64,000 nt of DNA from Stenotrophomonas sp. ZAC14D1_NAIMI4_1 (GTDB taxonomy: Bacteria > Pseudomonadota > Gammaproteobacteria > Xanthomonadales > Xanthomonadaceae): contig NZ_CP026001.1 of the NCBI RefSeq assembly GCF_003086775.1, forward strand, positions 310,001-374,000, given 5' to 3'. The notes under the pieces were generated by a model that was not told where the DNA came from, searched no databases, and was given only the letters and a program-made list of their open reading frames with translations. Position numbers and translations under genes: made by a program. This document shows, piece after piece, positions 1 to 64,000 of the stretch (the first letter of the stretch is position 1; each line of letters begins with the position of its first letter).

Positions 1-1
1 C

Positions 2-262
2 AGCGTCACCGGCAGCAATGTCGACCTGACCAGCTACGAGTACAAGGTGCTGGAATACCTGATGATGCATGCCGGTGAACTGGTCTCCAAGGCCGACCTC
101 ACCGAGCACATCTACCAGCAGGATTTCGACCGCGACTCGAACGTGCTGGAAGTGTTCATCGGCCGCCTGCGCAAGAAGCTGGACCCGGACGGCGAACTGA
201 AGCCGATCGAGACCGTGCGTGGCCGCGGCTACCGTTTCGCGATCCCGCGCAACGAGGGCTGA
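2..262 (+). CDS. phoP: PhoP-type response regulator, C-terminal part only
   Basis: This is the last 86 codons of an OmpR/PhoB-family response regulator; the receiver domain lies outside the window. What is visible is the winged-helix DNA-binding domain: the TSYEYKVLEYLM helix, the HIYQQDFDRDSNVLEVFIGRLRKKL recognition-helix region and the closing ETVRGRGYRF wing. The next gene, 22 bp downstream, is a PhoQ-like kinase, so the pair is a PhoP/PhoQ-type two-component system. In this group it is linked to Mg2+, envelope and polymyxin responses (family knowledge, not visible here). The reading frame is open at the window edge, so the gene is cut by the window rather than broken. Confidence 0.93.
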   Translation, partial: SVTGSNVDLTSYEYKVLEYLMMHAGELVSKADLTEHIYQQDFDRDSNVLEVFIGRLRKKLDPDGELKPIETVRGRGYRFAIPRNEG

Positions 263-284
263 GCCTTTCACAAGGCGATAAACG

Positions 285-1709
285 ATGTCCGGCCGTCTGT
301 GGTTCTTCCGACGCTGGCGGCCGCGCTCACTGCAGGCGCGCCAGCTGTTCGCCGCGTCCGTGGGCCTGGTCGCGTTCCTGGCCCTGGCCGGTTACGCGCT
401 GGATGCCGCCTTCGCCGATACGGCGAAGGCGAACCTGCGTGAGCGCCTGAAGAACTACGCCACGGCCTACGCGGCCGGCATCGATTTCACCCGCGACCGC
501 TCGCTGTACATCCGCGAGCAGCCGCCGGATCCGCGCTTCGACGTGCCCGGCAGTGGCCTGTACCTGCAGGTGGTGATGCCGGACGGCAAGGGCAATTCGA
601 TGTCCGCCGAAGGCCCGATGCTGCCCACCGTGGGCGGCGGCCTGCTGGCCCCGCGCCAGGAAGTGTTCGAAGGCCCGCTGCCGATGATCCAGATCGACGG
701 CAGCCAGGGCTCGGTGTACCGCTACGGCCTGGGCCTGGTGTGGGATGCCGACGCCGACCCCGCCACCGAATTCCCGTACACCATCTACGTGATGGAAGAC
801 TCGCGCGCGCTGGGCGCGCAGCTGCGCGTGTTCCGCAGCCGGGTCTGGTTCTACCTGGGCGGCATCGGCCTGATCCTGCTGCTGCTGCAGACCGTCATCC
901 TGCAGTGGAGCCTGCGCCCGTTGCGCCGGGTCATCACCGAGCTGACCAAGGTGCAGCGCGGCGAGACCGAGCGCATGAGCGAGCGCCACCCGCGCGAGCT
1001 GGAACCGCTGACCGACAGCATCAATGCCTTCATCGAGAGCGAGCGCGAGAACCTCGAGCGCCAGCGCAACACCCTGGCCGACCTGGCGCACAGCCTGAAG
1101 ACGCCCATCGCCGTGCTGCGCACGCAGATGGACAGCGGTGCCGGCGATGGCGCCCTGCGCGAGGAACTGGATGTGCAGCTGCAGCGCATGAACAACCTGG
1201 TGTCCTACCAGCTGGCGCGTGCCGCCTCGTCGGGCCACAAGCTGTTCTCCGCGCCGCTGCCGGTGGAATCCAACGCCGAGGAAATCGTCCGTGGCCTGGA
1301 GAAGGTCTACGCGTCGAAGGGCGTGCTGTGCGAATTCGACATCGACCCGGCCGCGCGTTTCCATGGCGAACCGGGCGACCTGCAGGAACTGCTGGGCAAC
1401 CTGCTGGAAAACGCCTTCAAGTGGGCCAAGCGCCGCGTGCTGCTGACCGCACAGCCGCTGCCGGCACCCAACGCGCGCCGCGCCGGCCTGCTGCTGGCGG
1501 TGGACGACGATGGCCCGGGCATCGCCCCGGAAGACATCGGCAAGGTGCTGCAGCGTGGTGTGCGCGGCGATGAGCGCGTGCAGGGCCACGGCATCGGCCT
1601 GTCGATCGTGCAGGACCTGATCAAGGATTACCGCGGCGAGCTGCTGGTGGCCCGTTCCAGCGAGCTGGGCGGCGCCCGCTTCGAAGTGCGCCTGCCACCG
1701 GGGCCGTAA
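285..1709 (+). CDS. phoQ: PhoQ-type sensor histidine kinase
   Basis: This 474-residue inner-membrane sensor kinase partners the regulator just upstream. In order it has a basic N-terminus, a first membrane helix (about residues 20-42), a periplasmic sensor region, a second helix (about 188-208), a HAMP linker, a dimerisation domain with the phosphoacceptor His at about residue 269 (DLAHSLKTPIAVLR), and an ATPase domain with the N box (LLENAFKWAKR), a DDDGPGI motif and GHGIGLSIV. The ATG is preceded by AAGG. PhoQ is inferred from the position beside PhoP; the sensor region shows no obvious acidic patch that I can score by eye. A SMAG repeat follows the stop. Confidence 0.9.
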   Translation: MSGRLWFFRRWRPRSLQARQLFAASVGLVAFLALAGYALDAAFADTAKANLRERLKNYATAYAAGIDFTRDRSLYIREQPPDPRFDVPGSGLYLQVVMPDGKGNSMSAEGPMLPTVGGGLLAPRQEVFEGPLPMIQIDGSQGSVYRYGLGLVWDADADPATEFPYTIYVMEDSRALGAQLRVFRSRVWFYLGGIGLILLLLQTVILQWSLRPLRRVITELTKVQRGETERMSERHPRELEPLTDSINAFIESERENLERQRNTLADLAHSLKTPIAVLRTQMDSGAGDGALREELDVQLQRMNNLVSYQLARAASSGHKLFSAPLPVESNAEEIVRGLEKVYASKGVLCEFDIDPAARFHGEPGDLQELLGNLLENAFKWAKRRVLLTAQPLPAPNARRAGLLLAVDDDGPGIAPEDIGKVLQRGVRGDERVQGHGIGLSIVQDLIKDYRGELLVARSSELGGARFEVRLPPGP

Positions 1710-1723
1710 ACCCCGGCACTTCG

Positions 1724-1796
1724 ATCCGCCGGGCATGGCCCGGCGCTACCGGTCGACGTGCCCGCAGGTAGCGCCGGGCCATGCCCGGCGAACGGA
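1724..1796. repeat. SMAG/REP dimer
   Basis: Two inverted copies of a GTAG-footed palindrome lie between convergent phoQ and mtfA. The first copy (1724-1750) reads inward as CGCCGGGC-ATG-GCCCGGCG. The second (1767-1793) is its inverse, GTAGCGCCGGGCCATGCCC. The pair can form a long cruciform or RNA hairpin and probably acts as a 3' stabiliser or transcription buffer for both genes. Confidence 0.88.
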
Positions 1797-1800
1797 TGAA

Positions 1801-2589
1801 TCAATCGGCCATTGCCGGCGGCTCGCCATAGAACCGCCGCAGATGCGCGGCCACGTCCGGCAGCGCGTGCGCCAGCAGATCCGGCGCGGAGAAGTGGTAC
1901 TCGCTGGCCACCGCGAAGAACTCTTCCGGCGCCTCGGCCGCATACGGGTCGATCAGCGTCTCCACGCCAGCATCCACCTGCGCGCAGAACGCGTCGTAGG
2001 ACTGCTGGAACGCCGCCGCCCACTCGCGCTGCCACGCACGCGGCAACGGCGGGGTGCCGTCCATCGCACCATCCAGCGCATCCAGCTTGTGCACCATTTC
2101 ATGCACGGCCACGCAGTAGCCCTCGTGCGGCGCGGCCAGGTCGGCCTGCACGTCGGCCCACGACAGGATCAACGGACCGCTGTCCCACGATTCGCCAATC
2201 AGCTCGTCATCCCATTCGTGCAGCACGCCGGCCGCATCCATGTGGCTGCGGTGCACGCGGAAGGCGTCGGGGTAGACGATCAGCTGCGACCAGCCCTCCA
2301 GCCCGACCTCGCCGAACTCCAGCAGCGGCAGGCAGCACAGCGCGGCCAGCAGCACGCCATCGGCCACCTGCAGCTGCAGCTCGCCAATCGGGGTGATGGT
2401 CTTCTCATGCAGGAAGCGGGTGGCCAGCACGCGCAGGCGCGCGCGGCGCGCATCGCCAAGGCCCCGCAGCCAGGCGGCGCGGCCGCAGGCTTCATTCCAC
2501 ACCGCATCTTCGATCGGCCGCGGCGCAGGCCGCAGCCACTGCAGCAACGACTTGATCAGCGGAACATACCCGGCAGGTAGCTGTGCCAC
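1801..2589 (-). CDS. mtfA: MtfA-type zinc peptidase (M90)
   Basis: This matches the MtfA family (Mlc titration factor A), cytosolic zinc aminopeptidases that in E. coli bind the glucose regulator Mlc. The zinc motif is HEMVHKLDALDG (HExxH), and the downstream conserved AAEAPEEFFAVASEYHFSAP segment carries the third ligand region. The length of 262 residues is close to the 265 of E. coli MtfA. The start is uncertain: the outer start at 2589 is GTG, and the family's N-terminus would also fit a TTG near 2547, just after the stop of the upstream small gene that overlaps it. Without an Mlc gene in view, its target in this organism is unknown. Confidence 0.88.
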   Translation of the reverse strand: MAQLPAGYVPLIKSLLQWLRPAPRPIEDAVWNEACGRAAWLRGLGDARRARLRVLATRFLHEKTITPIGELQLQVADGVLLAALCCLPLLEFGEVGLEGWSQLIVYPDAFRVHRSHMDAAGVLHEWDDELIGESWDSGPLILSWADVQADLAAPHEGYCVAVHEMVHKLDALDGAMDGTPPLPRAWQREWAAAFQQSYDAFCAQVDAGVETLIDPYAAEAPEEFFAVASEYHFSAPDLLAHALPDVAAHLRRFYGEPPAMAD

Positions 2590-2849
2590 TTCGGCGCGCG
2601 GATGCGCTGCAGCACATCGTCATCGCTGCCACCGCCGCCACTGCTGGTGGCGCTGCTGGCCGCCGGCCGTACCGGCGCCGGCTTGGCTGCGGTGGCCGAA
2701 GCGGTGGACGTGGCGGCACGCTGCGAAGCGGCGTCCGGGGTGGAGTACACGCAGCCCCCACGGCTGTCGTCCAGCGATGCCGTCGCCGACGCCGCAAAGG
2801 GCATCGTCAGCAGGATCAGGCAATGGGCATAACGGCGCATTGACGACAT
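2556..2849 (-). CDS. small secreted protein of unknown function upstream of mtfA
   Basis: A 97-codon frame begins with MSSMRRYAHCLILLTMPFAA, a plausible signal peptide cleaved after ASA. A low-complexity Ala/Ser/Thr region and a Gly-Asp stretch follow, and a conserved-looking end (RIRAPKWHSYLPGMFR). A second ATG at 2840 is equally possible. Its 3' end overlaps the longest mtfA frame by about 34 bp, so the two may be translated in series. I do not recognise the family. Confidence 0.55.
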   Translation of the reverse strand: MSSMRRYAHCLILLTMPFAASATASLDDSRGGCVYSTPDAASQRAATSTASATAAKPAPVRPAASSATSSGGGGSDDDVLQRIRAPKWHSYLPGMFR

Positions 2850-2982
2850 CCACGTTAAGGGAGGGTGAGTTCCCGATTCTAGCCCGAACCCGGCCCCGGA
2901 TTGGAAGCCCCGCCCCCGGCACCCCGCGGGCGTCGCTGGCGGCTTTCCCGCATAATTCCGTTCTGACCTTGTGGAAGCTGCC

Positions 2983-3948
2983 GTGGACGATCGCCAATTG
3001 CTGGCCAAACTCGCTGCCGGTCGCCTGTCCGGCGACGCCCTGGCCCGTGAGCTGGGCCAGACCCGGGCGGCCATTTGGAAGCGCATTCAAGGACTTAGGG
3101 CTGCCGGTGTGGGCATCGAAGGCCGTGCAGGCGAGGGCTATGGCCTGAGCCAGCCGCTGGAGCTGCTGGACCCGGCGGCCATCCGCGCGCACCTGCCCGA
3201 CGACGCCGTGGCCCTGTTGCATGAGCTGCAGGTGGCCTGGACGGTGGATTCCACCAATGCCGAATTGCTGCGTTGCAGCGCGCCACAGCGCGGCGTTTGC
3301 GCCCTGCTGGCCGAGCGCCAGACCGGCGGCCGTGGCCGTCGCGGCCGCAGCTGGGCCTCGCCGCTGGCTGCCCACGTCTATCTCTCGGTGCTGCGGCTGT
3401 TCTCCGGCGGCCTGGGCCGCCTGGCTGGGCTCAGCCTGGTGGCCGGCATCGCCGTGGCCGAGGCCCTGCACGACCTGGGCTACACCCAGGCGCAGCTGAA
3501 GTGGCCCAACGACGTGCTGGTGGACGGCCGCAAGCTGGTCGGCCTGCTGGCCGAGGGCGGCGGCGAGTACGCCGGCCCGGCGCGTGCCGTCATCGGTATC
3601 GGCATCAACGTGCACATGCCGCCGGCCTTCGCCGAACAGATCACCCAGCCGTGGGTGGACCTGGACACCCTGGCCGGTACCCACGTGGACCGCAACGTGG
3701 TGGTGGCCGCCGTGCTGGCGCGCCTGCTGCCGGCACTGGAGGTCTTCGACCGCGAGGGCCTGGCCCCGTTCCTGCCGCGCTATGCCGCCTTCGACATGCT
3801 GGCCGGCCGCGAGGTGCGCGTGGAACTGGAAGGCCAATGGCAGCACGGCACCGCTCTGGGCCTGGCCGATGACGGCGCCCTGCGCGTGCGCATCGATGGC
3901 CACGAGCGCCTGCTGCACGCCGGCGAAGTGAGCGTGAGGAAGGCATGA
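2983..3948 (+). CDS. birA: BirA biotin-protein ligase and biotin repressor
   Basis: It activates biotin to biotinyl-AMP and transfers it to the carboxyl-carrier subunit of acetyl-CoA carboxylase. The N-terminal winged helix (residues 1-60, LARELGQTRAAIWKRIQGLR) implies it is also a DNA-binding repressor of biotin genes. The ligase core shows STNAEL, the biotinyl-AMP loop GGRGRRGRSW, KWPNDVLVDGRKLVGLL and GIGINVH, and a C-terminal SH3-like cap. GTG at 2983 is preferred because GGAAG lies about 7 bp upstream; GTG at 2971 would add four residues and has no ribosome site. It overlaps coaX by 4 bp (ATGA). Confidence 0.95.
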   Translation: MDDRQLLAKLAAGRLSGDALARELGQTRAAIWKRIQGLRAAGVGIEGRAGEGYGLSQPLELLDPAAIRAHLPDDAVALLHELQVAWTVDSTNAELLRCSAPQRGVCALLAERQTGGRGRRGRSWASPLAAHVYLSVLRLFSGGLGRLAGLSLVAGIAVAEALHDLGYTQAQLKWPNDVLVDGRKLVGLLAEGGGEYAGPARAVIGIGINVHMPPAFAEQITQPWVDLDTLAGTHVDRNVVVAAVLARLLPALEVFDREGLAPFLPRYAAFDMLAGREVRVELEGQWQHGTALGLADDGALRVRIDGHERLLHAGEVSVRKA

Positions 3949-4676
3949 GCGATTGGTTGTTCGACCTTGGCAATTCGCGCTTCAAGTTCGCGCCATTGCA
4001 GGGTGACCGTGCCGGCGATGTGCAGGCCTGGGCGCATGGCGCCGAAGGCATGGCCGCACAGCCGCCGCACAGCCTGCCCACGGGCGGCACCGCCTTTGTT
4101 GCCAGCGTGGCCGCACCGTCGCTGACCACCGCCATGCTGCAGCAGCTGCAGGCCCGCTTCGGCGATGTGCGCGTGGTGCGCACCAGTGCCGAATGCGCGG
4201 GCGTGCGCATTGCCTACGCCAAGCCGGAAAAATTCGGCGTCGATCGTTTCCTCGCACTGCTGGCCGCCGCTACCGCGCGCCGCCCGGTGCTGGTGGTGGG
4301 CGTGGGCACCGCGCTGACCATCGATCTGCTCGACGCCGACGGCCAGCACCACGGTGGCCGCATTTCCGCTTCGCCCACTACCATGCGCGAAGCGCTGCAC
4401 GCGCGTGCGGTGCAGCTGCCGGCCAGTGGGGGCGACTACAGCGAATTCGCCAACGACACCGTCGATGCGCTGGCCTCCGGCTGCGACGGTGCTGCCGTGG
4501 CGCTGGTGGAACGCAGCGCCCGCCACGCGCAGGCGCTGCTGGGCGTGGCCCCCGCGCTGCTGGTGCATGGCGGCGGCGCACCCGCGCTGATGCCGTTGCT
4601 GGACGGCGCCGACTACCACCCGTCGCTGGTGCTGGACGGCCTCGCCCGCTGGGCGGTGCACCAGCCCGCAGGCTAG
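3945..4676 (+). CDS. coaX: type III pantothenate kinase
   Basis: It performs the first step of coenzyme A synthesis, pantothenate to 4'-phosphopantothenate. At 243 residues it has the expected size of CoaX (ASKHA fold). Visible motifs are the N-terminal phosphate loop DLGNSRFKF, the pantothenate-binding region YAKPEKFGVDRFLALLAA, the VVGVGTALTIDLLDADGQHHGGRISAS segment and the late LLVHGGGAPAL adenosine motif. The ATG overlaps the birA stop (ATGA), so the pair is translationally coupled, a common arrangement in gammaproteobacteria. Confidence 0.95.
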   Translation: MSDWLFDLGNSRFKFAPLQGDRAGDVQAWAHGAEGMAAQPPHSLPTGGTAFVASVAAPSLTTAMLQQLQARFGDVRVVRTSAECAGVRIAYAKPEKFGVDRFLALLAAATARRPVLVVGVGTALTIDLLDADGQHHGGRISASPTTMREALHARAVQLPASGGDYSEFANDTVDALASGCDGAAVALVERSARHAQALLGVAPALLVHGGGAPALMPLLDGADYHPSLVLDGLARWAVHQPAG

Positions 4677-4686
4677 TATCGGCAGC

Positions 4687-5535
4687 ATGCTGACCCGTGC
4701 CCTGATTGTCGTGCTGGCCATCCTCAACGTAGGCGTCGCCAGCTGGTGGCTGCTGCGCAGTGAACCCGCGCCGGCCACGCCGCCCCAGCCCGCCACCGGC
4801 GTGGCCGAGCTGCGCTGGCTGCCGGGTGGCACCGATGCCGCTGCCGTGGCCCAGACCAGCGCCGCCACGCCCACCGAAGCCCTGCAGGAGCGCGAAGCCG
4901 CGCCCAGCGCCGCCGTGGCGGCCACTGAGGCACCGGCACCGGCGACACCGCCGCCCGCCGAAACCGCCCCCGCTGCCAACCCAGCACCCGCCGTGGCTGC
5001 CGCCGCCAAGCCCGCTGCGCCGGTGGTTGAAACGCCAGCCATAGCGAAGCCCGCTGCCGAGAAGCCCGCCGCACCGCCGCGCTGCGTCGCCTTGGGCCCG
5101 TTTGCCGACCGCGCCGCCGCCGTGGCCGCGCAAGGCCGCGCCGGCAGCCTGCTGGCCCCGGCGCGCCTGCGCGAACAGCCCGCCGCCAGCGGCAGCACCC
5201 GCTACCGCGTGCTGCTGCCAGTCGCCGCCAGCCGCGAGGAGGCGCAGGCCACGGTCAAGCGCATCGTCGCCGCCGGTCTCAGCGATTACTACATCATCAG
5301 CCAGGGCGAAGAGAGCAACGCCATCGCCCTGGGCCAGTACCGCAACCGCGAGGGCGCCGAGCGCCGCATTGCCGCCGTGAAAGCCGCCGGCTTCCAGCCG
5401 CGCCTGGTGGCCAGTGGCGACGCCGGGCAGTGGTGGCTGGAAGGGCAGCTGGCCGCCGGCAGCGAACCGAAGCAGGTGCAGCAGCGCAGCGGCGCCGCGC
5501 AGCAGCGGTCGCTGGAATGCACGCGACTGCGCTAG
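4687..5535 (+). CDS. SPOR-domain membrane protein
   Basis: Of 282 residues, the first 20 or so form a membrane anchor (LIVVLAILNVGVASWWLL). A long Ala/Pro-rich periplasmic linker follows (about residues 30-130) and then a C-terminal SPOR domain (CVALGPFADRAAAVAAQGR and YRVLLPVAASREEAQ). A second SPOR-like half appears at YYIISQGEESNAIALGQYRNREGAERRIA. SPOR domains bind denuded septal peptidoglycan, so a role at the division site or cell wall is likely. It starts 10 bp after coaX, suggesting one birA-coaX-SPOR operon. Its TAG stop lies inside the likely -10 box of the following tRNA. Confidence 0.85.
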   Translation: MLTRALIVVLAILNVGVASWWLLRSEPAPATPPQPATGVAELRWLPGGTDAAAVAQTSAATPTEALQEREAAPSAAVAATEAPAPATPPPAETAPAANPAPAVAAAAKPAAPVVETPAIAKPAAEKPAAPPRCVALGPFADRAAAVAAQGRAGSLLAPARLREQPAASGSTRYRVLLPVAASREEAQATVKRIVAAGLSDYYIISQGEESNAIALGQYRNREGAERRIAAVKAAGFQPRLVASGDAGQWWLEGQLAAGSEPKQVQQRSGAAQQRSLECTRLR

Positions 5536-5538
5536 AAT
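5533..5538 (+). promoter_or_regulatory. probable -10 box of the tRNA-Thr gene
   Basis: TAGAAT sits about 38 bp before the tRNA and overlaps the stop codon of the SPOR gene. No convincing -35 box is visible at the right spacing. Confidence 0.35.
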
Positions 5539-5575
5539 CGCCCCACCGCGGCGCTGCCGCCGGTGAAGCACCCAT

Positions 5576-5651
5576 GCCGCTTTAGCTCAGTTGGTAGAGC
5601 AACTGTCTTGTAAACAGTAGGTCATCCGTTCGATTCGGATAAGCGGCACCA
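5576..5651 (+). tRNA. tRNA-Thr (anticodon TGT)
   Basis: A complete 76-nt cloverleaf: acceptor GCCGCTT pairs with AAGCGGC, the D arm is GCTCAGTTGGTAGAGC, the anticodon stem ACTGT/ACAGT encloses loop CTTGTAA with anticodon TGT at 5609-5611, and the T arm contains TTCGATT. The CCA end is encoded in the DNA. The low-GC accessory stretch that follows begins right at its 3' end. Confidence 0.97.
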
Positions 5652-5664
5652 ACAACTTCACGCC

Positions 5665-6420
5665 TCACGGGGCGCTGTTTGAGCCTTCACTCGTGCCAGT
5701 GAGCCACTTTTGGGCCAGGCGAGGAGTCACAGTGGTTGCCAAGCCCTGCAGGTAGGTAAACCCATAGGGAATCCTATCCATCTCGAGCGAGACCAGCACT
5801 TTCTCGGCCCTGCCGCGCGCAGCCTTGACCAGCGAAGCCGCCGGGTACACGGCAAGTGATGTGCCTATGACAAGGACCTTTGCTGCGGTGGATACATGCC
5901 ATCGCGCCTCATCCATGTGCTGCGTTTCTTCCCCGAACCAGACAATGTCAGGCCTGAGCTGCGTCCCGTCTTCGCACAGCTGCCCAAGCGAAATCGAGGA
6001 GTCCTCGATACGGTAGCGCTTCGGGCTGTCCGACGTGCTACGCGCATAGGCAAGTTGGCCATGTAGATGAATCACGTTGCTGGAGCCCGCGCGCTCGTGA
6101 AGCTCATCGACGTTCTGGGTAATCACGACTACATCAAAGGCCGATTCCAAGGACGCGATCGCGGAGTGTGCGGCATTTGGCAACGCGTTCCATGCCTTCA
6201 GGCGACGCTCGTTGTAAAAGGCCAAGACGGCTTCTGGGCGAAGCCTCCAGCCCTCAGGGCTGGCCACCTCCTGCCACGAATAATTGTTCCAGAGGCCGTG
6301 CGAATCGCGGAATGTAGGCAAGCCGCTTTCCGCGCTCAGGCCGGACCCAGAGAGAACAACTACTTTGTTGGGTACTACGTCGGGAATCATTCGGGCGCTC
6401 GTCATCTGGCAACCTGGCAT
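5665..6420 (-). CDS. Sir2-family NAD-dependent deacylase lacking zinc cysteines
   Basis: Sirtuin motifs are clear: the NAD loop GSGLSAESGLPTFRD, the TQNVDELHERAG segment, the catalytic His in IHLHG, the WFGE substrate cleft and the VIGTSLAVYPAA adenine pocket. The small zinc module that normally has four cysteines has only one here (LGQLCEDGTQLRP), a feature of a known zinc-less bacterial subgroup. It could deacylate proteins or act on NAD or ADP-ribose. Of three in-frame ATGs (6420, 6405, 6390) the last fits the usual family N-terminus best. It lies right beside the tRNA, in DNA of lower GC than the backbone. Confidence 0.85.
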   Translation of the reverse strand: MPGCQMTSARMIPDVVPNKVVVLSGSGLSAESGLPTFRDSHGLWNNYSWQEVASPEGWRLRPEAVLAFYNERRLKAWNALPNAAHSAIASLESAFDVVVITQNVDELHERAGSSNVIHLHGQLAYARSTSDSPKRYRIEDSSISLGQLCEDGTQLRPDIVWFGEETQHMDEARWHVSTAAKVLVIGTSLAVYPAASLVKAARGRAEKVLVSLEMDRIPYGFTYLQGLATTVTPRLAQKWLTGTSEGSNSAP

Positions 6421-6576
6421 CTGCGCCCGGCTATACGAAACATCTATAGCGCATCGCTCGATGGGCCAATTCGTTGCTACGGCTTGATCTTAGGTCGACC
6501 GAGTGCAGGACAACAAGTGGGAGTAAAGCCGGAGCAACTGCTGACCAAAGCGCGCCGGATAATGGGCTGCTGACGA

Positions 6577-7185
6577 TCAGGTGGAAGACAAATCCTGATC
6601 GCCAAGCGCCTTGGCACAGAATTCCGCGGTACGCAGCACGCCGCCTGCGCCTTGATACTTGTCGTCGGCGCAGAATCGCTGTGTGATGACGCGCCCCATT
6701 CGGCCATTGAAGCTAACGTCCGAAGTATTCAGAAACACTTGTGCGCTGATACTGGCACCGTCGGCGATGGATTCCACAACGGGCTGGTCAACCGAGAGAT
6801 GCAGGACATTGAGGTCGAGCATCTTGTCTCCGGATTTCGCTTCAATCCGGAGGATGAAGGTGATGCCGTGGTCAGCCGGAATCAGCTTCTTCTTTGCCAT
6901 CTTTTTGAGTACATAATTTGCGTCCCGAGCGAATCCAGGAAGGATGTCCGACTCGCCCCACCCGTCGCCCTTGAGCGTTATCACAAGTCGCGGTGGCGTA
7001 GCGAACGGTTGGGTATCGACGGCGACAACTTTCGGATGCAGCTTCATTACGGCCGCCGGATCTATCGAGTTCTCGCGCGATGTGTCATCAGCTTCGGAAG
7101 CTGCTACCTCGCTGTCCTGAGCCGCCGGGGGTGGGGAACATCCGGCGAGACCAACCAACGCCACAATCAGGAATATCTCCTTCAT
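6577..7185 (-). CDS. putative lipoprotein, unknown function
   Basis: The 202-residue product starts with a lipoprotein signal (MKEIFLIVALVGLAGC, lipobox LAGC), followed by an Ala/Glu/Asp-rich linker. A mature domain contains VITLKGDGWGESDILPGF and ILRIEAKSGDKMLDLNVLHL. ATG at 7185 has TAGGAG ideally spaced upstream, so the TTG six bases earlier is rejected. Base composition is below that of the backbone. It is on the same strand as the sirtuin gene but about 150 bp away. I do not recognise the family. Confidence 0.72.
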   Translation of the reverse strand: MKEIFLIVALVGLAGCSPPPAAQDSEVAASEADDTSRENSIDPAAVMKLHPKVVAVDTQPFATPPRLVITLKGDGWGESDILPGFARDANYVLKKMAKKKLIPADHGITFILRIEAKSGDKMLDLNVLHLSVDQPVVESIADGASISAQVFLNTSDVSFNGRMGRVITQRFCADDKYQGAGGVLRTAEFCAKALGDQDLSST

Positions 7186-7617
7186 TTCCAACTCCTATCT
7201 ACAGTGGTGAATTCAGTATGCGGTAGCGCGCCAAATGACATCCGACGTCCTGACATGAAGCGCGTGAGCGCTTGCGAGAATGAACAGCGGCGGATGCCAT
7301 GCTCCGTAACCGTGGACAATGCCGCACGCCCTAAGTGCGACCAGCATGTGAGCGATATACAAGGAAAGCAGTACTGCCGAGAGCGGGGAACCCCTCAATC
7401 CGAGCGCCACGCAGTCGTACCGTGCTCCCCAGCGTGCCTCTCCTACCAATTAGCAGTATCGCTGTGCTGCCTCCATTGGTGGAGTGAACATCATCCTGCC
7501 GCTTCAGGCACACTGGCGTCACGCACGTAGGCTCGCAGCTTCAATCAAGCTTACGTCCCAACATCGAGCGAGAGTCCCTCAGAATGAGCCCGGCACTAGT
7601 AATTTTGCAGGCTTGAC
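7186..7617. other. non-coding, AT-richer stretch
   Basis: No convincing gene is seen. A 78-codon minus-strand frame (7213-7449) starts only with TTG and has no ribosome site. The lower GC and absence of genes fit a decayed part of an acquired segment. Confidence 0.5.
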
Positions 7618-7757
7618 GACGCCGTCTATGGCTGGACGGATCACGCCAATTCCGACACTGCAGCCGCTCGGCCAGGGGCGGATGCGTCATGCCATTCGAC
7701 AAAGACAGTCAGACCCGGGACATCGAGCGCGCTCGCGTACTGGCGGGCCTGCTCTGA
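7618..7757 (+). pseudogene. remnant of a HigB/RelE-type toxin
   Basis: Just before the antitoxin gene, the last 22 codons before a TGA (ATG at 7689) read DKDSQTRDIERAR, matching the usual C-terminus of the RelE-like toxin (GGDKSSQARDIxxA) that precedes this antitoxin family. In a different frame slightly upstream, GRITPIPTLQPLG resembles the toxin's ARIxxRIxRLxxGN helix. The central part of about 95 codons is not present in any single frame, so the toxin appears deleted or frameshifted. Homology is inferred by eye. Confidence 0.5.
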
Positions 7758-7807
7758 TTCCACACTTTTCCACACGCTGCACGTGACAACAGACAAGGCA
7801 GGCTGCC

Positions 7808-8185
7808 ATGAAAAACACACTGGAACTGCATGACTGGGACGCGGCCGAACACCTGCACGACGACCAGGACATCGTTCACTTCATTGAAGCTGCGCTCGAG
7901 GAAGCGCCCGACGATGCAGCCTTCATCGCATCGGTGCTGGGGGTGGTGGCACGGGCGCGCAACATTGCTGATCTTGCACGCACGACCGGTATCGCCCGCG
8001 AAACCCTGTACAAGATGCTGCGTGGTGAAGGAAATCCCACCCTGGGCAATCTCAGCAAGCTGGCAAAGTCGCTGGGGTTCCGGCTGAGCCTTGTGCCGAT
8101 CAAGAGCGACGGCAAGCCGACCAAGCCCGCACGCCGGCCCGCACGCAAGGCGGCCAAGACGCCGGCGGCAAAGAGCGCCTGCTGA
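7808..8185 (+). CDS. HigA-like antitoxin (putative addiction module antidote, XRE-type)
   Basis: This 125-residue protein resembles the HTH antidote family that pairs with RelE-like killers. A short acidic N-terminus (LHDWDAAEHLHDDQDIVHFIEAALEE) is followed by a helix-turn-helix (NIADLARTTGIARETLYKMLRGEGNPTLGNLSKLAKSLG). The tail is basic and Lys/Pro/Ala-rich, which is longer than usual and H1-like. AGGCAGG precedes the ATG. The toxin that should lie directly upstream survives only as a remnant, so this is likely an orphan antitoxin, perhaps kept as a DNA-binding regulator. Confidence 0.8.
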   Translation: MKNTLELHDWDAAEHLHDDQDIVHFIEAALEEAPDDAAFIASVLGVVARARNIADLARTTGIARETLYKMLRGEGNPTLGNLSKLAKSLGFRLSLVPIKSDGKPTKPARRPARKAAKTPAAKSAC

Positions 8186-8271
8186 TCCTTGCAGGATTCC
8201 CCCAGCCGCCTATTCAGTTGAGCCCGCCAGATTCGTCGCATGATGGGCCCGGTCTGCAACGGATGACGGAC

Positions 8272-9507
8272 ATGGCACGGAACTGGATTGTGATGGGGGA
8301 CGTTACCTCCAGCGGCGGTCGGGTGATCACCGCCTCGGGGGACACCGATGTTGCCGGCAAGGGCGTCGCACGTATCGGGGACAAGGCAACCTGCCCAAGT
8401 CTGCATAAAGGCGTCTTCGCGATTGTCGAAGGCGATGCCACGCTGATGGTCGATGGCCAGCCGGTTGCCTTGCATGGCAGCGCGCTTGCCTGTGGCTGCC
8501 GGGTGTTGTCCAGCCAGCAGTCCGTGGTGCATGTCACCGGCGGTGGCGGTGGCGGTGGCGGTGCGGGCGCGGCCGCGGGCGGTGCAGGCGCAAGCTCAGG
8601 TGCCGCCGGCAAGGTCGCCGCCATCGTGGGCGCCGTGGCGCCGCTCGCCAGCAAGGTGCTGCCTGCGTATGACCAGGCGGTCCGCTTCGTCGGCTCGCAG
8701 GGCACACCGTTGGCGAATGTGCCGTACACGCTGCACCTGGCCGATGGCCAGTCCATCAACGGCACCACCAATGAACAGGGCGAAACGGCACGCGTGTCAT
8801 CCGGCCAGAGCCAGCCCATCGCGCGTGCCGAGCTGCATCCACCCGAGCAGCCGACGGGCTGCTGCGCACGCACGTCGCCGGCCAGCGCCGACGCCAAGGA
8901 GGTCTTCGAGCTTGATGGGGTGATGACCACCTCCGATGAAATGGGCACCTCGGTCGTGCCGGTGAGTGCGCCGGGCCATGAGCGCAGCCTGACCCCGGGC
9001 GAGATCGAGATGGCACGGCTGGTGTTCGGCAATGCAGTCGACTACAGCAGCGTAAAGGTCCACAACCACGGCTATTGGCTGTTTTTCGGCTTCCAGGACA
9101 AGAACACCGCTGTTACCCCGAACGGCGAAATGTACTTCCCCAAAGGCATCTACCTCGATGACTTCTCCGCCGACAGCATCGGTAACCAGCAGTTCTTCAT
9201 CCACGAGATGACGCATGTCTGGCAGTACCAGCTCGGCTACAACGTCAAACTCGTGCGCGGGCCGAGGCCGGGCATGAGCTATGACTACGTGCTGGATGAA
9301 ACGCGCCTGTTCCACGACTACAACATGGAGGCGCAGGGTGACATGCTGGCCGATTACTTCCTCGTCACCTTCCGTGGCTCACAGTCGCGCATGAACAACA
9401 CCCGATATCGCGCGGTGGCCGGCATCGGCGCACAGCTGGAACGCACGCTTTCCCCGTTCCTTGCCGACCGCAGCAGCAAGGACAACCTGCCGAGGACAAC
9501 CCGATGA
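8272..9507 (+). CDS. PAAR protein with C-terminal zincin-like domain (probable T6SS effector)
   Basis: Residues 1-90 form a PAAR repeat domain (VGDVTSSGGRVITASGDT, GDKATC, DGQPVALHG, SALACGC) that would sharpen a type VI secretion spike tip. After a Gly-rich hinge (about 90-130) comes a small beta domain (about 145-190). The C-terminal half has a metalloprotease-like HEMTHVWQYQLGY motif (His at about 311) and a later YNMEAQGDMLADYF segment that may supply a ligand, as in Vgr-related zincins. Start: ATG 8263 or 8272; the latter matches the PAAR N-terminus. Its 3' end overlaps a lipoprotein gene by 4 bp, an effector-immunity arrangement. No T6SS core genes are in the window. Confidence 0.82.
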   Translation: MARNWIVMGDVTSSGGRVITASGDTDVAGKGVARIGDKATCPSLHKGVFAIVEGDATLMVDGQPVALHGSALACGCRVLSSQQSVVHVTGGGGGGGGAGAAAGGAGASSGAAGKVAAIVGAVAPLASKVLPAYDQAVRFVGSQGTPLANVPYTLHLADGQSINGTTNEQGETARVSSGQSQPIARAELHPPEQPTGCCARTSPASADAKEVFELDGVMTTSDEMGTSVVPVSAPGHERSLTPGEIEMARLVFGNAVDYSSVKVHNHGYWLFFGFQDKNTAVTPNGEMYFPKGIYLDDFSADSIGNQQFFIHEMTHVWQYQLGYNVKLVRGPRPGMSYDYVLDETRLFHDYNMEAQGDMLADYFLVTFRGSQSRMNNTRYRAVAGIGAQLERTLSPFLADRSSKDNLPRTTR

Positions 9508-9992
9508 TGCAACTGCGAGTGCCGGTCGCGCTGCTGGGCCTGCTGCTGCCGATGATGGCCAGCTGTTCGTCGCCCGCCGGGCGCTACCAGCAGGCGACCA
9601 TCCAGGACCGTGGCGGTGTGCCGTGTTTTGGCGTGCCCGATACCCGCGAAACGCGCGCCAACGCGCCGCTCATCACCGGTGTTTCGGTGATGGAAGTCGG
9701 CACGGGCGGCGCGCCGATCTGGGAACGTGACTTCCTGCAGTCCGGGTCTGCCGAACCGCCGCTGCCGCCGGGGCAGTGCCTGCCCTACGGCGAAGGCGGA
9801 CCGCCCGCGCCCGCGCTGCAGAGCGGCAAGCGCTACCAGGTGGAACTCTGGGGCCGCACACCGGGCACGCCGGGCAACAAGGACGAGGCGCAATCCCGCT
9901 GGTTCAACGGCCGCTTCTGCATGGTGGACGTGGCCGGAAAGGTGGTGACCAAGGCCGGTGAGTCGGAGTGCGCTGCCTCACCCCGGCCGTGA
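9504..9992 (+). CDS. putative periplasmic immunity lipoprotein
   Basis: The 162-residue product has a lipoprotein signal ending in the lipobox MASC (Cys about 22). The mature part has VPCFGVPD, a LPPGQCLPYGEG turn and a closing WFNGRFCMVDVAG strand. This pattern resembles the family annotated as T6SS immunity periplasmic lipoproteins. The ATG overlaps the effector stop, and GAGGA lies upstream inside the effector gene, so the two are co-translated. By position it should protect the cell from the zincin effector, which implies the effector acts in the periplasm; this is inference. Confidence 0.7.
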   Translation: MMQLRVPVALLGLLLPMMASCSSPAGRYQQATIQDRGGVPCFGVPDTRETRANAPLITGVSVMEVGTGGAPIWERDFLQSGSAEPPLPPGQCLPYGEGGPPAPALQSGKRYQVELWGRTPGTPGNKDEAQSRWFNGRFCMVDVAGKVVTKAGESECAASPRP

Positions 9993-10382
9993 CTGCAACG
10001 CCACATATTCGGCCAGCCCCCGGCAGGCCAGCATGAGCCCTTCGCGCGCACCGTCGCCGATATCGTCCTTTTCCTCGCCATCCACGCGCACACGTTCGTT
10101 GGCGTGATACAGCTCCAGCAGTGCGACCAGCCCGGCGGCGCTGCGGTCCCGGCGCGCGTTGTCGACGGCCTGGCCAGGCGTGCGGGTTGGCAACGGCCAG
10201 GGCTGTCCATCCGCGGCATCGCCGGCGGCAATGTTCTGCAGGCAGCTGCGCAGGGTGATGGTGCAGGGCACTTCATTTGCGGCAGCGAAGGCGTCCTCCA
10301 GTGGCTGGGCCAGATCGGCCGGCAGCTGCGTGGCGGCGTCGCCCAGGGTGGCAGTCAGGTACGGGTGGCGGGATTTGGACAT
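9978..10382 (-). CDS. small protein of unknown function behind a structured leader
   Basis: This 134-residue protein begins MSKSRHPYLTATLGDAA with GAGG upstream. The start at 10382 is preferred over the longer frame to 10535, which would run through the structured leader. The visible part is mostly helical, with LRSCLQNIAAGDAADG and a C-terminal GAREGLMLACRGLAEYVAL helix. There is no signal peptide or membrane segment. It resembles the small orphan proteins of xanthomonads and pseudomonads that sit behind conserved leaders, but I cannot name the family. Its end overlaps the convergent lipoprotein gene by 15 bp. Confidence 0.65.
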   Translation of the reverse strand: MSKSRHPYLTATLGDAATQLPADLAQPLEDAFAAANEVPCTITLRSCLQNIAAGDAADGQPWPLPTRTPGQAVDNARRDRSAAGLVALLELYHANERVRVDGEEKDDIGDGAREGLMLACRGLAEYVALQSRPG

Positions 10383-10407
10383 GCGGGCATCCTCGGCAGT
10401 AACGGAG

Positions 10408-10600
10408 ATGCCACCGACTGAGGGTGGCGGACGATGCGTGGCTTCCAAAACCGGGAATGATGAGCCGGCGGGCACAAGGCCCCCACGCACCGCCCGCCAT
10501 ACAGCCGCAGACGGATTGCCAGCCGACGCCGCCACATACAGGCGACGTCGGCTGACAAGCGCAAACTTGCTTCATCAAAACACGGGTTTGGAAGTCCCGG
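10408..10600 (-). ncRNA. candidate structured RNA leader
   Basis: Read on the minus strand, this leader can form several helices. A long-range closing stem pairs 10583-10594 with 10442-10455 (CTTCCAAA/TTTGGAAG plus CCG/CGG with one mismatch). A hairpin spans 10520-10554 (CAGCCGACG/CGTCGGCTG, extended by CGCC/GGCG). Another pairs 10492-10498 with 10467-10473 (GGCGGGC/GCCCGCC). A last hairpin pairs GCCACC/GGTGGC (10410-10428) close to the ribosome site of the gene at 9978-10382. Enclosed helices inside a closing stem suggest a multi-branched RNA element or attenuator. It could be a known cis-element I cannot name. Confidence 0.5.
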
Positions 10601-10884
10601 CCACCAGGTGCGGGTGGCAATTCATCTTGGGCACGCAAAGTCGTGACGCGCCAATCAATTGTTCGGATGAATCCGCTGTTTCCGAAAGGAAAAATGAATT
10701 ATCGCGATTGGCCTGTTTTTCCGGCTCAAATGGCAAAAGCGACAACGTGCGCGAGCGCGTTCGAGGTGTGCTGACGTGATCGCCAACATCGCAACGCTTG
10801 AAGCCAAGCCCCACATGCACCGCAAAGCTGGCTTAACAGCCGCGCCAGGCCATGCACACCCTCAGTGCGGTGCCAAGCAGACCG
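10601..10884. other. intergenic region with an AT-rich patch
   Basis: No gene is supported here. The stretch 10650-10740 is clearly AT-richer than its surroundings and could hold the promoter of the minus-strand leader, but no clear -35/-10 pair was found. Confidence 0.4.
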
Positions 10885-11820
10885 TTACCGCTGCCCGGTA
10901 TCGCCCGGCACCAGATGCGCCCACGGGAACACGTTCTTCTCGAAATGGCTGACGTAACCGCCCATGCCCGCCTGGATGACCATGAACTGCAACCCCGGCC
11001 GCAGGGCCTGAAGCGTCTGCAACTGCGCCACGCTGAGCGCGCTGTTGCGCAGGCGGAAGATATGCACCGCCGCGAACGCGTCACTGGCGAACAGCCGTTC
11101 GTAGGCGGCAAACGGTGTCACCGCATCGGCCTGCCGTGCATCGGCCCAGGTGAACTGCAGTTCGGTGGATTCGCTGAAATCCAGCAGGCCCAGTGCCGGA
11201 AGGTTGCGCGATGCGGCCAGGTGCTCGATGAAGTGCTGGGTGTCGTAGCCGCCGCCAATCTGCAGCACGTTCAGGTGGGGCAGTGGCACGTCGAAGAAGC
11301 GGGCATCCGGCGCGTTGGGCACCACCAGTTCGGTCAGGTGCGGGGCACGGCTGGCGAAGCGGGCGATCTCGCCGGCCTCTTCCATGATCGAGCCCGCGCG
11401 CTGGATCAGCGAGGTGTTGTGGTGCTCCGGCGCGGTGGGGCTGATGACCAGCGAGCGCAGGCGCGGGAACTGCACGTTGCTGTCCAACAGGGAGGTGAAC
11501 GCCCATTCGCGGGTGCCGTTGGCGCCTTCATCCCCGCCGGTGAAACGCAGCGACATGACCGCAGCGGCCACGCCCGGATCAGACAGGCAGGCCAGCGTCC
11601 ATTCGAACGGTTCGTCCCACGGGTTGCCGAAAAATTCCACGTGCAGGCCACCGTACAGCGGTGCCACGGTCAGTCGTGTCTGCAGCGCCAGCCACAACGG
11701 CCCGGCCGGATCGTCGATATCCAGCGCGTACTCGCTGGCGGTGTCCAGGCTGAAGGTGTGGATGCGCTGCTGCAGCTCAAGCAGGGTCTGCTGGGCGGCG
11801 GCGAAGCTGGGGGTGGCCAT
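10885..11820 (-). CDS. leucine-rich-repeat-like protein, unknown function
   Basis: This 311-residue cytosolic-looking protein has no signal peptide or membrane segment. From about residue 110 it shows spaced Leu/Val strands in an irregular repeat (FPRLRSLVISPTAP, APHLTELVVPNAP, LPHLNVLQIGGG, LPALGLLDFSES, FAAVHIFRLRNSALS), as in LRR-fold proteins. The end, LQFMVIQAGMGGYVSHFEKN, is well ordered. The ATG at 11820 closes a frame with normal codon use. No function can be assigned. Confidence 0.7.
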   Translation of the reverse strand: MATPSFAAAQQTLLELQQRIHTFSLDTASEYALDIDDPAGPLWLALQTRLTVAPLYGGLHVEFFGNPWDEPFEWTLACLSDPGVAAAVMSLRFTGGDEGANGTREWAFTSLLDSNVQFPRLRSLVISPTAPEHHNTSLIQRAGSIMEEAGEIARFASRAPHLTELVVPNAPDARFFDVPLPHLNVLQIGGGYDTQHFIEHLAASRNLPALGLLDFSESTELQFTWADARQADAVTPFAAYERLFASDAFAAVHIFRLRNSALSVAQLQTLQALRPGLQFMVIQAGMGGYVSHFEKNVFPWAHLVPGDTGQR

Positions 11821-11985
11821 GCGGGTGTTCCGGTCGTCCTTGGGGTGCCCGGATGATAGCGCCGGCCCGTGACGCCCCGGCCACGCGATGGCCGATCGAG
11901 GTCTTGATATTCCTCACGGACCGGCGCGCCCTTCCCGACGCATACTGTCGCCATCCGCCCATCCGGGCCGCCTTGGGAATCCATC

Positions 11986-12750
11986 ATGCGTCGCCACGCT
12001 GTTTCCCTTACCGCTGCACTGTTGTGCGCCGCCTTCGCGGCCCCGGCCATGGCCGCCGTGCCGTTCTTCAACGCAAGCTGCCCCGTTGGCCTGGATGTGC
12101 ACGCCGACGAGGGCGGCCCGGTCTACGTGCAGGGACGGGAGGCGGCGCTGAAGCGCTTCAACGACCGCTATTTCGAAGCGCGCGATGCGCAGAGCGGCGT
12201 GACCCTGTCGATCACCAGTGGTGACGACGGCACGCCGCAGATCAGCTACACCGGCCGTGGCGGCGCCAACGGCATCTGCCAGGTCAGCGGCAGCGGTGCA
12301 CCGGCCGCGACGGAGCGGCACGACCGCCGCCACCACGATGACGATGAGGGGGCGGCGCTGCCGAGTGAGGTCACCTGCGAATCCATCGACCAGCGCCAGG
12401 TGTCGTGCGGGATGGACACGCGCGGCAACGTGGAAGTTGCCCGCCAGATCAGCCGCACGCGCTGCGAGCAGGGCCAGAACTGGGGCCTGTCGCGGCACGC
12501 GGTGTGGGTGAATGGCGGCTGCCGCGCGGTGTTCCGCAACACGTCGCGCGCCGCGTACAGCGCACCCAGCGGTGGCAGTGCGCTGGGGGCCTGCAACACG
12601 CGCAAGGGCGCACAGGGCACGCTGGTGGCCCAGGTGCCGGTGGGCAGCGATTACCAGGAGATGATCATCGATTACCCCGATGGCCGCTTCCTGTGCATGC
12701 TGCGCAACAGCGGCGAGGTGCAGAGCGTGACGCCGGTGCGCCGCCGCTGA
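11986..12750 (+). CDS. DUF3011-domain secreted protein
   Basis: The 254-residue product has a classic signal peptide (MRRHAVSLTAALLCAAFAAPAMA). A central region includes a His/Asp cluster (about 105-120). The C-terminal part matches DUF3011: VTCESIDQRQVSCGMDTRGNV, then QISRTRCEQGQNWGLSRHAVWV and GGCRAVF, with paired cysteines that probably form disulfides in the periplasm. The domain is common in xanthomonads, and its function is unknown. The last repeat looks divergent (GACNTRKGAQG, LCMLRNSGEVQ). Confidence 0.8.
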   Translation: MRRHAVSLTAALLCAAFAAPAMAAVPFFNASCPVGLDVHADEGGPVYVQGREAALKRFNDRYFEARDAQSGVTLSITSGDDGTPQISYTGRGGANGICQVSGSGAPAATERHDRRHHDDDEGAALPSEVTCESIDQRQVSCGMDTRGNVEVARQISRTRCEQGQNWGLSRHAVWVNGGCRAVFRNTSRAAYSAPSGGSALGACNTRKGAQGTLVAQVPVGSDYQEMIIDYPDGRFLCMLRNSGEVQSVTPVRRR

Positions 12751-12836
12751 TCGGCCGCTTTCCTGCTGCACCGCCGCGAGTGGTGTCACATGCCTCTGGC
12801 TAGACTGTGCTTCTTTTTCGCCTGCAGGAGGCACCC

Positions 12837-13757
12837 ATGGCCCATCCCATTTCCGTAACCCTCATCGGCGTGCCCACCGACGTGGGCGCGGGCCATCGCG
12901 GTGCACGGCTTGGCCCGGAAGCCCTGCGCGTGGCTGGCCTGCCGGAGGCGCTGGAGGCGCGTGGCGTGGACGTGCGCGACCTGGGCAACCTGGACGGCCC
13001 GCGCAACCCGTGGACCACGCCGGTGCAGGGCTACCGCCACCTGGACGAGGTGGTGGCCTGGAACCGCGCGCTGATGGACGCCAGCTACGCTGAACTGCAG
13101 GCCGGGCGCATGCCGATCATGCTGGGCGGCGACCACTGCCTGGGCATCGGTTCGATTACCGCCGTGGCCCGCTGGTGCCGCGAACAGGGCAAAACCCTGC
13201 GCGTGCTGTGGCTGGATGCACATTCGGATTTCAACACCAGCGATGTCACCCCGTCGGGCAACATCCACGGCATGCCGGTGGCCTGCCTGTGCGGCCTCGG
13301 CCCGGACGCGCTGACCCAGCTGGGTGGCAGCAGCCCGGCCATTACCCCGGCGCAGATGCACCAGATCGGCATCCGCTCGGTGGACCCGGACGAGAAGCGC
13401 CTGATCAAGACCCACAAGGTCGATGTGTACGACATGCGCTACATCGACGAGAACGGCATGAAGCGCACCGTGGAAGCGGCACTGGCCGGCATCGACGAGA
13501 ACACCCACCTGCACGTCAGCTTCGATGTGGATTTCCTCGACCCGAGCATTGCCCCGGGCGTGGGCACCACGGTGCCGGGCGGAGTGAATTATCGCGAGGC
13601 GCAGCTGGTGATGGAGATGATTGCCGACAGCGGCCGCATGGGTTCGTTGGACATCGTTGAACTGAACCCGCTGCTGGACAAGCAGAACGCGACCGCCGAG
13701 CTTGCCGTGGACCTGGTGGAAAGCCTGTTCGGCAAGTCCACGCTGATGCGCGACTGA
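12837..13757 (+). CDS. rocF: arginase
   Basis: It hydrolyses L-arginine to ornithine and urea. The ureohydrolase manganese motifs are all present: GGDHC near residue 100, DAHSDFN near 127 and SFDVDFLDPSIAPG near 226; GGVNYREA is also conserved. The length is 306 residues. ATG at 12837 is chosen because GGAGG lies 6-7 bp upstream; a GTG 30 bp earlier lacks one. No other arginine-catabolism genes flank it. TAGACT at 12801 could be a -10 box, without a clear -35. Confidence 0.95.
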   Translation: MAHPISVTLIGVPTDVGAGHRGARLGPEALRVAGLPEALEARGVDVRDLGNLDGPRNPWTTPVQGYRHLDEVVAWNRALMDASYAELQAGRMPIMLGGDHCLGIGSITAVARWCREQGKTLRVLWLDAHSDFNTSDVTPSGNIHGMPVACLCGLGPDALTQLGGSSPAITPAQMHQIGIRSVDPDEKRLIKTHKVDVYDMRYIDENGMKRTVEAALAGIDENTHLHVSFDVDFLDPSIAPGVGTTVPGGVNYREAQLVMEMIADSGRMGSLDIVELNPLLDKQNATAELAVDLVESLFGKSTLMRD

Positions 13758-13908
13758 GCGTCAGCGGACTGCACCTGAACGGCCTGGAAGCCTGTTCACA
13801 CTCGCTGCACGCGGGAGACGCCAGATTGCACTTCACGCAAGGCCACTCCACTGCGGGAATGGCCAAGCGCGATGAAAACCATGTAGTGGCGAACCCCAGG
13901 AGAAGACC

Positions 13909-14046
13909 ATGAAGCGTGTAGTTGCCCTGATGCTGTTGTCGATGTTCTCGGTGGCCATGCTGGCTGGCTGCAACACCGTTGCCGGCGCCGGCAAGGATGT
14001 GCAGAAGGCAGGCCAGTCGGTTGAGGATGCCGCCAAGGGCAACTGA
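13909..14046 (+). CDS. entericidin-like small lipoprotein
   Basis: A 45-residue lipoprotein, MKRVVALMLLSMFSVAMLAGC, has its lipobox Cys at 21. The mature part is the entericidin pattern NTVAGAGKDVQKAGQSVEDA. AGGAG lies upstream and a strong terminator follows, so it is a complete single-gene unit. In E. coli entericidin B is a stationary-phase toxin-like lipoprotein that promotes lysis; here the role is inferred. It is easily missed because of its size. Confidence 0.9.
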   Translation: MKRVVALMLLSMFSVAMLAGCNTVAGAGKDVQKAGQSVEDAAKGN

Positions 14047-14071
14047 GCCCGGGGTGGTGCCCAATGAAAGA

Positions 14072-14098
14072 GGCCGGGACAACGTCCCGGCCTTTTTT
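14072..14098 (+). terminator. Rho-independent terminator of the entericidin gene
   Basis: A perfect GGCCGGGAC/GTCCCGGCC stem with a 3-nt loop is followed by TTTTTT. Confidence 0.93.
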
Positions 14099-14240
14099 GT
14101 GCGCGCTTTCCAGGGTGCAGGCGGAGTGAACCATTCAAGCAGGTGAGCATGCTTTTCATTGCGGGTTGACCGTTGGCCAACAGCCGATGCGCGAAGCTGG
14201 AACCACGGTAAGAACGCCGTTGCAACCAAGGGTTCCAGCA

Positions 14241-14462
14241 ATGAACAAAGACATCATTTCCGGCAAGTGGTCGCAGCTCAAGGGCAAGGCACAGGCCAAG
14301 TGGGGCGATCTGACCAACGACGATTTCGATGTGGCCGAGGGCAACGCCGAGTATCTGGCCGGCCGTCTGCAGGAACGCTATGGCTGGGCCAAGGACCGCG
14401 CGGAGAAGGAAGTGCACGAGTTCTCCGACAGCGTCCGCAAGGATTATCCGGACTTCAAGTAA
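14241..14462 (+). CDS. CsbD-family stress protein
   Basis: This 73-residue hydrophilic protein is [20 protein letters not shown] followed by [15 protein letters not shown] and a charged C-terminal helix. It has the CsbD pattern (G.w.ql.G..k.kwG.lt.dd). These small proteins are induced by osmotic, phosphate or general stress; their molecular function is not established. The ATG at 14241 begins exactly the family N-terminus. Its closeness to the entericidin gene suggests a stress-response neighbourhood. Confidence 0.9.
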
Positions 14463-14543
14463 AGGTCCGTCGCGCTTCCCCCACAGCGCGCCCCCACAGC
14501 CCGGCGCCCGTACCGTGATGGTGCGGGCGTCGTGCTGTCTGCC

Positions 14544-15353
14544 TCAGCGCGAGGGCGGGTCGGGCACGTAACGGTTGGGGAAGGCCTGCGGTTCGCGTGG
14601 CAGGCGCGAGGGCGAATCCAGCACGATGCCGCGTGCGCGCAGGTTGCGTGCGCTGTCGTAGCGCAGTTCGCTGACGTAGGACGGATCGCGGCTGGCGCGG
14701 TCGAAGGTGGTGTCGCGCACCTGCGAGGTCTCGCGGTCGCCGTGGCCGGTGCCCAGTGCCGGTGCCTGCGACTTGGCCGCGTAGCCTTCGGCACGGCTGG
14801 CACGGGCGCTGCTGTCGGCGGCTGCAGAGGCTTCAGCCATGGGTGCGGGCGACGCCGGCCGGCGCAGGATGGGGCGCGGCTCCGGCCGCCACTGGGTGCG
14901 CTCGTTGAACACCGCGATACCGATCACGCCCACGTTGTCCGGCCGCCCGGTGCGGCTGGCATAGCTGTTGCCGGGGCTGCTGAACACGAACTGGGCCACC
15001 TCGTCCTGGCTCTTGCGCCAGCCGGTGATGTCCGCGCGCTGGCCGGGGTTGAGCACGTAGCCGGTCTGTGAGGGGTTGGCCTCCTCGCCGGAAATGGCGT
15101 TGATGCCATCCACCGACAACACCACCAGCACCCGGCGCGGGCTGTCGTTGTACAGGCGCACCGCATAGCGATGGCCACGATCGCCGGCCACCCAGCGCTG
15201 GCCGTCGGCCGGGTAGCTGCGCAGTTCGGTGCCGCGGTCGCGGTCGACCAGGGTCATGCGGACCGGGCCGTCCTGGGTGACCGGCGGCGGCAGCGGGGCC
15301 GGGCGGAAGCCGGCCAGGGGCAGGATCAGCAGCAGGGGCAGCAGGCGTTTCAT
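14544..15353 (-). CDS. secreted protein of unknown function
   Basis: A 269-residue product starts with a signal peptide (MKRLLPLLLILPLAGFRPAP). The N-terminal domain (residues 35-150) is beta-rich (VRMTLVDRDRGTELRSYPAD, YAVRLYNDSPRRVLVVLSVDG, NVGVIGIAVFNE). A low-complexity, probably disordered C-terminal region rich in Arg/Ser/Ala follows. ATG at 15353 has GGAG upstream; the longer frame to 15383 does not. It is convergent with csbD and divergent from trpS. The family is not recognised. Confidence 0.75.
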   Translation of the reverse strand: MKRLLPLLLILPLAGFRPAPLPPPVTQDGPVRMTLVDRDRGTELRSYPADGQRWVAGDRGHRYAVRLYNDSPRRVLVVLSVDGINAISGEEANPSQTGYVLNPGQRADITGWRKSQDEVAQFVFSSPGNSYASRTGRPDNVGVIGIAVFNERTQWRPEPRPILRRPASPAPMAEASAAADSSARASRAEGYAAKSQAPALGTGHGDRETSQVRDTTFDRASRDPSYVSELRYDSARNLRARGIVLDSPSRLPREPQAFPNRYVPDPPSR

Positions 15354-15462
15354 CGGGCGTCTCCAGCGGGGTTGGGTGAACAAACGCGCCGCAGGCCCTG
15401 ACGGGGTTGGTCACGGGCGCGGTAAACTGGCCCCGTTCATCGAAGGTTACCCCCACGCAGTC

Positions 15463-16755
15463 ATGACGACCCGAGTCCTTACCGGTATCACCCCCTCCGG
15501 CACGCCCCACCTGGGCAACTACGTTGGCGCCATCCGTCCGGCCATTGCCGCCAGCCGCGCCCCGGACATCGAGAGCTTCTTCTTCCTGGCCGACCTGCAC
15601 AGCCTGATCAAGTCGCAGGACCCGCAGCGCACCCAGCGCGCGACCCTGGAGATTGCCGCCAGCTGGCTGGCCTGTGGCCTGGACCCGGAACACGTGTGGT
15701 TCTACCGCCAGAGCGACATCCGCGAGACCACCGAGCTGATGTGGTTCCTCACCGCCATCGCCAGCAAGGGCATCCTCAACCGCGCGCATGCCTACAAGGC
15801 GGCGGTGGACAAGAACCGCGAAGAAGGCGTGGATGAAGATGCGGGCGTCAGCGCCGGCCTGTTCATGTACCCGGTGCTGATGGCCGCCGACATCCTCATC
15901 TTCAAGGCCAACCAGGTGCCGGTGGGCCGCGACCAGATCCAGCACATCGAAATGGCGCGCGATTTCGCCCAGCGCTTCAACCACGTGTACGGCAAGGAGT
16001 ACTTCCCGCTGCCGGACGTGGTGATCGACGAGCAGGTGGCGACGCTGGCCGGCCTGGACGGCCGCAAGATGAGCAAGAGCTACCACAACACCATTCCGCT
16101 GTTCGTGCCGCGCGAGGAGCTGAAGAAGCTGGTGTTCTCGATCCTTACCGATTCGCGCGCACCGGGCGAGCCGAAGGACACCGAGGGCTCGGCGCTGTTC
16201 CAGATGTACCAGGCCTTCGCCACCCCGGAACAGACCGCTGAATTTGCCAAGGCGTTCGCCGCCGGTATCAGCTGGGGCGATGCCAAGCAGCAGCTGTTCG
16301 AGCGCATCGACGGCGAGCTGTCGCCGCTGCGCGAGCGCTACAACGCGCTGATGGCCGAGCCGGAAAAGATCGAAGCGCTGCTCAAGCGCCGTGGCCAGCA
16401 GCTGCGCGAGCAGCTGGCGGCACCGCTGCTGGAAGAGCTGCGCCATGCGGTGGGCCTGCGTGACCTGTCCAGCGCCGGCGACATCGCCAGCGAGGACGCC
16501 GGCGTGGCCCGCGTGGCACCGCCGCTGTTCAAGCAGTACCGCGAAAAGGACGGCCTCTTCTACTTCAAGCTGACCGCCGGTGACGGCACGCTGCTGATCC
16601 AGAGCGAAGGCTTCGATTCGCCGCGCGATGCCGGCCAGCTGATTGCCGTGATCAAGCAGGCCGAGCAGGGCGACCAGCTGCAGAGCGAGCTGTTCAAGCT
16701 GGAAGCCGAAGTGGATGCCGTGCTGGCCGCGCTGGCAGTGCTGCGCGCCGAATGA
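15463..16755 (+). CDS. trpS: tryptophanyl-tRNA synthetase with C-terminal extension
   Basis: It charges tRNA-Trp with tryptophan. Class I signatures are seen: the HIGH-like TPSGTPHLGNYVGAI near residue 10, GRDQIQHIEMARDFA and KMSKS near residue 203. At 430 residues it is about 95 longer than the E. coli enzyme. The extra C-terminal part (about 345-390) reads YREKDGLFYFKLTAGDG and LLIQSEGFDSPRDAG, resembling the YegP/DUF1508 fold. Long TrpS forms are known in xanthomonads. ATG at 15463 matches the family start. Confidence 0.95.
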   Translation: MTTRVLTGITPSGTPHLGNYVGAIRPAIAASRAPDIESFFFLADLHSLIKSQDPQRTQRATLEIAASWLACGLDPEHVWFYRQSDIRETTELMWFLTAIASKGILNRAHAYKAAVDKNREEGVDEDAGVSAGLFMYPVLMAADILIFKANQVPVGRDQIQHIEMARDFAQRFNHVYGKEYFPLPDVVIDEQVATLAGLDGRKMSKSYHNTIPLFVPREELKKLVFSILTDSRAPGEPKDTEGSALFQMYQAFATPEQTAEFAKAFAAGISWGDAKQQLFERIDGELSPLRERYNALMAEPEKIEALLKRRGQQLREQLAAPLLEELRHAVGLRDLSSAGDIASEDAGVARVAPPLFKQYREKDGLFYFKLTAGDGTLLIQSEGFDSPRDAGQLIAVIKQAEQGDQLQSELFKLEAEVDAVLAALAVLRAE

Positions 16756-16758
16756 CGG

Positions 16759-16817
16759 GTAGTGCCGGCCGCTGGCCGGCAACCGCACGGGACATGCCGG
16801 CCAGCGGCCGGCACCAC
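16759..16817. repeat. SMAG/REP dimer
   Basis: Two inverted GTAG-footed palindromes (16759-16781, and its inverse 16795-16817) share the core TGCCGGCCGCTGGCCGGCA. They follow the trpS stop directly and probably stabilise its transcript end. Confidence 0.87.
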
Positions 16818-16879
16818 CACGGCATTGCACCCATGGCATGATGGCCGCGCGCCCCCGGCGCGATGACATGGAGTCTGCG

Positions 16880-17176
16880 ATGGCCTGGTTGTCGCTGCTG
16901 CTGTTCCTGCCCTGGTTCCTGCTGCTGGGCAGCCTGTACTGGCTGTTCCCGCGCCAGCCGCGCACCGCGCGGCGGCGCCTGTTCGATACCACCACCCTGG
17001 TGCTGGCCTTCGCCCTGAGCATCGGCTCGATGCTGTGGGGCTATCACATCGGCCGCGTGCAGCCCCGCGCCGGACCGATCTGGCCGCAGGTGCTGGCCGT
17101 GTTGTATGCCTATGGCGCGTTCCTGGCGGTGCTGGTGCTGGCGTTGCTGCTGCGGCCACGCTGGCTGGAACGGTAG
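16880..17176 (+). CDS. small membrane protein of unknown function
   Basis: The 98-residue product has three hydrophobic segments (WLSLLLFLPWFLLLGSLYWLF, TTTLVLAFALSIGSMLWGYHI and VLAVLYAYGAFLAVLVLALLL) joined by basic loops. ATG at 16880 is chosen because GGAG lies at the right distance, within the codons of the upstream ATG at 16868. Its stop codon TAG (17174-17176) is the TAG of a SMAG GTAG foot, so the repeat abuts and ends the gene. No family is recognised. Confidence 0.65.
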   Translation: MAWLSLLLFLPWFLLLGSLYWLFPRQPRTARRRLFDTTTLVLAFALSIGSMLWGYHIGRVQPRAGPIWPQVLAVLYAYGAFLAVLVLALLLRPRWLER

Positions 17177-17300
17177 AGTCGACCGTTGGTCGACTGCTCT
17201 CCTGTCGGGCATCGCCAAATTCCGCGCTGCGCGCGAAGTCGACTGACAGTCGACTCTACCCGCCGCCGACCCGTCCACAACCGGCCAGCGGCCGGCACTA
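17173..17300. repeat. SMAG/REP cluster
   Basis: This cluster has three palindromes: GTAGAGTCGACC-GTT-GGTCGAC (17173-17194), its inverted partner GTCGACTGACAGTCGACTCTA (17238-17258), and a half-element of another type (GGCCAGCGGCCGGCACTAC, 17282-17300). The spacer of the first pair carries CTGCTCTCC and CGCGCTGCGCG, shared with the dimers at 20.1 and 42.1 kb. Confidence 0.87.
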
Positions 17301-17381
17301 CCCGACCAAAGCCGCATCGAACCGGGCCCGCGCTGGCGCCTACCATGGGGGTCTGTTCCTGATCCTGCCAGGTGCGTGCCG

Positions 17382-18314
17382 ATGACCGCCGATCCCAGCA
17401 TCCACACCATCGATACCGGCTTCCAGCGTCCCGACTTCGACGCCGCCTACCTCATCGTCGAAAACGGCCGTGCGGCGTTCGTCGACTGCGGCACCGGCCT
17501 GTCCGTGCCGGCCATGCTGCAGGCGCTGGCCGATGCCGGGCTGGGCGTGGAGGCGGTGGATTGGCTGCTGCTGACCCACGTGCACCTGGACCACGCCGGT
17601 GGTGCGGGCCTGCTGATGCAGCAGCTGCCCAATGCCAAGGCCGTGCTGCACCCCCGCGGTGCGCCGCACATGATCGACCCGACCCGGCTGATTGCCGGTG
17701 CCACCGCCGTCTATGGCGCCGAGGAAATCGCCCGCAGCTACGGCCGCATCGAAGCGATTCCCGAGGCCCGCGTGGTGGTGGCCGATGACGGCCACCGCAT
17801 CGACCTGGCGGGCCGCGAGCTGTTGCTGCTGCACACCCCGGGCCACGCGCAGCACCACTACTGCGTGTGGGATGCACGCAGCCGCAGCTGGTTCACCGGC
17901 GATACGTTCGGCATTTCCTACCGCGAGCTGGACAGCGCGCAGGGCGCCTTCATCTTCCCCACCTCCTCGCCGGTGCAGTTCGACCCGGAGGCGATGAAGG
18001 CCTCGATCCAGCGCATGCTGGGCTACGGCCCGCAGGCGATGTACCTGACTCACTACGGCCGCGTGCAGCAGGTCGAAAAGCTGGCCGGCGACCTGTTCGA
18101 GCAGATCGATGCGATGGCGGCGATCGGCCGCCAGTGCGATGGCCGCGCCGACCGCCACCGCTGCCTGCTGGCCGCGCTGCAGGCGCTGTACCTGGAACGC
18201 GCGCAGCAGCACGGCTGCGCACTGGACCAGGCCGCGGTGGCCGAGGTGCTGGCGATGGACATCGAGCTCAACGCGCAGGGCCTGGCGTGCTGGCTGGACC
18301 GCGCACGACGCTGA
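17382..18314 (+). CDS. metallo-beta-lactamase-fold hydrolase
   Basis: The MBL zinc motif THVHLDHAGG (HxHxDH) lies near residue 70. The later ligands are in LHTPGHAQHHYCVWD (His) and FTGDTFG (Asp). The N-terminal YLIVENGRAAFVDCGTG strand pair is typical. About 310 residues, with a helical C-terminal part that may be a substrate lid. AGGTG precedes the ATG; a GTG two codons upstream is less likely. The substrate is unknown; cyclic-nucleotide, lactone or glyoxalase-type thioester hydrolysis are all possible for this superfamily. Confidence 0.82.
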   Translation: MTADPSIHTIDTGFQRPDFDAAYLIVENGRAAFVDCGTGLSVPAMLQALADAGLGVEAVDWLLLTHVHLDHAGGAGLLMQQLPNAKAVLHPRGAPHMIDPTRLIAGATAVYGAEEIARSYGRIEAIPEARVVVADDGHRIDLAGRELLLLHTPGHAQHHYCVWDARSRSWFTGDTFGISYRELDSAQGAFIFPTSSPVQFDPEAMKASIQRMLGYGPQAMYLTHYGRVQQVEKLAGDLFEQIDAMAAIGRQCDGRADRHRCLLAALQALYLERAQQHGCALDQAAVAEVLAMDIELNAQGLACWLDRARR

Positions 18315-18386
18315 CCGGCACGGCTGCGCCGTGGTGTCACGACCACGTTACACTCTGGTGACTCCCCTTCCTGCCGTGGTATTGCC

Positions 18387-20048
18387 GTGAATCCGATGCG
18401 CGTGTTGCTGCTGTCGTCCTGCCTCTTCGTCGGGGGCCTGGCCCATGCGGCCAACGACCTGCCCGGCGGCGGCATCGATCCGCAGGCACTGTCGCGCCAC
18501 GTGCGGGTGCTGGCCTCGGACGAGTTCGAGGGCCGCGCACCGGCCAGCGCAGGCGAAGAACGCACCGTGCAGTACCTCATCGAGCAGTTCCGCAGCTACG
18601 GCCTGCAGCCCGGTGGTGCCGATGGCAGCTGGGTGCAGCCGGTGCCGCTGGTGCGTGCGCAGCTGGATGGCCCGGCCAAGGCCAGCCTGCAGCTGAAGAA
18701 GGGCAAGCGCACGCTGGCCAACGGCGTGGACGTGACGCTGCAGAGCCTGCAGCCGCGCAAGCGCGTGCAGATCAACAACGCGCCGCTGGTGTTCGTCGGC
18801 TACGGCATCGATGCACCCGAGCGCCAGTGGAACGATTACAAGGACGTGGACCTGCACGGCAAGATCGCCGTGGTGCTGATCAACGACGCTGATTTCGAAG
18901 CCGATGCACCGGGCGCGTTCGACGGCAAGGCAGTGACCTACTACGGCCGCTGGACCTACAAGTTCGAGGAAGCCGCACGCCGCGGCGCCGAGGGCGTGCT
19001 GATCGTGCACGAGACCGCGCCGGCCGCCTACGGCTGGGCCACGGTGAAGAGCTCGGGCACCTCGCCGCTGTTCGACATCGAACGCGGCCAGGCCGAAGCG
19101 ATGGCCCAGCACACGCCGCTGCGTGGCTGGATGCAGCGCGAACTGGCCGAGGCGATCTTCGCCGACGCGGGCCTGGATTTCGACGCCGAGAAGCGCAAGG
19201 CCATGCAGGCCGATTTCCGCCCGGTGGTGCTGGACAACGCGAAGCTGAGCGTGGATTTCGCACTGAAGCGCGAGCAGGTGGTGACCCGCAACGTGGTGGC
19301 CAAGCTGCCCGGTGGCGAGCATGGCGATGAGGCCGTGATCTTCTCGGCGCACTGGGATGCCTTCGGTATCGGCCAGCCCGATGCCAAGGGTGACCGCATC
19401 CGCCACGGGGCCATCGACAACGCCACCGGCGTGGCCACCGTGCTGGAACTGGGCCGCGTGTTCGCGGCCGGCCCGCAGCCGCAGCGCAGCCTGTACTTCG
19501 TGGCCCTGACTGCGGAGGAGAAGGGCCTGCTGGGTGCAAGCTACTACGCCGCGCACCCGCTGGCGCCGCTGGAAAAGACCGCCGCCGTGCTGAACATCGA
19601 AATGTTCAGCCCGGACGGTGCGACGCGTGACATCGCGTCGTGGGGCAAGGGCCGGGTGTCGCTGGAAGGCGACCTGGAACGCGTGGCCAAGGCCCGTGGC
19701 CGCAGCTACAGCCCCGACCCGAACCTGGAAGCGGGCTTCTTCTACCGCGCCGACCACTTCGCCTTCGCCCGCCTGGGCGTGCCGGCCATCACCATCGGCC
19801 CGGGCCTGGACAAGCTGGACGGCGGCGTCGAGGCCGGCCGCGCGCTGCGCGAGAAGTACTTCGCCGACTGCTACCACCAGGCCTGCGATGCCTGGACCCC
19901 GAGCTGGGACCCGGCTGGCCACGCTGCCGACACCCTGCTGGTCTACGACCTGGGCGCCGAGCTGGCCAACAGCCGCCGCTGGCCGCAGTGGGAGAAGGCG
20001 TCGGAATTCCACGGTGCCCGCGAGAAGAGCGACGCCGCCCGTCGTTGA
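18387..20048 (+). CDS. M28-family zinc aminopeptidase, exported
   Basis: This 553-residue protein starts with a signal peptide (MRVLLLSSCLFVGGLAHA, from ATG 18396; GTG 18387 adds three residues). It has a PA-type inserted domain (about 130-270, VFVGYGIDAPERQWNDYKDVDLHGKIAVVL) and the M28 core. Metal and catalytic motifs are HWDAFG, GAIDNATGVATVLELGR and LTAEEKGLLGASYYA, with a distal YRADHFAFARLG carrying the last His. It probably trims N-terminal residues from peptides in the periplasm or outside. A SMAG cluster follows 5 bp after the stop. Confidence 0.88.
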   Translation: MNPMRVLLLSSCLFVGGLAHAANDLPGGGIDPQALSRHVRVLASDEFEGRAPASAGEERTVQYLIEQFRSYGLQPGGADGSWVQPVPLVRAQLDGPAKASLQLKKGKRTLANGVDVTLQSLQPRKRVQINNAPLVFVGYGIDAPERQWNDYKDVDLHGKIAVVLINDADFEADAPGAFDGKAVTYYGRWTYKFEEAARRGAEGVLIVHETAPAAYGWATVKSSGTSPLFDIERGQAEAMAQHTPLRGWMQRELAEAIFADAGLDFDAEKRKAMQADFRPVVLDNAKLSVDFALKREQVVTRNVVAKLPGGEHGDEAVIFSAHWDAFGIGQPDAKGDRIRHGAIDNATGVATVLELGRVFAAGPQPQRSLYFVALTAEEKGLLGASYYAAHPLAPLEKTAAVLNIEMFSPDGATRDIASWGKGRVSLEGDLERVAKARGRSYSPDPNLEAGFFYRADHFAFARLGVPAITIGPGLDKLDGGVEAGRALREKYFADCYHQACDAWTPSWDPAGHAADTLLVYDLGAELANSRRWPQWEKASEFHGAREKSDAARR

Positions 20049-20052
20049 GGGG

Positions 20053-20222
20053 GTAGTGCCGGCCGCTGGCCGGCAATCCGGTGCGACGACAGAGGTAGAG
20101 TCGACCGTTGGTCGACTACCCGCGCAGCGCGGGGTTCTTGGCAGCCTGATCGAAGAGCAGTCGACTAACAGTCGACTCTACCGGTCGCCGGTCGCCGGTT
20201 GCCGGCCAGCGGCCGGCACTAC
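20053..20222. repeat. nested SMAG/REP cluster
   Basis: Four palindromes are nested. The outer pair (20053-20075 and 20200-20222) is of the TGCCGGCC type in inverted orientation. The inner pair (20095-20119 and 20159-20181) is of the GAGTCGACC type, also inverted. The spacer of the inner pair, read on the minus strand, again has CTGCTCTTC and CGCGCTGCGCG. The whole 170 bp can fold into one long branched hairpin between the convergent M28 and membrane-protein genes. Confidence 0.87.
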
Positions 20223-20572
20223 CGTCGCTGGCGCAACAGCCTCCACGCGCCCCAGCCGCTGGCAGCAAGCGCGGCCAGATAGCACGCCACCATCGTGCGC
20301 ATGCCCATCGGGTGCAGTTGCCCGCCGCGCGGGTGGGTACTCATCGCCAGGGAGCTGTGGCCGCTGCCCAGGTCCACCGCCAGCTGCAGCGCCAGCGCGG
20401 CACCGAACACCAGCAATGCCACCCCGAAGCCGATGCGCGGCCACGCGGCCTGCGCACTGGGGCGGCGCAGCAGCCAGGCCACTGCCGTGGCTGCGGCCAG
20501 CACCACCGCCATCCACATCAGCGGTGACGCCGGAGACGCAGCAGCCACCGGCATTGCACCGGTGGCTGCCAT
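20219..20572 (-). CDS. small membrane protein of unknown function
   Basis: The 117-residue product has about three hydrophobic segments (LMWMAVVLAAATAVAWLL, IGFGVALLVFGAALALQLAVDL and MVACYLAALAASGWGAW) and a His/Gly-containing loop (STHPRGGQLHPMG). It starts 13 bp after the stop of the symporter gene on the same strand, with TAAGG as its ribosome site, so it is likely co-transcribed. Its stop codon (20219-20221) is formed by the GTAG of a SMAG repeat. No family recognised. Confidence 0.6.
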   Translation of the reverse strand: MAATGAMPVAAASPASPLMWMAVVLAAATAVAWLLRRPSAQAAWPRIGFGVALLVFGAALALQLAVDLGSGHSSLAMSTHPRGGQLHPMGMRTMVACYLAALAASGWGAWRLLRQRR

Positions 20573-20585
20573 CAACACAGCGCCC

Positions 20586-21920
20586 TTACTTGCGGGTGCC
20601 GTCGAGCCAGTTCGGGCCCTTGTTGGTGAGGAAGAAGACATAGACCACCAACGATACCGCGATCGTGGCGGTGACGTAGATGGCGAACCAGTCAACGTGG
20701 CCGGTCTTCAGCGCGCCCTGGTACAGCAGCGGCGCGGTGCCACCGAACAGCGAGTTGGCCAGCGCATAGCCCAGGCCCACGCCCAGCGCACGGATGTGGG
20801 TGGGGAACAGTTCGGCCTTCACCACCGCGTTGATGGAGGTGTAGCCGGTGAGGATGACAAAGCCCAGCGCCAGGGTGAGGAAGGCGAGGGTGGCATCGTG
20901 CTGGTGCGGCAGCTGGGTGATCAGGTACCAGCTGTACAGCACGCCGCCCACGCCGAAGAACACCAGCAGGCTCTTGCGGCCGATGATGTCCGACAGCCAG
21001 CCACCGATCGGCTGCAGCACCATCAGGAACGTCAGCACGCCCAGGTTGACCAGGGTGGCGGTCATCGGATCATCGGCGGCGAAGGCGCTCTGGATCATCT
21101 TCGGGCCGTTCACCGAGTAGGTGTAGAAGGCAATGGTGCCGCCGGCGGTGATCAGGAAGCACAGCAGCAGCGGGCGCCACTGGTGCACGAACAGCTCGTA
21201 CATCGAGCCGGACTTCTTCGCCTTGCCTTCGCGTGCGGCCTCGATCGACGACTCTTCCATCGTCTCGTCCATGCCCCGGCGCAGCCAGAACACCACGACT
21301 GCGGCGATGCCACCGATGCCGAACGCGATGCGCCAGCCGAACTCGGAGATTTCCGGCTTGCCCCAGAAATTCAGCATCAGGAACAGCGTGAGCTGCGCCA
21401 GCACGTGGCCACCGACCAGGGTGACGTAGTGGAACGAGGACAGGAAGCCGCGGCGGCCGGGAATGGCAGCCTCGGACATGTAGGTGGCGCTGGCGCCGTA
21501 CTCGCCGCCGGTGGCAAAGCCCTGCAGCAGGCGCGCGAACAGCAGGATGATCGCCGCCCAGATGCCGATGCTGGCCGCCGTGGGCGTGATGGCGATGAGG
21601 AAGGAGCAGACGGCCATCAGGGTGACCGACACGGTAAGCGCCAGGCGGCGGCCGTGGCGGTCGGCGAAGCGGCCGAAGAACCAGGCGCCGATCGGGCGCA
21701 TCAGGAAGGTGGCGGCGAAGATCGCCCACACGTACATCGTGGAGTTCTTGTCTTCAGGCGAGAAGAACTGCGATTCGAAGTACACGGCGAACACCGAGTA
21801 CACGTAGACGTCATACCACTCCACCAGGTTGCCGGCGGAGCCTTTGAGGGTATTGGAGATCGAGCGGCGCAGCGCGGCGCCGTCGGTGCTGGGGACAGCA
21901 GGTTGGGACGTGGTGCTCAT
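20586..21920 (-). CDS. MHS-family (KgtP-like) metabolite:H+ symporter
   Basis: A 444-residue twelve-helix MFS protein of the metabolite:H+ symporter group. Diagnostic strings are GNLVEWYDVYVYSVFAVYF at the first helix, the MFS loop GRFADRHGRRLAL, RLLQGFATGGEYGASATYMSE, WRIAFGIGGIAAVVVFWLRR and HIRALGVGLGYALANSLFGGTAP. The resemblance is strongest to alpha-ketoglutarate permease, so a dicarboxylate or 2-oxoglutarate substrate is likely, though not proven. ATG at 21920 fits the family; the frame further upstream lacks a start signal. Confidence 0.88.
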   Translation of the reverse strand: MSTTSQPAVPSTDGAALRRSISNTLKGSAGNLVEWYDVYVYSVFAVYFESQFFSPEDKNSTMYVWAIFAATFLMRPIGAWFFGRFADRHGRRLALTVSVTLMAVCSFLIAITPTAASIGIWAAIILLFARLLQGFATGGEYGASATYMSEAAIPGRRGFLSSFHYVTLVGGHVLAQLTLFLMLNFWGKPEISEFGWRIAFGIGGIAAVVVFWLRRGMDETMEESSIEAAREGKAKKSGSMYELFVHQWRPLLLCFLITAGGTIAFYTYSVNGPKMIQSAFAADDPMTATLVNLGVLTFLMVLQPIGGWLSDIIGRKSLLVFFGVGGVLYSWYLITQLPHQHDATLAFLTLALGFVILTGYTSINAVVKAELFPTHIRALGVGLGYALANSLFGGTAPLLYQGALKTGHVDWFAIYVTATIAVSLVVYVFFLTNKGPNWLDGTRK

Positions 21921-22142
21921 CTGGGTGAGGATCCTCGATGCGGTGCTTCCATGCGGGAAAGATCGGTGCCAGGGGCGCGCGTGGGCGCTGCCAGCCAGCC
22001 TCCTAGGTACTGCATCCCACGTCAACGCCGGGTGCCGGAGGGGCGGGCAGGGCATGGGGACCGCACAGGGTGACAGCGTGAGGGGGAAGGGACCATAGCT
22101 AGATCGTCGTACGCGGTGGTCCCCATTTGTCACATGATCGAC

Positions 22143-23264
22143 TCAATGAAGCGCTGAAGCCGAACCGTCGATCGGAGAAACGATGGCGTCTCTGAAGTTT
22201 CTCCTGGCCCAGGTCCTCAAAATGGCTGCACTCGCTGCCAGAAGTACCACCGACACCAGAAGCTGCCACTTCGGCACATCCACGTAGAGCAGGCGGATCG
22301 GCATTGCCGCCATTGAAGTGAACGGAAAGAGCGACATGGCCTGCATGAATAGGCCCTCCGGGGCCTTTAGCCCGCCAAAGCCGATCATGATCATGGTCAA
22401 AGGAAAGGCTGCGAGGGTGTTGCGGAATGCTGAATGGGGTGACCGGATTGCGGTAGCGCACGCGGCAAAGAACCAGTTCCACAGCATCAGGCCCAGGAAA
22501 CAGAATGCCAACAGGCCAACTACGAGGCCCCAACTCCGGCCGGAAATGTCTGCGAACATACTGGTCGATTCCGACATGAGCATCCAGGCAAAAGCCGCGT
22601 AAACGCCATAGATTGTGATCGTCTTCATTCCATGGCAGATCGACGCTGCAACTTTGCAGTCGAGCCAGAAGCCCGGCGGAGAGGCACTGAGGATCATTTC
22701 TGTCACATGAGCAAAGCGCTCACTGAGCAAGCCCTGAAACAACATGCCCAGGCAACCGAGAATGGCAAGTGTGGTCAGTACAACCATGCTGATCGAAATA
22801 GCGGTGAGTGATGAGTTCGGGAGAGCCGGTACTCCGAAGAGATCCACTACCCTGAGTGATGCCGGTGACTCAGCATGCCGCAGCTGGTCGGCGGAAACTC
22901 CGAGAGCCTGAAGCGAGTGCTGACGATGAAGCGAATCGAGGCTGTGTTGCAACTCCGCAATCCAGCCCGGCGCCTGTGCGATTCGGAGTACGTAGTCACC
23001 GGACTCCATCGATAGCGTTGGCTGTCCATTAGTGGCGGTATCGCCCTTGGTGTTGGCGAATTGGAAGCGTCCCTCATTCATTCCGGCCACCGGAGTTCCT
23101 CCGGCAGAAATCTGGATGGTGGTCGCGGCCTCCTTCGCCAGAATGGCGTCGCCTCCCAGTTTCACCAAAGCAATCACTGCCAGCAGGAGCAGACCAACCA
23201 GCTCGCCTCGAATATCCAGGTGCCGTCTGAACTCAAAGCCGCTGACCCTGGCGTAGTGGCTCAT
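22143..23264 (-). CDS. ABC-2-type transporter permease of the peptide-like cassette
   Basis: This is the last gene of a six-gene minus-strand set. It is a 373-residue membrane protein with an N-terminal helix (GELVGLLLLAVIALVKLGG), a periplasmic domain of about 130 residues and then five or six helices (SSLTAISISMVVLTTLAILGCLGMLF, TITIYGVYAAFAWML, WGLVVGLLAFCFLGLMLW). The layout matches NatB/ABC-2 permeases with a long first extracytoplasmic loop. ATG at 23264 overlaps the ATPase stop (ATGA); in-frame ATGs at 23270 and 23285 are possible. The GC content is visibly below that of the backbone. Confidence 0.78.
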   Translation of the reverse strand: MSHYARVSGFEFRRHLDIRGELVGLLLLAVIALVKLGGDAILAKEAATTIQISAGGTPVAGMNEGRFQFANTKGDTATNGQPTLSMESGDYVLRIAQAPGWIAELQHSLDSLHRQHSLQALGVSADQLRHAESPASLRVVDLFGVPALPNSSLTAISISMVVLTTLAILGCLGMLFQGLLSERFAHVTEMILSASPPGFWLDCKVAASICHGMKTITIYGVYAAFAWMLMSESTSMFADISGRSWGLVVGLLAFCFLGLMLWNWFFAACATAIRSPHSAFRNTLAAFPLTMIMIGFGGLKAPEGLFMQAMSLFPFTSMAAMPIRLLYVDVPKWQLLVSVVLLAASAAILRTWARRNFRDAIVSPIDGSASALH

Positions 23265-23998
23265 GCGCATGCTCTGTCCTCCCATGACGTCGATGCCTGT
23301 GACGGGGGATCGCCGGTGTCATCCCGGTGATGAGCGCCCGCGGGCAGATGAAGGTCCTCAGCTTTGGCAGGCTGGAGTTGCGCGTTCTTGAGCACCAGGA
23401 TCCTTCCACAGAATCGCTGCAGAAGTTCAATGTGATGCGCTGAAAGGACCACCGCTGCGCCTTGACGCGCTGCGGCCGAGATCAGGTCGACGACCGCAAC
23501 CTGATTGGCCGGATCCAGTCCTGAAAAAGGCTCATCCAGTACAAGTACCTTCGGTGAATGAAGCATGCAGGCTGCAACCTGAAGCTTCTGCAGGTTGCCC
23601 TTTGACAGGCTGGAAACCCGGTGTGAAGCACGATCTAGAAGCCCGATCTTGCCCAGCCAAAGGTCACGTGCGCGGACAGCATCCGACCTCGTCATGCCTC
23701 TCATGGCAGACCAGAACTCCAGTGACCGGCCAACGGTAACCTCGGGGAACAGGCTCCGGGACTCTGGAAGATAGCCGATGTCACACCATGGCGCCCGCGC
23801 TCCGTTTTCACTCCCAGCAACTGAGACGACGCCGGAATCGGCCGGGATGAGGTTGCAGAGGACGCGGAACAGCGTCGTCTTGCCGACACCATTGGCCCCT
23901 ATGATTCCGACGATTTGTCCAGCATCGACCTGCATTTCCAGGCCATGCAGGACTACGCGTGATCCGTAATTTTTGCAAAGGCGTTCAGCGTGCAGCAT
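23261..23998 (-). CDS. ABC transporter ATPase of the peptide-like cassette
   Basis: A 245-residue nucleotide-binding subunit with Walker A GANGVGKTT, signature LSKGNLQKLQ (a diverged LSGGQ), Walker B VLVLDEP and switch His in LSAHHIELL. It is of the NatA/CcmA-like ABC-2 exporter type. GGGAG lies just before the ATG at 23998. The gene overlaps the preceding HEAT-repeat gene by 14 bp and the permease by 4 bp, so the exporter is made together with the upstream proteins, presumably to export a product or confer self-protection. Functional partnership is inferred. Confidence 0.85.
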   Translation of the reverse strand: MLHAERLCKNYGSRVVLHGLEMQVDAGQIVGIIGANGVGKTTLFRVLCNLIPADSGVVSVAGSENGARAPWCDIGYLPESRSLFPEVTVGRSLEFWSAMRGMTRSDAVRARDLWLGKIGLLDRASHRVSSLSKGNLQKLQVAACMLHSPKVLVLDEPFSGLDPANQVAVVDLISAAARQGAAVVLSAHHIELLQRFCGRILVLKNAQLQPAKAEDLHLPAGAHHRDDTGDPPSQASTSWEDRACA

Positions 23999-24911
23999 CT
24001 GAGGCTCCCTTCTCAATTCTCTCGGCAATTTGACGAGCCCTAGATTGCATGAAACGGCTGTGACGGTTCTCCACCATTGCGATCAACTGCATTGATGCCT
24101 CATGGCTGCGAGAATTTGCGACCAGTGCCTCCAAGGCAGCCATACGTACACGCTCCATTGGATGACATCGGAACACGTCTCTCAGCAGCTGCTGCGCCTC
24201 TCCATCCGCATCTCCGGCGGCAATCATGAACAGGGCGGATGCATTGGACCGATTGATGATCTGTGAGATCGTCCCTGTGCCAGGTTCAAATTCATACTGA
24301 TCCATGGTTACGCTTCTCAGGGAGTGCTCCATGATGTTGATGCTCACAGAAAACTCATCGGGTGCCATTTGCTGGTGTACATCCCTGAATGCCCTGTACA
24401 GAAGCACATTTCCCTTTTTCAACCGCGAGCGTTCGGTGAAGCGAAGATCCACGTTCTCGCCAGGAATTCCAGCCACCGAGGCGTAGTCGTACTCAAAGTA
24501 GTCGCTTTCGTATCCAGGTCCCTGGTAGCCAACCGTCAGAAAGTTGAAATTGTGATCATGCGGAACACCGTAGAAGAACGCCTGGGGGCCGCTCGCAGCA
24601 AGAATTTCGTCATTCTTCCCGGGCCAGAAGCACGCACGAATGAAGTAGCTCTGACCTGAAGACTGGGGGGCGTGAAGCATGATGACCTGTGGTGTGTAGT
24701 CGTTGTCGACCTGGATTTCCTTCGAATCCTTGAGCTCGGCGCAAATGGCATCGCTGAGAAATGTGCGGTTGTTTCCAAGCCTCTTGAGCATGGGGGCCAC
24801 CGCCATCATCGAGTGTTGGTCACGTGGATCGAATGACGATTGATCGAGGTGCTCCACAAGATCTGTCAGCGTGATCGAATCTGTAGACGGGTCTAATATC
24901 TGGATGGGCAT
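23985..24911 (-). CDS. HEAT-repeat protein with cupin-like core (second of two)
   Basis: 308 residues, no signal peptide. The middle contains a cupin-like string GVPHDHNFNFLTVGYQGPGY (potential metal His at HDH), followed by YFEYDYASVAG, VDLRFTERSRLKKGNVLLYRA and DVHQQM. The C-terminal part (about 210-300) has two or three HEAT-type helix pairs (HPMERVRMAALEALVANSRSH, EASMQLIAMVENRHSRFM). It is related in layout to the upstream gene, from which it is separated by 7 bp. No known function; possibly an enzyme or binding partner acting on the small peptides of the locus. Confidence 0.68.
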   Translation of the reverse strand: MPIQILDPSTDSITLTDLVEHLDQSSFDPRDQHSMMAVAPMLKRLGNNRTFLSDAICAELKDSKEIQVDNDYTPQVIMLHAPQSSGQSYFIRACFWPGKNDEILAASGPQAFFYGVPHDHNFNFLTVGYQGPGYESDYFEYDYASVAGIPGENVDLRFTERSRLKKGNVLLYRAFRDVHQQMAPDEFSVSINIMEHSLRSVTMDQYEFEPGTGTISQIINRSNASALFMIAAGDADGEAQQLLRDVFRCHPMERVRMAALEALVANSRSHEASMQLIAMVENRHSRFMQSRARQIAERIEKGASDAAR

Positions 24912-24918
24912 GGAATTT

Positions 24919-25869
24919 TCATCCTTGTTCCATTGAACGGGCCGCGAGGCTTCTTATCTCATCACTCGGATCGCCTTCTCTCATCTCCGACAGGCGAGTA
25001 GATGCTGATTTGGGGTCGACCTGGTAAAGCGCCCGGAGGGCATTCCAGCGCACGAACGTCGTCGGATGGTGGGATAAATCAAGAAGCGAACTTGCAGCTC
25101 CGCTACCCCCTAGCTGGGCAAGTGCCGTAGCGATGAGCTGGAGGCGGGAGTCAGTGATACTGGCTGCTGTGCAGCCGACCAGTTGGCTGGTCCTGAGGGA
25201 GAAGTGCTTGGTTGCTTCACATCTCGGCTGCGCGGCGAGGCAAATGATCATCGACGTGGGCGCATCTCCTTTAAGCAGGCGCATTCCCTGTCTACCACCC
25301 TCTAGAAACACGAAATCTCCTGATTGGGAGTTCCCGCTGGAGGGAGGGCCAAGTGCTGGCGCCGCTGCATCGTCGCACTCAACGGAGAATGTCTGGTGGC
25401 TGACATGCTCTGTCTGCGCGAACAGCACCAGAGAGTCCATCCCGATGATCGTGATCCCTGTCTCGGTGTCACCCTCTGGAGCTGCAATGAGCTGACGTGG
25501 CGGCCTGTGCATGTAGTGAATCTGCACGTGCTCGTCCTTGTAGACGACCATCCCCGCTAGAGGTTGCTTGACGAAGAACCGCCCGGGCGTTGTGTAGAGC
25601 GCGCTCTCAAGATGGTTCTGGCACTCTCTGCCGAAGTGCTGCTTCAAAGTCGGCAGATCGAACTCCCGACAGATGGATAGCATCAACTTACGATTCATCG
25701 CGACGGTGCCGTCGCCGCGGATACATTTGCTCCAGCCACGAATTCGATTCGCTTGGCCTGTCGCTTCAAGTGCGCTGAGGAGTGAGGTATTCCTTCCATG
25801 AGCAGTCTTCAGTTTCTGAAGCTGGGAAGGATCATCAGCCAGGTCAAGCATTTGCCTCGGACGTTCCAT
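24919..25869 (-). CDS. HEAT-repeat protein with cupin-like core (first of two)
   Basis: A 316-residue protein, MERPRQMLDLADDPSQLQKL, begins at ATG 25869 with GGAGG upstream; the longer frame to 25938 would overlap the peptide gene and has no ribosome site. The central part (MVVYKDEHVQIHYMHRPPRQ, ITIIGMDSLVLFAQTEHVSHQTFSVE) resembles the middle of the next gene's product. It ends in HEAT-like helices (SSLLDLSHHPTTFVRWNALRALYQVDP, DEIRSLAARSM). The pair looks like diverged paralogues. The role is unknown. Confidence 0.65.
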   Translation of the reverse strand: MERPRQMLDLADDPSQLQKLKTAHGRNTSLLSALEATGQANRIRGWSKCIRGDGTVAMNRKLMLSICREFDLPTLKQHFGRECQNHLESALYTTPGRFFVKQPLAGMVVYKDEHVQIHYMHRPPRQLIAAPEGDTETGITIIGMDSLVLFAQTEHVSHQTFSVECDDAAAPALGPPSSGNSQSGDFVFLEGGRQGMRLLKGDAPTSMIICLAAQPRCEATKHFSLRTSQLVGCTAASITDSRLQLIATALAQLGGSGAASSLLDLSHHPTTFVRWNALRALYQVDPKSASTRLSEMREGDPSDEIRSLAARSMEQG

Positions 25870-25886
25870 GCCGCCTCCAGTGCGGT

Positions 25887-25904
25887 GGGCCGGGAATCCG
25901 GCCC
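25887..25904 (-). promoter_or_regulatory. intercistronic hairpin between peptide genes and HEAT genes
   Basis: A perfect 7-bp stem GGGCCGG/CCGGCCC with a 4-nt loop sits in the 49-bp gap after the second peptide gene. No T-tract follows, so it is more likely an mRNA processing or partial attenuation point than a full terminator. Such a hairpin would let more peptide than downstream protein be made. Confidence 0.45.
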
Positions 25905-25918
25905 GCCGCCGATTTACT

Positions 25919-26062
25919 TCAAATCGGGTGAATGCCACGATTGATCAGGATGCCGACGACGACGCCAACTGCTGCGCAGCCAGCTCCCGTTGTCTCGATC
26001 AGGATGCATGAGCCATGCATGCCAACCGGGTGCTGTTGCCTCGGAAGTGCGGTGGGTTTCAT
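25919..26062 (-). CDS. small glycine-rich hydrophobic peptide (47 aa), cassette peptide 2
   Basis: A 47-codon frame: MKPTALPRQQHPVGMHGSC, then a hydrophobic glycine-zipper-like core (TGAGCAAVGVVVGILINRG) and IHPI. It has two cysteines (19, 29). GAGG lies 9 bp before the ATG and overlaps the TGA of peptide 1, so the two are translationally coupled. There is no double-glycine leader or Sec signal. It resembles a hydrophobic bacteriocin, a RiPP precursor or a membrane micro-protein. It is not homologous to anything I recognise. Support comes from the ribosome site, context and spacing, not from homology. Confidence 0.5.
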   Translation of the reverse strand: MKPTALPRQQHPVGMHGSCILIETTGAGCAAVGVVVGILINRGIHPI

Positions 26063-26073
26063 GTCTATATTCC

Positions 26074-26196
26074 TCATACGGGGAGAACGGCGATGACGAT
26101 TGCGACTGCAATCGTTACTGGTTCAATCGGCGAGCAGAGCATTGAAGTGCCAGCCAAACCCACGGCTGGGGTGAGGGGGAGCGGAATGCCATCCAT
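26074..26196 (-). CDS. small hydrophobic peptide (40 aa), cassette peptide 1
   Basis: A 40-codon frame: MDGIPLPLTPAVGLAGTSML, CSPIEP and a strongly hydrophobic end (VTIAVAIVIAVLPV). A near-ideal ribosome site (TAAGGAG, 7 bp before the ATG) supports it. It has one Cys, two acidic residues and no basic residue. It would be the first gene of the six-gene set ending with the ABC permease. The C-terminal helix could insert in a membrane or serve as a recognition end for processing. Function unknown; no family recognised. Confidence 0.5.
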   Translation of the reverse strand: MDGIPLPLTPAVGLAGTSMLCSPIEPVTIAVAIVIAVLPV

Positions 26197-26219
26197 TGGT
26201 TTCTCCTTACAGATCGGTG

Positions 26220-26237
26220 GCCCAACTCATGTTGGGC
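26220..26237. promoter_or_regulatory. palindrome upstream of the peptide genes
   Basis: A perfect inverted repeat GCCCAAC-N4-GTTGGGC lies about 24 bp before the peptide 1 start and 10 bp from its ribosome site. It could be an operator or a 5' leader hairpin. No clear promoter boxes could be assigned for this operon. Confidence 0.4.
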
Positions 26238-26427
26238 AGATCCGTTTTCAATGATCGCGAAGAAGGTTTTTATGACCTGGATCTCAGTTGCTGGAGCTCC
26301 GATAGAAAGCGTCATGCTTCGCTTGTGAATTCCGTACTCAGGGGAAGATCTCGCTCGGGTTTTAGCCCATGCGTGATGCCAGAAACTCTGATTGGGCCGT
26401 CGGCTTACGAGCTCACTTCCAGAACCG

Positions 26428-26459
26428 GGGTGATTTCCGTCACCCGAACCTTCTAGAAT
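26428..26459 (+). promoter_or_regulatory. promoter and operator candidate for the EamA operon
   Basis: TAGAAT (26454-26459) is a plausible -10 box 28 bp before the ATG at 26487. A palindrome GGGTGA-N6-TCACCC (26428-26445) sits over the -35 position, where a repressor or activator could bind. Confidence 0.4.
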
Positions 26460-26486
26460 CCGTTTTCCCCTGCCTGCTGGTGCGTC

Positions 26487-27392
26487 ATGTCGGCTTCCCC
26501 TGTTCCTTCTGCGGCTGCCCCCCGGGGTGGCCTTGTCGCGCTGGCGCTGCTGCTGGTCTACGTGGTCTGGGGCTCGACCTACCTGGGCATCGCCAAGGCC
26601 CTGCACGGCGGCGCGCTGCCGCTCACGATGGTGTCCGGCAGCCGCTTCATCATTGCCGGCGGCCTGATGTACCTGGCCCTGCGCCTGTTCTGGAAGATGC
26701 CGCGTCCGACCCTGCGGCAGTGGCGCAACCTGGTCATCATGGGCGTGACCATGCTGGTGCTGGGCAACGGCATGGTGGTGCTGGCAGAGCGCGAGGTCTC
26801 TTCAGGCCTGGCGGCCACGGCGGTGGCCTCGGTACCGCTGTGGATGGCGCTGTTCTCGGCGCTGCGCGGCCAGCACGCCAGCCGTGGTGAATGGCTGGGC
26901 ATCGCGGTGGGCTTCATCGGCGTGGTCTGGCTCAACGCTGGCAGCAGTCTGACCGCCTCGCCGACCGGGCTGGTGCTGCTGCTGATCGCGCCGATCGGCT
27001 GGGCCTTCGGCTCGGTGTGGGCGCGCGGGCTGGATCTGCCCGGCCCGTTCATGACCGCCGCCGGGCAGATGATCTGCGGCGGCGTGCTGCTGGTGCTGAT
27101 CGGCCTGGCGGTGGGCGAGCGCCCGACCACGCTGCCCGATACCAGCGGCCTGCTGGCCATGGCTTACCTGTGTGTCTTTGGTTCCATCGTGGCCTTCACC
27201 GCGTACGTCTGGTTGCTGCACAACGTGCGCCCGGCGCTGGCCGGCAGCTATGCGTACGTGAACCCGGTGATTGCGGTGCTGCTGGGTGCGGCACTGAACG
27301 GTGAGCATTTCGGCTGGCGCGACTTCCTGGCCATGGCGGTGATCCTGCTGGGCGTGGTGGTGCTGACCATGGCGCGGACCTGGAAGAAATGA
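26487..27392 (+). CDS. EamA/DMT-family exporter (YedA-like)
   Basis: A 301-residue membrane protein with ten hydrophobic segments in two EamA repeats (about 15-140 and 155-290). The first helix, LLVYVVWGSTYLGIAKAL, has the typical WGSTY motif, and the second repeat begins LVLLLIAPIGWAFGSVWARG. YVNPVIAVLLGAALNGE near the end is characteristic. It is closest to YedA-type drug/metabolite exporters. The substrate is not predictable. It overlaps the following rarD-like gene by 4 bp. Confidence 0.87.
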   Translation: MSASPVPSAAAPRGGLVALALLLVYVVWGSTYLGIAKALHGGALPLTMVSGSRFIIAGGLMYLALRLFWKMPRPTLRQWRNLVIMGVTMLVLGNGMVVLAEREVSSGLAATAVASVPLWMALFSALRGQHASRGEWLGIAVGFIGVVWLNAGSSLTASPTGLVLLLIAPIGWAFGSVWARGLDLPGPFMTAAGQMICGGVLLVLIGLAVGERPTTLPDTSGLLAMAYLCVFGSIVAFTAYVWLLHNVRPALAGSYAYVNPVIAVLLGAALNGEHFGWRDFLAMAVILLGVVVLTMARTWKK

Positions 27393-28288
27393 GCATGGAC
27401 GAGAAAGAACAACGCCGCGGGTTGCTGGTCACCGCCTCCACCTTCGTGCTGTGGGGGCTGGTGCCGGTGTACTGGCACCTGCTCAACGAGGTGCCCTCGT
27501 TCCAGATCATCGCCCACCGCATCATCTGGTCCACGGTGCTGGTGGTGGCATGGCTGCTGCTGAGCGCGCGCCTGGGCTGGTGGCAGAAGATCGCCGCGCA
27601 GCCACGCGCGCTGCCGATCCTGGCGGTATCCAGCCTGACCATCGCCTTCAACTGGGGCCTTTACATCTGGGCGGTCAACGCCGGGCATGTGATTGAAACC
27701 AGCCTGGGCTACTTCATCAATCCGCTGGTGAACGTGCTGCTGGGCGTGCTGGTGCTGAAGGAACGCCTGCGCCGCCTGCAGTGGGTGGCCGTGGCGATGG
27801 CCGCCGTGGGCGTGGCCTGGCTGACCATCGATGCCGGCACGCCGCCGTGGATCGCGCTGGGGCTGGCCTGCTCGTTCGGCCTGTACGGCCTGCTGCGCAA
27901 GCTGGTGTCGGTGGATCCGGTGGCCGGGCTGGGCGTGGAAAGCCTGTACCTGTTCCTGCCGGCGCTGGCGTTTGCGGTGTGGGCAGAGAACGGCCATGGC
28001 GGCGCGTTCTTCCATGGTTGGGGGTTGCGCAACGACCTGCTGCTGGTCTTCGGTGGCGTGGTCACCGCGGTGCCGCTGATCGGCTTCGCCTACGGGGTGA
28101 AGCGCATTCCGCTGTCGCTGGTCGGCATCCTGCAGTACATCGCGCCGAGCCTGCAGCTGCTGCTGGGCGTGTTCTTCTTCCACGAGGCATTCGACACCGG
28201 CAAGGCGATTGGTTTCGCGGTGATCTGGGCCGGGCTGGTGCTGTTCGTCGGCGAGAACGTGCGCGCGATGCGGGCGGCGAAGCGGTAA
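27389..28288 (+). CDS. rarD: RarD-type EamA transporter
   Basis: A 299-residue, ten-helix protein of the RarD branch of the DMT superfamily. It begins KEQRRGLLVTASTFVLWGLVPVYW and carries NWGLYIWAVNAGHVIETSLGYFINPLVNVLLG, the RarD hallmark, then FGLYGLLRK and the final IAPSLQLLLGVFFFHEAF. Named after the chloramphenicol-sensitivity protein of Pseudomonas; the actual substrate is unknown. The ATG lies inside the stop of the preceding EamA gene, so both are made from one transcript. Confidence 0.9.
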   Translation: MSMDEKEQRRGLLVTASTFVLWGLVPVYWHLLNEVPSFQIIAHRIIWSTVLVVAWLLLSARLGWWQKIAAQPRALPILAVSSLTIAFNWGLYIWAVNAGHVIETSLGYFINPLVNVLLGVLVLKERLRRLQWVAVAMAAVGVAWLTIDAGTPPWIALGLACSFGLYGLLRKLVSVDPVAGLGVESLYLFLPALAFAVWAENGHGGAFFHGWGLRNDLLLVFGGVVTAVPLIGFAYGVKRIPLSLVGILQYIAPSLQLLLGVFFFHEAFDTGKAIGFAVIWAGLVLFVGENVRAMRAAKR

Positions 28289-28317
28289 TCGCGAAGGGAT
28301 CCGACCCCGGTTCCGGC

Positions 28318-28349
28318 AAAAAAGAACGGCGCCCCGAGGGGCGCCGTTC
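28318..28349 (-). terminator. Rho-independent terminator of the TonB-dependent receptor
   Basis: Stem GAACGGCGCCCC/GGGGCGCCGTTC with a short loop, followed on the minus strand by TTTTTT. The plus-strand side has no T-tract, so it serves mainly the minus-strand receptor gene. Confidence 0.88.
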
Positions 28350-28404
28350 TGCTTCCATCTCCGGCCAGGAGAGAGTTGGCCGGAACGGGAACGCGGGTGC
28401 AGGC

Positions 28405-31230
28405 TTAGAAGCGCTGCTGGTACTTCATGTACATGAAACGACCGATGTCGAAGCCGCCGTAGTAGACGAAGCTGCTGTTCGGCTGGCTGTACATGACCGG
28501 ACCCTGGTGGTCGAACACGTTGTTCAGGCCCAGCGAAACGGTGCCATCCCACGGCAGGCTGTAACGCACCTGCAGGTCGTGGAAGGTGTTCGAGCCCACC
28601 TTGTTGGTCGGCGAGGCATCGGTGTAGGCCGAGCTGAAGCCCGGGATGTTGCACTCGTCCATGTAGGAGCACTTCTCCTTCATGCTGGAGTAGTAGCGCG
28701 CGGTCCAACCGATGCCCAGGTTGCCGTACTGCCAGTCCAGGTTGAAGGTCGAGCGCACGCGGAAGTTGCCGCCCCAGCTGGTCAGCTGCTCCACCGGCGT
28801 GGTGGTGGCGTTGTCGTTACGCTGCTCCAGGTAGTCGGTGTAGGTAGTGTTCCAGGTGACGGCGAACTTGCCGAACGCGGTTTCCGGCAGGCGGTAGCGC
28901 GCGCTGATGTCATAGCCGGCGGTTTCGCGGTAGCCGGCGTTGACCAGCGAGCGGTCCAGCCCGTTCACCTGGCCGTTGCTGCCGCGGGTGAAGCGGCCGC
29001 AGGCAGCGTCCGAACCCTGCACGTAGCACTGTTCCAGGATGTTGGTGGCCGACTCGCCGACGATGGCGTTGTCGATGCGGATCTTCCACCAGTCCAGGCT
29101 GACGTCCAGGCCCTGCACGAAGTCCGGGCTGTAGACCAGGCCCACGGTCCAGGTCTTGGCGGTTTCCGGCTTCAGGTCCGGGTTGGAACCCGAGCTGAAA
29201 TCGGTGGTGGCCTGCTGGCCCGGCTTGCTGGCGACGGTGCCGTCGCTGTTGAGCTGGCGGAAGTTGGCCGGCACGTTCAGGGCCTTGCAGCGTGCAGCAA
29301 CCGCAGCGCTGGTGGCGGCGGTGCCGAACGAGGTGTCGCACGGGTCGGTGAACGAGTCACGGCTGCTGACGGTGCCGCCGTACAGATCGTCCACGGTGGG
29401 CGCACGGAAGCCGGTGCCGTAGGTGGCGCGCACCAGCAGGCTGTCGATCGGCTTCCACTTCACGCCGAACTTGCTGTTGGTGGTGGAGCCGAAGTTGTTG
29501 TAATCCGAGTAGCGACCGGCCACGTCCAGCGACAGCTCACGGGCGAAGGCCATGTCGGCCAGCAGCGGCACCTGCAGTTCCAGGTAGACCTCGTTGAGCG
29601 AGTAGTCGCCCTGGGTCGGCTTGCCGCTGGTGCCGGCGATCTGGCCGTTCTGCACCATCAGGTCCGGGGTGTAGCGTGCTTCTTCGGTGCGGTGCTCGAA
29701 GCCCATCGCGGTCAGCAAGTCACCGGCCGGCAGGGTGAACAGCGAACCGGAGATGTTGGCGCTGGCCACCTTGGTGGTGGTCTGGCTCTTGTCCACGAAG
29801 CGGGCGAACAGGTAGTCCTGCACGTCCTGGTTGCTCAGCGAGCCCGGGCCGGTGTAACCCATCGGTGCAGCCGGGTTCCACGGCACGCAGCCGGCGATGA
29901 TCGCATCGGTGGTACCGCAGTAGGCCACGCCATCCTTGATGAAGGACGGGCCGACGGCCTGGTTCACGTTCGGCTGGAACATGCTGCCCGTGCCGATGCG
30001 CTCGCCTTCATTGCGGTTGTAGGTGTAGTTGACGTTCCAGTCCCAGTAGCGCGAGCCGGTCTCGAAGCTGCCTTCCAGGCCCAGGCTGCCGCGCTTGGTT
30101 TCCAGGTTGTTCTCGGTGCCGCGCAGCAGTTCTTCGGTGCGGTGCGAGAACAGCACGTCCTGGCCCCACAGGTTGAACGCGCTGTCCTTGGACAGGGCGG
30201 CACGGGTGCCGTTGCGGGCCTGTGCGGCGGTGACCGAGTACGGGTAGCCGGCCAGGTGCTTGCTTGATTCGCGCTTGCTGTACAGCGCGTCGGCGACGAT
30301 GCGCAGGTTGTCGTTGACCGAGAAGCCGCCGTTGGCGAACACCGAGGTGCGCTCCAGGCCGGTCAGCAGGCTCATGTTGGTCTTGGTGTTGGCACCGTCG
30401 GCCGGGTTCAGCGTGTGGAAGTTGGCTGCATCAGTCGGGTCGCCGCCCGGGCCGACCGTCACCGGCTTGCCGCCGACGGTGACGCTGCCCCACGGCGTGG
30501 TGCCGTTGAGGCCGTCGTTCGGGTGGCGCGGGCCGTTGACGTAGCGGCTGAACTCGCGCGCGCCGCCCATCACTTCGTCTTCCTTGGTGCGCTCGGCACC
30601 GACGCTGAACCAGCCGCGGTCGAAGGTCTTGCCAAAGGTGGCGCTGTAGGAGCGCTTCTGGCCGTCGCCTTCACCGTACTGGCCGACGTAGACGCTGGCT
30701 TCGCCACCGTCGAAGTTCTTGCGGGTGATGATGTTGACCACACCGGCGATGGCGTCCGAGCCGTACAGCGCCGAGGCACCGTCGGTCAGCACTTCCACGC
30801 GCTCGACGATGGCCGAGGGGATCGAGGCCAGGTCGGAGTAACCGCCGGCGCTGACGCCCATGCGGCGGCCGTCGATGAGCACCAGGCTGCGTTCCGGGCC
30901 CAGGTCGCGCAGGCTGACATACATGCCACCGAAGTCGCGCGAGGAGGTCAGCGAGGACGCGCGGCTCATGCTCGGCGAGCCGGCAGCGGTCACGTCCTGC
31001 AGGATGTCGGCGACGTTGACGTAGCCCTTCTTCTCGATGTCGGCGCGGTTGAGCGCGACCACCGGCTGGGCGGTCTCGACACTGGCCTGGCGGATGCGCG
31101 AGCCGGTGATTTCGATGCGGTCGAGGTTGGTGGTGTTGTCGCCCGCATCCTGTGCGAAGGCGGGGGTGGTGCAGCTGGCGGCCAGCGCGATGACGATCGC
31201 GTTGCGCAGCGGGGTGGTCTTCAGGGACAT
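28405..31230 (-). CDS. TonB-dependent outer-membrane receptor
   Basis: 941 residues. The signal peptide (NAIVIALAASCTTPAFA) is followed by a TonB-box-like DRIEITGSRI. The plug domain (about 45-170) has QPVVALNRADIEKKGYVNVADIL, RSLVLIDGRRMG and VERVEVLTDGASALYGSDAIAGVVNIIT. A long beta-barrel ends in an aromatic C-terminus (FMYMKYQQRF). Cysteine pairs in surface loops (AYCGTTDAIIAGC, EQCYVQGSDAACG) suggest disulfide-closed loops common in xanthomonad receptors for peptides or carbohydrates. ATG at 31230 fits the signal peptide; the start region has no strong ribosome site. The ligand is unknown. Confidence 0.92.
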   Translation of the reverse strand: MSLKTTPLRNAIVIALAASCTTPAFAQDAGDNTTNLDRIEITGSRIRQASVETAQPVVALNRADIEKKGYVNVADILQDVTAAGSPSMSRASSLTSSRDFGGMYVSLRDLGPERSLVLIDGRRMGVSAGGYSDLASIPSAIVERVEVLTDGASALYGSDAIAGVVNIITRKNFDGGEASVYVGQYGEGDGQKRSYSATFGKTFDRGWFSVGAERTKEDEVMGGAREFSRYVNGPRHPNDGLNGTTPWGSVTVGGKPVTVGPGGDPTDAANFHTLNPADGANTKTNMSLLTGLERTSVFANGGFSVNDNLRIVADALYSKRESSKHLAGYPYSVTAAQARNGTRAALSKDSAFNLWGQDVLFSHRTEELLRGTENNLETKRGSLGLEGSFETGSRYWDWNVNYTYNRNEGERIGTGSMFQPNVNQAVGPSFIKDGVAYCGTTDAIIAGCVPWNPAAPMGYTGPGSLSNQDVQDYLFARFVDKSQTTTKVASANISGSLFTLPAGDLLTAMGFEHRTEEARYTPDLMVQNGQIAGTSGKPTQGDYSLNEVYLELQVPLLADMAFARELSLDVAGRYSDYNNFGSTTNSKFGVKWKPIDSLLVRATYGTGFRAPTVDDLYGGTVSSRDSFTDPCDTSFGTAATSAAVAARCKALNVPANFRQLNSDGTVASKPGQQATTDFSSGSNPDLKPETAKTWTVGLVYSPDFVQGLDVSLDWWKIRIDNAIVGESATNILEQCYVQGSDAACGRFTRGSNGQVNGLDRSLVNAGYRETAGYDISARYRLPETAFGKFAVTWNTTYTDYLEQRNDNATTTPVEQLTSWGGNFRVRSTFNLDWQYGNLGIGWTARYYSSMKEKCSYMDECNIPGFSSAYTDASPTNKVGSNTFHDLQVRYSLPWDGTVSLGLNNVFDHQGPVMYSQPNSSFVYYGGFDIGRFMYMKYQQRF

Positions 31231-31497
31231 CCGTGAAATCTCGTGTTTCAGAAAAAAACATGCGCCCGTTCTGTGGGCGCGTGGGGTACTGCAAACCAAC
31301 GTGGGGGGCGGGATTCTAGAGTGTTTTCATTCGTAACTGTTTGTCCCTGCGTGTTTCATCGCGTTGAAGATGAATCGCAACCAACAATCCACAGGATGGC
31401 TGTGCGCAGCGTCACGCGCGTGCTGTTTTCGATGCGCAGAGGCACCGATAACGGCCGCAATCGCATGATCTGTAATGCGCAGGGTGTGCGTGCGTTC
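31231..31497. other. TonB-receptor upstream region
   Basis: Intergenic DNA with AT-richer patches (31315-31350) that probably holds the receptor promoter, read leftwards. No gene and no definite -35/-10 pair were identified. Confidence 0.4.
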
Positions 31498-31869
31498 ATC
31501 CACGCATGGCGTGGATCTACTGGAATGCGGACACCCGCGCGATCGACAGGCGCATCGGTAGATCCACGCCATGCGTGGACAAGGCACGGGTAGATCCACG
31601 CCATGCGTGGACAAGGCACGGGTAGATCCACGCCATGCGTGGATGAAGCACCGGTAGATCCACGCCATGCGTGGATAGGGCACCAGTAGATCCACGCCAT
31701 GCGTGGATGAAGCACCGGTAGATCCACGCCATGCGTGGATGAGGCACCAGTAGATCCACGCCATGCGTGGATGAGGCATCGGTAGATCCACGCCATGCGT
31801 GGATGAAGCACCGGTAGATCCACGCCATGCGTGGATAGGGCACCAGTAGATCCACGCCATGCTTGGATG
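31498..31869. repeat. tandem array of a 32-bp REP unit (10 direct copies plus 1 inverted)
   Basis: Starting at 31558, a 32-bp unit repeats head-to-tail with exact period (31558, 31590, 31622, 31654, 31686, 31718, 31750, 31782, 31814, 31846). Each has a GTAG foot and the palindrome ATCCACGC-CAT-GCGTGGAT, then a 9-bp variable tail (such as GAAGCACCG, AGGGCACCA or GAGGCACCA). The last copy is degenerate (CATGCTTGGAT). A complete inverted copy is at 31498-31520. It differs in period and sequence from the paired SMAG elements elsewhere in the window and is not a CRISPR array because there are no unique spacers. Confidence 0.9.
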
Positions 31870-31876
31870 ACGACCA

Positions 31877-31908
31877 ACAAAAAAGGGCGAAGCCTTCGCT
31901 TCGCCCTT
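31877..31908 (-). terminator. Rho-independent terminator of the MacB-like operon
   Basis: Stem AAGGGCGAAGC/GCTTCGCCCTT with a 4-nt loop, followed by TTTTTT on the minus strand, about 35 bp after the last permease gene. Confidence 0.88.
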
Positions 31909-31941
31909 CCACATCCATCACCACATACACGTGTGCGCTGA

Positions 31942-33258
31942 TCAGGTTTCGCGCAGCGCCGTGGTGATCGGCAGGCGCGCCGCGCGCAGTGCCGGGAACA
32001 GGCCACCGACCAGGCCGATGCCCAGCGCCCACTTCAGCCCATTCCACAGCAGCTCCGGCGATACATGGAACTTGAACACCACCGCGCTGAAATTGCTGCC
32101 GATGGTGGACACGCTGTATCCGTTGAACAACAACCAGGCCACGGCGCAGCCGAGCAATCCACCCAGCAGCGCCAGCAGCATGGTTTCCAGCATCACCGCA
32201 GTCACCACCGGCAGGCCGCGGAAGCCGATCGCACGCATGGTGGCGATCTCGCGTGCACGCGTGGCCACGGCGGCATACATGGTGTTGAGTGCGCCGAATA
32301 CCGCGCCCACCGCCATGATCGTGCCGATCACCTTGCCGAGGATGTCGATCAGCTTGGTCAGGCCGCCGCCCTGCTTGCTGTAGTAGGCGCGCGTGGTTTC
32401 CACGTCCAGCTTCAGGCGCGGGTCGGCAGCCACCGCCGCCTTGAACTGCTCGAAGCCCGCCTTGCCATCGGTGCGCACGCTGATCGACTGCCATGCACCG
32501 CGCTGGTAGGTGGTGGCCAGCGTATCGGCGTCGGTCCACAGTTCTGAATCATGTGCATCGCCGGTGGCAAACACACCCACCACGGTCCAGGCCTGGTTGC
32601 CCAGGGTCAGCGTCTTGCCCACCTCCATGTTGCGGAACTGGCCCTGCGCCCCCTGGCCGACCACGATCTCGCGCAGGCCGGTGGCGAACTTGCGGCCCTG
32701 CACGATCTTGACCTTGTCATGCACCGCCCACGCCTGTGGGCCGACGCCGCGGAACTGCGCATTGACGTCGGTGCCATCGGCACGCGACACCAGGTTCACC
32801 ACCTGCGAAAGTTCCGGTGACAGCAGGGGCCGGCCTTCGCCATCGCGGGTGATGCCGGGCAGGGTGGACAGCGTGGGCACCTGTTCGCGGGTGATGACCG
32901 AGTTGGTCTCGGCCTGCGAACCACCCCGCAGCACGATGGCGGTGGTGTCATCGCCGGTGTTGTTGAGCGTGGCCTGGAAGCCTTCGCCCATCGCCAGCAT
33001 CGCCACCAGCACGCCGACCACGCCGGCGATGCCGACCACGATCACCGAGGAGGCGCCCCAGCGCTGCGGCAGGCTGGCGATGCCTATGCGGGTGGCCGCC
33101 AGGGCCAGGCGGCCGCTGCGGGTCAGCAGCAGCCACAGCGCCACCAGCACGGCCACGGCCAGCACGCCAAACCATGGCAGGCCGATCCACAGCACCAGGC
33201 CCACCGCCAGCAACAGCACGGTCAGCGCGTTGCCCAACCACTTCTTGAGCTTGTTCAT
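31942..33258 (-). CDS. MacB/FtsX-type ABC transporter permease (second)
   Basis: 438 residues. Two N-terminal helices (LTVLLLAVGLVLWIGLPWFGVLAVAVLVALWLLL) are additional to the MacB core: a helix at GASSVIVVGIAGVVGVLVAMLAMGEGF, a long periplasmic domain (about 95-300), and three C-terminal helices (VIGTIMAVGAVFGALNTMYAAV, MLETMLLALLGGLLGCAVAWLL, LLWNGLKWALGIGLVGGLFPALRAAR) with the FtsX motif AIGF. Such permeases are mechanotransmitters for export through an outer-membrane channel. The gene starts 12 bp after the first permease gene on the minus strand. Confidence 0.87.
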   Translation of the reverse strand: MNKLKKWLGNALTVLLLAVGLVLWIGLPWFGVLAVAVLVALWLLLTRSGRLALAATRIGIASLPQRWGASSVIVVGIAGVVGVLVAMLAMGEGFQATLNNTGDDTTAIVLRGGSQAETNSVITREQVPTLSTLPGITRDGEGRPLLSPELSQVVNLVSRADGTDVNAQFRGVGPQAWAVHDKVKIVQGRKFATGLREIVVGQGAQGQFRNMEVGKTLTLGNQAWTVVGVFATGDAHDSELWTDADTLATTYQRGAWQSISVRTDGKAGFEQFKAAVAADPRLKLDVETTRAYYSKQGGGLTKLIDILGKVIGTIMAVGAVFGALNTMYAAVATRAREIATMRAIGFRGLPVVTAVMLETMLLALLGGLLGCAVAWLLFNGYSVSTIGSNFSAVVFKFHVSPELLWNGLKWALGIGLVGGLFPALRAARLPITTALRET

Positions 33259-33270
33259 TGGTTGTCCTCC

Positions 33271-34428
33271 TCAGCGGCCGGCCAGCGCATCGACGATCTT
33301 CAGGCGCTTGGCCCGCAGCGCAGGCAGCAGCCCGACCACGATGCCGATCACCACGATCAGGCCCACGCCCACCAGCCAGGTGGGTGTGGGTACGTGCGGG
33401 GGCAGCATGCCCATGCTCTTCGGCGCGATGGCCGGCAGCACCAGCGCGGCCAGGCCCATGCCGATCAGGCCACCGAGCCCGATCAGCAGCACCGACTCGA
33501 CCATCACCAGCGTCAGCACGGTGCCATCCTTGAAGCCCAGCGTCTTCAGCGTGGCCAGTTCGGGAATGCGCTCGCGCACGGCCTGGGCCATGGTGTTGCC
33601 GGTCAACAGCAGCAGGGTGAAGAACACCGCGCCCATGATCGAGGTGACGATCATGCCGATATCCGCGAACTGCTTGACGAAGGCCTGCTGGAACGCCGAT
33701 TCGGTCTGGGTCTTGGTTTCGTGGTCGGAGTTGGCCGAGATCGCATCGATGGCCTGGGCCACCCGCGAGGCATGGTCGGGGTTGTCCAGGGTGATCGTGT
33801 ACCAGCTCACCTGGTTCTTGATGTAGTCGTTGGATTCGTCGAAGTACTTCCAGTTCATCATCAACTGGCGTTCTTCGTTGCCCGCCTGCGCGCGGTCCTT
33901 GGAACGGAAGATGCCCTTCAGTTCCAGCGGCCAGTCGTTGCTGCCGCCGCGGGGGAAGATGGTGGCCTGCAGCGGGATGGTGTCGCCGATCTTCCAGCCG
34001 AACTGGTTGGCCAGGCTCTCGCCGACGATGGCACCGGTGCGGGTCTGCTTCCAGTCTTCCAGCTGCGCCGGGTCGATCTGCAGTTCGCGGTAGACATCGA
34101 AGTAGTTGGGTGACACCGAGAAATTCGGGAAGAAGTTCTTCGGGTCCTGGTAGATGCCGCCGAACCACATGCCATAGGCCACGTCGCGCACGCCGTCGAC
34201 CTGGCGGATCTGCGTTTCCAGGCGGATCGGCAGCGACTGGGTGATCGACAGGCGCGATGCGGTGACCAGGCGGTTGGCACCTTCCACGCTGCCGCCGGAG
34301 TTGAATGCCACGCGTACCGAATCGAGCATGCCGAACAGCAGGAACGCGGCGACCACCGAGAGCAGGGTCAGCAGGGTCCGGGTGCGGCTGCGGAACAGCT
34401 GCGCCCAGACAAGGGAAAAGTATTTCAT
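33271..34428 (-). CDS. MacB/FtsX-type ABC transporter permease (first)
   Basis: 385 residues with the four-helix MacB layout: helix 1 (TRTLLTLLSVVAAFLLFGMLDSV), a periplasmic domain (about 45-260), then helices at SIMGAVFFTLLLLTGNTMAQA, VLTLVMVESVLLIGLGGLIGMGLAALVLPA and LVGVGLIVVIGIVVGLLPALRAKR. It pairs with the neighbouring permease, so the transporter is probably a heterodimer, in contrast to the homodimeric MacB. The substrate may be an antibiotic, lipid or lipoprotein-type cargo. Confidence 0.88.
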   Translation of the reverse strand: MKYFSLVWAQLFRSRTRTLLTLLSVVAAFLLFGMLDSVRVAFNSGGSVEGANRLVTASRLSITQSLPIRLETQIRQVDGVRDVAYGMWFGGIYQDPKNFFPNFSVSPNYFDVYRELQIDPAQLEDWKQTRTGAIVGESLANQFGWKIGDTIPLQATIFPRGGSNDWPLELKGIFRSKDRAQAGNEERQLMMNWKYFDESNDYIKNQVSWYTITLDNPDHASRVAQAIDAISANSDHETKTQTESAFQQAFVKQFADIGMIVTSIMGAVFFTLLLLTGNTMAQAVRERIPELATLKTLGFKDGTVLTLVMVESVLLIGLGGLIGMGLAALVLPAIAPKSMGMLPPHVPTPTWLVGVGLIVVIGIVVGLLPALRAKRLKIVDALAGR

Positions 34429-34442
34429 CGCCGGGGCCTCCG

Positions 34443-35132
34443 TCAGTGGGCCAGCGGGGCGTCGGCCAGCTCGCCCTTGTCCAGGTGCACCGTGTGGGTG
34501 GCGTATTCGGCGGCCTTCGGGTCATGGGTGACCATGATGATGGTCTTGCCGTGTTCGCGGTTGAGCTGCTGCAGCAGGCCCAGGATCTCCTCGGCCGACT
34601 GCCGGTCGAGGTCGCCGGTGGGTTCGTCGCAGATCAGGAAGGTCGGGTCGGAGACGATGGCGCGGGCGATCGCCACGCGCTGCTGCTGGCCGCCGGACAG
34701 TTCGTTGGGGCGGTGGCTGCGGCGGTCGGCGAGGCCGACCAGGGTCAGCGCGATCTCGGCATTGCGCTTGCGCTGGGCGGCGCTGAGGTGGGTCAGCAGC
34801 AGCGGCAGTTCCACGTTCTTCTGCGCGGTCAGCATCGGCATCAGGTTGTAGAACTGGAAGACGAAGCCGACGTGGTGGCTGCGCCAGGTGGACAGCTGGC
34901 CGCCGCTCATCTGGTCGATGCGCTCGCCTTCGATGCTGATCTCGCCGCCGCTGGGGTTGTCCAGGCCGCCGATGAGGTTGAGCAGGGTGGTCTTGCCCGA
35001 ACCGGACGGGCCCATCAGCGCGACGAAGTCGCCGCTGGCGATGTCCAGATCAATGCCGTGCAGCACCTGCACTTTTTCCGGGCCGCGTTGGTAGGTCTTG
35101 GTGATGTTGCGCAGTGAAACCAGGGTCGACAT
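34443..35132 (-). CDS. LolD/MacB-like ABC ATPase
   Basis: A 229-residue nucleotide-binding subunit with Walker A GPSGSGKTTLLN, Q-loop FQFYNLMP, signature LSGGQQQRVAIARA, Walker B FLICDEPTGDLD and switch His in MVTHDPKAAEYA. It starts MSTLVSLRNITKTYQRGPEK with GGAG upstream; the longer frame is not needed. It is placed between the adaptor gene and the two permeases, making one operon. A perfect hairpin CGCCTGCGG-TAG-CCGCAGGCG lies in the 103-bp gap before it (35170-35190). Confidence 0.92.
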   Translation of the reverse strand: MSTLVSLRNITKTYQRGPEKVQVLHGIDLDIASGDFVALMGPSGSGKTTLLNLIGGLDNPSGGEISIEGERIDQMSGGQLSTWRSHHVGFVFQFYNLMPMLTAQKNVELPLLLTHLSAAQRKRNAEIALTLVGLADRRSHRPNELSGGQQQRVAIARAIVSDPTFLICDEPTGDLDRQSAEEILGLLQQLNREHGKTIIMVTHDPKAAEYATHTVHLDKGELADAPLAH

Positions 35133-35235
35133 GGGTGGTTCTCCACGGAAGGCGGGAAACGGGGCACTGCGCCTGCGGTAGCCGCAGGCGTGCGTCGAAC
35201 GGTGCTGCCGGCGGCGCCACGCGGGCGCCTGGCCG

Positions 35236-36486
35236 TTACTGCGCTTGTTTCTGTTGCACCTTGGCGCCATCGCGCAGGGTCTGCGGTGGGTTGACCACCA
35301 CCGGTTCACCCGCACTCACGCCCTTGAGGATCTGGCGGTCCTTGCCCATCGCCTGGCCGGCCTGCACGGTGCGCTGCTGCACGCGGTCGGCATCGCCCAG
35401 TACGAAGGCCACGCTGGCACCTTCGCGCTCGACCACGGCGGTGGCCGGCACGCGCACGCCCTGCGGCTTGCTGGCGGCGGCCTGCGGCTGCGCCTGCTCC
35501 AGGAAGCTGACCCGCACGCCCATCTCCGGCACGATGCGCGGGTCCTTCACCTTCAGTGCGACGCGCACCTTCACCGTCGCCTTGCCACGATCGGCGGTGG
35601 GGATGATGGCGATCACCTCGCCGGGGATCTTCCATTCCGGGTAGGCATTGAGCGTGGCTTCCACCGGCATCTTCGGCTGCACGCGGCCGATGAAGGCTTC
35701 GCCCACTTCCACTTCGATTTCCAGCGAATCCATGTCGACGATGGTGCCGATGCCGGTACGGGTGAAGCCGCCGCCGGCCGACAGCGGCGAGACGATCTCG
35801 CCCGGCTGCGCGGCCTTGGCGGTGACCACGCCGGAGAACGGCGCGCGCACGATGTTGTTGTCCACGCCGAGGTCGGCGATGGCGAGCTGGTCGCTGGCCA
35901 CCTTGACGTTGCGCTGGGCGGTATCCAGCTGTGCACGCACGCTGTCACGCTGGGCCACGGCCTGGTCGTACTGCGAACGCGAGACCAGCTGCTGGCCCAC
36001 CAGTGCCTGCAGGCGGCTGGCTTCGGCGGCGGCCTGGCGCTGCTGCGCCTGCAGGCCGGCCACCTGCGCACGCGCGGCCTGCACCTGCGACGCGGACAGG
36101 CTGCGCTGTGCATCGGCATCGATCGGGTCCAGCGTGGCCATGATCTGGCCGGCCTCCACCCGCATGCCTTCCTCGATCATCACCTCGCGCACCTTGCCGG
36201 TGATCTTGGCCGACACCGTGGCCATGCGCCGGGCCACCACGTAGCCACTGGCGTCGAGCACCGAACTGCTGGCACTTCCCTGCTGGATCGCCACCGCCGG
36301 TGCGGTCTCGACCTCAGGCGCCGGCTCGCGGCCGAACAGCAGGAAGGCGCCGCCGGCCAGCAGCAGCACGATGACGACCAGGGCGATCCACAGCCAGCGG
36401 CGGCCGCCCGGGCCATCCCCGGAGGACGGCGGCGGGTTCTTGCGGTCGATGCGGAGTTCCTTCAACAGCTCGGCAGAAGCGTTCAT
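35236..36486 (-). CDS. HlyD/MacA-type periplasmic adaptor
   Basis: A 416-residue membrane-fusion protein: cytoplasmic N-terminus, one membrane anchor (WLWIALVVIVLLLAGGAFLLF, about 31-51), a lipoyl-like motif split around a helical hairpin (GKVREVMIEEGMRVEAGQIMATLDP, then QAARAQVAGLQAQQRQAAAEASRLQALVGQQLVSRSQYDQA) and NNIVRAPFSGVVTAKAAQPGE closing the lipoyl half. Beta-barrel and membrane-proximal domains follow. It would link the ABC complex to an outer-membrane TolC-like channel, which is not in the window. It is first in the four-gene minus-strand set. Confidence 0.9.
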   Translation of the reverse strand: MNASAELLKELRIDRKNPPPSSGDGPGGRRWLWIALVVIVLLLAGGAFLLFGREPAPEVETAPAVAIQQGSASSSVLDASGYVVARRMATVSAKITGKVREVMIEEGMRVEAGQIMATLDPIDADAQRSLSASQVQAARAQVAGLQAQQRQAAAEASRLQALVGQQLVSRSQYDQAVAQRDSVRAQLDTAQRNVKVASDQLAIADLGVDNNIVRAPFSGVVTAKAAQPGEIVSPLSAGGGFTRTGIGTIVDMDSLEIEVEVGEAFIGRVQPKMPVEATLNAYPEWKIPGEVIAIIPTADRGKATVKVRVALKVKDPRIVPEMGVRVSFLEQAQPQAAASKPQGVRVPATAVVEREGASVAFVLGDADRVQQRTVQAGQAMGKDRQILKGVSAGEPVVVNPPQTLRDGAKVQQKQAQ

Positions 36487-36594
36487 TGCGTTCCATCACA
36501 GGCATTCGGGCGGATATGGCCGGAAGGGCGACAGCGGCGGTTCCGGTGGGCAAGCGTGCAGCACAGCATGCAGGTGGCACGGGGCGGGATGGCA

Positions 36595-36608
36595 GTGACA
36601 GCTGTCAC
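36595..36608. promoter_or_regulatory. palindromic operator candidate GTGACAGCTGTCAC
   Basis: A perfect 14-bp palindrome lies in the 204-bp gap between the divergent MacB-like and ABC-2/DesKR operons, 109 bp from the first and 83 bp from the second start. Its symmetry suits a NarL/LuxR-type regulator such as the one encoded at 39590-40192. Binding is not shown. Confidence 0.5.
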
Positions 36609-36690
36609 CCGATGGAGCTGACGGCGGCCACTGCGAAACGTGACCGGCGCGGCACAGGATGGCAACGTCCCCGCTACCGGTACCGCACCG

Positions 36691-37599
36691 ATGGATCCGA
36701 CCGCAGCCCCCACGACGGCCCCACTGGCCCGCCTGCACCAGGTGCAGGTGCATTACGCCGGCCATGCCGCGCTGCAGGGTATCGACCTGCAGGTGCGTGC
36801 CGGCCAGGTCCTGGCCCTGCTGGGCCGCAACGGTGCTGGCAAGAGTACCGCGATCAGCGTGCTGCTGGGCCTGCGCCGCGCCGATGCCGGGCAGGTTGAA
36901 CTGCTCGGTGGCGATCCGCAGCAGCGCGCCAGCCGCCTGGGGCTGGGCGTGATGCTGCAGAGCACCAGCCTGCCGCCGATGCTGCAGGTGGATGAGCTGG
37001 TGGCGCAGGCCAGTGCCTGCTACGCCGAGCCGATGCCGCTGGCGGAGGTACTGCAGCGCACCGGCCTGCAGGATCTGGCCCGCCGTCGCTATGGGCAGCT
37101 GTCCGGTGGCCAGCAGCGCACGGTGCAGTTCGCCATCGCGCTGTGCGGCCGCCCGCGCGTACTGTTCCTGGATGAGCCCACCACCGGCCTGGACATCCAG
37201 GCGCGGCAGGTGATGTGGCAGGCGATCCGGCAGCTGGTGGCCGAAGGCTGCGGCGTGCTGCTGACCACCCATTACCTGGAGGAAGCCGAAGCACTGGCAC
37301 AGCAGGTGGTGGTGCTGGAACAGGGCCGCGTGCTGGCCGATGCGCCGCTGGCCGAACTGCGCCTGGCCGACCGGCCGCGCCGCATCCGCTGCCGCAGCAG
37401 CCTGGCGGTGGAGGACGTGCAGCGCTGGCCGGGCGTGCAGCAGGTGCAGCGTGATGGCGCGCACCTGCACCTGTTGGCCAGCCCGGCCGAACCGGTGGTG
37501 GCCCGCCTGCTGGCCACCGATGCGCAGCTGCAGGAACTGGAAGTACAGGGCGCGGCGCTGGCCGACGCCTTCCTCGACATGACCCGGGAGGCTGCATGA
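36691..37599 (+). CDS. ABC-2 exporter ATPase
   Basis: A 302-residue ATPase with Walker A GRNGAGKSTAISVLLGL, signature LSGGQQRTVQFAIAL, Walker B VLFLDEPTTGLD and switch His in LTTHYLEEAEALA. The C-terminal 80 residues form the extra domain of DrrA/NatA-like exporters. ATG at 36691 (MDPTAAP) is preferred; a GTG at 36640 would add 17 residues. No clear ribosome site is visible for either. It is first of four overlapping genes ending in a response regulator, the layout of DesK/DesR-type sensing exporters. Confidence 0.88.
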   Translation: MDPTAAPTTAPLARLHQVQVHYAGHAALQGIDLQVRAGQVLALLGRNGAGKSTAISVLLGLRRADAGQVELLGGDPQQRASRLGLGVMLQSTSLPPMLQVDELVAQASACYAEPMPLAEVLQRTGLQDLARRRYGQLSGGQQRTVQFAIALCGRPRVLFLDEPTTGLDIQARQVMWQAIRQLVAEGCGVLLTTHYLEEAEALAQQVVVLEQGRVLADAPLAELRLADRPRRIRCRSSLAVEDVQRWPGVQQVQRDGAHLHLLASPAEPVVARLLATDAQLQELEVQGAALADAFLDMTREAA

Positions 37600-38372
37600 A
37601 CACCGTGACCCGTTCCCTCGCTGCGCCGCGCCCGTCCATGCGTGCCGTCCTGCGCCCGTACATCGCCGAGTTGCAGGCCGAACTGCGCCGGGCCTGGCGC
37701 ACGCCGGCCTTCGCCGTGCCCTCGCTGCTGTTCCCGGTGCTGTTCTACCTGTTGTTCGGCGTGCTGCTGGGGCGTGGCCATGCGCCGCTGTACCTGCTGG
37801 CCACCTACTGTGTGTTCGGCGCGATGGCACCGGCCCTGTTCGGCTTCGGCGTGCAGTTGGCGCTGGACCGCGAGGGTGGCCTGCTGACCCTGAAGCGCGC
37901 GCTGCCGATGCCGGCCGCAGCGCCCCTGCTGGCGCGGCTGGCGATGGCGGTGCTGTTTGCGCTGCTGGTGGCCGGGCTGCTGGTCACCGTGGCCTGCACC
38001 CTGGGCGGCGTGCATCTGCAGGCGCAGCAGATCCTGCAGCTGCTGGCGGTGGCGGCACTGGCAGCGCTGCCGCTGGGCGCCATCGGCCTGCTGATCGGCA
38101 GCCATGCCAGTGCCAGCGCGGCACCGGCGATGGTCAACCTGGTGTACCTGCCGCTGGCCCTGTTGTCGGGGCTGTGGCTGCCGCTGTCGGCGCTGCCGAA
38201 GCTGTTTTCCACGATGGCACCGCTGTGGCCGACCTGGCACCTGGCCCAGCTGGCACTGCCCGTGGTGGGGCAGCCAGCGGTGGGCAGCATCGCCGGGCAT
38301 CTGCTGGTGCTGCTGGGCGTGACCGTGGCGGCGCTGCTGCTGGCGCGCCGTCGCCTGCGCCGGGTCGGCTGA
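37596..38372 (+). CDS. ABC-2 exporter permease
   Basis: 258 residues with about six hydrophobic helices, including AVPSLLFPVLFYLLFGVLLG, LLARLAMAVLFALLVAGLLVTVACTL, LLAVAALAALPLGAIGLLIGSH, MVNLVYLPLALLSGLWLPLSALP and SIAGHLLVLLGVTVAALLLARRR. It is the membrane partner of the ATPase and overlaps it by 4 bp (ATGA). The substrate is unknown; the group exports drugs, lipids or antimicrobial peptides. Confidence 0.87.
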   Translation: MNTVTRSLAAPRPSMRAVLRPYIAELQAELRRAWRTPAFAVPSLLFPVLFYLLFGVLLGRGHAPLYLLATYCVFGAMAPALFGFGVQLALDREGGLLTLKRALPMPAAAPLLARLAMAVLFALLVAGLLVTVACTLGGVHLQAQQILQLLAVAALAALPLGAIGLLIGSHASASAAPAMVNLVYLPLALLSGLWLPLSALPKLFSTMAPLWPTWHLAQLALPVVGQPAVGSIAGHLLVLLGVTVAALLLARRRLRRVG

Positions 38373-38378
38373 ACTGGC

Positions 38379-39593
38379 ATGATCGGCAGCGAACGTTCCC
38401 GCCTGGATCCGCCCGTGCCATCGAACCGGCTTGCGTCGCTGCTGCGCCCCGCGCCGGATTCGGCCGTGGCCGACCTGCTGCGGCGGGGCAAATCGCCGTG
38501 GAGCGGTGCGATCCACCTGCTCTGGTCGGTGTGGATCTTCCTCACCCCCGCGCTGGGCAATGGCTTCACCCTGCGCTGGCTGTTCCTCACGTTGGCCAGC
38601 TATCCGCTGTTCCTGCTGCTGTATGCGCGGGTGATGCTGGCGCCGCGCCACCACGGCCCACGCTATGCGCTGGCGATGGTCGCGATGTCGCTGGTGCTGC
38701 TGCCCTGGTATCCGTCCGGCCTGAGCTACTTCGTGTTCGGCTGCGTGATGATGCGCATGAGCGGGCGCAGTGGCTGGTGGATGTACCTGCTGCAGCTGAC
38801 CGCGCTGAACATCGTGTTCTGCGCCGCCGCGCTGTACTTCGGCTACCCGTGGCAGGCGCTGGTGTGGATGCCGGCGGTGTCCTTCATTGTTGGCCTGGTG
38901 GTGAACGTGGAGGCGTTGAGCCAGCAGCGCGACGTGGCCTTGCAGCTGTCGCAGGAGGAAGTGCGGCGGCTGGCCACCACCGCCGAGCGCGAGCGCATCG
39001 GCCGCGACCTGCACGATCTGCTGGGCCACACACTGTCGCTGATCACGCTGAAGCTGGAACTGGCGCGCAAGCTGTACGACCGCGATGACGCGCGTGCGCG
39101 GCAGGAGATCGGCGAGGCCGAGGCCATTGCCCGCGAAGCGCTGGCGCAGGTGCGCAGCGCGGTTACCGGCATCCGCGCCAGCGATCTGGCCGGCGAGCTG
39201 GCCTCGGCGCGGCTGCTGCTGGAATGCCAGCAGGTGCACCTGCACTACACGGTGCCGCCGCCGATGCCGGTGGAGGTGGAGCGCGGCCTGGCGCTGGTGC
39301 TGCGCGAGGCGGCCACCAACATCGTGCGCCATGCGCAGGCGACCCAGGCACGGGTGGAGTTCATGCAGGAAGGACGGCAGCTGGTGATGCAGATACGCGA
39401 TGACGGACGGGGTGGCCTGCAGGCCGAGGGCAACGGCATGTGCGGCATGCGCGAGCGCGTGGCCGCGCTGGGCGGCCAGTTGCAGGTGCAGTCGGGCAAG
39501 GGCGAGGGCACGCTGCTGACCCTGCGCGTGCCGCTGGCGGCGGCCACCACGCCGGTCCCGCCGGCGTCGCTGGCACAGGGCGGTGCGGCATGA
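38379..39593 (+). CDS. DesK-type sensor histidine kinase
   Basis: A 404-residue HisKA_3 kinase. Five or so membrane helices (about 40-165) form an integral sensor with no large periplasmic domain. The phosphoacceptor region is ERERIGRDLHDLLGHTLSLITLKLELARKL (His in DLHD), and the ATPase has REAATNIVRHAQATQARVEF, IRDDGRGG and GNGMCGMRERVAALGGQL. Sensors of this type detect membrane fluidity or the transporter's substrate. It starts 6 bp after the permease gene. Confidence 0.9.
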   Translation: MIGSERSRLDPPVPSNRLASLLRPAPDSAVADLLRRGKSPWSGAIHLLWSVWIFLTPALGNGFTLRWLFLTLASYPLFLLLYARVMLAPRHHGPRYALAMVAMSLVLLPWYPSGLSYFVFGCVMMRMSGRSGWWMYLLQLTALNIVFCAAALYFGYPWQALVWMPAVSFIVGLVVNVEALSQQRDVALQLSQEEVRRLATTAERERIGRDLHDLLGHTLSLITLKLELARKLYDRDDARARQEIGEAEAIAREALAQVRSAVTGIRASDLAGELASARLLLECQQVHLHYTVPPPMPVEVERGLALVLREAATNIVRHAQATQARVEFMQEGRQLVMQIRDDGRGGLQAEGNGMCGMRERVAALGGQLQVQSGKGEGTLLTLRVPLAAATTPVPPASLAQGGAA

Positions 39594-40192
39594 TCCGCAT
39601 CCTGCTGGCCGAGGACCAGGCGATGGTGCGCGGCGCGCTGTCGGCGCTGCTGGGCCTGGAACCGGACATCGAGGTGCTGGGCAGCGCTGCCGATGGCGAG
39701 GCGGCCTGGCGCATGCTGCAGCAGCTGCAGCCGGACATCCTGGTGACCGACATCGAGATGCCCGGCCTGACCGGCCTGGAGCTGGCCCAGCGCATTGCCC
39801 GCCACGAACTGCCGATCAAGGTAGTCATCGTCACCACCTTCGCCCGCGCCGGTTTCCTGCGCCGCGCGCTGGAAGCGGGGGTGCTGGGCTACCTGTTGAA
39901 GGACGCCCCGGCGGAGAACCTGGCCGACGCGTTGCGCAAGGTGCAGCAGGGCATCCGCGCGATCGACCCGCAGCTGGCGATGGATGCATGGTCGCAGGCC
40001 GACCCGCTGACCGACCGCGAGCGGCGCGTGCTGCGCCTGGCCGGCGAAGGCCGCACCGCCAGCGAGATTGCCGAGCAGCTGGGCTTGTCGCACGGCACCG
40101 TGCGCAATTACCTGTCCGAATGCATCGGCAAGCTGGGCGTGGCCAACCGCATCGAGGCGTACCGGCTGGCCCGGCAGAAGGGCTGGTTGTAG
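39590..40192 (+). CDS. DesR/NarL-type response regulator
   Basis: 200 residues. The receiver domain has the acidic pair in ILLAEDQAMVRGAL and phosphoacceptor Asp in ILVTDIEMPGLTGLELA. The output is a LuxR-type helix-turn-helix (LTDRERRVLRLAGEGRTASEIAEQLGLSHGTVRNYLSECIGKLG). The ATG overlaps the kinase stop. It likely controls its own operon and perhaps the divergent MacB-like operon through the palindrome at 36595-36608; this is inference. Confidence 0.92.
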   Translation: MIRILLAEDQAMVRGALSALLGLEPDIEVLGSAADGEAAWRMLQQLQPDILVTDIEMPGLTGLELAQRIARHELPIKVVIVTTFARAGFLRRALEAGVLGYLLKDAPAENLADALRKVQQGIRAIDPQLAMDAWSQADPLTDRERRVLRLAGEGRTASEIAEQLGLSHGTVRNYLSECIGKLGVANRIEAYRLARQKGWL

Positions 40193-40207
40193 GCGCGCGA
40201 TGCGCCG

Positions 40208-40302
40208 GTAGCGCCGGGCCATGCCCGGCGAGCGAAGTGGCCGCCCTTGACCTGCACCTGCACATGCGACGAAACGATCCGCCGGGCGTGGCCCGGCGCT
40301 AC
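40208..40302. repeat. SMAG/REP dimer
   Basis: GTAGCGCCGGGCCATGCCCG (from 40208) and its inverted partner (40280-40302, CGCCGGGCGTGGCCCGGCG) lie between the convergent regulator and cytochrome genes. The type is the same as at 1724-1796. Confidence 0.87.
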
Positions 40303-40318
40303 CAGTTCGCGGCCCGGC

Positions 40319-40855
40319 TCAATCCTTTCCGCGCGCCATCGCCTGGAACACGCCATCGCGGCGCACCCACAGGTGGAACAGCGCCGCGCCCACGTGCATC
40401 AGCACCGTGGCGAACAACACATACGCCAGCAGGCTGTGCGCGTTGCGCAGGGCCGCATACAGCGCCGGGGTGTGCGGCACGATCGGCGGCAGGTGCACGC
40501 CGCCCCACAGGGTGATCGGGTAGCCGCCGGCCGAAAGCATCGCCCAGCCGATCAGCGGCATCGCCAGCATCAGCCCGTACAGCATCCAGTGCGATGCCTT
40601 GGCCGCCAGCGCCTGCCACACCGGCAGGTCCGCCGGCAGCGGCGGCGGGCGATGGCGCAGGCGGTTGTACAGGCGCAGCAGCACCAGCACGAGGATGGCG
40701 ATGCCCAGTGGGCGGTGCAGGTCGACCAGCATCGGCCGCAGGTGCAGCGATGCGACCATGGTGACGCCGACGAACAGCATCGCCAGGATCATCACCGCCA
40801 TGGTCCAGTGCAGGATGCGCGCGAGCAGGTTGAAGTGGCCGTTGCCGGTACTCAT
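40319..40855 (-). CDS. cytochrome b561 family protein
   Basis: 178 residues, four membrane helices, and conserved haem-ligand histidines: ARILHWTMAVMILAMLFVG, VDLHRPLGIAILVLVLLRLY, ASHWMLYGLMLAMPLIGW and LLAYVLFATVLMHVGAALFHL. These carry His in helices 1, 2, 3 and 4, as in CybB-type b561 proteins. It would pass electrons between the quinone pool and a periplasmic partner. It overlaps the catalase-like gene by 4 bp, giving a catalase-cytochrome pair as in the srpA locus. Confidence 0.92.
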   Translation of the reverse strand: MSTGNGHFNLLARILHWTMAVMILAMLFVGVTMVASLHLRPMLVDLHRPLGIAILVLVLLRLYNRLRHRPPPLPADLPVWQALAAKASHWMLYGLMLAMPLIGWAMLSAGGYPITLWGGVHLPPIVPHTPALYAALRNAHSLLAYVLFATVLMHVGAALFHLWVRRDGVFQAMARGKD

Positions 40856-41958
40856 CGTGCGGCCTCCTTCTTCGGTTGTTCGACGTTGCCGGCGGCGCGT
40901 TCGCGTTCGCGGCGGTTGAAGGACTGCGAGTACACGGCCGAGCGCGCGGCCAGGATCGGGTCGTCACTGCCGCGCACGCCGCTGGGCAGGATCAACGGGT
41001 CGAAGTTGATCTGGCCGCAGGCGCCTTCCTCCTGCGATTGCATGCGGTCCAGGCTGAGCACGCCGGCCACCACCTGGTCGCGCGTGTCCGGCCATGGCGT
41101 GGACGGATCGTCGATGGCATCGCCGGGCGCGGCGGTGCTGACCACCAGGTTCCACTGCACCGGGCCCTTGGCCAGGCGCTGCTGCAGTTCCTGGCTGAGG
41201 AAATCGACGCTGGCCTGCTTGCGCGTGTCCGCATCCATCTCCACCACCGGCGCCAGCGGCTGCCAGCGCCAGCGCACCGCGCGCTTCTGTCCCTGCGCGT
41301 TGGTGAACCAGAAACTGTTGACGCTGTTGTAGGTGGTGTCGGCCCAGCTGCTGGTCCACGGCGCAGTCTTCGCCCATTGCTGGAAGGCCTGCGCACTGGG
41401 GTATTTGGCCAGCACGGCGGCCATCTTCTGCGGGTCGGGCTTGCCGGTGGCCGGGTCGGGGATGGACGCGCGGGTCTGCTCGTAGAACGCCTCGGCGTCG
41501 GGCACCGCGAAGAACGGGAAGCTGTTCATCGCCATCCGCCATTCCTGGCCATCGTCGCTGACCATCTGCACGGCCATGCTGCGCACGCGGGCGGTGTTGT
41601 CGGCGCCGTACGGGTCGCCGCCACCGATCGACAGGCGGCCCATCACCGGCACGCGGGCCTGGGAGAACACCCGCGCGCTGGACAGGGTGGGTGCCTGCGC
41701 GCTGGGTTCGAACCAGCCGCTCACGCAGATGCCCTTGCTGTGCGCGCGGCGGAAGCCCGGGTGGGCCGGGCCGGTGGCTTCGATGGTGTCGGTGAAGCGC
41801 TGCGCGGTGAGGCGGTTGCCGATCCAGCCGGCCAGCCAGGCGAACGCCAACGCGACGCCGCCCAGGATCAAGGCGATCAGGGCGATCCAGGGCAACGGGG
41901 AATTGGCGCGCGGTGCGCCGGGCGTCTGGCCGGCGCGGGTGTAGCGGAAGAGCGACAT
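40852..41958 (-). CDS. catalase-family peroxidase (SrpA-like)
   Basis: A 368-residue haem protein of the small catalase-related group. It has an N-terminal membrane anchor (LPWIALIALILGGVALAFAWLAG, about 23-45), so it is probably periplasmic. RRAHSKGICVSGWFEPS carries the distal His, and FPFFAVPDAEAFYEQ, SVNSFWFTN and the closing NFDPLILPSGVRGSDDPILAARSAVYSQSF segment are typical. It reduces peroxide with electrons likely from the co-encoded cytochrome b561. ATG at 41958 has AGGA upstream. Confidence 0.9.
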   Translation of the reverse strand: MSLFRYTRAGQTPGAPRANSPLPWIALIALILGGVALAFAWLAGWIGNRLTAQRFTDTIEATGPAHPGFRRAHSKGICVSGWFEPSAQAPTLSSARVFSQARVPVMGRLSIGGGDPYGADNTARVRSMAVQMVSDDGQEWRMAMNSFPFFAVPDAEAFYEQTRASIPDPATGKPDPQKMAAVLAKYPSAQAFQQWAKTAPWTSSWADTTYNSVNSFWFTNAQGQKRAVRWRWQPLAPVVEMDADTRKQASVDFLSQELQQRLAKGPVQWNLVVSTAAPGDAIDDPSTPWPDTRDQVVAGVLSLDRMQSQEEGACGQINFDPLILPSGVRGSDDPILAARSAVYSQSFNRRERERAAGNVEQPKKEAAR

Positions 41959-42081
41959 GGTCGGGTTCCTGCCTTCACAGATCGTGTGGGTGGTCGACCC
42001 GCACATCCTCGCAGAACCCGGCCGGGGCCGAAATTCAATTTTTCGTCAGATTTGCCAGCCCCGGCCCCGGCCCCGGCAGCG

Positions 42082-42168
42082 GTAGAGTCGACCGTTGGTC
42101 GACTGCTCTCCGACCGGCCCTGGAAAATCCCGCGCTGCGCGCGACAGTCGACTGACAGTCGACTCTAC
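42082..42168. repeat. SMAG/REP dimer
   Basis: GTAGAGTCGACC-GTT-GGTCGAC (from 42082) and its inverse (42147-42168). The spacer contains CTGCTCTCC and CGCGCTGCGCGC like the dimers at 17.2 and 20.1 kb, so the pair moves or is copied as one unit. Confidence 0.88.
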
Positions 42169-42235
42169 CGTGGAGCGCGTGCCGCCGCCCCGCCGCCTCA
42201 CCGGCCAGGCCGGTGGGGCAGGGGAGCGCGCAGGC

Positions 42236-43603
42236 TCAGGCGTACCGCGCTTTCAGCATCGCCCAGGCCGAACGCAGGGCCAGGGCCTCGCCACCGGCCG
42301 GACGGCCCGGGCGTTCGCCGTCGTTCCAGGCGTACACGTCCAGGTGTGCCCAGCGCTGGTCGTTTTCCAGGAAACGTTCCAGGTACAGCGCGGCGGTCAC
42401 CGAGCCGGCCATGCGCGAGCCGGCATTGGCCAGGTCGGCCACGCCGCTGCTCAGGTAACGCAGGTACGGGCGCCACAGCGGCATGCGCCACACCGGGTCG
42501 CGGGTCTCATCGCCGGCCTGCAGCCACTGCTGGGCCACCGTGTCGTCATTGCTGAACAGCGCCGGCAGGTCCGGGCCCAGGGCAATGCGCGCCGCACCGG
42601 TGAGGGTGGCGAAATCCAGCACCAGGTCGGGCTTCTGCTCGCCGGCGAAGGTCAGCGCGTCGCACAGGACCAGGCGGCCTTCGGCGTCGGTGTTGTCGAT
42701 CTCGATGCTCAGGCCCTTGCGCGTGGCGATGATCTCGCCCGGACGGAAGGCATCGGGGCCGATTGCATTTTCCACCGCCGAAATCAGCAGGGTCAGGCGC
42801 ACCGGCAGCTGCTGGGCCATCACCAGCCCGGCCAAAGCCAGTGCGTGGGCGGCGCCGCCCATGTCCTTCTTCATGTTGCGCATGCCGTCGGCCGGCTTGA
42901 TGTCCAGGCCGCCGGTGTCGAAGCAGACGCCCTTGCCGACCAGCGCCAGCGCCGGGTCGCTGTCCTTGCCCCAGCGCAGCACGATCAGGCGCGGCGCACG
43001 GTGCGAGGCACGGCCCACCGCATGGATGGCCGGGAAGTTCTGCTTCAGCAGTTCATCGCCGGTGATCGCTTCGACCTGCGCGCCATGGGTGTCGGCCAGC
43101 GCACGCGCGGCGTCTTCCAGCTGCTGCGGGCCCATGTCTTCGGTCGGGGTGTTGACCCAGTCGCGCACGCGCAGGCTGGCGGCGATCAGGTCGGCCACTT
43201 CCGCGCCGGGGCTGGCCAGCAGCTGCGCCGGTGCACGGTTGCGCTTGCGGTAACGGTCGAAGCGGTAGCTGCCCAGGCCCCAGCCCAGCTGCAGCAGCGC
43301 CTGTTCGGCGGCCGGCAGTTCGGTGGCCAGCTGCCACACGCTGCCTTCAGGCAGGGCGTGCGGGGCATGTGCATAGGCGTAGGCATCGGCGCGGTCGCCC
43401 ACCCCGATCACCGCACCGGCCAGGCCATTCTCGCCGGGCAGCAGGGCCACGCTGTGGGCGCTGGCGGTGAAGCCCTGTGCGTCCAGCCACGCCTGCTGGG
43501 CAGCCGGCTGGGCGGCCTTCCAGCGTGCGAACTGGTCGCGGTCCAGCACGTGCAGCGGCAGTGCGGCGGTGGCAGTGGCGGTGAAGCCGATGATCTCGCT
43601 CAT
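42236..43603 (-). CDS. M17 leucyl-aminopeptidase-family peptidase
   Basis: 455 residues. Two-metal active site motifs: VGKGVCFDTGGLDIKPADGM, NMKKDMGGAAHALALAG and NTDAEGRLVLCDAL (the NTDAEGRL signature), with VLDFATLTGAARIALG. The N-terminal 170 residues form the smaller regulatory half. It cleaves N-terminal residues from peptides in the cytosol. It is followed 3 bp upstream on the transcript by the HAD gene, so both may share a promoter. Confidence 0.93.
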   Translation of the reverse strand: MSEIIGFTATATAALPLHVLDRDQFARWKAAQPAAQQAWLDAQGFTASAHSVALLPGENGLAGAVIGVGDRADAYAYAHAPHALPEGSVWQLATELPAAEQALLQLGWGLGSYRFDRYRKRNRAPAQLLASPGAEVADLIAASLRVRDWVNTPTEDMGPQQLEDAARALADTHGAQVEAITGDELLKQNFPAIHAVGRASHRAPRLIVLRWGKDSDPALALVGKGVCFDTGGLDIKPADGMRNMKKDMGGAAHALALAGLVMAQQLPVRLTLLISAVENAIGPDAFRPGEIIATRKGLSIEIDNTDAEGRLVLCDALTFAGEQKPDLVLDFATLTGAARIALGPDLPALFSNDDTVAQQWLQAGDETRDPVWRMPLWRPYLRYLSSGVADLANAGSRMAGSVTAALYLERFLENDQRWAHLDVYAWNDGERPGRPAGGEALALRSAWAMLKARYA

Positions 43604-43606
43604 GCG

Positions 43607-44329
43607 TCAGTTACTCCGGTGTTCGTCGGCGGCATCAAGGTTGGCGTCCAACCAGTCGGCCAGGCCGGTAAGGGTGTCGAACTGCAGGTCCGGCTGCAGC
43701 TGCGGATGGGTCCAGGTGGCGGCGTCGCGGTTGATCCAGCAACCGCGCAGGCCAGCGGCGATCGCCCCGGCCACGTCCATCTCGACATGGTCGCCCACGT
43801 GCAGCACCTGCGCCGGGGCCACGCCCAGGCGCTCGCAGGCGGCATGGAAGATGCTGGCCTCCGGCTTGGCCGCGCCGTGTTCGCGCGCGCCCAGCTGGAA
43901 GGCGAAAAGATGCGACAGGCCGATCCGCTCCAGGTCGGCGTTGCCGTTGCTCAGCGCTGCGACCGGCACCCGCGCGGCGATGCGCGCCAGCGCCTCCAGC
44001 GCGTCGGGGTAGTACTCGACCTGGTTGCGCGCGGCATAGAACACTTCGTAGGCCGGCTCCAGCAGCTCCAGGCTGGCGCCGCTGTTCTGCAGCGCCTCCT
44101 GGATCGTCAGCCGGCGCAATGCGCTCAGGTCGAAGTGCAGGTGCGGGTTGTCGCGGAAGGAGCGCTCGCGCAGTTCGCGCATCGCCGCCACCGGGTACAT
44201 GGCAGCGGTGGCGGGACTGTGCTCGCACATCCATTCGTGCAGGACCACGTCGATGCGGGCGCCGATCGGCGCGAACGGCCACAGCGTGTCGTCGAGGTCG
44301 AGGGTGATGGCTTGGACTGGAAATTTCAC
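43607..44329 (-). CDS. HAD-superfamily phosphatase (YigB/YjjG-like)
   Basis: 240 residues. HAD motif I is DLDDTLWPF, motif II ALSNGN, motif III Lys in GAAKPEASIF and motif IV VGDHVEMDVAGA. The cap is a helical C1 type (about 20-95). The sequence resembles YigB, which dephosphorylates the riboflavin-pathway intermediate, and YjjG, a pyrimidine-nucleotide phosphatase; I cannot choose with certainty. It lies just upstream of the aminopeptidase gene in one transcript. Confidence 0.88.
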   Translation of the reverse strand: MKFPVQAITLDLDDTLWPFAPIGARIDVVLHEWMCEHSPATAAMYPVAAMRELRERSFRDNPHLHFDLSALRRLTIQEALQNSGASLELLEPAYEVFYAARNQVEYYPDALEALARIAARVPVAALSNGNADLERIGLSHLFAFQLGAREHGAAKPEASIFHAACERLGVAPAQVLHVGDHVEMDVAGAIAAGLRGCWINRDAATWTHPQLQPDLQFDTLTGLADWLDANLDAADEHRSN

Positions 44330-44360
44330 CCGGCCATTCTACGCCTGCCCGCCGGGGCTT

Positions 44361-45467
44361 TCATTCCAGCAGCCGCGCCCAGCCCTGCATGCCTTCCAGG
44401 CGGGCCAGCACCAGCTTGATGCAGACCAGCAGCGGCACCGACAGCAGCAGGCCGACCATGCCCCACGCCCAGCCGAACACCATCAGCGCCAGGATCAGCA
44501 CCAGCGGTGACAGCTTCATCTGCCGGCCCAGCACGATCGGCGTCACCAGCTGCCCTTCCAGCGTATGCAGGCCCAGGTAGGCCGCAGCCGGCAGCAGGGC
44601 CTGCAGCGGGTCGCGGAACTCGACGAAGCCCATCAGCAGCATCATCGCCACGCCGATCAGCGGGCCCACGTACGGCGCGAAGTTCAGCAGCGCGGCCACC
44701 GTGCCCCACAGCAGCGCCTCCTGCAGGCCGATGCCGAGCAGCATCAGCACGCCGGCAAACACCAGGCCCACCAGCGTGTTGATGACGCTGATGGTGAGTA
44801 CGTAGCGCGAGACCTCGCGCTCGATCGAGCGCAGGATGTCCGTGGTGAACCGTTGTTGCTGGCGGTTGGGGAACAGTGCGATGGCCGCGCGTTGCAGGCT
44901 CTCGCCATAGATCATGAAAAACAGGGTGAGCAGCACCACTGCCAGCACCGATGCGGCCAGCTTGGGGGCCCGGGTCAGCATGCGGTAGGGGTCGTCCAGC
45001 TGGGTGCGGATGACCTGGATCTTGCGGTTGCTCTCGCCACCGGCCACGCGCGCGAAGTTCTCCGCCGCCAGGTTGGCCTGCTGCACCGGCTTGGTCAGGT
45101 CCTGCACCTGGCGGGCGACCTTGCGCAGCTGCTGCGGTGCTTCCTGCGCCCAGTCCATCGCCGGGCCGATCAGCTGCACGCCCAGCGAGGCGGTCACGCC
45201 CAGGCCGGTGCCGAGGATCAGCAGCGCGCCGATCGCGCGCGGGATCCACAGCCGGCGCAGGAAACGCAGGATCGGGTTGCCCACCAGCGCAAAGAACATG
45301 GCCAGCAGCACCGGCAGGATGATGTCCTGCGCGGCCCACAGGGTGAAGGCCACGGCGAGGGTGGCCAGCACCACCAGCGACATCGGCCCGCGTGGGCGCG
45401 ACGGCGGCGGCAGGGGCGCCGCGTTGTCCGGTCGGGGTGCCGCAGGGGACAGCAGGGACTCGCTCAT
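44361..45467 (-). CDS. AI-2E-family (PerM/YdiK-like) membrane protein
   Basis: A 368-residue membrane protein. It has hydrophobic segments near the N-terminus (LVVLATLAVAFTLWAAQDIILPVLLAMFFALVG), a helical periplasmic stretch (about 110-180), and a C-terminal core with LSVINTLVGLVFAG-like helices (YVLTISVINTLVGLVFAGVLMLLGIG, ALLNFAPYVGPLIGVAMMLLMG, LVTPIVLGRQMKLSPLVLILALMVFGWAWG). PYVGP and LVTPIVLG are typical of the family, once linked to autoinducer-2 export. The function here is unknown. Confidence 0.9.
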   Translation of the reverse strand: MSESLLSPAAPRPDNAAPLPPPSRPRGPMSLVVLATLAVAFTLWAAQDIILPVLLAMFFALVGNPILRFLRRLWIPRAIGALLILGTGLGVTASLGVQLIGPAMDWAQEAPQQLRKVARQVQDLTKPVQQANLAAENFARVAGGESNRKIQVIRTQLDDPYRMLTRAPKLAASVLAVVLLTLFFMIYGESLQRAAIALFPNRQQQRFTTDILRSIEREVSRYVLTISVINTLVGLVFAGVLMLLGIGLQEALLWGTVAALLNFAPYVGPLIGVAMMLLMGFVEFRDPLQALLPAAAYLGLHTLEGQLVTPIVLGRQMKLSPLVLILALMVFGWAWGMVGLLLSVPLLVCIKLVLARLEGMQGWARLLE

Positions 45468-45502
45468 CGACGCACCAACCGGGAAGGGAGGCCCATTATC
45501 AG

Positions 45503-45525
45503 CCCGCCGCGATCAACGCGGCGGG
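45503..45525. terminator. hairpin after the envelope-stress operon
   Basis: Perfect stem CCCGCCGCG-ATCAA-CGCGGCGGG about 10 bp beyond the stop of the gene at 45535. There is no T-tract, so termination is only possible. Confidence 0.4.
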
Positions 45526-45534
45526 TGTGTCGAG

Positions 45535-45981
45535 TCAACGCTCGGAGACGTCGGTGGCCGCTTCGGCCGGCTGTGGTTCGCGCAGTTCCGGTTCGGGCGT
45601 GGCAGCCGCGCGCGGGGCAGGGCGGGCTGCGGCCTGCGGGGCCATCTGCTCGGCCGCCTCATCGGCCTGGTCGGCGGCTTCATCGGCCGTATCGGCCGCG
45701 TGTGCAGCCATCGCGGCGGCAAACGCCGCCTGGCCACTGGCAAACAGGTTCGATACCGAGCCGATCATCTGCAGCCAGCGTGCACCGTTCACCTTGCCCG
45801 GTACTTCCAGCTTGCCGGCCAGGAAACCGCCGGCCAGGCCGACGGTGATGATGCGCAGCGGCGACCAGCCCTGCCGCCAGACCTGGCTGAGCACGGTCCA
45901 GTTGTCTTCGGTTTCGGCCATGCGCACGGCCATCACCTGTTCGCAGCGCTTCACCCGTCGCTGCAGCGCGCCGAACTTCAT
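45535..45981 (-). CDS. third gene of a YqjD-YqjE-like operon, unknown function
   Basis: 148 residues: a basic N-terminal helix (MKFGALQRRVKRCEQVMAVR), a hydrophobic segment (LRIITVGLAGGFLAG), a helix with Ala-Ala-Asp repeats, then a disordered Pro/Ala/Glu tail. It overlaps the preceding gene by 4 bp. Its position and layout fit the third member of the yqjD-yqjE-yqjK set, a group linked to ribosome/membrane stress in E. coli, but sequence similarity is not clear. Confidence 0.65.
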   Translation of the reverse strand: MKFGALQRRVKRCEQVMAVRMAETEDNWTVLSQVWRQGWSPLRIITVGLAGGFLAGKLEVPGKVNGARWLQMIGSVSNLFASGQAAFAAAMAAHAADTADEAADQADEAAEQMAPQAAARPAPRAAATPEPELREPQPAEAATDVSER

Positions 45982-46448
45982 GGCTTGCCCTCCGGAATCT
46001 GCACCTCGGCATCGGGGTCGTCTTCGCTGGGCTCGTCGAACAGCCCCAGCTTCGACAACTGGCGCCGCGTGGCATGCATGCCGGTGTGGTGGAAGAAGTA
46101 GGACACCCGCCAGATCGCATAGCCGGTCACGGCCAGGCTCAGCAGCGAGGTGATCAGCAGGGCCTGCAGCCAGCTCAAACCCCAGCTCTGCAGCAGGGCG
46201 ATGAGGGTGGCGGCCATCAGCAGCCAGGCCGAGGCCCCGAAGACGATGCCCACCCCGGCCCAGGCCAGGGCGCGGCCGAATGCGCTGCGGGCCAGGGCGA
46301 AGTCGGCCGAAGCCAACCGCCGCAGCGAGCGCAGCGAATTCCTGGCCGAATCGGCGGTGGCCTTACCTGCCGCGCCGACCTGGCGGATGCTCTCGTCCAG
46401 CGGCGGGGTCGCCGCTGGATCGGGTGCTTGCGTGGTCTCTTCGCTCAC
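45978..46448 (-). CDS. YqjE/phage-holin-like membrane protein
   Basis: A 156-residue protein with a helical N-terminal region and two membrane helices separated by a short turn (ALAWAGVGIVFGASAWLLMAATLIALL and SWLQALLITSLLSLAVTGYAIW). The charged C-terminal tail is acidic (SEDDPDAEVQ). The two-helix hairpin with amphipathic flanks is the pattern of the YqjE/putative holin superfamily. The gene lies 8 bp after the DUF883-like gene and overlaps the next by 4 bp, so three genes form one operon. Confidence 0.75.
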   Translation of the reverse strand: MSEETTQAPDPAATPPLDESIRQVGAAGKATADSARNSLRSLRRLASADFALARSAFGRALAWAGVGIVFGASAWLLMAATLIALLQSWGLSWLQALLITSLLSLAVTGYAIWRVSYFFHHTGMHATRRQLSKLGLFDEPSEDDPDAEVQIPEGKP

Positions 46449-46456
46449 GCCGCAGC

Positions 46457-46819
46457 TTACTTGTCGCTGCTGCTGGCCAGCTTGGCGATCAGCCAGCCAG
46501 CGGCGAAGGCCACGCCGAACGATGCCAGCGGACGCTCGCGGATCAGCTCGGCGGCGCTGTCGACCAGGTCCTTGCCCTTGTCCATCAGTGCGTCGACCTG
46601 TTCCTTGGCAGCGGCACCGCCGAATTCGGCAGCGGCCAGGCCGGACAGCGCGCTGTCGGACAGTTCGGCCTTGACGTTGGCCTTGCCGATGCGCAGTTCG
46701 TCACCGGCGGCGCCGGTTGCACCCTTGATCGCACCGCCGGCAGCGGTGGCGGCCTGCTTCAGGTGGGAACCGGCTTCACCCAGGTGTTCCTTCAGGTTCT
46801 CGGTATTGGTGGGGCTCAT
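46457..46819 (-). CDS. YqjD/DUF883-like membrane-anchored protein
   Basis: 120 residues. A helical, Ala/Glu/Lys-rich region with a predicted amphipathic layout (KEHLGEAGSHLKQAATAAGG) is followed by VDALMDKGKDLVDSAAELI and a C-terminal membrane segment (PLASFGVAFAAGWLIAKL). The layout matches DUF883 proteins, which in E. coli (YqjD) bind ribosomes to the membrane in stationary phase. It heads the three-gene set. Confidence 0.8.
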   Translation of the reverse strand: MSPTNTENLKEHLGEAGSHLKQAATAAGGAIKGATGAAGDELRIGKANVKAELSDSALSGLAAAEFGGAAAKEQVDALMDKGKDLVDSAAELIRERPLASFGVAFAAGWLIAKLASSSDK

Positions 46820-46920
46820 CGAATCACTCCTGTTGCGATGGGGGGACGAACGAAGGGTTCGGCCGATAGGGCGTACAGCAATAGCATCGGCCGGGTATAG
46901 GGGGTGTTACGGCGGGGCGA

Positions 46921-48354
46921 TCAGCGCATCACCAGCTGGCCCTGCTGCTGGCCATTGTTGCGCAGGATGCGCAGCACCAGGTTGGCCGGGCGCTGCTGGA
47001 AGTTGGCACGCCAGCTGGCCAGGTCAGCGAATTCGCCCACCGTGGCCTCGGCGATGATGTCGCCCTGCTGCAGGCCGTTGCTGGCCGCGCGGCTGCCGCG
47101 CTTGACCTCGCTGACCAGCACGCCGCCCACGCCGGACTGGCGCAGCGACTCGGGCAGGTCGGTGAAAGTGGCGCCGGTCAGGCGCGGGTCCAGGCTTTCG
47201 CCGGTGACCGAGCGTGCCTGTTCCTTCAGCGTGGCCTTGACCTGCACCGCCTTGCCTTCGCGGCGCACGTCCAGCGCCAGCACGCTGCCGACAGCGGCCA
47301 GGCCTTCGACGTTGTGCAGCGCTTCGGCGCTGTCCACGCGCTGGCCATTGGCCGACACCACCACGTCGCCCGGCTTCAGCCCGGCTGCAGCGGCGGCCGA
47401 GCCGGCCAGTACGCGGGTGATCAGCGCGCCACGCGTTTCACCCAGGCCCAGGCCCTGGGCGATCTGCGCACTCAGGTTCTGTGCTTCCACGCCCAGGGTG
47501 CCGCGCACCACCACGCCGTGCTTGACCAGCTGGTCGACCACGCTGCGCGCCAGGTTGGACGGAATGGCCAGGCCCAGGCCGATGTTGCCGGCCATGCTGC
47601 CCTGCGGGTTGAAGCTGGCCGTGTTGATGCCGACCAGCTGGCCCTGCAGGTTGACCAGCGCGCCACCGGAATTGCCCGGGTTGATCGACGCATCGGTCTG
47701 GATGAAGTTCTGGTAGCCCAGGCCGCGGATGCCGGTGCGGCCCACCGCCGAGACAATGCCCGAGGTCACCGTCTGGCTGAAACCGAACGGGTTGCCAATG
47801 GCCACCACGAAGTCGCCCACCCGCAGCTGGTCGCTGTTGCCCAGCTTGATGTCGGTGAGGTTCTGCGCCGGGATGCGGATCAGGGCGATGTCGGTGTCGC
47901 GGTCCGAACCGAGGAATTCGGCCTTCACCGTGCGCCCGTCGGCCAGGGTCACCTGCACGTCGTCGGCGTTGTCGATGACGTGGTGGTTGGTCAGCACCAG
48001 GCCCTCGCTGGCATCGATGATGACGCCCGAACCGAGCGATTCGTTGATGCGTTCCTGCGGCACGTCCGGGAACAGGCGGCGGAAGAACGGGTCGTTGAAG
48101 AACGGATTGCGCACCCGCACCACCTGCTTGGTGTTGACGCTGACCACGGCCGGCATGGCCTTTTCCAGCATCGGCGCCAGCGACGGTACCGCCTGCCCGG
48201 CAACCGCGGCCGGCAACGCGGCACTGGTCGGCAGCGCGGCGGGAAGCGGCGCTGCATCGGCGCGGTTGTCCAGGTGGGCGTTGATGCCGGTGGCGACGAA
48301 GCCGCCGAAGGCAGCCGCGATTGCGAGCGTGAGCAGGGTGGGAAGCGGTCGCAT
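46921..48354 (-). CDS. Do-family (DegP/DegQ/MucD-like) periplasmic serine protease
   Basis: 477 residues. A signal/anchor (LPTLLTLAIAAAFGGFVATGINA) precedes the trypsin-like domain with His in TNHHVIDNADDV, Asp in DTDIALIRI and Ser in NPGNSGGALVNL. Two PDZ domains follow (about 290-380 and 395-475; LGLGETRGALITRV, GDVVVSANGQRV, GVLVSEVKRGSRA). Acts as envelope protease/chaperone on misfolded proteins. ATG at 48354 is chosen; an upstream TTG frame is weaker. No strong ribosome site is seen. Confidence 0.92.
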   Translation of the reverse strand: MRPLPTLLTLAIAAAFGGFVATGINAHLDNRADAAPLPAALPTSAALPAAVAGQAVPSLAPMLEKAMPAVVSVNTKQVVRVRNPFFNDPFFRRLFPDVPQERINESLGSGVIIDASEGLVLTNHHVIDNADDVQVTLADGRTVKAEFLGSDRDTDIALIRIPAQNLTDIKLGNSDQLRVGDFVVAIGNPFGFSQTVTSGIVSAVGRTGIRGLGYQNFIQTDASINPGNSGGALVNLQGQLVGINTASFNPQGSMAGNIGLGLAIPSNLARSVVDQLVKHGVVVRGTLGVEAQNLSAQIAQGLGLGETRGALITRVLAGSAAAAAGLKPGDVVVSANGQRVDSAEALHNVEGLAAVGSVLALDVRREGKAVQVKATLKEQARSVTGESLDPRLTGATFTDLPESLRQSGVGGVLVSEVKRGSRAASNGLQQGDIIAEATVGEFADLASWRANFQQRPANLVLRILRNNGQQQGQLVMR

Positions 48355-48801
48355 GGGAGTCGGTTCGCTGGCGGTGGAGTGGGGCCGTAGGGCTATACGG
48401 TAGAACAAGCTGAATGAGTGTGTCGCGATCCGGATAAATGGCCCATGAAAAAAGACCGGCTCGCGACGCGCGTGGCGACCGTGCAGGCGTGCCTCTGCAG
48501 CATGCCTGCACGCGCCGAACCTTGCGCAGTTCGGCGCATCCTGGCGCTGCCATGGCGCTTGCCGCGCATCTCATGCACGGGCCATGCAGCGCCACGGGCG
48601 GGATGCCCGTGCACACGCGGGCATCATCGCGTAGCACTTAAATAAAGGGGTTTTCTGAATGAAGGTCGGCCTGGCAGTGGCTGTCGCTTACACCAGGGCC
48701 GTCGCATCCGATGCGATTGGATATGTGCGCCCCGTTCCACGATGGACAATGTCGGTATAGCATCGCCCCGTTTTGACAATCCAGGCCCCCAGGAGGGCAA
48801 C
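48355..48801. other. intergenic region between protease and H1-like gene
   Basis: 447 bp without a supported gene; frames on both strands are short or shadow the gene at 48802. The stretch 48395-48430 is AT-richer and may hold the protease promoter. GGAGGG just before 48802 is the ribosome site of the H1-like gene. Confidence 0.4.
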
Positions 48802-49704
48802 ATGAGCAACGGTAATGGTGTGTCGGTCGTGACCGACGCCGTCGAGAACGTTAAAGAAACCGCCGCCAACGTTGGCGAGACCATCGCCCACGCCGCCGAA
48901 GACGCCGTGAAGTCGGTCAAGAAGACCGTCAAGCGCGCCACCAAGGCTGCCGGTACCCGCGTTGCCAAGGCCAAGAAGGCTGTGGTCAAGGTCGAGAAGA
49001 CCGTTGCCAAGAAGGCCGAGAAGGCTGCCAAGTCGGTCGGCAAGACCGTCGCCAAGGCGAAGCAGAAGCTGGAAACGGCCAAGAAGAACGCCAAGGCCGA
49101 AGCCGCTGCCCTGAAGAAGGAAGTGGCCAAGAAGAAGGCGGCTGCCGGCAAGGCCGTGACCAAGAAGGCCGCTGCGGCCAAGAAGACCACCAAGGCCGCC
49201 ACCAAGGCTGCCGGCAAGAAGGTCGCCACTGTGAAGAAGGCCGCCACCAAGAAGGCTGCCGTCGCCAAGAAGACCGTTGCCAAGAAGACCGCGGCCGCCA
49301 AGAAGGTTGTCGGCAAGAAGGTCGCTACCGCCAAGAAGGCTGTGGCCAAGAAGACCGTCGCCGCCAAGAAGGTTGCCGGCAAGAAGGCCGTGGCTGCGAA
49401 GAAGGTTGTCGGCAAGAAGGTCGCCGCCACCAGGAAGGTCGCCACCAAGAAGACCGCCGCTGCCAAGAAGGTCGTCGGCAAGAAGGCCGCCGCCACCAGG
49501 AAGGTCGCCACCAAGAAGACCGCTGCTGCCAAGAAGGTTGTCGGCAAGAAGGTCGCCGTCGCCAAGAAGGCCGTCGCCAAGAAGGCTGCCCCGCTGAAGA
49601 AGGTTGCCGCCAAGAAGGCCCCGGCCAAGAAGGTCGTCGCCAAGAAGGCCGTTGCCAAGAAGGCTCCGGCCAAGGCCGTGCGCAAGGTCGCCAAGCGCAA
49701 GTAA
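48802..49704 (+). CDS. histone H1-like Lys/Ala-repeat protein
   Basis: A 300-residue protein composed mostly of Ala, Lys, Val and Thr. Its N-terminus ([20 protein letters not shown]) and first 120 residues are varied, then degenerate repeats such as [11 protein letters not shown] and [11 protein letters not shown] run to the end. This is the layout of histone H1-like proteins, with AlgP/Hc1-like lysine-rich tails that bind DNA. It is likely nucleoid-associated. The length is prone to change by repeat slippage. GGAGGG precedes ATG 48802. A terminator follows. Confidence 0.88.
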
Positions 49705-49718
49705 TCGCGCGGTGACAG

Positions 49719-49752
49719 AAGGCCCTTCCGCCCCCCGGGCGGGAGGGCCTTT
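49719..49752 (+). terminator. Rho-independent terminator of the H1-like gene
   Basis: Stem AAGGCCCTTCCGCCC/GGGCGGGAGGGCCTT with a short C-rich loop and a short TTTC run, 14 bp after the stop. Confidence 0.8.
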
Positions 49753-49811
49753 CGCATTCCAGGGGCAGGCTTTGCGGCAAGATGCGGGTTCTTCCCGCTG
49801 GAGCCCCGGGC

Positions 49812-50498
49812 ATGCGCGGTATCGATTTCAGTTCCTGGCAGGGCGTACTGTCCACCCTGGCCGGCCTGGTCCTGATCACCCTGCTGGGCGTGGGCATCCG
49901 CCTGCTGGTGATGCAGACCCTGCAGCAGCGCCGCGAGCGCGAGAACCGGCAGATCAACGAACGCCTGCGCACGCTGATGGCGGCCTACAAGACCCTGGGC
50001 GGTTCCTTCACCGGCGAACTGGGCGTGGACCCCACCCATCGCCGTGACCTGCGCCAGCGCGAAGAAGCCGAAGGCATCGCCGAGCCTCGCTCGGACCGCG
50101 CCCGGCGCATCCGCGATGCGGTCGAAGCTGCCCTGTCCGACATCCTGCTGCTGGGCACCGACGAACAGGTGCGCCTGGCCGCGCGTGCCGCCGAGGAACT
50201 GGCACAGGGCCGGCCGGTGCACACCCACGAACTGGTGATATCGCTGCGTGACTTCGTGCGCGAGGCACTCGATCTGGCGCCCATCCCGGGCGATCTGCGC
50301 ATCCCCCCGCAGGGGCCCACCCGGCCCGGTGGCAGTGGCGGTGGCAGCGGCAAGGGGCGCAACGACGGCGATGCCAAGGGCGGCCGCGGCGGTGGTGGTG
50401 GTGGCATGGGCGGCGGCATGGGTGGCATGGGCCTGGGTGCCGGCGCCGCGCTGGGCGCCGGCCATGCGGCCGGAAGTGATGACACGGACGCGCGCTGA
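49812..50498 (+). CDS. membrane-anchored protein of unknown function
   Basis: 228 residues. A single N-terminal membrane segment (GVLSTLAGLVLITLLGVGIRLLVM, about 11-34) leads into a cytoplasmic helical domain (QQRRERENRQINERLRTLMAAYKTLGG, SDRARRIRDAVEAALSDILLLGTDEQVRLAARAAEELAQG). A low-complexity Gly/Arg/Met tail (about 180-220) follows. GGAG lies before ATG 49812. No family is recognised, but similar anchored proteins occur widely in proteobacteria. Confidence 0.72.
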   Translation: MRGIDFSSWQGVLSTLAGLVLITLLGVGIRLLVMQTLQQRRERENRQINERLRTLMAAYKTLGGSFTGELGVDPTHRRDLRQREEAEGIAEPRSDRARRIRDAVEAALSDILLLGTDEQVRLAARAAEELAQGRPVHTHELVISLRDFVREALDLAPIPGDLRIPPQGPTRPGGSGGGSGKGRNDGDAKGGRGGGGGGMGGGMGGMGLGAGAALGAGHAAGSDDTDAR

Positions 50499-50522
50499 GC
50501 ACGCGCGCCCGGCCATCGGTGC

Positions 50523-50882
50523 TCAGGCGGTCAGTTCGTAGATCGGGATGAAGCCACCGTAGATCATCCGCGCACCATCGAAGGGCATCGGGTTCTTCGC
50601 CGGATCCAGCCGCGGGTCTTCCATCATCTTCTGCATGCCGGCATCGCGGGTGGCCTTGTCCGGCCACTCGATCCAGGAGAACACCACCGTTTCCTCCGGC
50701 GTGGCCTTCACCGCACCGAAGAAGTCGGTGGTCTTGCCGTGTGGCACATCATCGCCCCAGCACTCGACCACGCGCAGCGCGCCGTACTCGATGAACACCA
50801 CGTCGCCGCTGCGCGCGTGGGCGAGGAATTTTTCCTTGTTGGCGGTGGGCACCGCCAGGACGAAACCATCGATGTAACTCAT
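50523..50882 (-). CDS. DUF1428 (YbaA-like) protein
   Basis: A 119-residue protein, MSYIDGFVLAVPTANKEKF, with ECWGDDVPHGKTTDFFGAVKATPEETVVFSWIEWPDK and the end ARMIYGGFIPI. This matches the DUF1428 family (dimeric alpha-beta barrel fold, E. coli YbaA). Possibly an enzyme of unknown substrate. It is convergent with the preceding gene, separated by 24 bp. Confidence 0.92.
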   Translation of the reverse strand: MSYIDGFVLAVPTANKEKFLAHARSGDVVFIEYGALRVVECWGDDVPHGKTTDFFGAVKATPEETVVFSWIEWPDKATRDAGMQKMMEDPRLDPAKNPMPFDGARMIYGGFIPIYELTA

Positions 50883-51168
50883 CGCTTGCCTCCGAGGTGG
50901 GCCGTGCCACATGCACGGCCTTCAATGACCCGACGAACCAGCGTGGGGGAAATCGACAACGGTGCTGGCAACACGCGGCAATCACGCCAGAGCTGCGTTC
51001 GCGACCGCGCGCGTATGCCTGAAAGTGCCTGAATCAAGGCAAAAAATTCAGCAATGCGAAGGTCGCTGTTTTCAGGGAGCGTTGTGGCGAATAACGGAGA
51101 ATTTACATTCCCGATGCGATGGCGCCCTGGCGCTGCTGCACAACATAAGAAAGTAAAGGTGTACCCCC

Positions 51169-51741
51169 ATGAAGAATTCGCTGATTGCCCTGGCGCTGGC
51201 CGCTGCCCTGCCGTTCACTGCCTCGGCCGCCGAGAACCTGTCCTACAACTACGCTGAAGCCGACTACGCCAAGACCGACGTCGACGGCATCAAGGCCGAC
51301 GGTTGGGGCGTCAAGGGTTCCTATGGCTTCCTGCCGAACTTCCATGCCTTCGGTGAATACAGCCGCCAGGAAATCGACCACACCAACCTGAAGGTTGACC
51401 AGTGGAAGATCGGTGCCGGCTACAACGTTGAAATCGCCCCGTCGAGCGACTTCGTTGCCCGCGTCGCCTACCAGAAGTTCGACCCGAAGCACGGCCTGGA
51501 CTTCAACGGCTACAGCGCTGAAGCCGGTATCCGCACCGCCTTCGGCCCGCACGCCGAAGTCTACGGCCTGGTGGGTTACGAAGATTATTCGAAGAAGCAC
51601 GGTGTCAATCCGGAAGGCCAGTGGTACGGCCGCCTGGGTGGCCAGGTCAAGCTGAACCAGAATTGGGGCCTGAACGGCGAGCTGAAGATGAACCGCCACG
51701 GCGACAAGGAATACACCGTCGGCCCGCGCTTCAGCTGGTAA
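51169..51741 (+). CDS. Ax21-family outer-membrane beta-barrel protein
   Basis: A 190-residue protein, MKNSLIALALAAALPFTASA signal peptide, then short beta-strands ending in YTVGPRFSW with an aromatic C-terminus, typical of a small outer-membrane barrel. The sequence strings LSYNYAEADYAKT and WGVKGSYGFLPNFHAFGEYS match the Ax21 proteins of Xanthomonas and Stenotrophomonas. The claimed immune-elicitor role was withdrawn for Xanthomonas; the actual function is uncertain. The upstream 280 bp has no gene but includes an AT-rich stretch near 51040-51110 that may hold the promoter. Confidence 0.9.
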   Translation: MKNSLIALALAAALPFTASAAENLSYNYAEADYAKTDVDGIKADGWGVKGSYGFLPNFHAFGEYSRQEIDHTNLKVDQWKIGAGYNVEIAPSSDFVARVAYQKFDPKHGLDFNGYSAEAGIRTAFGPHAEVYGLVGYEDYSKKHGVNPEGQWYGRLGGQVKLNQNWGLNGELKMNRHGDKEYTVGPRFSW

Positions 51742-51778
51742 CTGCACCGCAGCGCCCCCCGCGCGCTGGATGTGCACC

Positions 51779-51805
51779 GACAGGCCCGGCATTGCCGGGC
51801 CTGTC
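51779..51805 (+). terminator. Rho-independent-like terminator of the Ax21 gene
   Basis: Perfect 12-bp stem GACAGGCCCGGC/GCCGGGCCTGTC with a 3-nt loop (ATT). A weak T run follows. Confidence 0.75.
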
Positions 51806-51931
51806 GCGTTCTGACGAACCGGAATGAAAGGTGACCGCTGCACCGCTCGTCTGTTGCATTGCAAGAAATTGGATTCCGCTGCGGGCGGCGCGCACCTACG
51901 GTGGGGGTCCTGTGCAACAGGACCCGAAGCA

Positions 51932-52609
51932 ATGCCACCTGCGCTACCTCCCCTGCTTTCCGATCAGCCGCGTCGCCTGGCGCTGCTGGATCCGCATCCT
52001 GTGCTGCGGCTGGGGGTGGAAGTATTGTTGAGCCAGCACAGCGGCGTGCAGGTCTGCGCCAGTCATGCCGACCCGGCACTGCTGCTGGCACGACTGCAGC
52101 GTGACCCGCAGTCAGTGGACCTGCTGGTGGTGGATGCGTTCGCGCTGGGCGATCGTGGCAATGGCCTGGCCCTGCTGCGCGAGCTGGCCCAGCGCTACCC
52201 CCAACTGCCCGTGCTGGTGCTGTCGGCCCACTGCAATGCCAGCACGGTGGCCACCGCAATGAAGGCCGGTGCGCGTGGCTTCATCTCCAAGGCCACCTCG
52301 CCGGACGTGCTGCTGCGCGCGTTGGATACGCTCTCGTGGGGCGGCCGCTTCGTGCCGCCGGAGCTGCGCACGCAGCTCAACCGAACGCGCACGCGGCGCG
52401 TTCCTGCGCCAGCGCTCACGCCCCTCAGCCGGCGCGAACGCGAAGTGCTGCGGCTGGTGTTGCAGGGCTGCAGCACCGGCGAAGTGGCACGGCGCTTCCA
52501 GCGCTCGGCCAGCACCATCAGCACGCAGAAGAAGACGGCCTACCAGAAGCTGGGCATCCACAGCGATGGCGAGCTGTTCCGCATCCGCCACCTGCTGGAC
52601 TCCTGTTGA
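51932..52609 (+). CDS. LuxR-type response regulator, receiver lacks an acidic residue
   Basis: 225 residues, receiver then helix-turn-helix. The receiver has phosphoacceptor Asp in LLVVDAFAL and Lys in ISKATSP, but the usual DD acidic pair at the N-terminus is LLDPHPVL, with only one Asp. The HTH is LSRREREVLRLVLQGCSTGEVARRFQRSASTISTQKKTAYQKLG, with the ISTQKKTAYQKLG seen in RcsB-like regulators. ATG 51932 has CAGGA upstream. No kinase gene is adjacent, so it may be an orphan regulator. Confidence 0.83.
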   Translation: MPPALPPLLSDQPRRLALLDPHPVLRLGVEVLLSQHSGVQVCASHADPALLLARLQRDPQSVDLLVVDAFALGDRGNGLALLRELAQRYPQLPVLVLSAHCNASTVATAMKAGARGFISKATSPDVLLRALDTLSWGGRFVPPELRTQLNRTRTRRVPAPALTPLSRREREVLRLVLQGCSTGEVARRFQRSASTISTQKKTAYQKLGIHSDGELFRIRHLLDSC

Positions 52610-52618
52610 AGCGCGGGC

Positions 52619-53008
52619 TTACTCGCCCTGGTACTGCTTCTCTTCCACCAGCGCCGAGCCGGCGACGCGGTTGATCTCGTTCTTCACCACGATGCGCTCG
52701 CCATTGGTGCCGTAGACGCCGCGGGCCAGCTGGATGAACGCATCATCGAACACCTGCGCTGCTTCCTTGTCGCGCAGCTGGTCCTGGATGTCCCACATGC
52801 GTTCGTTGATGGCCTTGAGCTGGGTGCGCAGCGCGCCCAACGCCGGCTGCGCCTGCAGCTGCTGCTGCAGCAACGGCAGCAGGCCGTCCAGTTCGGTGCG
52901 CACGTTGGCCAGCTTGGCGGCATCGTCGATGCGCTCGGCCTTGATCTCGAGAATGGTGATCTTGTCGATCAGCTCGCCGATCGATACCGGGGTCAGGATG
53001 GCGTCCAC
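52619..53008 (-). CDS. DUF6165-family protein
   Basis: 129 residues, starting at GTG 53008. The family pattern is clear: PVSIGELIDKITILEIKAERI at the N-terminus, WDIQDQLRDKEAAQVFDD in the middle and ARGVYGTNGERIVVKNEINRV near the end. The products are mostly helical and soluble, and their function is unknown. The gene is convergent with the regulator gene, 9 bp away. Confidence 0.85.
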   Translation of the reverse strand: MDAILTPVSIGELIDKITILEIKAERIDDAAKLANVRTELDGLLPLLQQQLQAQPALGALRTQLKAINERMWDIQDQLRDKEAAQVFDDAFIQLARGVYGTNGERIVVKNEINRVAGSALVEEKQYQGE

Positions 53009-53179
53009 GCGGTTGGTTCCTGGAAACAGGCGGCCATGATACCCCGCCTGTTGCCGGCGCCCGGTCGCTTTACGGTGAATTTGCGCGTTGGGCGTGGCTG
53101 CGCCATCGATCCGTTACGGCGCTGCCGCCGACACTGCCGTCCCGGCGGCGCGACCGCCTTCGACGAGGAACACCACGCA

Positions 53180-53878
53180 GTGGACAGCAAGGGGATGAGC
53201 GCGGCCGTGGCCGCACTGGTGGCCGGCCTGCTCGGCATCGGCAGCGCGCAGGCGCAGGTGCAGGCCAGCGGCAACATGGCCGTGACCAGCGATTACGTGT
53301 GGCGCGGCAGCTCGCAGACCGGCGGCGACCCGGCGGTGCAGGCCGGGGCGAAGCTCGCTATGCCTACAGGCCTGTATGCCAGCGTGTGGGGATCGAACGT
53401 ATCGTTCACCCCGGACATCGGTGCGCGCAGTGAATTCGACCTGGTGGCCGGCTGGTCCGGCGCGGTGGCGCAGGACTGGACCCTGGATGCCAACCTCACC
53501 CGCTACCTCTACCCGGGCACCGGCCGTGCACTGGACTGGACCGAACTGGGCGCCACGCTCAGCTGGAAGCAGCGGGCGTGGTTGCAGCTGGCCCATTCCA
53601 GCGATGCGCTGGCCGGTGGCCATCGCGGCACCTATGCACAGCTGGGGGCACGCCTGCCGTTGAACGAACGCTTCCGCCTGGAAGCGGCCGTCGGCCACTA
53701 CTGGCTGGCCGACGCACAGGGCCCGGACTACCTGCATGGCCAGCTCAGTGCCATCGCCACCCTGGCACCGGCGTGGGAACTGCGGGCCACCGTGCATGAC
53801 ACCGACAATGCCGCGCGCCGGCTGTTCCCCGGCAATGCCGGCGGGCGCTGGGAGCTGGCCCTGCAGGGCAGCTTCTAG
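53180..53878 (+). CDS. TorF-family putative outer-membrane porin
   Basis: A 232-residue protein (start GTG 53180; ATG 53195 is the alternative). Signal peptide with ALVAGLLGIGSAQA, then barrel strands starting QVQASGNMAVTSDYVWRGSSQTGGDPAVQAG. That TSDYVWRG pattern and GLYASVWGSNV define the TIGR02001/TorF family, proposed as porin-like outer-membrane proteins. The closing strand WELALQGSF ends in Phe. The tail overlaps the convergent MFS gene by 4 bp. Confidence 0.85.
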   Translation: MDSKGMSAAVAALVAGLLGIGSAQAQVQASGNMAVTSDYVWRGSSQTGGDPAVQAGAKLAMPTGLYASVWGSNVSFTPDIGARSEFDLVAGWSGAVAQDWTLDANLTRYLYPGTGRALDWTELGATLSWKQRAWLQLAHSSDALAGGHRGTYAQLGARLPLNERFRLEAAVGHYWLADAQGPDYLHGQLSAIATLAPAWELRATVHDTDNAARRLFPGNAGGRWELALQGSF

Positions 53879-55068
53879 CGGGCGATGGCCGCCTGGCGCG
53901 CACGCCACGCGCCGGGCAGCCACAGCAGCAGGGCCAGCACGGCCACCGCGGCACCGGCCTCGCATACACCGGCCCAGCCGAAGTGCTGGTAGACCTGCGC
54001 CGACAGCAGCGAACCCAGCGAGCCACCGATGAAATAGCCGGTCATGTAGCCGGCGTTGAGGCGGTTGCGTGCCTCCGGCTGCAGCGCATAGATCAGGTTC
54101 TGGTTGCTGACGTGCAGCAGCTGCGCGGCCAGGTCCAGCACCACCACGCCCACCAGCAGCGCCAGCAGCGAGTGCGCCGACAGGCCCAGCGGCAGCCACG
54201 ACAGCAGCAGCATCAGCAGCGCGATGGCGGTGGCGCGGCCGGTCTGGCCGCGGTCGGACATGCGCCCGGCCAGCCCCGCTGCCAGCGTGCCGGCGGCACC
54301 GACCAGGCCGAACAGGCCGATGGTGGCGTCGCTGTATTCGTAGGGCGGCTGTGCCAGCAGGAAGGCCAGCGGCGTCCAGAAGATGGCGAACATGGCGAAG
54401 CTGCAGGCACCGAGCAGGGTGCGCTGGCGCAGTACCGGTTCCTGCACGAACAGGGTGCCGATCGAACGCAGCAGGGCGAAGTAGCCCAGGCCGGCGCTGT
54501 GGTGGAAGCGCGGCAGCCCGCGCTGCAGGGCCAGTGCGGTCAGCACCAGCACGGCGGCGGCGATGGCATAGACCAGGCGCCAGTCGCCCAGGCTGGACAG
54601 CAGGCCAGCCACGGTACGCGCCAGCAGGATGCCCAGCAGCAGCCCGCTCATCAGCGTGCCGACCACCCTGCCGCGATGTTCCGGTGCGGCCAGCGTGGCG
54701 GCGAACGGCACCAGCACCTGCGCCACCACCGAGAACAGGCCGGTGATGGCCGTGCCCACCAGCAGCCAGGCCAGCGACGGCGCACAGGCACTGATGACCA
54801 GCCCGGTGGCCGAGAGCAGGCTCATCACCACGATCAGCCGCCGCCGCTCGAACAGGTCGCCCAGCGGCACCAGCAGGATCAGGCCGGCGGCGTAACTCAG
54901 CTGGGCGGCCGTCACCACCATCCCGATCTGGCCGAACGGCACGCCGAAGGCATCGGCAATGGTGTGCAGCAGCGGCTGCGCGTAGTAGTTGCTGGCGACC
55001 GCCACGCCGGTGGCCACCGACATCAGCAGCACCTGCCAGCGGTGCAGGGGAGGGAGGGACGGGCTCAC
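53875..55068 (-). CDS. MFS exporter (YnfM-like)
   Basis: 397 residues, twelve helices. The family loop is GDLFERRRLIVVMSL, and other signatures are NYYAQPLLHTIADAFG and QVLVPFAATLAAPEHRGRVVGTLMSGLLLGILLARTVAG. It resembles the YnfM/arabinose-efflux type drug exporters. It starts with GTG at 55068. It is divergent from the LysR-type gene at 55182, with 113 bp between them, so the regulator probably controls it. Confidence 0.87.
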   Translation of the reverse strand: MSPSLPPLHRWQVLLMSVATGVAVASNYYAQPLLHTIADAFGVPFGQIGMVVTAAQLSYAAGLILLVPLGDLFERRRLIVVMSLLSATGLVISACAPSLAWLLVGTAITGLFSVVAQVLVPFAATLAAPEHRGRVVGTLMSGLLLGILLARTVAGLLSSLGDWRLVYAIAAAVLVLTALALQRGLPRFHHSAGLGYFALLRSIGTLFVQEPVLRQRTLLGACSFAMFAIFWTPLAFLLAQPPYEYSDATIGLFGLVGAAGTLAAGLAGRMSDRGQTGRATAIALLMLLLSWLPLGLSAHSLLALLVGVVVLDLAAQLLHVSNQNLIYALQPEARNRLNAGYMTGYFIGGSLGSLLSAQVYQHFGWAGVCEAGAAVAVLALLLWLPGAWRARQAAIAR

Positions 55069-55144
55069 GGGGCATTCCAGAACGTGGGGAGCACAGTGTC
55101 CTCCTGCTGCATTGATGATGGAAATGAATCATCATCATCCTTGG

Positions 55145-55161
55145 CATCTGGAAACCAGATG
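55145..55161. promoter_or_regulatory. LysR-type operator candidate in the divergent promoter region
   Basis: Inverted repeat CATCTGG-AAA-CCAGATG between the MFS gene (ends leftwards at 55068) and the LysR-type gene (55182). It contains the T-N11-A pattern typical of LysR-type regulators. Nearby ATCATCATC and GATGATGAT also give a wider symmetry. Confidence 0.55.
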
Positions 55162-55181
55162 ATGATGCGGGGCGGCACGCC

Positions 55182-56069
55182 GTGAACCTCAAGCAGCTTG
55201 AATTCGCCGTGGCCCTGGCCGAGGAGGGCAACTTCACCCGTGCCGCCGCGCGCTGCCACGTGGTGCAGTCGGCGCTGAGCCACCAGATCGCGCATCTGGA
55301 AGCAGAACTGGGGACGCCGCTGTTCGAGCGCCTGCCGCGCCAGGTGCGGGTCACCCCGGCTGGCGAGGCGCTGCTGGTGCATGCACGGCAGGTACAGGCC
55401 AGCCTGCGCCACCTGCGCGCCGATGTCGCCGCGGTGACCGGCACGGTACGCGGCACGCTGGCGATCGGGCAGATTTCCTCGCTCACCGACATCGACGTGG
55501 TGGCCATCCTTGCCACCTTCCGCGAGGCCTATCCGCAGGTGGAATTCCAGCTGCGCGTGGACAAGAGCGAAACCCTGATCGCGCAGGTGCAGGCGCGTGA
55601 ACTGGATGTCGCCCTGGTCGGGCTGGCACCGTCGGCCAGCCTGGAGGGCGTCTGCCACCAGATGCTGCAGGAGGAGGATCTGGTGGCGGTGGTGGCGCCG
55701 ACGCACCGGCTGGCCGGGCAGGCGCGGCTGCCGTTGGCCCGGCTGCAGGACGAGGCGCTGGTGGATTTCGCGCGCGGGACCGGCGCGCGCCGGCAGACCG
55801 ACGATGCATTCGCCGCGGCCGGCCTGCCGCACCCGGTGCGTTTCGAGGTCAACCAGATGGAGCTGATCGAGCGCTTCGTCCGCCATGGGCTGGCGGTGGG
55901 CATCGTGCCGGTGCTGATCGCGCAGGGGTTTGAAGGGGTGGTGCGGATACCGCTGCAGCCCACCCCGACCCGGCGCGTGCACCTGGCCTGGCAACGCCTG
56001 CCCACGCCGGCGGCGCGGGCCTTCGTCGATGCCGTGCTCAGCCGCGCACGCGCAGGCTCAGGCCCTTGA
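55182..56069 (+). CDS. LysR-type transcriptional regulator
   Basis: 295 residues, GTG start. The N-terminal winged helix is MNLKQLEFAVALAEEGNFTRAAARCHVVQSALSHQIAHLEAELGTPLFER, followed by linker and an effector-binding domain beginning GTLAIGQISSLTDIDVVAILATF with QLRVDKSETLIAQVQARELDVALVG. It probably represses or activates the divergent MFS exporter in response to an unknown ligand. It ends overlapping the DUF1456 gene on the other strand by 32 bp. Confidence 0.92.
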   Translation: MNLKQLEFAVALAEEGNFTRAAARCHVVQSALSHQIAHLEAELGTPLFERLPRQVRVTPAGEALLVHARQVQASLRHLRADVAAVTGTVRGTLAIGQISSLTDIDVVAILATFREAYPQVEFQLRVDKSETLIAQVQARELDVALVGLAPSASLEGVCHQMLQEEDLVAVVAPTHRLAGQARLPLARLQDEALVDFARGTGARRQTDDAFAAAGLPHPVRFEVNQMELIERFVRHGLAVGIVPVLIAQGFEGVVRIPLQPTPTRRVHLAWQRLPTPAARAFVDAVLSRARAGSGP

Positions 56070-56505
56070 GGAAGTTGCGCAGCATCTGGTCCAGGCAGCG
56101 CCGGTAGTTGGTGTGGCCGGGCTGGCGGAACAGCGCGCCGAGCTCGGATTTGGACACCTTGAAGCCGACGCTGGCGAAGATCTCCATCAGGTCCACGTCG
56201 CGCAGCTGGAAGGCCACGCGCAGCTTCTTCAGCACCAGGTTGTTGTCGATGCGGGTTTCCACCGCGCGCAGCGGTTGGCTCTCGTCGCGGCCCCGCAGGT
56301 GCACGATCAGGCCATCCAGGAAGTGCGCCAGCGCGCCATCGTTCATCGCTTCGAAGCCGGCCTCGTCGTCGCGCCGCAGCCAAGCCTTGACCTGCTCGGT
56401 ATCGACCACGAAGGCGGGGTCGGCCATCTGGCACAGGGTCACCACGTGGTGGTCGCCCAGGTCCAGCGCGTAGCGCACGCTGCGCAGTACATCGTTGTTG
56501 ATCAT
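56038..56505 (-). CDS. DUF1456 (YehS-like) protein
   Basis: 155 residues, MINNDVLRSVRYALDLGDHH, with two copies of the YehS repeat (VLRSVRYALDLGD and VLKKLRVAFQLRDVDLMEIFASVGFKVSKSELGALFRQPGHTNYR). Each is the DUF1456 helical domain. The function is unknown. The conserved end (DQMLRNFLKGL) fits family length. ATG 56505 begins the family N-terminus. Confidence 0.9.
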   Translation of the reverse strand: MINNDVLRSVRYALDLGDHHVVTLCQMADPAFVVDTEQVKAWLRRDDEAGFEAMNDGALAHFLDGLIVHLRGRDESQPLRAVETRIDNNLVLKKLRVAFQLRDVDLMEIFASVGFKVSKSELGALFRQPGHTNYRRCLDQMLRNFLKGLSLRVRG

Positions 56506-56589
56506 GGCCCATTGTACCGGCCTGGCGCGTGTCACCGGACTGTCATCCCGTCGTAGCAAAGTGTGCGCACTTCCGCTGAGACTTCGCCG

Positions 56590-57078
56590 ATGCGCCGGTT
56601 CCTCCTGTCCGCCCTGCTGGTCGCCAGCAGCTTCGCCGCCACCGCCCAGGACCGCTTCGTGCCGGTCGAACAGCGCCTCACCGCGGCCCAGCTGGCCGAA
56701 GTGGGGCTGAGCCCGGCACAGCTGCAGGCGCTGAACCGGGTGATGCGCGAGGCGGAAACCGCAGCGCCGGCCCCCGCAGCCCTGGCCGCCCGACCGGCGG
56801 CGCCCCTGCCGGCAAACGTTCCGGCCCCGGCCGCCATGCACCTGGGCCTGGAAGAAGGCCCGGTCACGGCGCGGGTGGTGGGCGATGTCGCCGGCTGGGA
56901 ACCCGGCACCGTCTTCACCCTCGACAATGGCCAGCAGTGGCAGGTGATGAAGGGCCAGATGAAGCTGCGCAGGACCCTGCAGGCACCGCAGATCGAAGTG
57001 ATCCCGGGCATCGCCGGGCGCTGGTTCCTGCAGGTGGACGAAGACCTGCCCAAGGCACGCGTGTTCCGCCTGCGCTGA
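56590..57078 (+). CDS. secreted protein of unknown function
   Basis: 162 residues with a signal peptide (MRRFLLSALLVASSFAATA), a helix with an Ala/Glu/Gln mix and a Pro/Ala-rich middle. The C-terminal beta part is GPVTARVVGDVAGWEPGTVFTLDNGQQWQVMKGQM and GRWFLQVDEDLPKARVFRLR. ATG 56590 is the first good start. The family is not recognised. Confidence 0.7.
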   Translation: MRRFLLSALLVASSFAATAQDRFVPVEQRLTAAQLAEVGLSPAQLQALNRVMREAETAAPAPAALAARPAAPLPANVPAPAAMHLGLEEGPVTARVVGDVAGWEPGTVFTLDNGQQWQVMKGQMKLRRTLQAPQIEVIPGIAGRWFLQVDEDLPKARVFRLR

Positions 57079-57169
57079 CCCCAGCCTGACCATCGCGGCC
57101 TGATCGGGCAACGCAGGCATCGGTCGACGGTGCCAGAATGGGGGTCTGGTTCCTCACGGAGTTGTCTGC

Positions 57170-57922
57170 ATGACCCGCACCGTCCTGATTACCGGCGCCA
57201 CCTCCGGCTTCGGCGCCGCCGCCGTCCATCGCTTCGCCCAGGCTGGGTGGAAGGTGATCGCCACCGGCCGCCGTGGCGAACGCCTGCAGCCGCTGGTCGA
57301 CCGCTATGGCAAGGACGTGGTGCACGCTGCCGTGTTCGATGTGCGTGACCCGGTGGCGATGGAAGCCGCCCTGCTGGCGCTGCCGCCGGCCTTCGGCGAT
57401 ATCGACCTGCTGGTGAACAACGCCGGTCTGGCCCAGGGCACGGCGCCGGCGCAGAACGCCAAGCTGTCGGACTGGACCACCATGATCGACACCAACATCA
57501 CCGCCCTGGTGACCCTGACCCACCGCCTGCTGCCGCTGCTGGTCGAGCGCAAGGGCGCGATCATCAACATTTCCTCGGTGGCCGGCGTGTACCCGTACCC
57601 GGGCGGCAACGCCTACGGCGGCACCAAAGCCTTCGTCAGCCAGTTCTCGCTCGGGCTGCGCTCGGACCTGCACGGCACCGGCGTGCGCGTGACCACGATC
57701 GAGCCGGGCATGGCCGAGACCGAATTCACCGTGGTCCGCACCCATGGCGACCAGGCCGCCTCGGACAAGCTCTATACCGGCGCCAACCCGATGACCGCCG
57801 AGGACATCGCCGAGCAGATCTTCTGGGTGGCCACGCTGCCGCCGCACCTGAACATCAATCGCCTCGAACTGATGCCGGTCAGCCAGTCGTTTGCCGGCTT
57901 CCAGGTCGCCCGCGAAGGCTGA
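57170..57922 (+). CDS. SDR oxidoreductase (YdfG-like)
   Basis: 250 residues. NAD(P)-binding Rossmann motif VLITGATSGFGAAAVHRFAQ, NAG motif LLVNNAGLAQG, catalytic Ser in IINISSVAGVYPYPG and Tyr/Lys in NAYGGTKAFVSQFS. The closing PGMAETEF is conserved. It resembles YdfG, which reduces 3-hydroxy acids/malonic semialdehyde with NADP. GGAG lies 10 bp before ATG. A SMAG repeat and a bidirectional terminator follow. Confidence 0.92.
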   Translation: MTRTVLITGATSGFGAAAVHRFAQAGWKVIATGRRGERLQPLVDRYGKDVVHAAVFDVRDPVAMEAALLALPPAFGDIDLLVNNAGLAQGTAPAQNAKLSDWTTMIDTNITALVTLTHRLLPLLVERKGAIINISSVAGVYPYPGGNAYGGTKAFVSQFSLGLRSDLHGTGVRVTTIEPGMAETEFTVVRTHGDQAASDKLYTGANPMTAEDIAEQIFWVATLPPHLNINRLELMPVSQSFAGFQVAREG

Positions 57923-57941
57923 CCGGCGTCGTATCGCCTTT

Positions 57942-58013
57942 GTAGAGTCGAGCCATGCTCGACTGCTCTCGCTCGGCTGCATTCAGCGGCAGTCGAGCAT
58001 GGCTCGACTCTAC
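57942..58013. repeat. SMAG/REP dimer
   Basis: GTAGAGTCGAGC-CAT-GCTCGAC (from 57942) and its inverse (57991-58013). Same layout as the other dimers, with a related GTAGAGTCGA core and CTGCTCTCG in the spacer. Confidence 0.88.
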
Positions 58014-58020
58014 AAAAGCA

Positions 58021-58048
58021 AAAAAGCCGGGCAATGCCCGGCTTTTTT
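58021..58048. terminator. bidirectional Rho-independent terminator
   Basis: Stem AAGCCGGGC-AAT-GCCCGGCTT flanked by A-run and T-run, acting on both the SDR gene and the convergent SPOR gene. Confidence 0.93.
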
Positions 58049-58067
58049 CATTCACATCCGCAACAAC

Positions 58068-58952
58068 TTACTGCGCCTTGATCGCCATCGCCTGCAGCCC
58101 GGTGCCATCGAGCTTCTGCTTGGCTTCGGACAGCTCGCCGGCACTGCCGTAGGGCCCCATGCGCACACGGTACACGGTCTTGCCGTTGATCTGCGCCGAT
58201 TCCACCCGTGCCGCCAGGCCCATCATCGCCAGCTTGGCCTTGGTCGCTTCGGCATCGCCGGACGCCCCGAAGGCGCCGGCCTGCAGGATGTAGCGCGCGT
58301 TGTCGGCGGCAGCGGCCGGTGCGGCAGCGGCGGCCTGCGCGGCCTCTGCACGCGCGGCCGGCGTGGTCGCAGCGGTGCTGGTGCTGGCCGGTGCCGCCGC
58401 CGATGCCGACGGCGTGGCCGGGCGTTCGCTCAGCGGTGCCGGCAGCGGGCGTGCGGCAGGGGTGGCCGGGGTGGCGGTGGCCACGCTGGGGGTCGCCGCC
58501 GGAGCTGCGGCCGCAGCCGCCGGAACCGGCTTGCCTTCCAGTGCGGCCTGCGCGCGCTGCGCCTCGGCCTTGGCCCGGCGCAGTTCCTCGGCGCGCGTGC
58601 TGGCGGCCAGTTCGGCGTCGGACATTTCCACTTCCTTGCCCGGCAGCAGGGTGTAGAAGTCGTACTGGGTGGCAGCCGGCTTGGCCGGTTCGGCCGGCTT
58701 CGGCGTGGCCGGTGCGGCCGCCGGCTCGCTGCCGACATCGCTGTCGGCATCGGCAACCGGGGCCGGCTGCGCGTTCGGGTTCGGCTGCGGGCCGGCACGC
58801 AGGAAGCCATCGCCTTCACCCTTGAACAGGTTCGGCGCCGCCAGGAACACCACTGCGGCAATGGCCACACCAGCGACCAGCCACACCCATCCGGGTGTGC
58901 CCTGGCTGCTGCTGTTGCGTCGTGCCTGGCTTTTGCCGCGTCGTGCTGCCAT
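58068..58952 (-). CDS. ftsN: FtsN-like SPOR-domain protein
   Basis: 294 residues: a basic cytoplasmic N-terminus (MAARRGKSQARR), one membrane segment (TPGWVWLVAGVAIAAVVFLAAP), a Pro/Ala-rich periplasmic linker (about 60-210) and a C-terminal SPOR domain (ARYILQAGAFGASGDAEATKAKLAMMG). This is the FtsN layout. FtsN activates septal peptidoglycan synthesis. It is located just downstream of argS on the same strand, as in xanthomonads and E. coli relatives (argS neighbourhood). Confidence 0.85.
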   Translation of the reverse strand: MAARRGKSQARRNSSSQGTPGWVWLVAGVAIAAVVFLAAPNLFKGEGDGFLRAGPQPNPNAQPAPVADADSDVGSEPAAAPATPKPAEPAKPAATQYDFYTLLPGKEVEMSDAELAASTRAEELRRAKAEAQRAQAALEGKPVPAAAAAAPAATPSVATATPATPAARPLPAPLSERPATPSASAAAPASTSTAATTPAARAEAAQAAAAAPAAAADNARYILQAGAFGASGDAEATKAKLAMMGLAARVESAQINGKTVYRVRMGPYGSAGELSEAKQKLDGTGLQAMAIKAQ

Positions 58953-58973
58953 GTGTACTGCGTCTCCTGAGAC

Positions 58974-60662
58974 TTACATTTTTTCCGGGGCGCTGACGCC
59001 CAGGAGGTCGAGGCCATTGGCCAGTACCTGGCGCGCGGCGCAGGCCAGGGTCAGCTTGGCATTGCGGTCGGTGGCGTCGTCCACCAGCACCGGCGTCCCG
59101 TGATACCACGTGTGGAAGGCATGCGCCAATTCACGCAGGTACTGCGCGACCAGGTGCGGTTCCAGCGCCACGCCGGCTGCTTCCACCACTTCCGGGTACC
59201 GCGAGATCTCGTTCATCAGCAGCAGCGAGGCGTCATCGGCCAGGCGGCCGAGGTTGCCCAGGCCGTTGCCCTGGTCGTACACCAGGCCCTTCTCCTGCGC
59301 CTGGCGCAGCAGGCTGCAGACGCGGGCATGCGCGTACTGCACGTAGAACACCGGGTTGTCGTTGCTCTGCTGGCGGGCCAGGTCGATGTCGAAGGTCAGC
59401 TGCGAATCGGGCTTGCGCGCGATCAGGAACCAGCGGGTCGCATCGCGGCCGGCTTCCTCGATCAGGTCGCGCAGGGTGAAGTAGCTGCCGGCACGCTTGG
59501 ACAGCTTCACTTCCTCGCCGCCACGCATGACGGTGACCATCTGGTGCAGCACGTATTCCGGCCAGCCCTGCGGGATGCCCACTTCCATCGCCTGCAGGCC
59601 GGCACGCACGCGCGCCAGCGAACCGTGGTGGTCGGCGCCCAGCTCGGTGATCGCGCGCTCGTAGCCGCGCTGCCACTTGGACAGGTGGTAGGCCACGTCC
59701 GGCACGAAGTAGGTGAAGGTGCCGTCGGACTTGCGCATCACGCGGTCCTTGTCGTCACCGAAGTCGGTGCTGCGCAGCCACAGCGCGCCGCCTTCCTCGT
59801 AGGTGTGGCCCGAGGCCTGCAGCTTGGCCACCGCTTCGGCGACCTTGCCGTCGGCGTACAGCGAGCTTTCCAGGAAGTAGATGTCGAAGTCGACGCCGAA
59901 CGCAGCCAGGTCCAGGTTCTGCTCGTTGCGCAGGTAGGCCACGGCGAAGCGGCGGATCGCGGTCATGTCGTCCGGATCCTTGGCGCCGACCACCATGGTG
60001 CCTTCCAGGTCCACGCTGGCGCCGGCCAGGTAGGCACGGGCGACGTCGGCGATGTACTCACCGCGGTAGCCGCCTTCCGGCCAGCCGTCCTGGTCCGGTG
60101 CGATGCCCTTGATGCGGGCCTGCACGGACAGCGCCAGATTCTCGATCTGCACGCCGGCATCGTTGTAGTAGAACTCGCGCTTGGCGTTCCAGCCGTTGGC
60201 ATCGAGCACGCGGGCCACGCAGTCGCCGATCGCCGCCGCGCGGCCGTGGCCGACATGCAGCGGACCGGTCGGGTTGGCCGATACGTACTCCACGCCCACC
60301 GTGCGGCCATTGCCGGACAGGTTGCGGCCGTAGTCGTGGGCTTCCTTGATGACCGAGGCGGCTTCGCGCTGGTACGCGGCCGGGGCCAGGTGGAAGTTGA
60401 TGAAGCCGGGGCCGGCGATCTCGACCTTGCTGACGTCCTCGCTGCGCGGCAGCGCTTCAACCAGCGCCTGGGCCAGTGCGCGCGGGTTGCTGCGCGCGGC
60501 CTTGGCCAGCAGCATGGCGGCATTGGTGGCGAAGTCGCCGTGGTCGCGGGTCTTCGGGCGCTCGACCACGAAGTCCGGCGGCAGGGAGTCGGCGGGCAGG
60601 GTGCCATTGGCGCGCAAGGCTTCGATGCCTTGGCTGATCAGGGCGCGGAGGAGATTTTTCAC
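58974..60662 (-). CDS. argS: arginyl-tRNA synthetase
   Basis: 562 residues, class I enzyme that charges tRNA-Arg. HIGH-like motif [16 protein letters not shown] near residue 120, KMSKS-like [12 protein letters not shown], and a C-terminal helical anticodon domain ending [26 protein letters not shown]. It starts at GTG 60662 ([16 protein letters not shown]). This is close to E. coli ArgS at 577. The FtsN-like gene follows 21 bp downstream. Confidence 0.96.
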
Positions 60663-60789
60663 GAGGCCTGCTGTGAGAATGAGCGGCGGAATCGCCCATT
60701 TTAGCGCAGATACCGGCACCTACGCTGACCGCGGCCTGCCCATGTGAACGCCCGCGACCTCTGGCAGCCGGGCGTCGCGGGCGATGGAC

Positions 60790-61494
60790 TCAGCCGAACA
60801 GGCGCGGTTGCACCTGCGGAAGCAGGCCCCGTTCAGCAAATGAAACCGGACGCCCCTCGCCGATCACGAAGTGGTCCAGCAGGCGGATATCGACCAGGGC
60901 CAGGGCCTGCTGCAGCTCCTCGGTGATGCGCGCATCGGCACCGGACGGTTCCGGGTCGCCGGACGGATGGTTGTGGCTGAGGATGACCGCCGCAGCGTTG
61001 TGCAGCAGGGCCCGCCGCACCACCTCGCGGGGGTAGACCGGGGCGGTGTTGATGGTGCCGGCGAACAGTTCCTCGCAGGCGATCAGGCGGTGCCGGTTGT
61101 CCAGGAACAGCACCAGGAACAGTTCACGCGCCTGCCCGCGCAGCCGGTGCTGCAGGTAGCGGCCGACCGCCAGTGGGTTGTCGCCCACGCTCTCGCCGTG
61201 GGCCAGTTCGGCGGCCAGGTAGCGGTGGGCCAGCTCCAGGCCGGCTGCCAGCGTGCAGCTGCGCGCCGGCCCCAGCCCGGGCAGGCGGGCCAGCTTGGCG
61301 GCGGGGCGGTCCAGCAGCACCCGCAGCGGGCCGTGGCTGCCGAGCAGGTCGCGCGCGGTCTGCACCGCATCGCGGCCACCGAAGCCGGAGCCGAGGAACA
61401 GGGCCAGCAGTTCGGCATCGGACAGGGCAGTGGGGCCGCGCGTCAGCAGCTTCTCGCGCGGGCGTTCGTCGATGGGCCAGTCATGGATGGGCAT
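60790..61494 (-). CDS. radC: RadC-family JAB/MPN protein
   Basis: 234 residues. N-terminal helix-hairpin-helix ([39 protein letters not shown]) and the C-terminal MPN domain with metal motif [18 protein letters not shown] and [14 protein letters not shown] (HxH...SxxD). Often annotated as a DNA-repair gene, though its function is doubtful. ATG 61494 (MPIHDWP) fits the family start. It is convergent with nothing nearby; argS lies further downstream. Confidence 0.93.
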
Positions 61495-61564
61495 GGCCAC
61501 ATGGTCGCTGCCGCCGCCCGCGCCGGCCATCGGCGTTTGCCGCCCGCAGCGGTCAGTCGATGCC

Positions 61565-62191
61565 TCAGGCGCGCTGGGCCTGCAGGTAGTCGTACAGCTC
61601 CTGGTTGTTGTCCAGGCCCAGCTTGCGCATGGCCTCGGCCTTCTGGCGGCTGATGGTCTTGGCACTGCGGCCAGTGTGTTCGGCCACGGCGTTCACGCTC
61701 AGCCCGTCGCCCAGCAGGTCCAGCACCTCCTGTTCGCGTGCCGACGGCGCGCAGGGCACCCGCTGCAGCAGCAGGTCGCGGGATTCCAGCAGGCGGCGCA
61801 GCTGCCTGGAAACGAACGTGCGCCCGGCGATGGCGGCGCGCAGCGCCCGTGGCAGTTCGGCGAAATCGGCGCTCTTGTCGATCAGCCCCTGCACGCCGTC
61901 GCGCAGCAGGCCATCGAGCAGGCCGGGATGGCGCGCGCTGGTCAGCACCACCACGGGCAACGCCGGGTAGCGGTGCCGCAGCGTGCCCAGCAGTTCGGGG
62001 CCATCGGGCCCGGTGCCGGGCATCACCAGGTCGGTCAGGACTGCATGGCAGGGTCGGCGGGCCACCAGATCCAGCAATGCCGCTCCGTCGGAGGCGGCAC
62101 CGGTCACGCACATGTTGTGGCGTTCGAGCACGATGCGGATGCCATGCAGTACGACCGGATGGTCGTCGGCGATGATGATGCGCGGTGGCAC
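61565..62191 (-). CDS. LuxR-type response regulator
   Basis: 208 residues. Receiver with acidic pair in [14 protein letters not shown], phosphoacceptor Asp in [10 protein letters not shown] and Lys in [11 protein letters not shown] with [41 protein letters not shown]. Start GTG 62191 is chosen because GAGGAG lies ideally upstream; the longer GTG frame to 62221 includes this ribosome site. The [13 protein letters not shown] helix is RcsB/BvgA-like. No adjacent sensor kinase is seen. Confidence 0.88.
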
Positions 62192-62418
62192 GGTGGGCTC
62201 CTCGGATAGCAGATGGCGCACCCGAGGGGGCCAGCATTGATTCTGCGGAAGCCGCGCCCGTTACAGGTATAGGAATGTTCTGAAACCTCAGCGCGACAAT
62301 TCGGAAAATGAAGTAGTCGCAGCACCATCTGCTGATAGCTGCGCGCTATGTGCGCTGTGTACCGGGACGTTACCGGCCATCGGGTAAGCTAGCGCCCTCG
62401 TTTGCACAGGATTTCCAG

Positions 62419-63687
62419 GTGGCTGATTCCCCGAACGCCCTCCCCGCGCCGGCCCGCGCGCTGGAAGGCCAGAAACTGCTGTTGTGCGTCGGCGGCGGGA
62501 TCGCGGCCTACAAGGCACTGGAACTGGTCCGCCGCCTGCGTGACGCCGGGGCCCTGGTCCAGGTGGCGATGACCGCCGGTGCCCAGCAGTTCGTCACCCC
62601 CCTCAGCTTCCAGGCCCTGTCCGGCCAGCCCACCCGTACCACCCTGTGGGACAGTGCCGCCGAACAGGCCATGGGCCATATCGAACTGGCGCGCTGGGCC
62701 GACCGCATCGTGGTCGCGCCGGGCACCGCCGATCTGCTGGCACGCCTGGCCCAGGGCCACGCCGATGACCTGGTCAGCACCCTGTGCCTGGCCAGCACCG
62801 CGCCGCTCACCGTGTGCCCGGCCATGAACCACCGCATGTGGCTGCACCCGGCCACCCAGGCCAACATCGCCCTGCTGCGCCAGCGTGGCGCGCAGGTCAT
62901 CGGCCCGGTCGACGGGCCGCTGGCCGAGGGCGAATCCGGTCCCGGCCGGCTGGCCGAGCCGGGCGACATCGTCGCCGCGCTGGCCAGCCTGGGCGGCACC
63001 GCCCCGGCCGCCCGGCCCGCCGCGCCGGAAACCCGCGCGCTGCAGGGCCTGCGCCTGCTGATCAGCGCCGGCCCGACCTATGAAGACATCGACCCGGTGC
63101 GCTACGTGGGCAACCGCAGCAGCGGCAAGATGGGCTTCGCCCTGGCCGGTGCCGCCGCCGCCCTCGGCGCCCAGGTGGTGCTGGTCAGCGGCCCGGTGCA
63201 GCTGCCGACCCCGCCAGGCGTGCAGCGGGTGGACGTGCGCTCGGCCGCGCAGATGCGCGAGGCCGTGCTGGATGCGCTGCCGGCGGACATCTATATCGGC
63301 GCGGCCGCGGTGTCCGACTACACCCCGCGCCAGGTGGCCGCGCAGAAGCTGAAGAAGACCGCCGACAGCCAGTCGCTGGTGATCGAGCTGGTGCGCACGC
63401 CGGACATCCTGGCCGAGGTTGCCGCACAGACCCAGTCGCTGAAGCTGGTGGTCGGCTTCGCCGCCGAAACCCACGACGTGGAGAAGTACGCGCGGGGCAA
63501 GCTGGTCGACAAGCGCCTGGACCTGGTGATCGCCAACCAGGTGGGCATCAGCGGCGGCGGTTTTGAAAGCGACAACAATGCCGCCACTGCCTTCTGGCAG
63601 GACGGCGAACAGGTATTCCCGGCCACCTCCAAGCGCGAGCTGGCCGAACAACTGCTGGCGCTGATCGCGCGGAGACTCCAGGCATGA
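62419..63687 (+). CDS. coaBC: phosphopantothenoylcysteine decarboxylase/synthetase
   Basis: 422 residues. CoaC (decarboxylase, about 20-190) has the flavin-binding [18 protein letters not shown] and PAMNHRMW active-site motif. CoaB (synthetase, 210-420) has [26 protein letters not shown] and IANQVG near the end. It makes 4'-phosphopantetheine from phosphopantothenate and cysteine. Start GTG 62419. It overlaps dut by 4 bp. coaX lies earlier in the same window at 3945. Confidence 0.96.
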
Positions 63688-64000
63688 CCCAGGCAACATC
63701 CACCCCGGTGGCCCCTCTGCAGGCATTGCAGGTGAAGCTGCTCGACCCGCGCTTCGGCGACAGCTGGCCGCTGCCGGCCTATGCCACCGAAGCCAGCGCC
63801 GGCATGGACCTGCGCGCGGCGCTGGAAACCGCGCTGACCCTGCAGCCGGGCGACACCGCGCTGGTGCCCAGCGGCCTGGCCATCCACATCGGCGACCCGA
63901 ACCTGTGCGCCGTGATCCTGCCGCGCTCGGGCCTGGGCCATCGCCACGGTATCGTGCTGGGCAACGGCACCGGCCTGATCGATGCCGATTACCAGGGCCC
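63684..64000 (+). CDS. dut: dUTPase, N-terminal part only
   Basis: The first 105 residues of deoxyuridine triphosphatase, cut by the window end. Motifs [10 protein letters not shown] (motif 1) and [28 protein letters not shown] (motifs 2 and 3) are clear. It converts dUTP to dUMP plus pyrophosphate. The ATG overlaps the coaBC stop, the same coaBC-dut arrangement as in E. coli. Confidence 0.95.

Follow-up and report, generated by a model that had tools for sequence, protein, structure and literature searches.

A cluster of six genes, in which two very short open reading frames precede genes for two HEAT-repeat proteins and an ABC-2 transporter, lies in the Stenotrophomonas DNA analyzed here (a stretch of 64,000 nucleotides, hereafter the window). 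This locus raises two questions: whether the short frames are genes, and what the neighboring proteins do with their products.

The cassette and its short genes

ORF analysis of the window verified the six genes at 22143-26196. All are on the minus strand and, as the earlier note had described, both short frames have ribosome-binding sites. The features are as follows.

pepA, 26074..26196, minus strand: 40-aa peptide of the EPV subtype with a IEPVTIAVAIVIAVLPV tail; the ORF has a TAAGGAG site
pepB, 25919..26062, minus strand: 47-aa peptide of a GGxxC-like subtype, TGAGCAAVGVVVGILI; AGGA upstream
HEAT1, 24919..25869, minus strand: predicted thiol-dioxygenase fold without the metal His, and C-terminal HEAT repeats; presumed peptide-binding partner
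HEAT2, 23985..24911, minus strand: predicted thiol-dioxygenase fold and C-terminal HEAT repeats; presumed metal-dependent modifying enzyme
ABC transporter ATPase (DrrA-like), 23261..23998, minus strand: PF00005 (ABC_tran) at 5e-25; start codon inferred
ABC-2 permease, 22143..23264, minus strand: PF12698 (ABC2_membrane_3) at 3.9e-13; start inferred from a 4-bp ATGA overlap
Hairpin in the pepB-HEAT1 gap, 25882..25909, minus strand: 12-pair stem; possible attenuator or processing site
MFS transporter gene, 20586..21921, minus strand: PF00083/PF07690; left edge of the insertion site
EamA-family transporter gene, 26487..27392, plus strand: PF00892; right edge of the insertion site

The tight spacing claimed previously (overlaps of 4-14 bp and gaps of at most 49 bp) was reproduced when ATGs at about 23998 (ATPase) and about 23264 (permease) were chosen as starts: the genes then overlap by 14 and 4 bp, and the gaps are 49 bp (pepB-HEAT1) and 7 bp (HEAT1-HEAT2). 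The claim of a GC content below that of the flanks also held, with 0.568 in 22143-26196 vs 0.678 in the remainder of the window. When GC was scanned in 300 sliding 4054-bp windows, only two were equally low, and both overlap the cassette. In 16 of 20 Stenotrophomonas loci, the MFS gene directly adjoins the EamA gene. Thus, the Stenotrophomonas cassette is an insertion at a conserved, mostly empty site.

We compared the short frames with a peptide HMM that was trained without Xanthomonadales. Six-frame translation of the window gives 1070 ORF segments; of these, pepB scored best (E 2.3e-7), followed by pepA (E 0.0076), and the next-best segment reached E 0.26. Between the window and locus L098, pepB has 22.5 synonymous and 12.5 non-synonymous differences (pS 0.61, pN 0.12) and pepA has 18.2 and 14.8 (pS 0.53, pN 0.17). 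In sub-ranges picked after the sequences were inspected, the counts are 17 and 2 (pepB codons 12-45) and 9 and 3 (pepA codons 19-40). In the comparison of pepA with locus L097, there are five synonymous differences and no non-synonymous difference. Chance ORFs are ruled out by the ranking with the HMM and by the bias toward synonymous change; pepA and pepB are genuine conserved genes. An alternative ATG of pepB at 26077 would give a 52-aa product, and the same codon encodes Ile in L097. The protein database contains four relatives of pepB, of which the two named ones are Stenotrophomonas "hypothetical protein" entries. Neither peptide of the window scored above the cut-off in Pfam, NCBIfam or PADLOC.

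The hairpin between pepB and HEAT1 has a fold z of -2.6, and its coding strand carries no T run. Of the 60-nt stretches past the last peptide, 27 of 79 folded with z below -2, vs 22 of 142 gene ends taken as controls. As a class, the terminator-like sites of the region (4 vs 3.4 expected) are not above chance, sigma-70-like promoters do not exceed the shuffled expectation, and Rfam gave no match at the gathering threshold in 20000-28000.

A peptide family linked to the HEAT1/HEAT2 pair

The family has 37-59 aa, the motif LPxLxTxVGxxG[ST] and a hydrophobic C-terminus. The earlier note had proposed that HEAT/ABC loci without upstream short ORFs would refute its interpretation. In 78 of 80 fetched loci, a peptide lies directly upstream of the HEAT1/HEAT2 pair (76 at E<0.01; for L022 and L041, the HMM match does not go beyond E 0.35 and 0.53, respectively), and the two others lack it because contig ends cut them off. 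Fourteen of 17 further loci also have a peptide. Most loci with peptide and pair are from alpha- and gammaproteobacteria. The module is present in 87 of 249 genomes and 43 of 96 genera sampled of one family; because it is so common there, it is probably useful there.

In round 0 of HMM training, 52 matches at E<0.01 were obtained, 47 inside the expected band and five outside. At E<1, the peptide HMM gave 101 matches among 27152 ORF segments, and 100 of these are on the same strand upstream of HEAT1/HEAT2, a figure biased toward that position by the retention, after round 0, of only those matches near HEAT2. Five rounds with shuffled segments gave 0, 0, 0, 0 and 1 matches. The EPV-type peptides of Alteromonas L012 and plasmid L142 were found by ORF listing, without an HMM match. 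Short ORFs ahead of divergent HEAT pairs at other Stenotrophomonas sites (L101-L105) did not match the HMM.

The conserved columns (Leu in 96 of 102 rows, Gly in 90 and 83 of 102) all precede the hydrophobic tail, which divides into several subtypes. In 99 of 100 peptides, the most hydrophobic 15-mer is in the C-terminal half. Cysteine is present in only 53 of 100 peptides and was therefore rejected as a universal modification target; the peptides share no residue needed for thiol chemistry. When close relatives within Stenotrophomonas are compared, however, it is the tail that is more conserved than the N-terminal part. Some loci encode several peptides: those of L010 share the N-terminal part and differ in their tails, L083 (six copies) and L075 carry near-identical arrays, and two peptides of differing subtype occur together in Stenotrophomonas, Lysobacter and Alteromonas.

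HEAT2 lineages track the neighboring peptide's subtype, and this holds even where one genome has two copies. A tree was built from 84 HEAT2 rows, of which 80 were labeled and four without a clear subtype were left uncounted. On this tree, peptide subtype needs 4 changes, the minimum possible, vs 38.4 when shuffled; the labels were derived from hand-made patterns, and the group AB (L006, L007, L010, L012 and the window) was set afterwards. Six genomes contain two pairs each, and their first- and second-pair HEAT2 proteins group by peptide type and not by genome; for L009 and L023, the second pair was assigned to the HTPVVAGQ type by eye. This tracking can partly reflect common descent.

The HEAT1/HEAT2 pair and the exporter

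The two HEAT proteins are paralogues. For both, the earlier suggestion of a cupin-like protein agrees with structure prediction: a cupin part resembling cysteine dioxygenase (the thiol-dioxygenase fold; about residues 9-222 of HEAT2) is followed by C-terminal HEAT repeats. A defining feature of thiol dioxygenases (CDO family) is a set of three His ligands. In HEAT2, H118, H120 and H179 are invariant in 51 of 51 sequences and are putative metal ligands; the motifs PHDHNF and DVHxQ are retained across alpha- and gammaproteobacteria. The cupin part of HEAT1 has no conserved His. Thus, HEAT2 is predicted to be shaped like an iron-dependent sulfur-oxidizing enzyme, and HEAT1 is apparently its inactive twin.

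Database models are less specific. HEAT1 matches HEAT_2 in Pfam (3e-7) and a HEAT stretch in PADLOC, both of them generic, and nothing more specific, and HEAT2 has nothing above the cut-off in Pfam (HEAT_2 at 0.0073, under the cut-off), NCBIfam or PADLOC. Several records label HEAT2 "transposase". A sequence-level link between HEAT2 and CDO was not found by the CDO_I model (PF05995), nor by a narrow CDO profile (18 sequences from related genomes), for which hhalign gave E 0.16 over a 14-column stretch pairing unrelated parts. Therefore, its enzymatic class rests on the fold and the three His. Against sequences of solved structures, the HEAT2 profile gave four weak partial matches to transcription-factor domains (best E 0.0027), which we took as chance. 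Apparent HEAT1-HEAT2 fusions in L057, L058 and L079 are probably alternative frames of great length: the coordinates place L058 HEAT1 in another frame, and the verdict on L057 follows from its resemblance to L058.

The earlier note had included an ABC-2 exporter in the unit. The ATPase and permease are present in the window, and the same six-gene order occurs in Alteromonas L012 and plasmid L142, but the ABC-2 pair is not a constant part of other loci. There, a different exporter, MacAB-like or a one-piece ABC protein, is adjacent, and in many Sphingomonadales loci none was recognized next to the pair with the rough gene caller used for neighboring genes. Because other loci have a different exporter or lack an adjacent one, the defining unit is the peptide with HEAT1 and HEAT2. 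The window ATPase scored 109.9 bits against TIGR03740 (lantibiotic protection, LanFEG-like; cut-off 309.75) and 92.7 of 375 bits against PmtC of NCBIfam. The window's transporter and the ABC proteins of L008 and L021 gave no match to a C39 peptidase domain. In PADLOC, the six proteins gave ATPase-domain matches (ATPase), one HEAT-ARM stretch (HEAT1) and none for the other four; a known anti-phage defense system was rejected for want of a specific match beyond these.

Proposed function and comparison with known systems

We propose, with a probability of about 0.6, that the locus represents an undescribed RiPP-like class. In this reading, the peptides are bound by HEAT1 and HEAT2 and modified by oxidation, and the ABC-2 pair serves either to export them or to protect the cell from them. 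We infer binding, modification and its target residue, export and a biological role along the following lines. PepA and PepB would be precursors in which the N-terminal part, around LPxL...VGxxG[ST], serves for recognition and the hydrophobic C-terminal part is the core. HEAT2 would act on them as a metal-dependent oxidative enzyme, HEAT1, as a catalytically dead paralogue, would aid peptide binding and positioning, and the HEAT repeats may form the surface that binds peptide or partner. The adjacent ABC-2 transporter would export the modified, membrane-seeking peptides and may also confer self-protection; in relatives, MacAB-like or one-piece ABC exporters are adjacent in its place or in addition to it. 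In Pfam and NCBIfam, none of the six genes matched a peptidase that might remove a leader; a housekeeping protease could perform this step.

Other explanations should be weighed. The HEAT pair might be a chaperone or escort that hands unmodified hydrophobic peptides to the exporter or membrane, the peptides being unmodified two-peptide bacteriocins or signals. We consider this unlikely. The hydrophobic tails, the HEAT repeats of both proteins, the missing His set of HEAT1, the DrrAB-like ABC pair, the co-occurrence of two subtypes in three genera and the lack of a universal modifiable residue all suit an escort, but the three invariant His and the whole motif of HEAT2 point to catalysis, or at the least to the binding of a metal. 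More doubtful still is a reading of the peptides as small membrane proteins and of the pair as a signaling or regulatory device, for example for oxygen or redox, with no exported product. Plant cysteine oxidases and ADO sense oxygen or redox through an N-terminal Cys; however, no peptide in our compiled list starts with Met-Cys, and the near-identical arrays, the tails that differ within a locus and the adjacent exporters elsewhere fit a product better.

The lower GC, the site that is mostly empty and the hairpin after the peptides would also be expected of a detoxification or immunity island, in which the ABC pair and HEAT proteins target foreign peptides and the short ORFs are regulatory leader peptides. 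This explanation is very improbable: the peptides change with a synonymous bias, and their sequence, beyond length and position, is conserved over classes and matched to HEAT2 lineage.

If the RiPP-like reading is correct, it adds a peptide class and an enzyme family overlooked by annotation. It would also pose a puzzle, namely how a thiol-dioxygenase fold acts on peptides of which nearly half have no cysteine, and why a dead twin is needed. We see an even chance that a heteromeric pair of active and dead thiol-dioxygenase-fold proteins with HEAT repeats founds a novel class of natural products derived from ribosomal peptides in alpha- and gammaproteobacteria, perhaps beyond, with lineage-matched subtypes and peptide oxidation not confined to cysteine. 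Among the literature matches listed, titles and abstract beginnings contain no description of a system of peptide and HEAT1/HEAT2.

The locus shares features with several known systems. Two small hydrophobic peptides in tandem recall two-peptide class II bacteriocins, but the tested transporters have no C39 match and a conserved HEAT/dioxygenase-fold pair is present. An ATPase and an ABC2_membrane_3 permease beside peptide genes resemble DrrAB-type ABC-2 exporters (including lantibiotic-protection and PSM exporters), whereas the window ATPase is far under the NCBIfam cut-offs. Thiol dioxygenases (cysteine dioxygenase, 3-mercaptopropionate dioxygenase and PCO/ADO) have the cupin fold predicted for both HEAT proteins and the three-His set of HEAT2, but the HEAT pair differs in its C-terminal repeats, its paired copies, one of them without the His, and its lack of a CDO_I match. 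The cassette differs from RiPP clusters in an enzyme pair whose type is not named in the titles and abstract beginnings of the literature matches listed. Among the six proteins, Pfam matched neither a peptidase nor an RRE-type domain, the latter being common but not obligatory in RiPP loci. Like RiPP clusters, it places short precursor genes first in the operon, sometimes several per locus, with a common N-terminal part, varying tails, and enzyme-like genes and ABC exporters adjacent. Thus, an encoded candidate precursor is linked to candidate enzyme genes, and a conserved N-terminal, putative recognition part is joined to a diverging core, as in RiPP systems.

The cassette and its site in Stenotrophomonas

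The six genes lie on the minus strand of the window in the order pepA, pepB, HEAT1, HEAT2, ABC ATPase and ABC-2 permease. The earlier note had described them as tightly packed and lower in GC than their flanks; the gene positions bear out the packing, and the GC content of the cassette is indeed 0.568, versus 0.678 outside it. Among named relatives, those nearest to HEAT2 and to pepB are from Stenotrophomonas. The full cassette occupies this site in the window and in three loci fetched from other genomes (L097, L098 and L099). In a further locus, L100, a peptide gene and a HEAT pair adjoin the same EamA gene; the fetched stretch showed no ABC genes and no MFS gene. A search with the EamA stretch returned 20 loci out of 31 genomes. 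The MFS gene directly adjoins EamA in 16 of these 20 loci, HEAT1 stands there in three (including the window) and neither in one. Because MFS and EamA are direct neighbors in 16 of the 20, the Stenotrophomonas cassette is an insertion. Of the genomes searched, 10 of 91 for the genus, 15 of 398 for the phylum and 87 of 249 for the family richest in HEAT2, which is likely the Sphingomonas family, carry this gene.

Two other stretches of the window were recorded.
6001-8000: another low-GC stretch (0.572-0.590), clearly below its surroundings.
31327-31914: coding-like tandem repeats (MAWIY..HAWRGST..THGVDLPV units in overlapping frames), perhaps a repeat array.

Linkage of the short peptides to the HEAT pair

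A peptide HMM was seeded with ten short ORFs upstream of HEAT1 in fetched loci and iterated over 27152 six-frame ORF segments from 80 HEAT2-relative loci of named genomes, the best 80 of 218. In the last round, 100 of the 101 matches at E<1 were on the same strand as, and upstream of, the HEAT1/HEAT2 pair, with training after the first round restricted to matches near HEAT2. Shuffled segments gave 0, 0, 0, 0 and 1 matches. Round 0, which had no position filter, gave 52 matches at E<0.01: 47 were in the expected band and 5 were not viewed singly. At least one matched peptide is present in 78 of the 80 loci (76 at E<0.01; the matches are weak in L022, from a planctomycete MAG, at E 0.35 and in L041 at E 0.53). 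The HMM found no peptide in L038 and L044, where the contig ends just before HEAT1. Among 17 loci outside the training set, of which L141 is not independent, 14 have a peptide, and the HMM found none in L117, L118 and L119.

When the HMM was built without Xanthomonadales, pepB and pepA ranked 1 and 2 among 1070 window segments. Between the window and L098, the synonymous and non-synonymous differences number 22.5 and 12.5 in pepB (pS 0.61, pN 0.12) and 18.2 and 14.8 in pepA (pS 0.53, pN 0.17). Within sub-ranges picked by eye, the counts are 17 and 2 (pepB codons 12-45) and 9 and 3 (pepA codons 19-40). Against L097, pepA has 5 synonymous differences and 0 non-synonymous. By these comparisons of sequence, both short ORFs are genes.

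The peptides are 37-59 aa long, with starts assigned by script. Their most conserved columns (Leu 96/102, Gly 90/102 and Gly 83/102) all lie inside LPxLxTxVGxxG[ST]. Their tails are hydrophobic: in 99 of 100 peptides the most hydrophobic 15-mer falls within the C-terminal half, and its Kyte-Doolittle mean exceeds 1.6 in 72%, versus 42% when shuffled. Cys occurs in 53 of 100. Tail subtypes, named by hand, are EVGGxxC (A), EPV (B), DD...VYVYD (C), GDD-F (D) and HTPVVAGQ (E). L010 has three peptides with similar N-termini and two tail types. Tandem arrays precede a single HEAT pair at L083:7653-8554 (six near-identical peptide genes) and L075:8194-8902 (five, including four identical copies).

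In a tree built from 84 HEAT2 sequences, the five peptide groups require 4 changes, the minimum possible, versus 38.4 with shuffled labels; 80 sequences were labeled by hand-made patterns, four without a clear subtype were left uncounted, group AB (window, L006, L007, L010 and L012) was defined by us, and in L009 and L023 the second pair was assigned by eye to the HTPVVAGQ type. This matching is partly due to common descent. However, pairs within one genome split by group rather than staying together: six genomes carry two pairs side by side (L008, L025, L042 and L076, labeled by pattern; L009 and L023, by eye), and in each the HEAT2 of the first pair groups with type A and that of the second pair with the other group.

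Divergent HEAT pairs occur elsewhere in Stenotrophomonas genomes (L101, L103, L104, L105 and two places in L102). Except at L101, where no candidate is convincing, each is preceded by a short ORF that includes a hydrophobic stretch. None of these ORFs matched the peptide HMM; they may be further peptide subtypes. Several HEAT2 relatives in the protein database (P0001, P0007, P0017, P0028, P0042 and others) are labeled 'transposase' in public records, in contrast to the predicted cupin/thiol-dioxygenase fold and HEAT repeats of the family.

Neighboring genes and a possible mechanism

Exporters and regulators beside the peptide-HEAT module differ among loci, as judged from rough gene calls, with domains tested on one representative per recurring family. 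An ABC-2 pair follows the module in Stenotrophomonas, Tahibacter, Lysobacter, Alteromonas halophila (L012), an A. stellipolaris plasmid (L142) and Thalassotalea (L030); the permease scores below the Pfam cut-off in L030 and L010. L012 and L142 also share the full order of EPV peptide, GGxxC-like peptide, HEAT1, HEAT2, ATPase and permease, their EPV peptides having been found by ORF listing, not by the HMM. In other Alteromonadales the module is followed by MacAB-like sets together with LytS/LytTR and Yip1 genes, and some Sphingomonas have a one-piece ABC protein with MacAB-like genes. Sphingosinicella-type loci carry an upstream ECF sigma gene (tested in L011), and LuxR-type genes occur in L022 and L030. 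At Novosphingobium/Erythrobacter-type loci such as L068, the module sits consistently between thioesterase genes and ruvX, and no adjacent exporter was recognized in the rough gene calls.

Of 79 sequences covering the 60 nt past the last peptide, 27 have a fold z below -2, versus 22 of 142 control gene ends, a result that fits attenuation between the peptide and enzyme genes without proving it.

No description of the peptide-HEAT system appears among the literature matches listed. No core residue is universal among the peptides; therefore, the modification chemistry cannot be named, and this is the main weakness of a RiPP-like reading. Beyond a conserved, linked unit with predicted folds, we infer the following steps. 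HEAT1 and HEAT2 would recognize the N-terminal motif of the peptide, HEAT2 would modify the peptide oxidatively with the support of HEAT1, and the ABC-2 pair would export the product or protect the cell from it. Such a RiPP-like system is the best-supported mechanism for the peptide-HEAT-ABC cassette.
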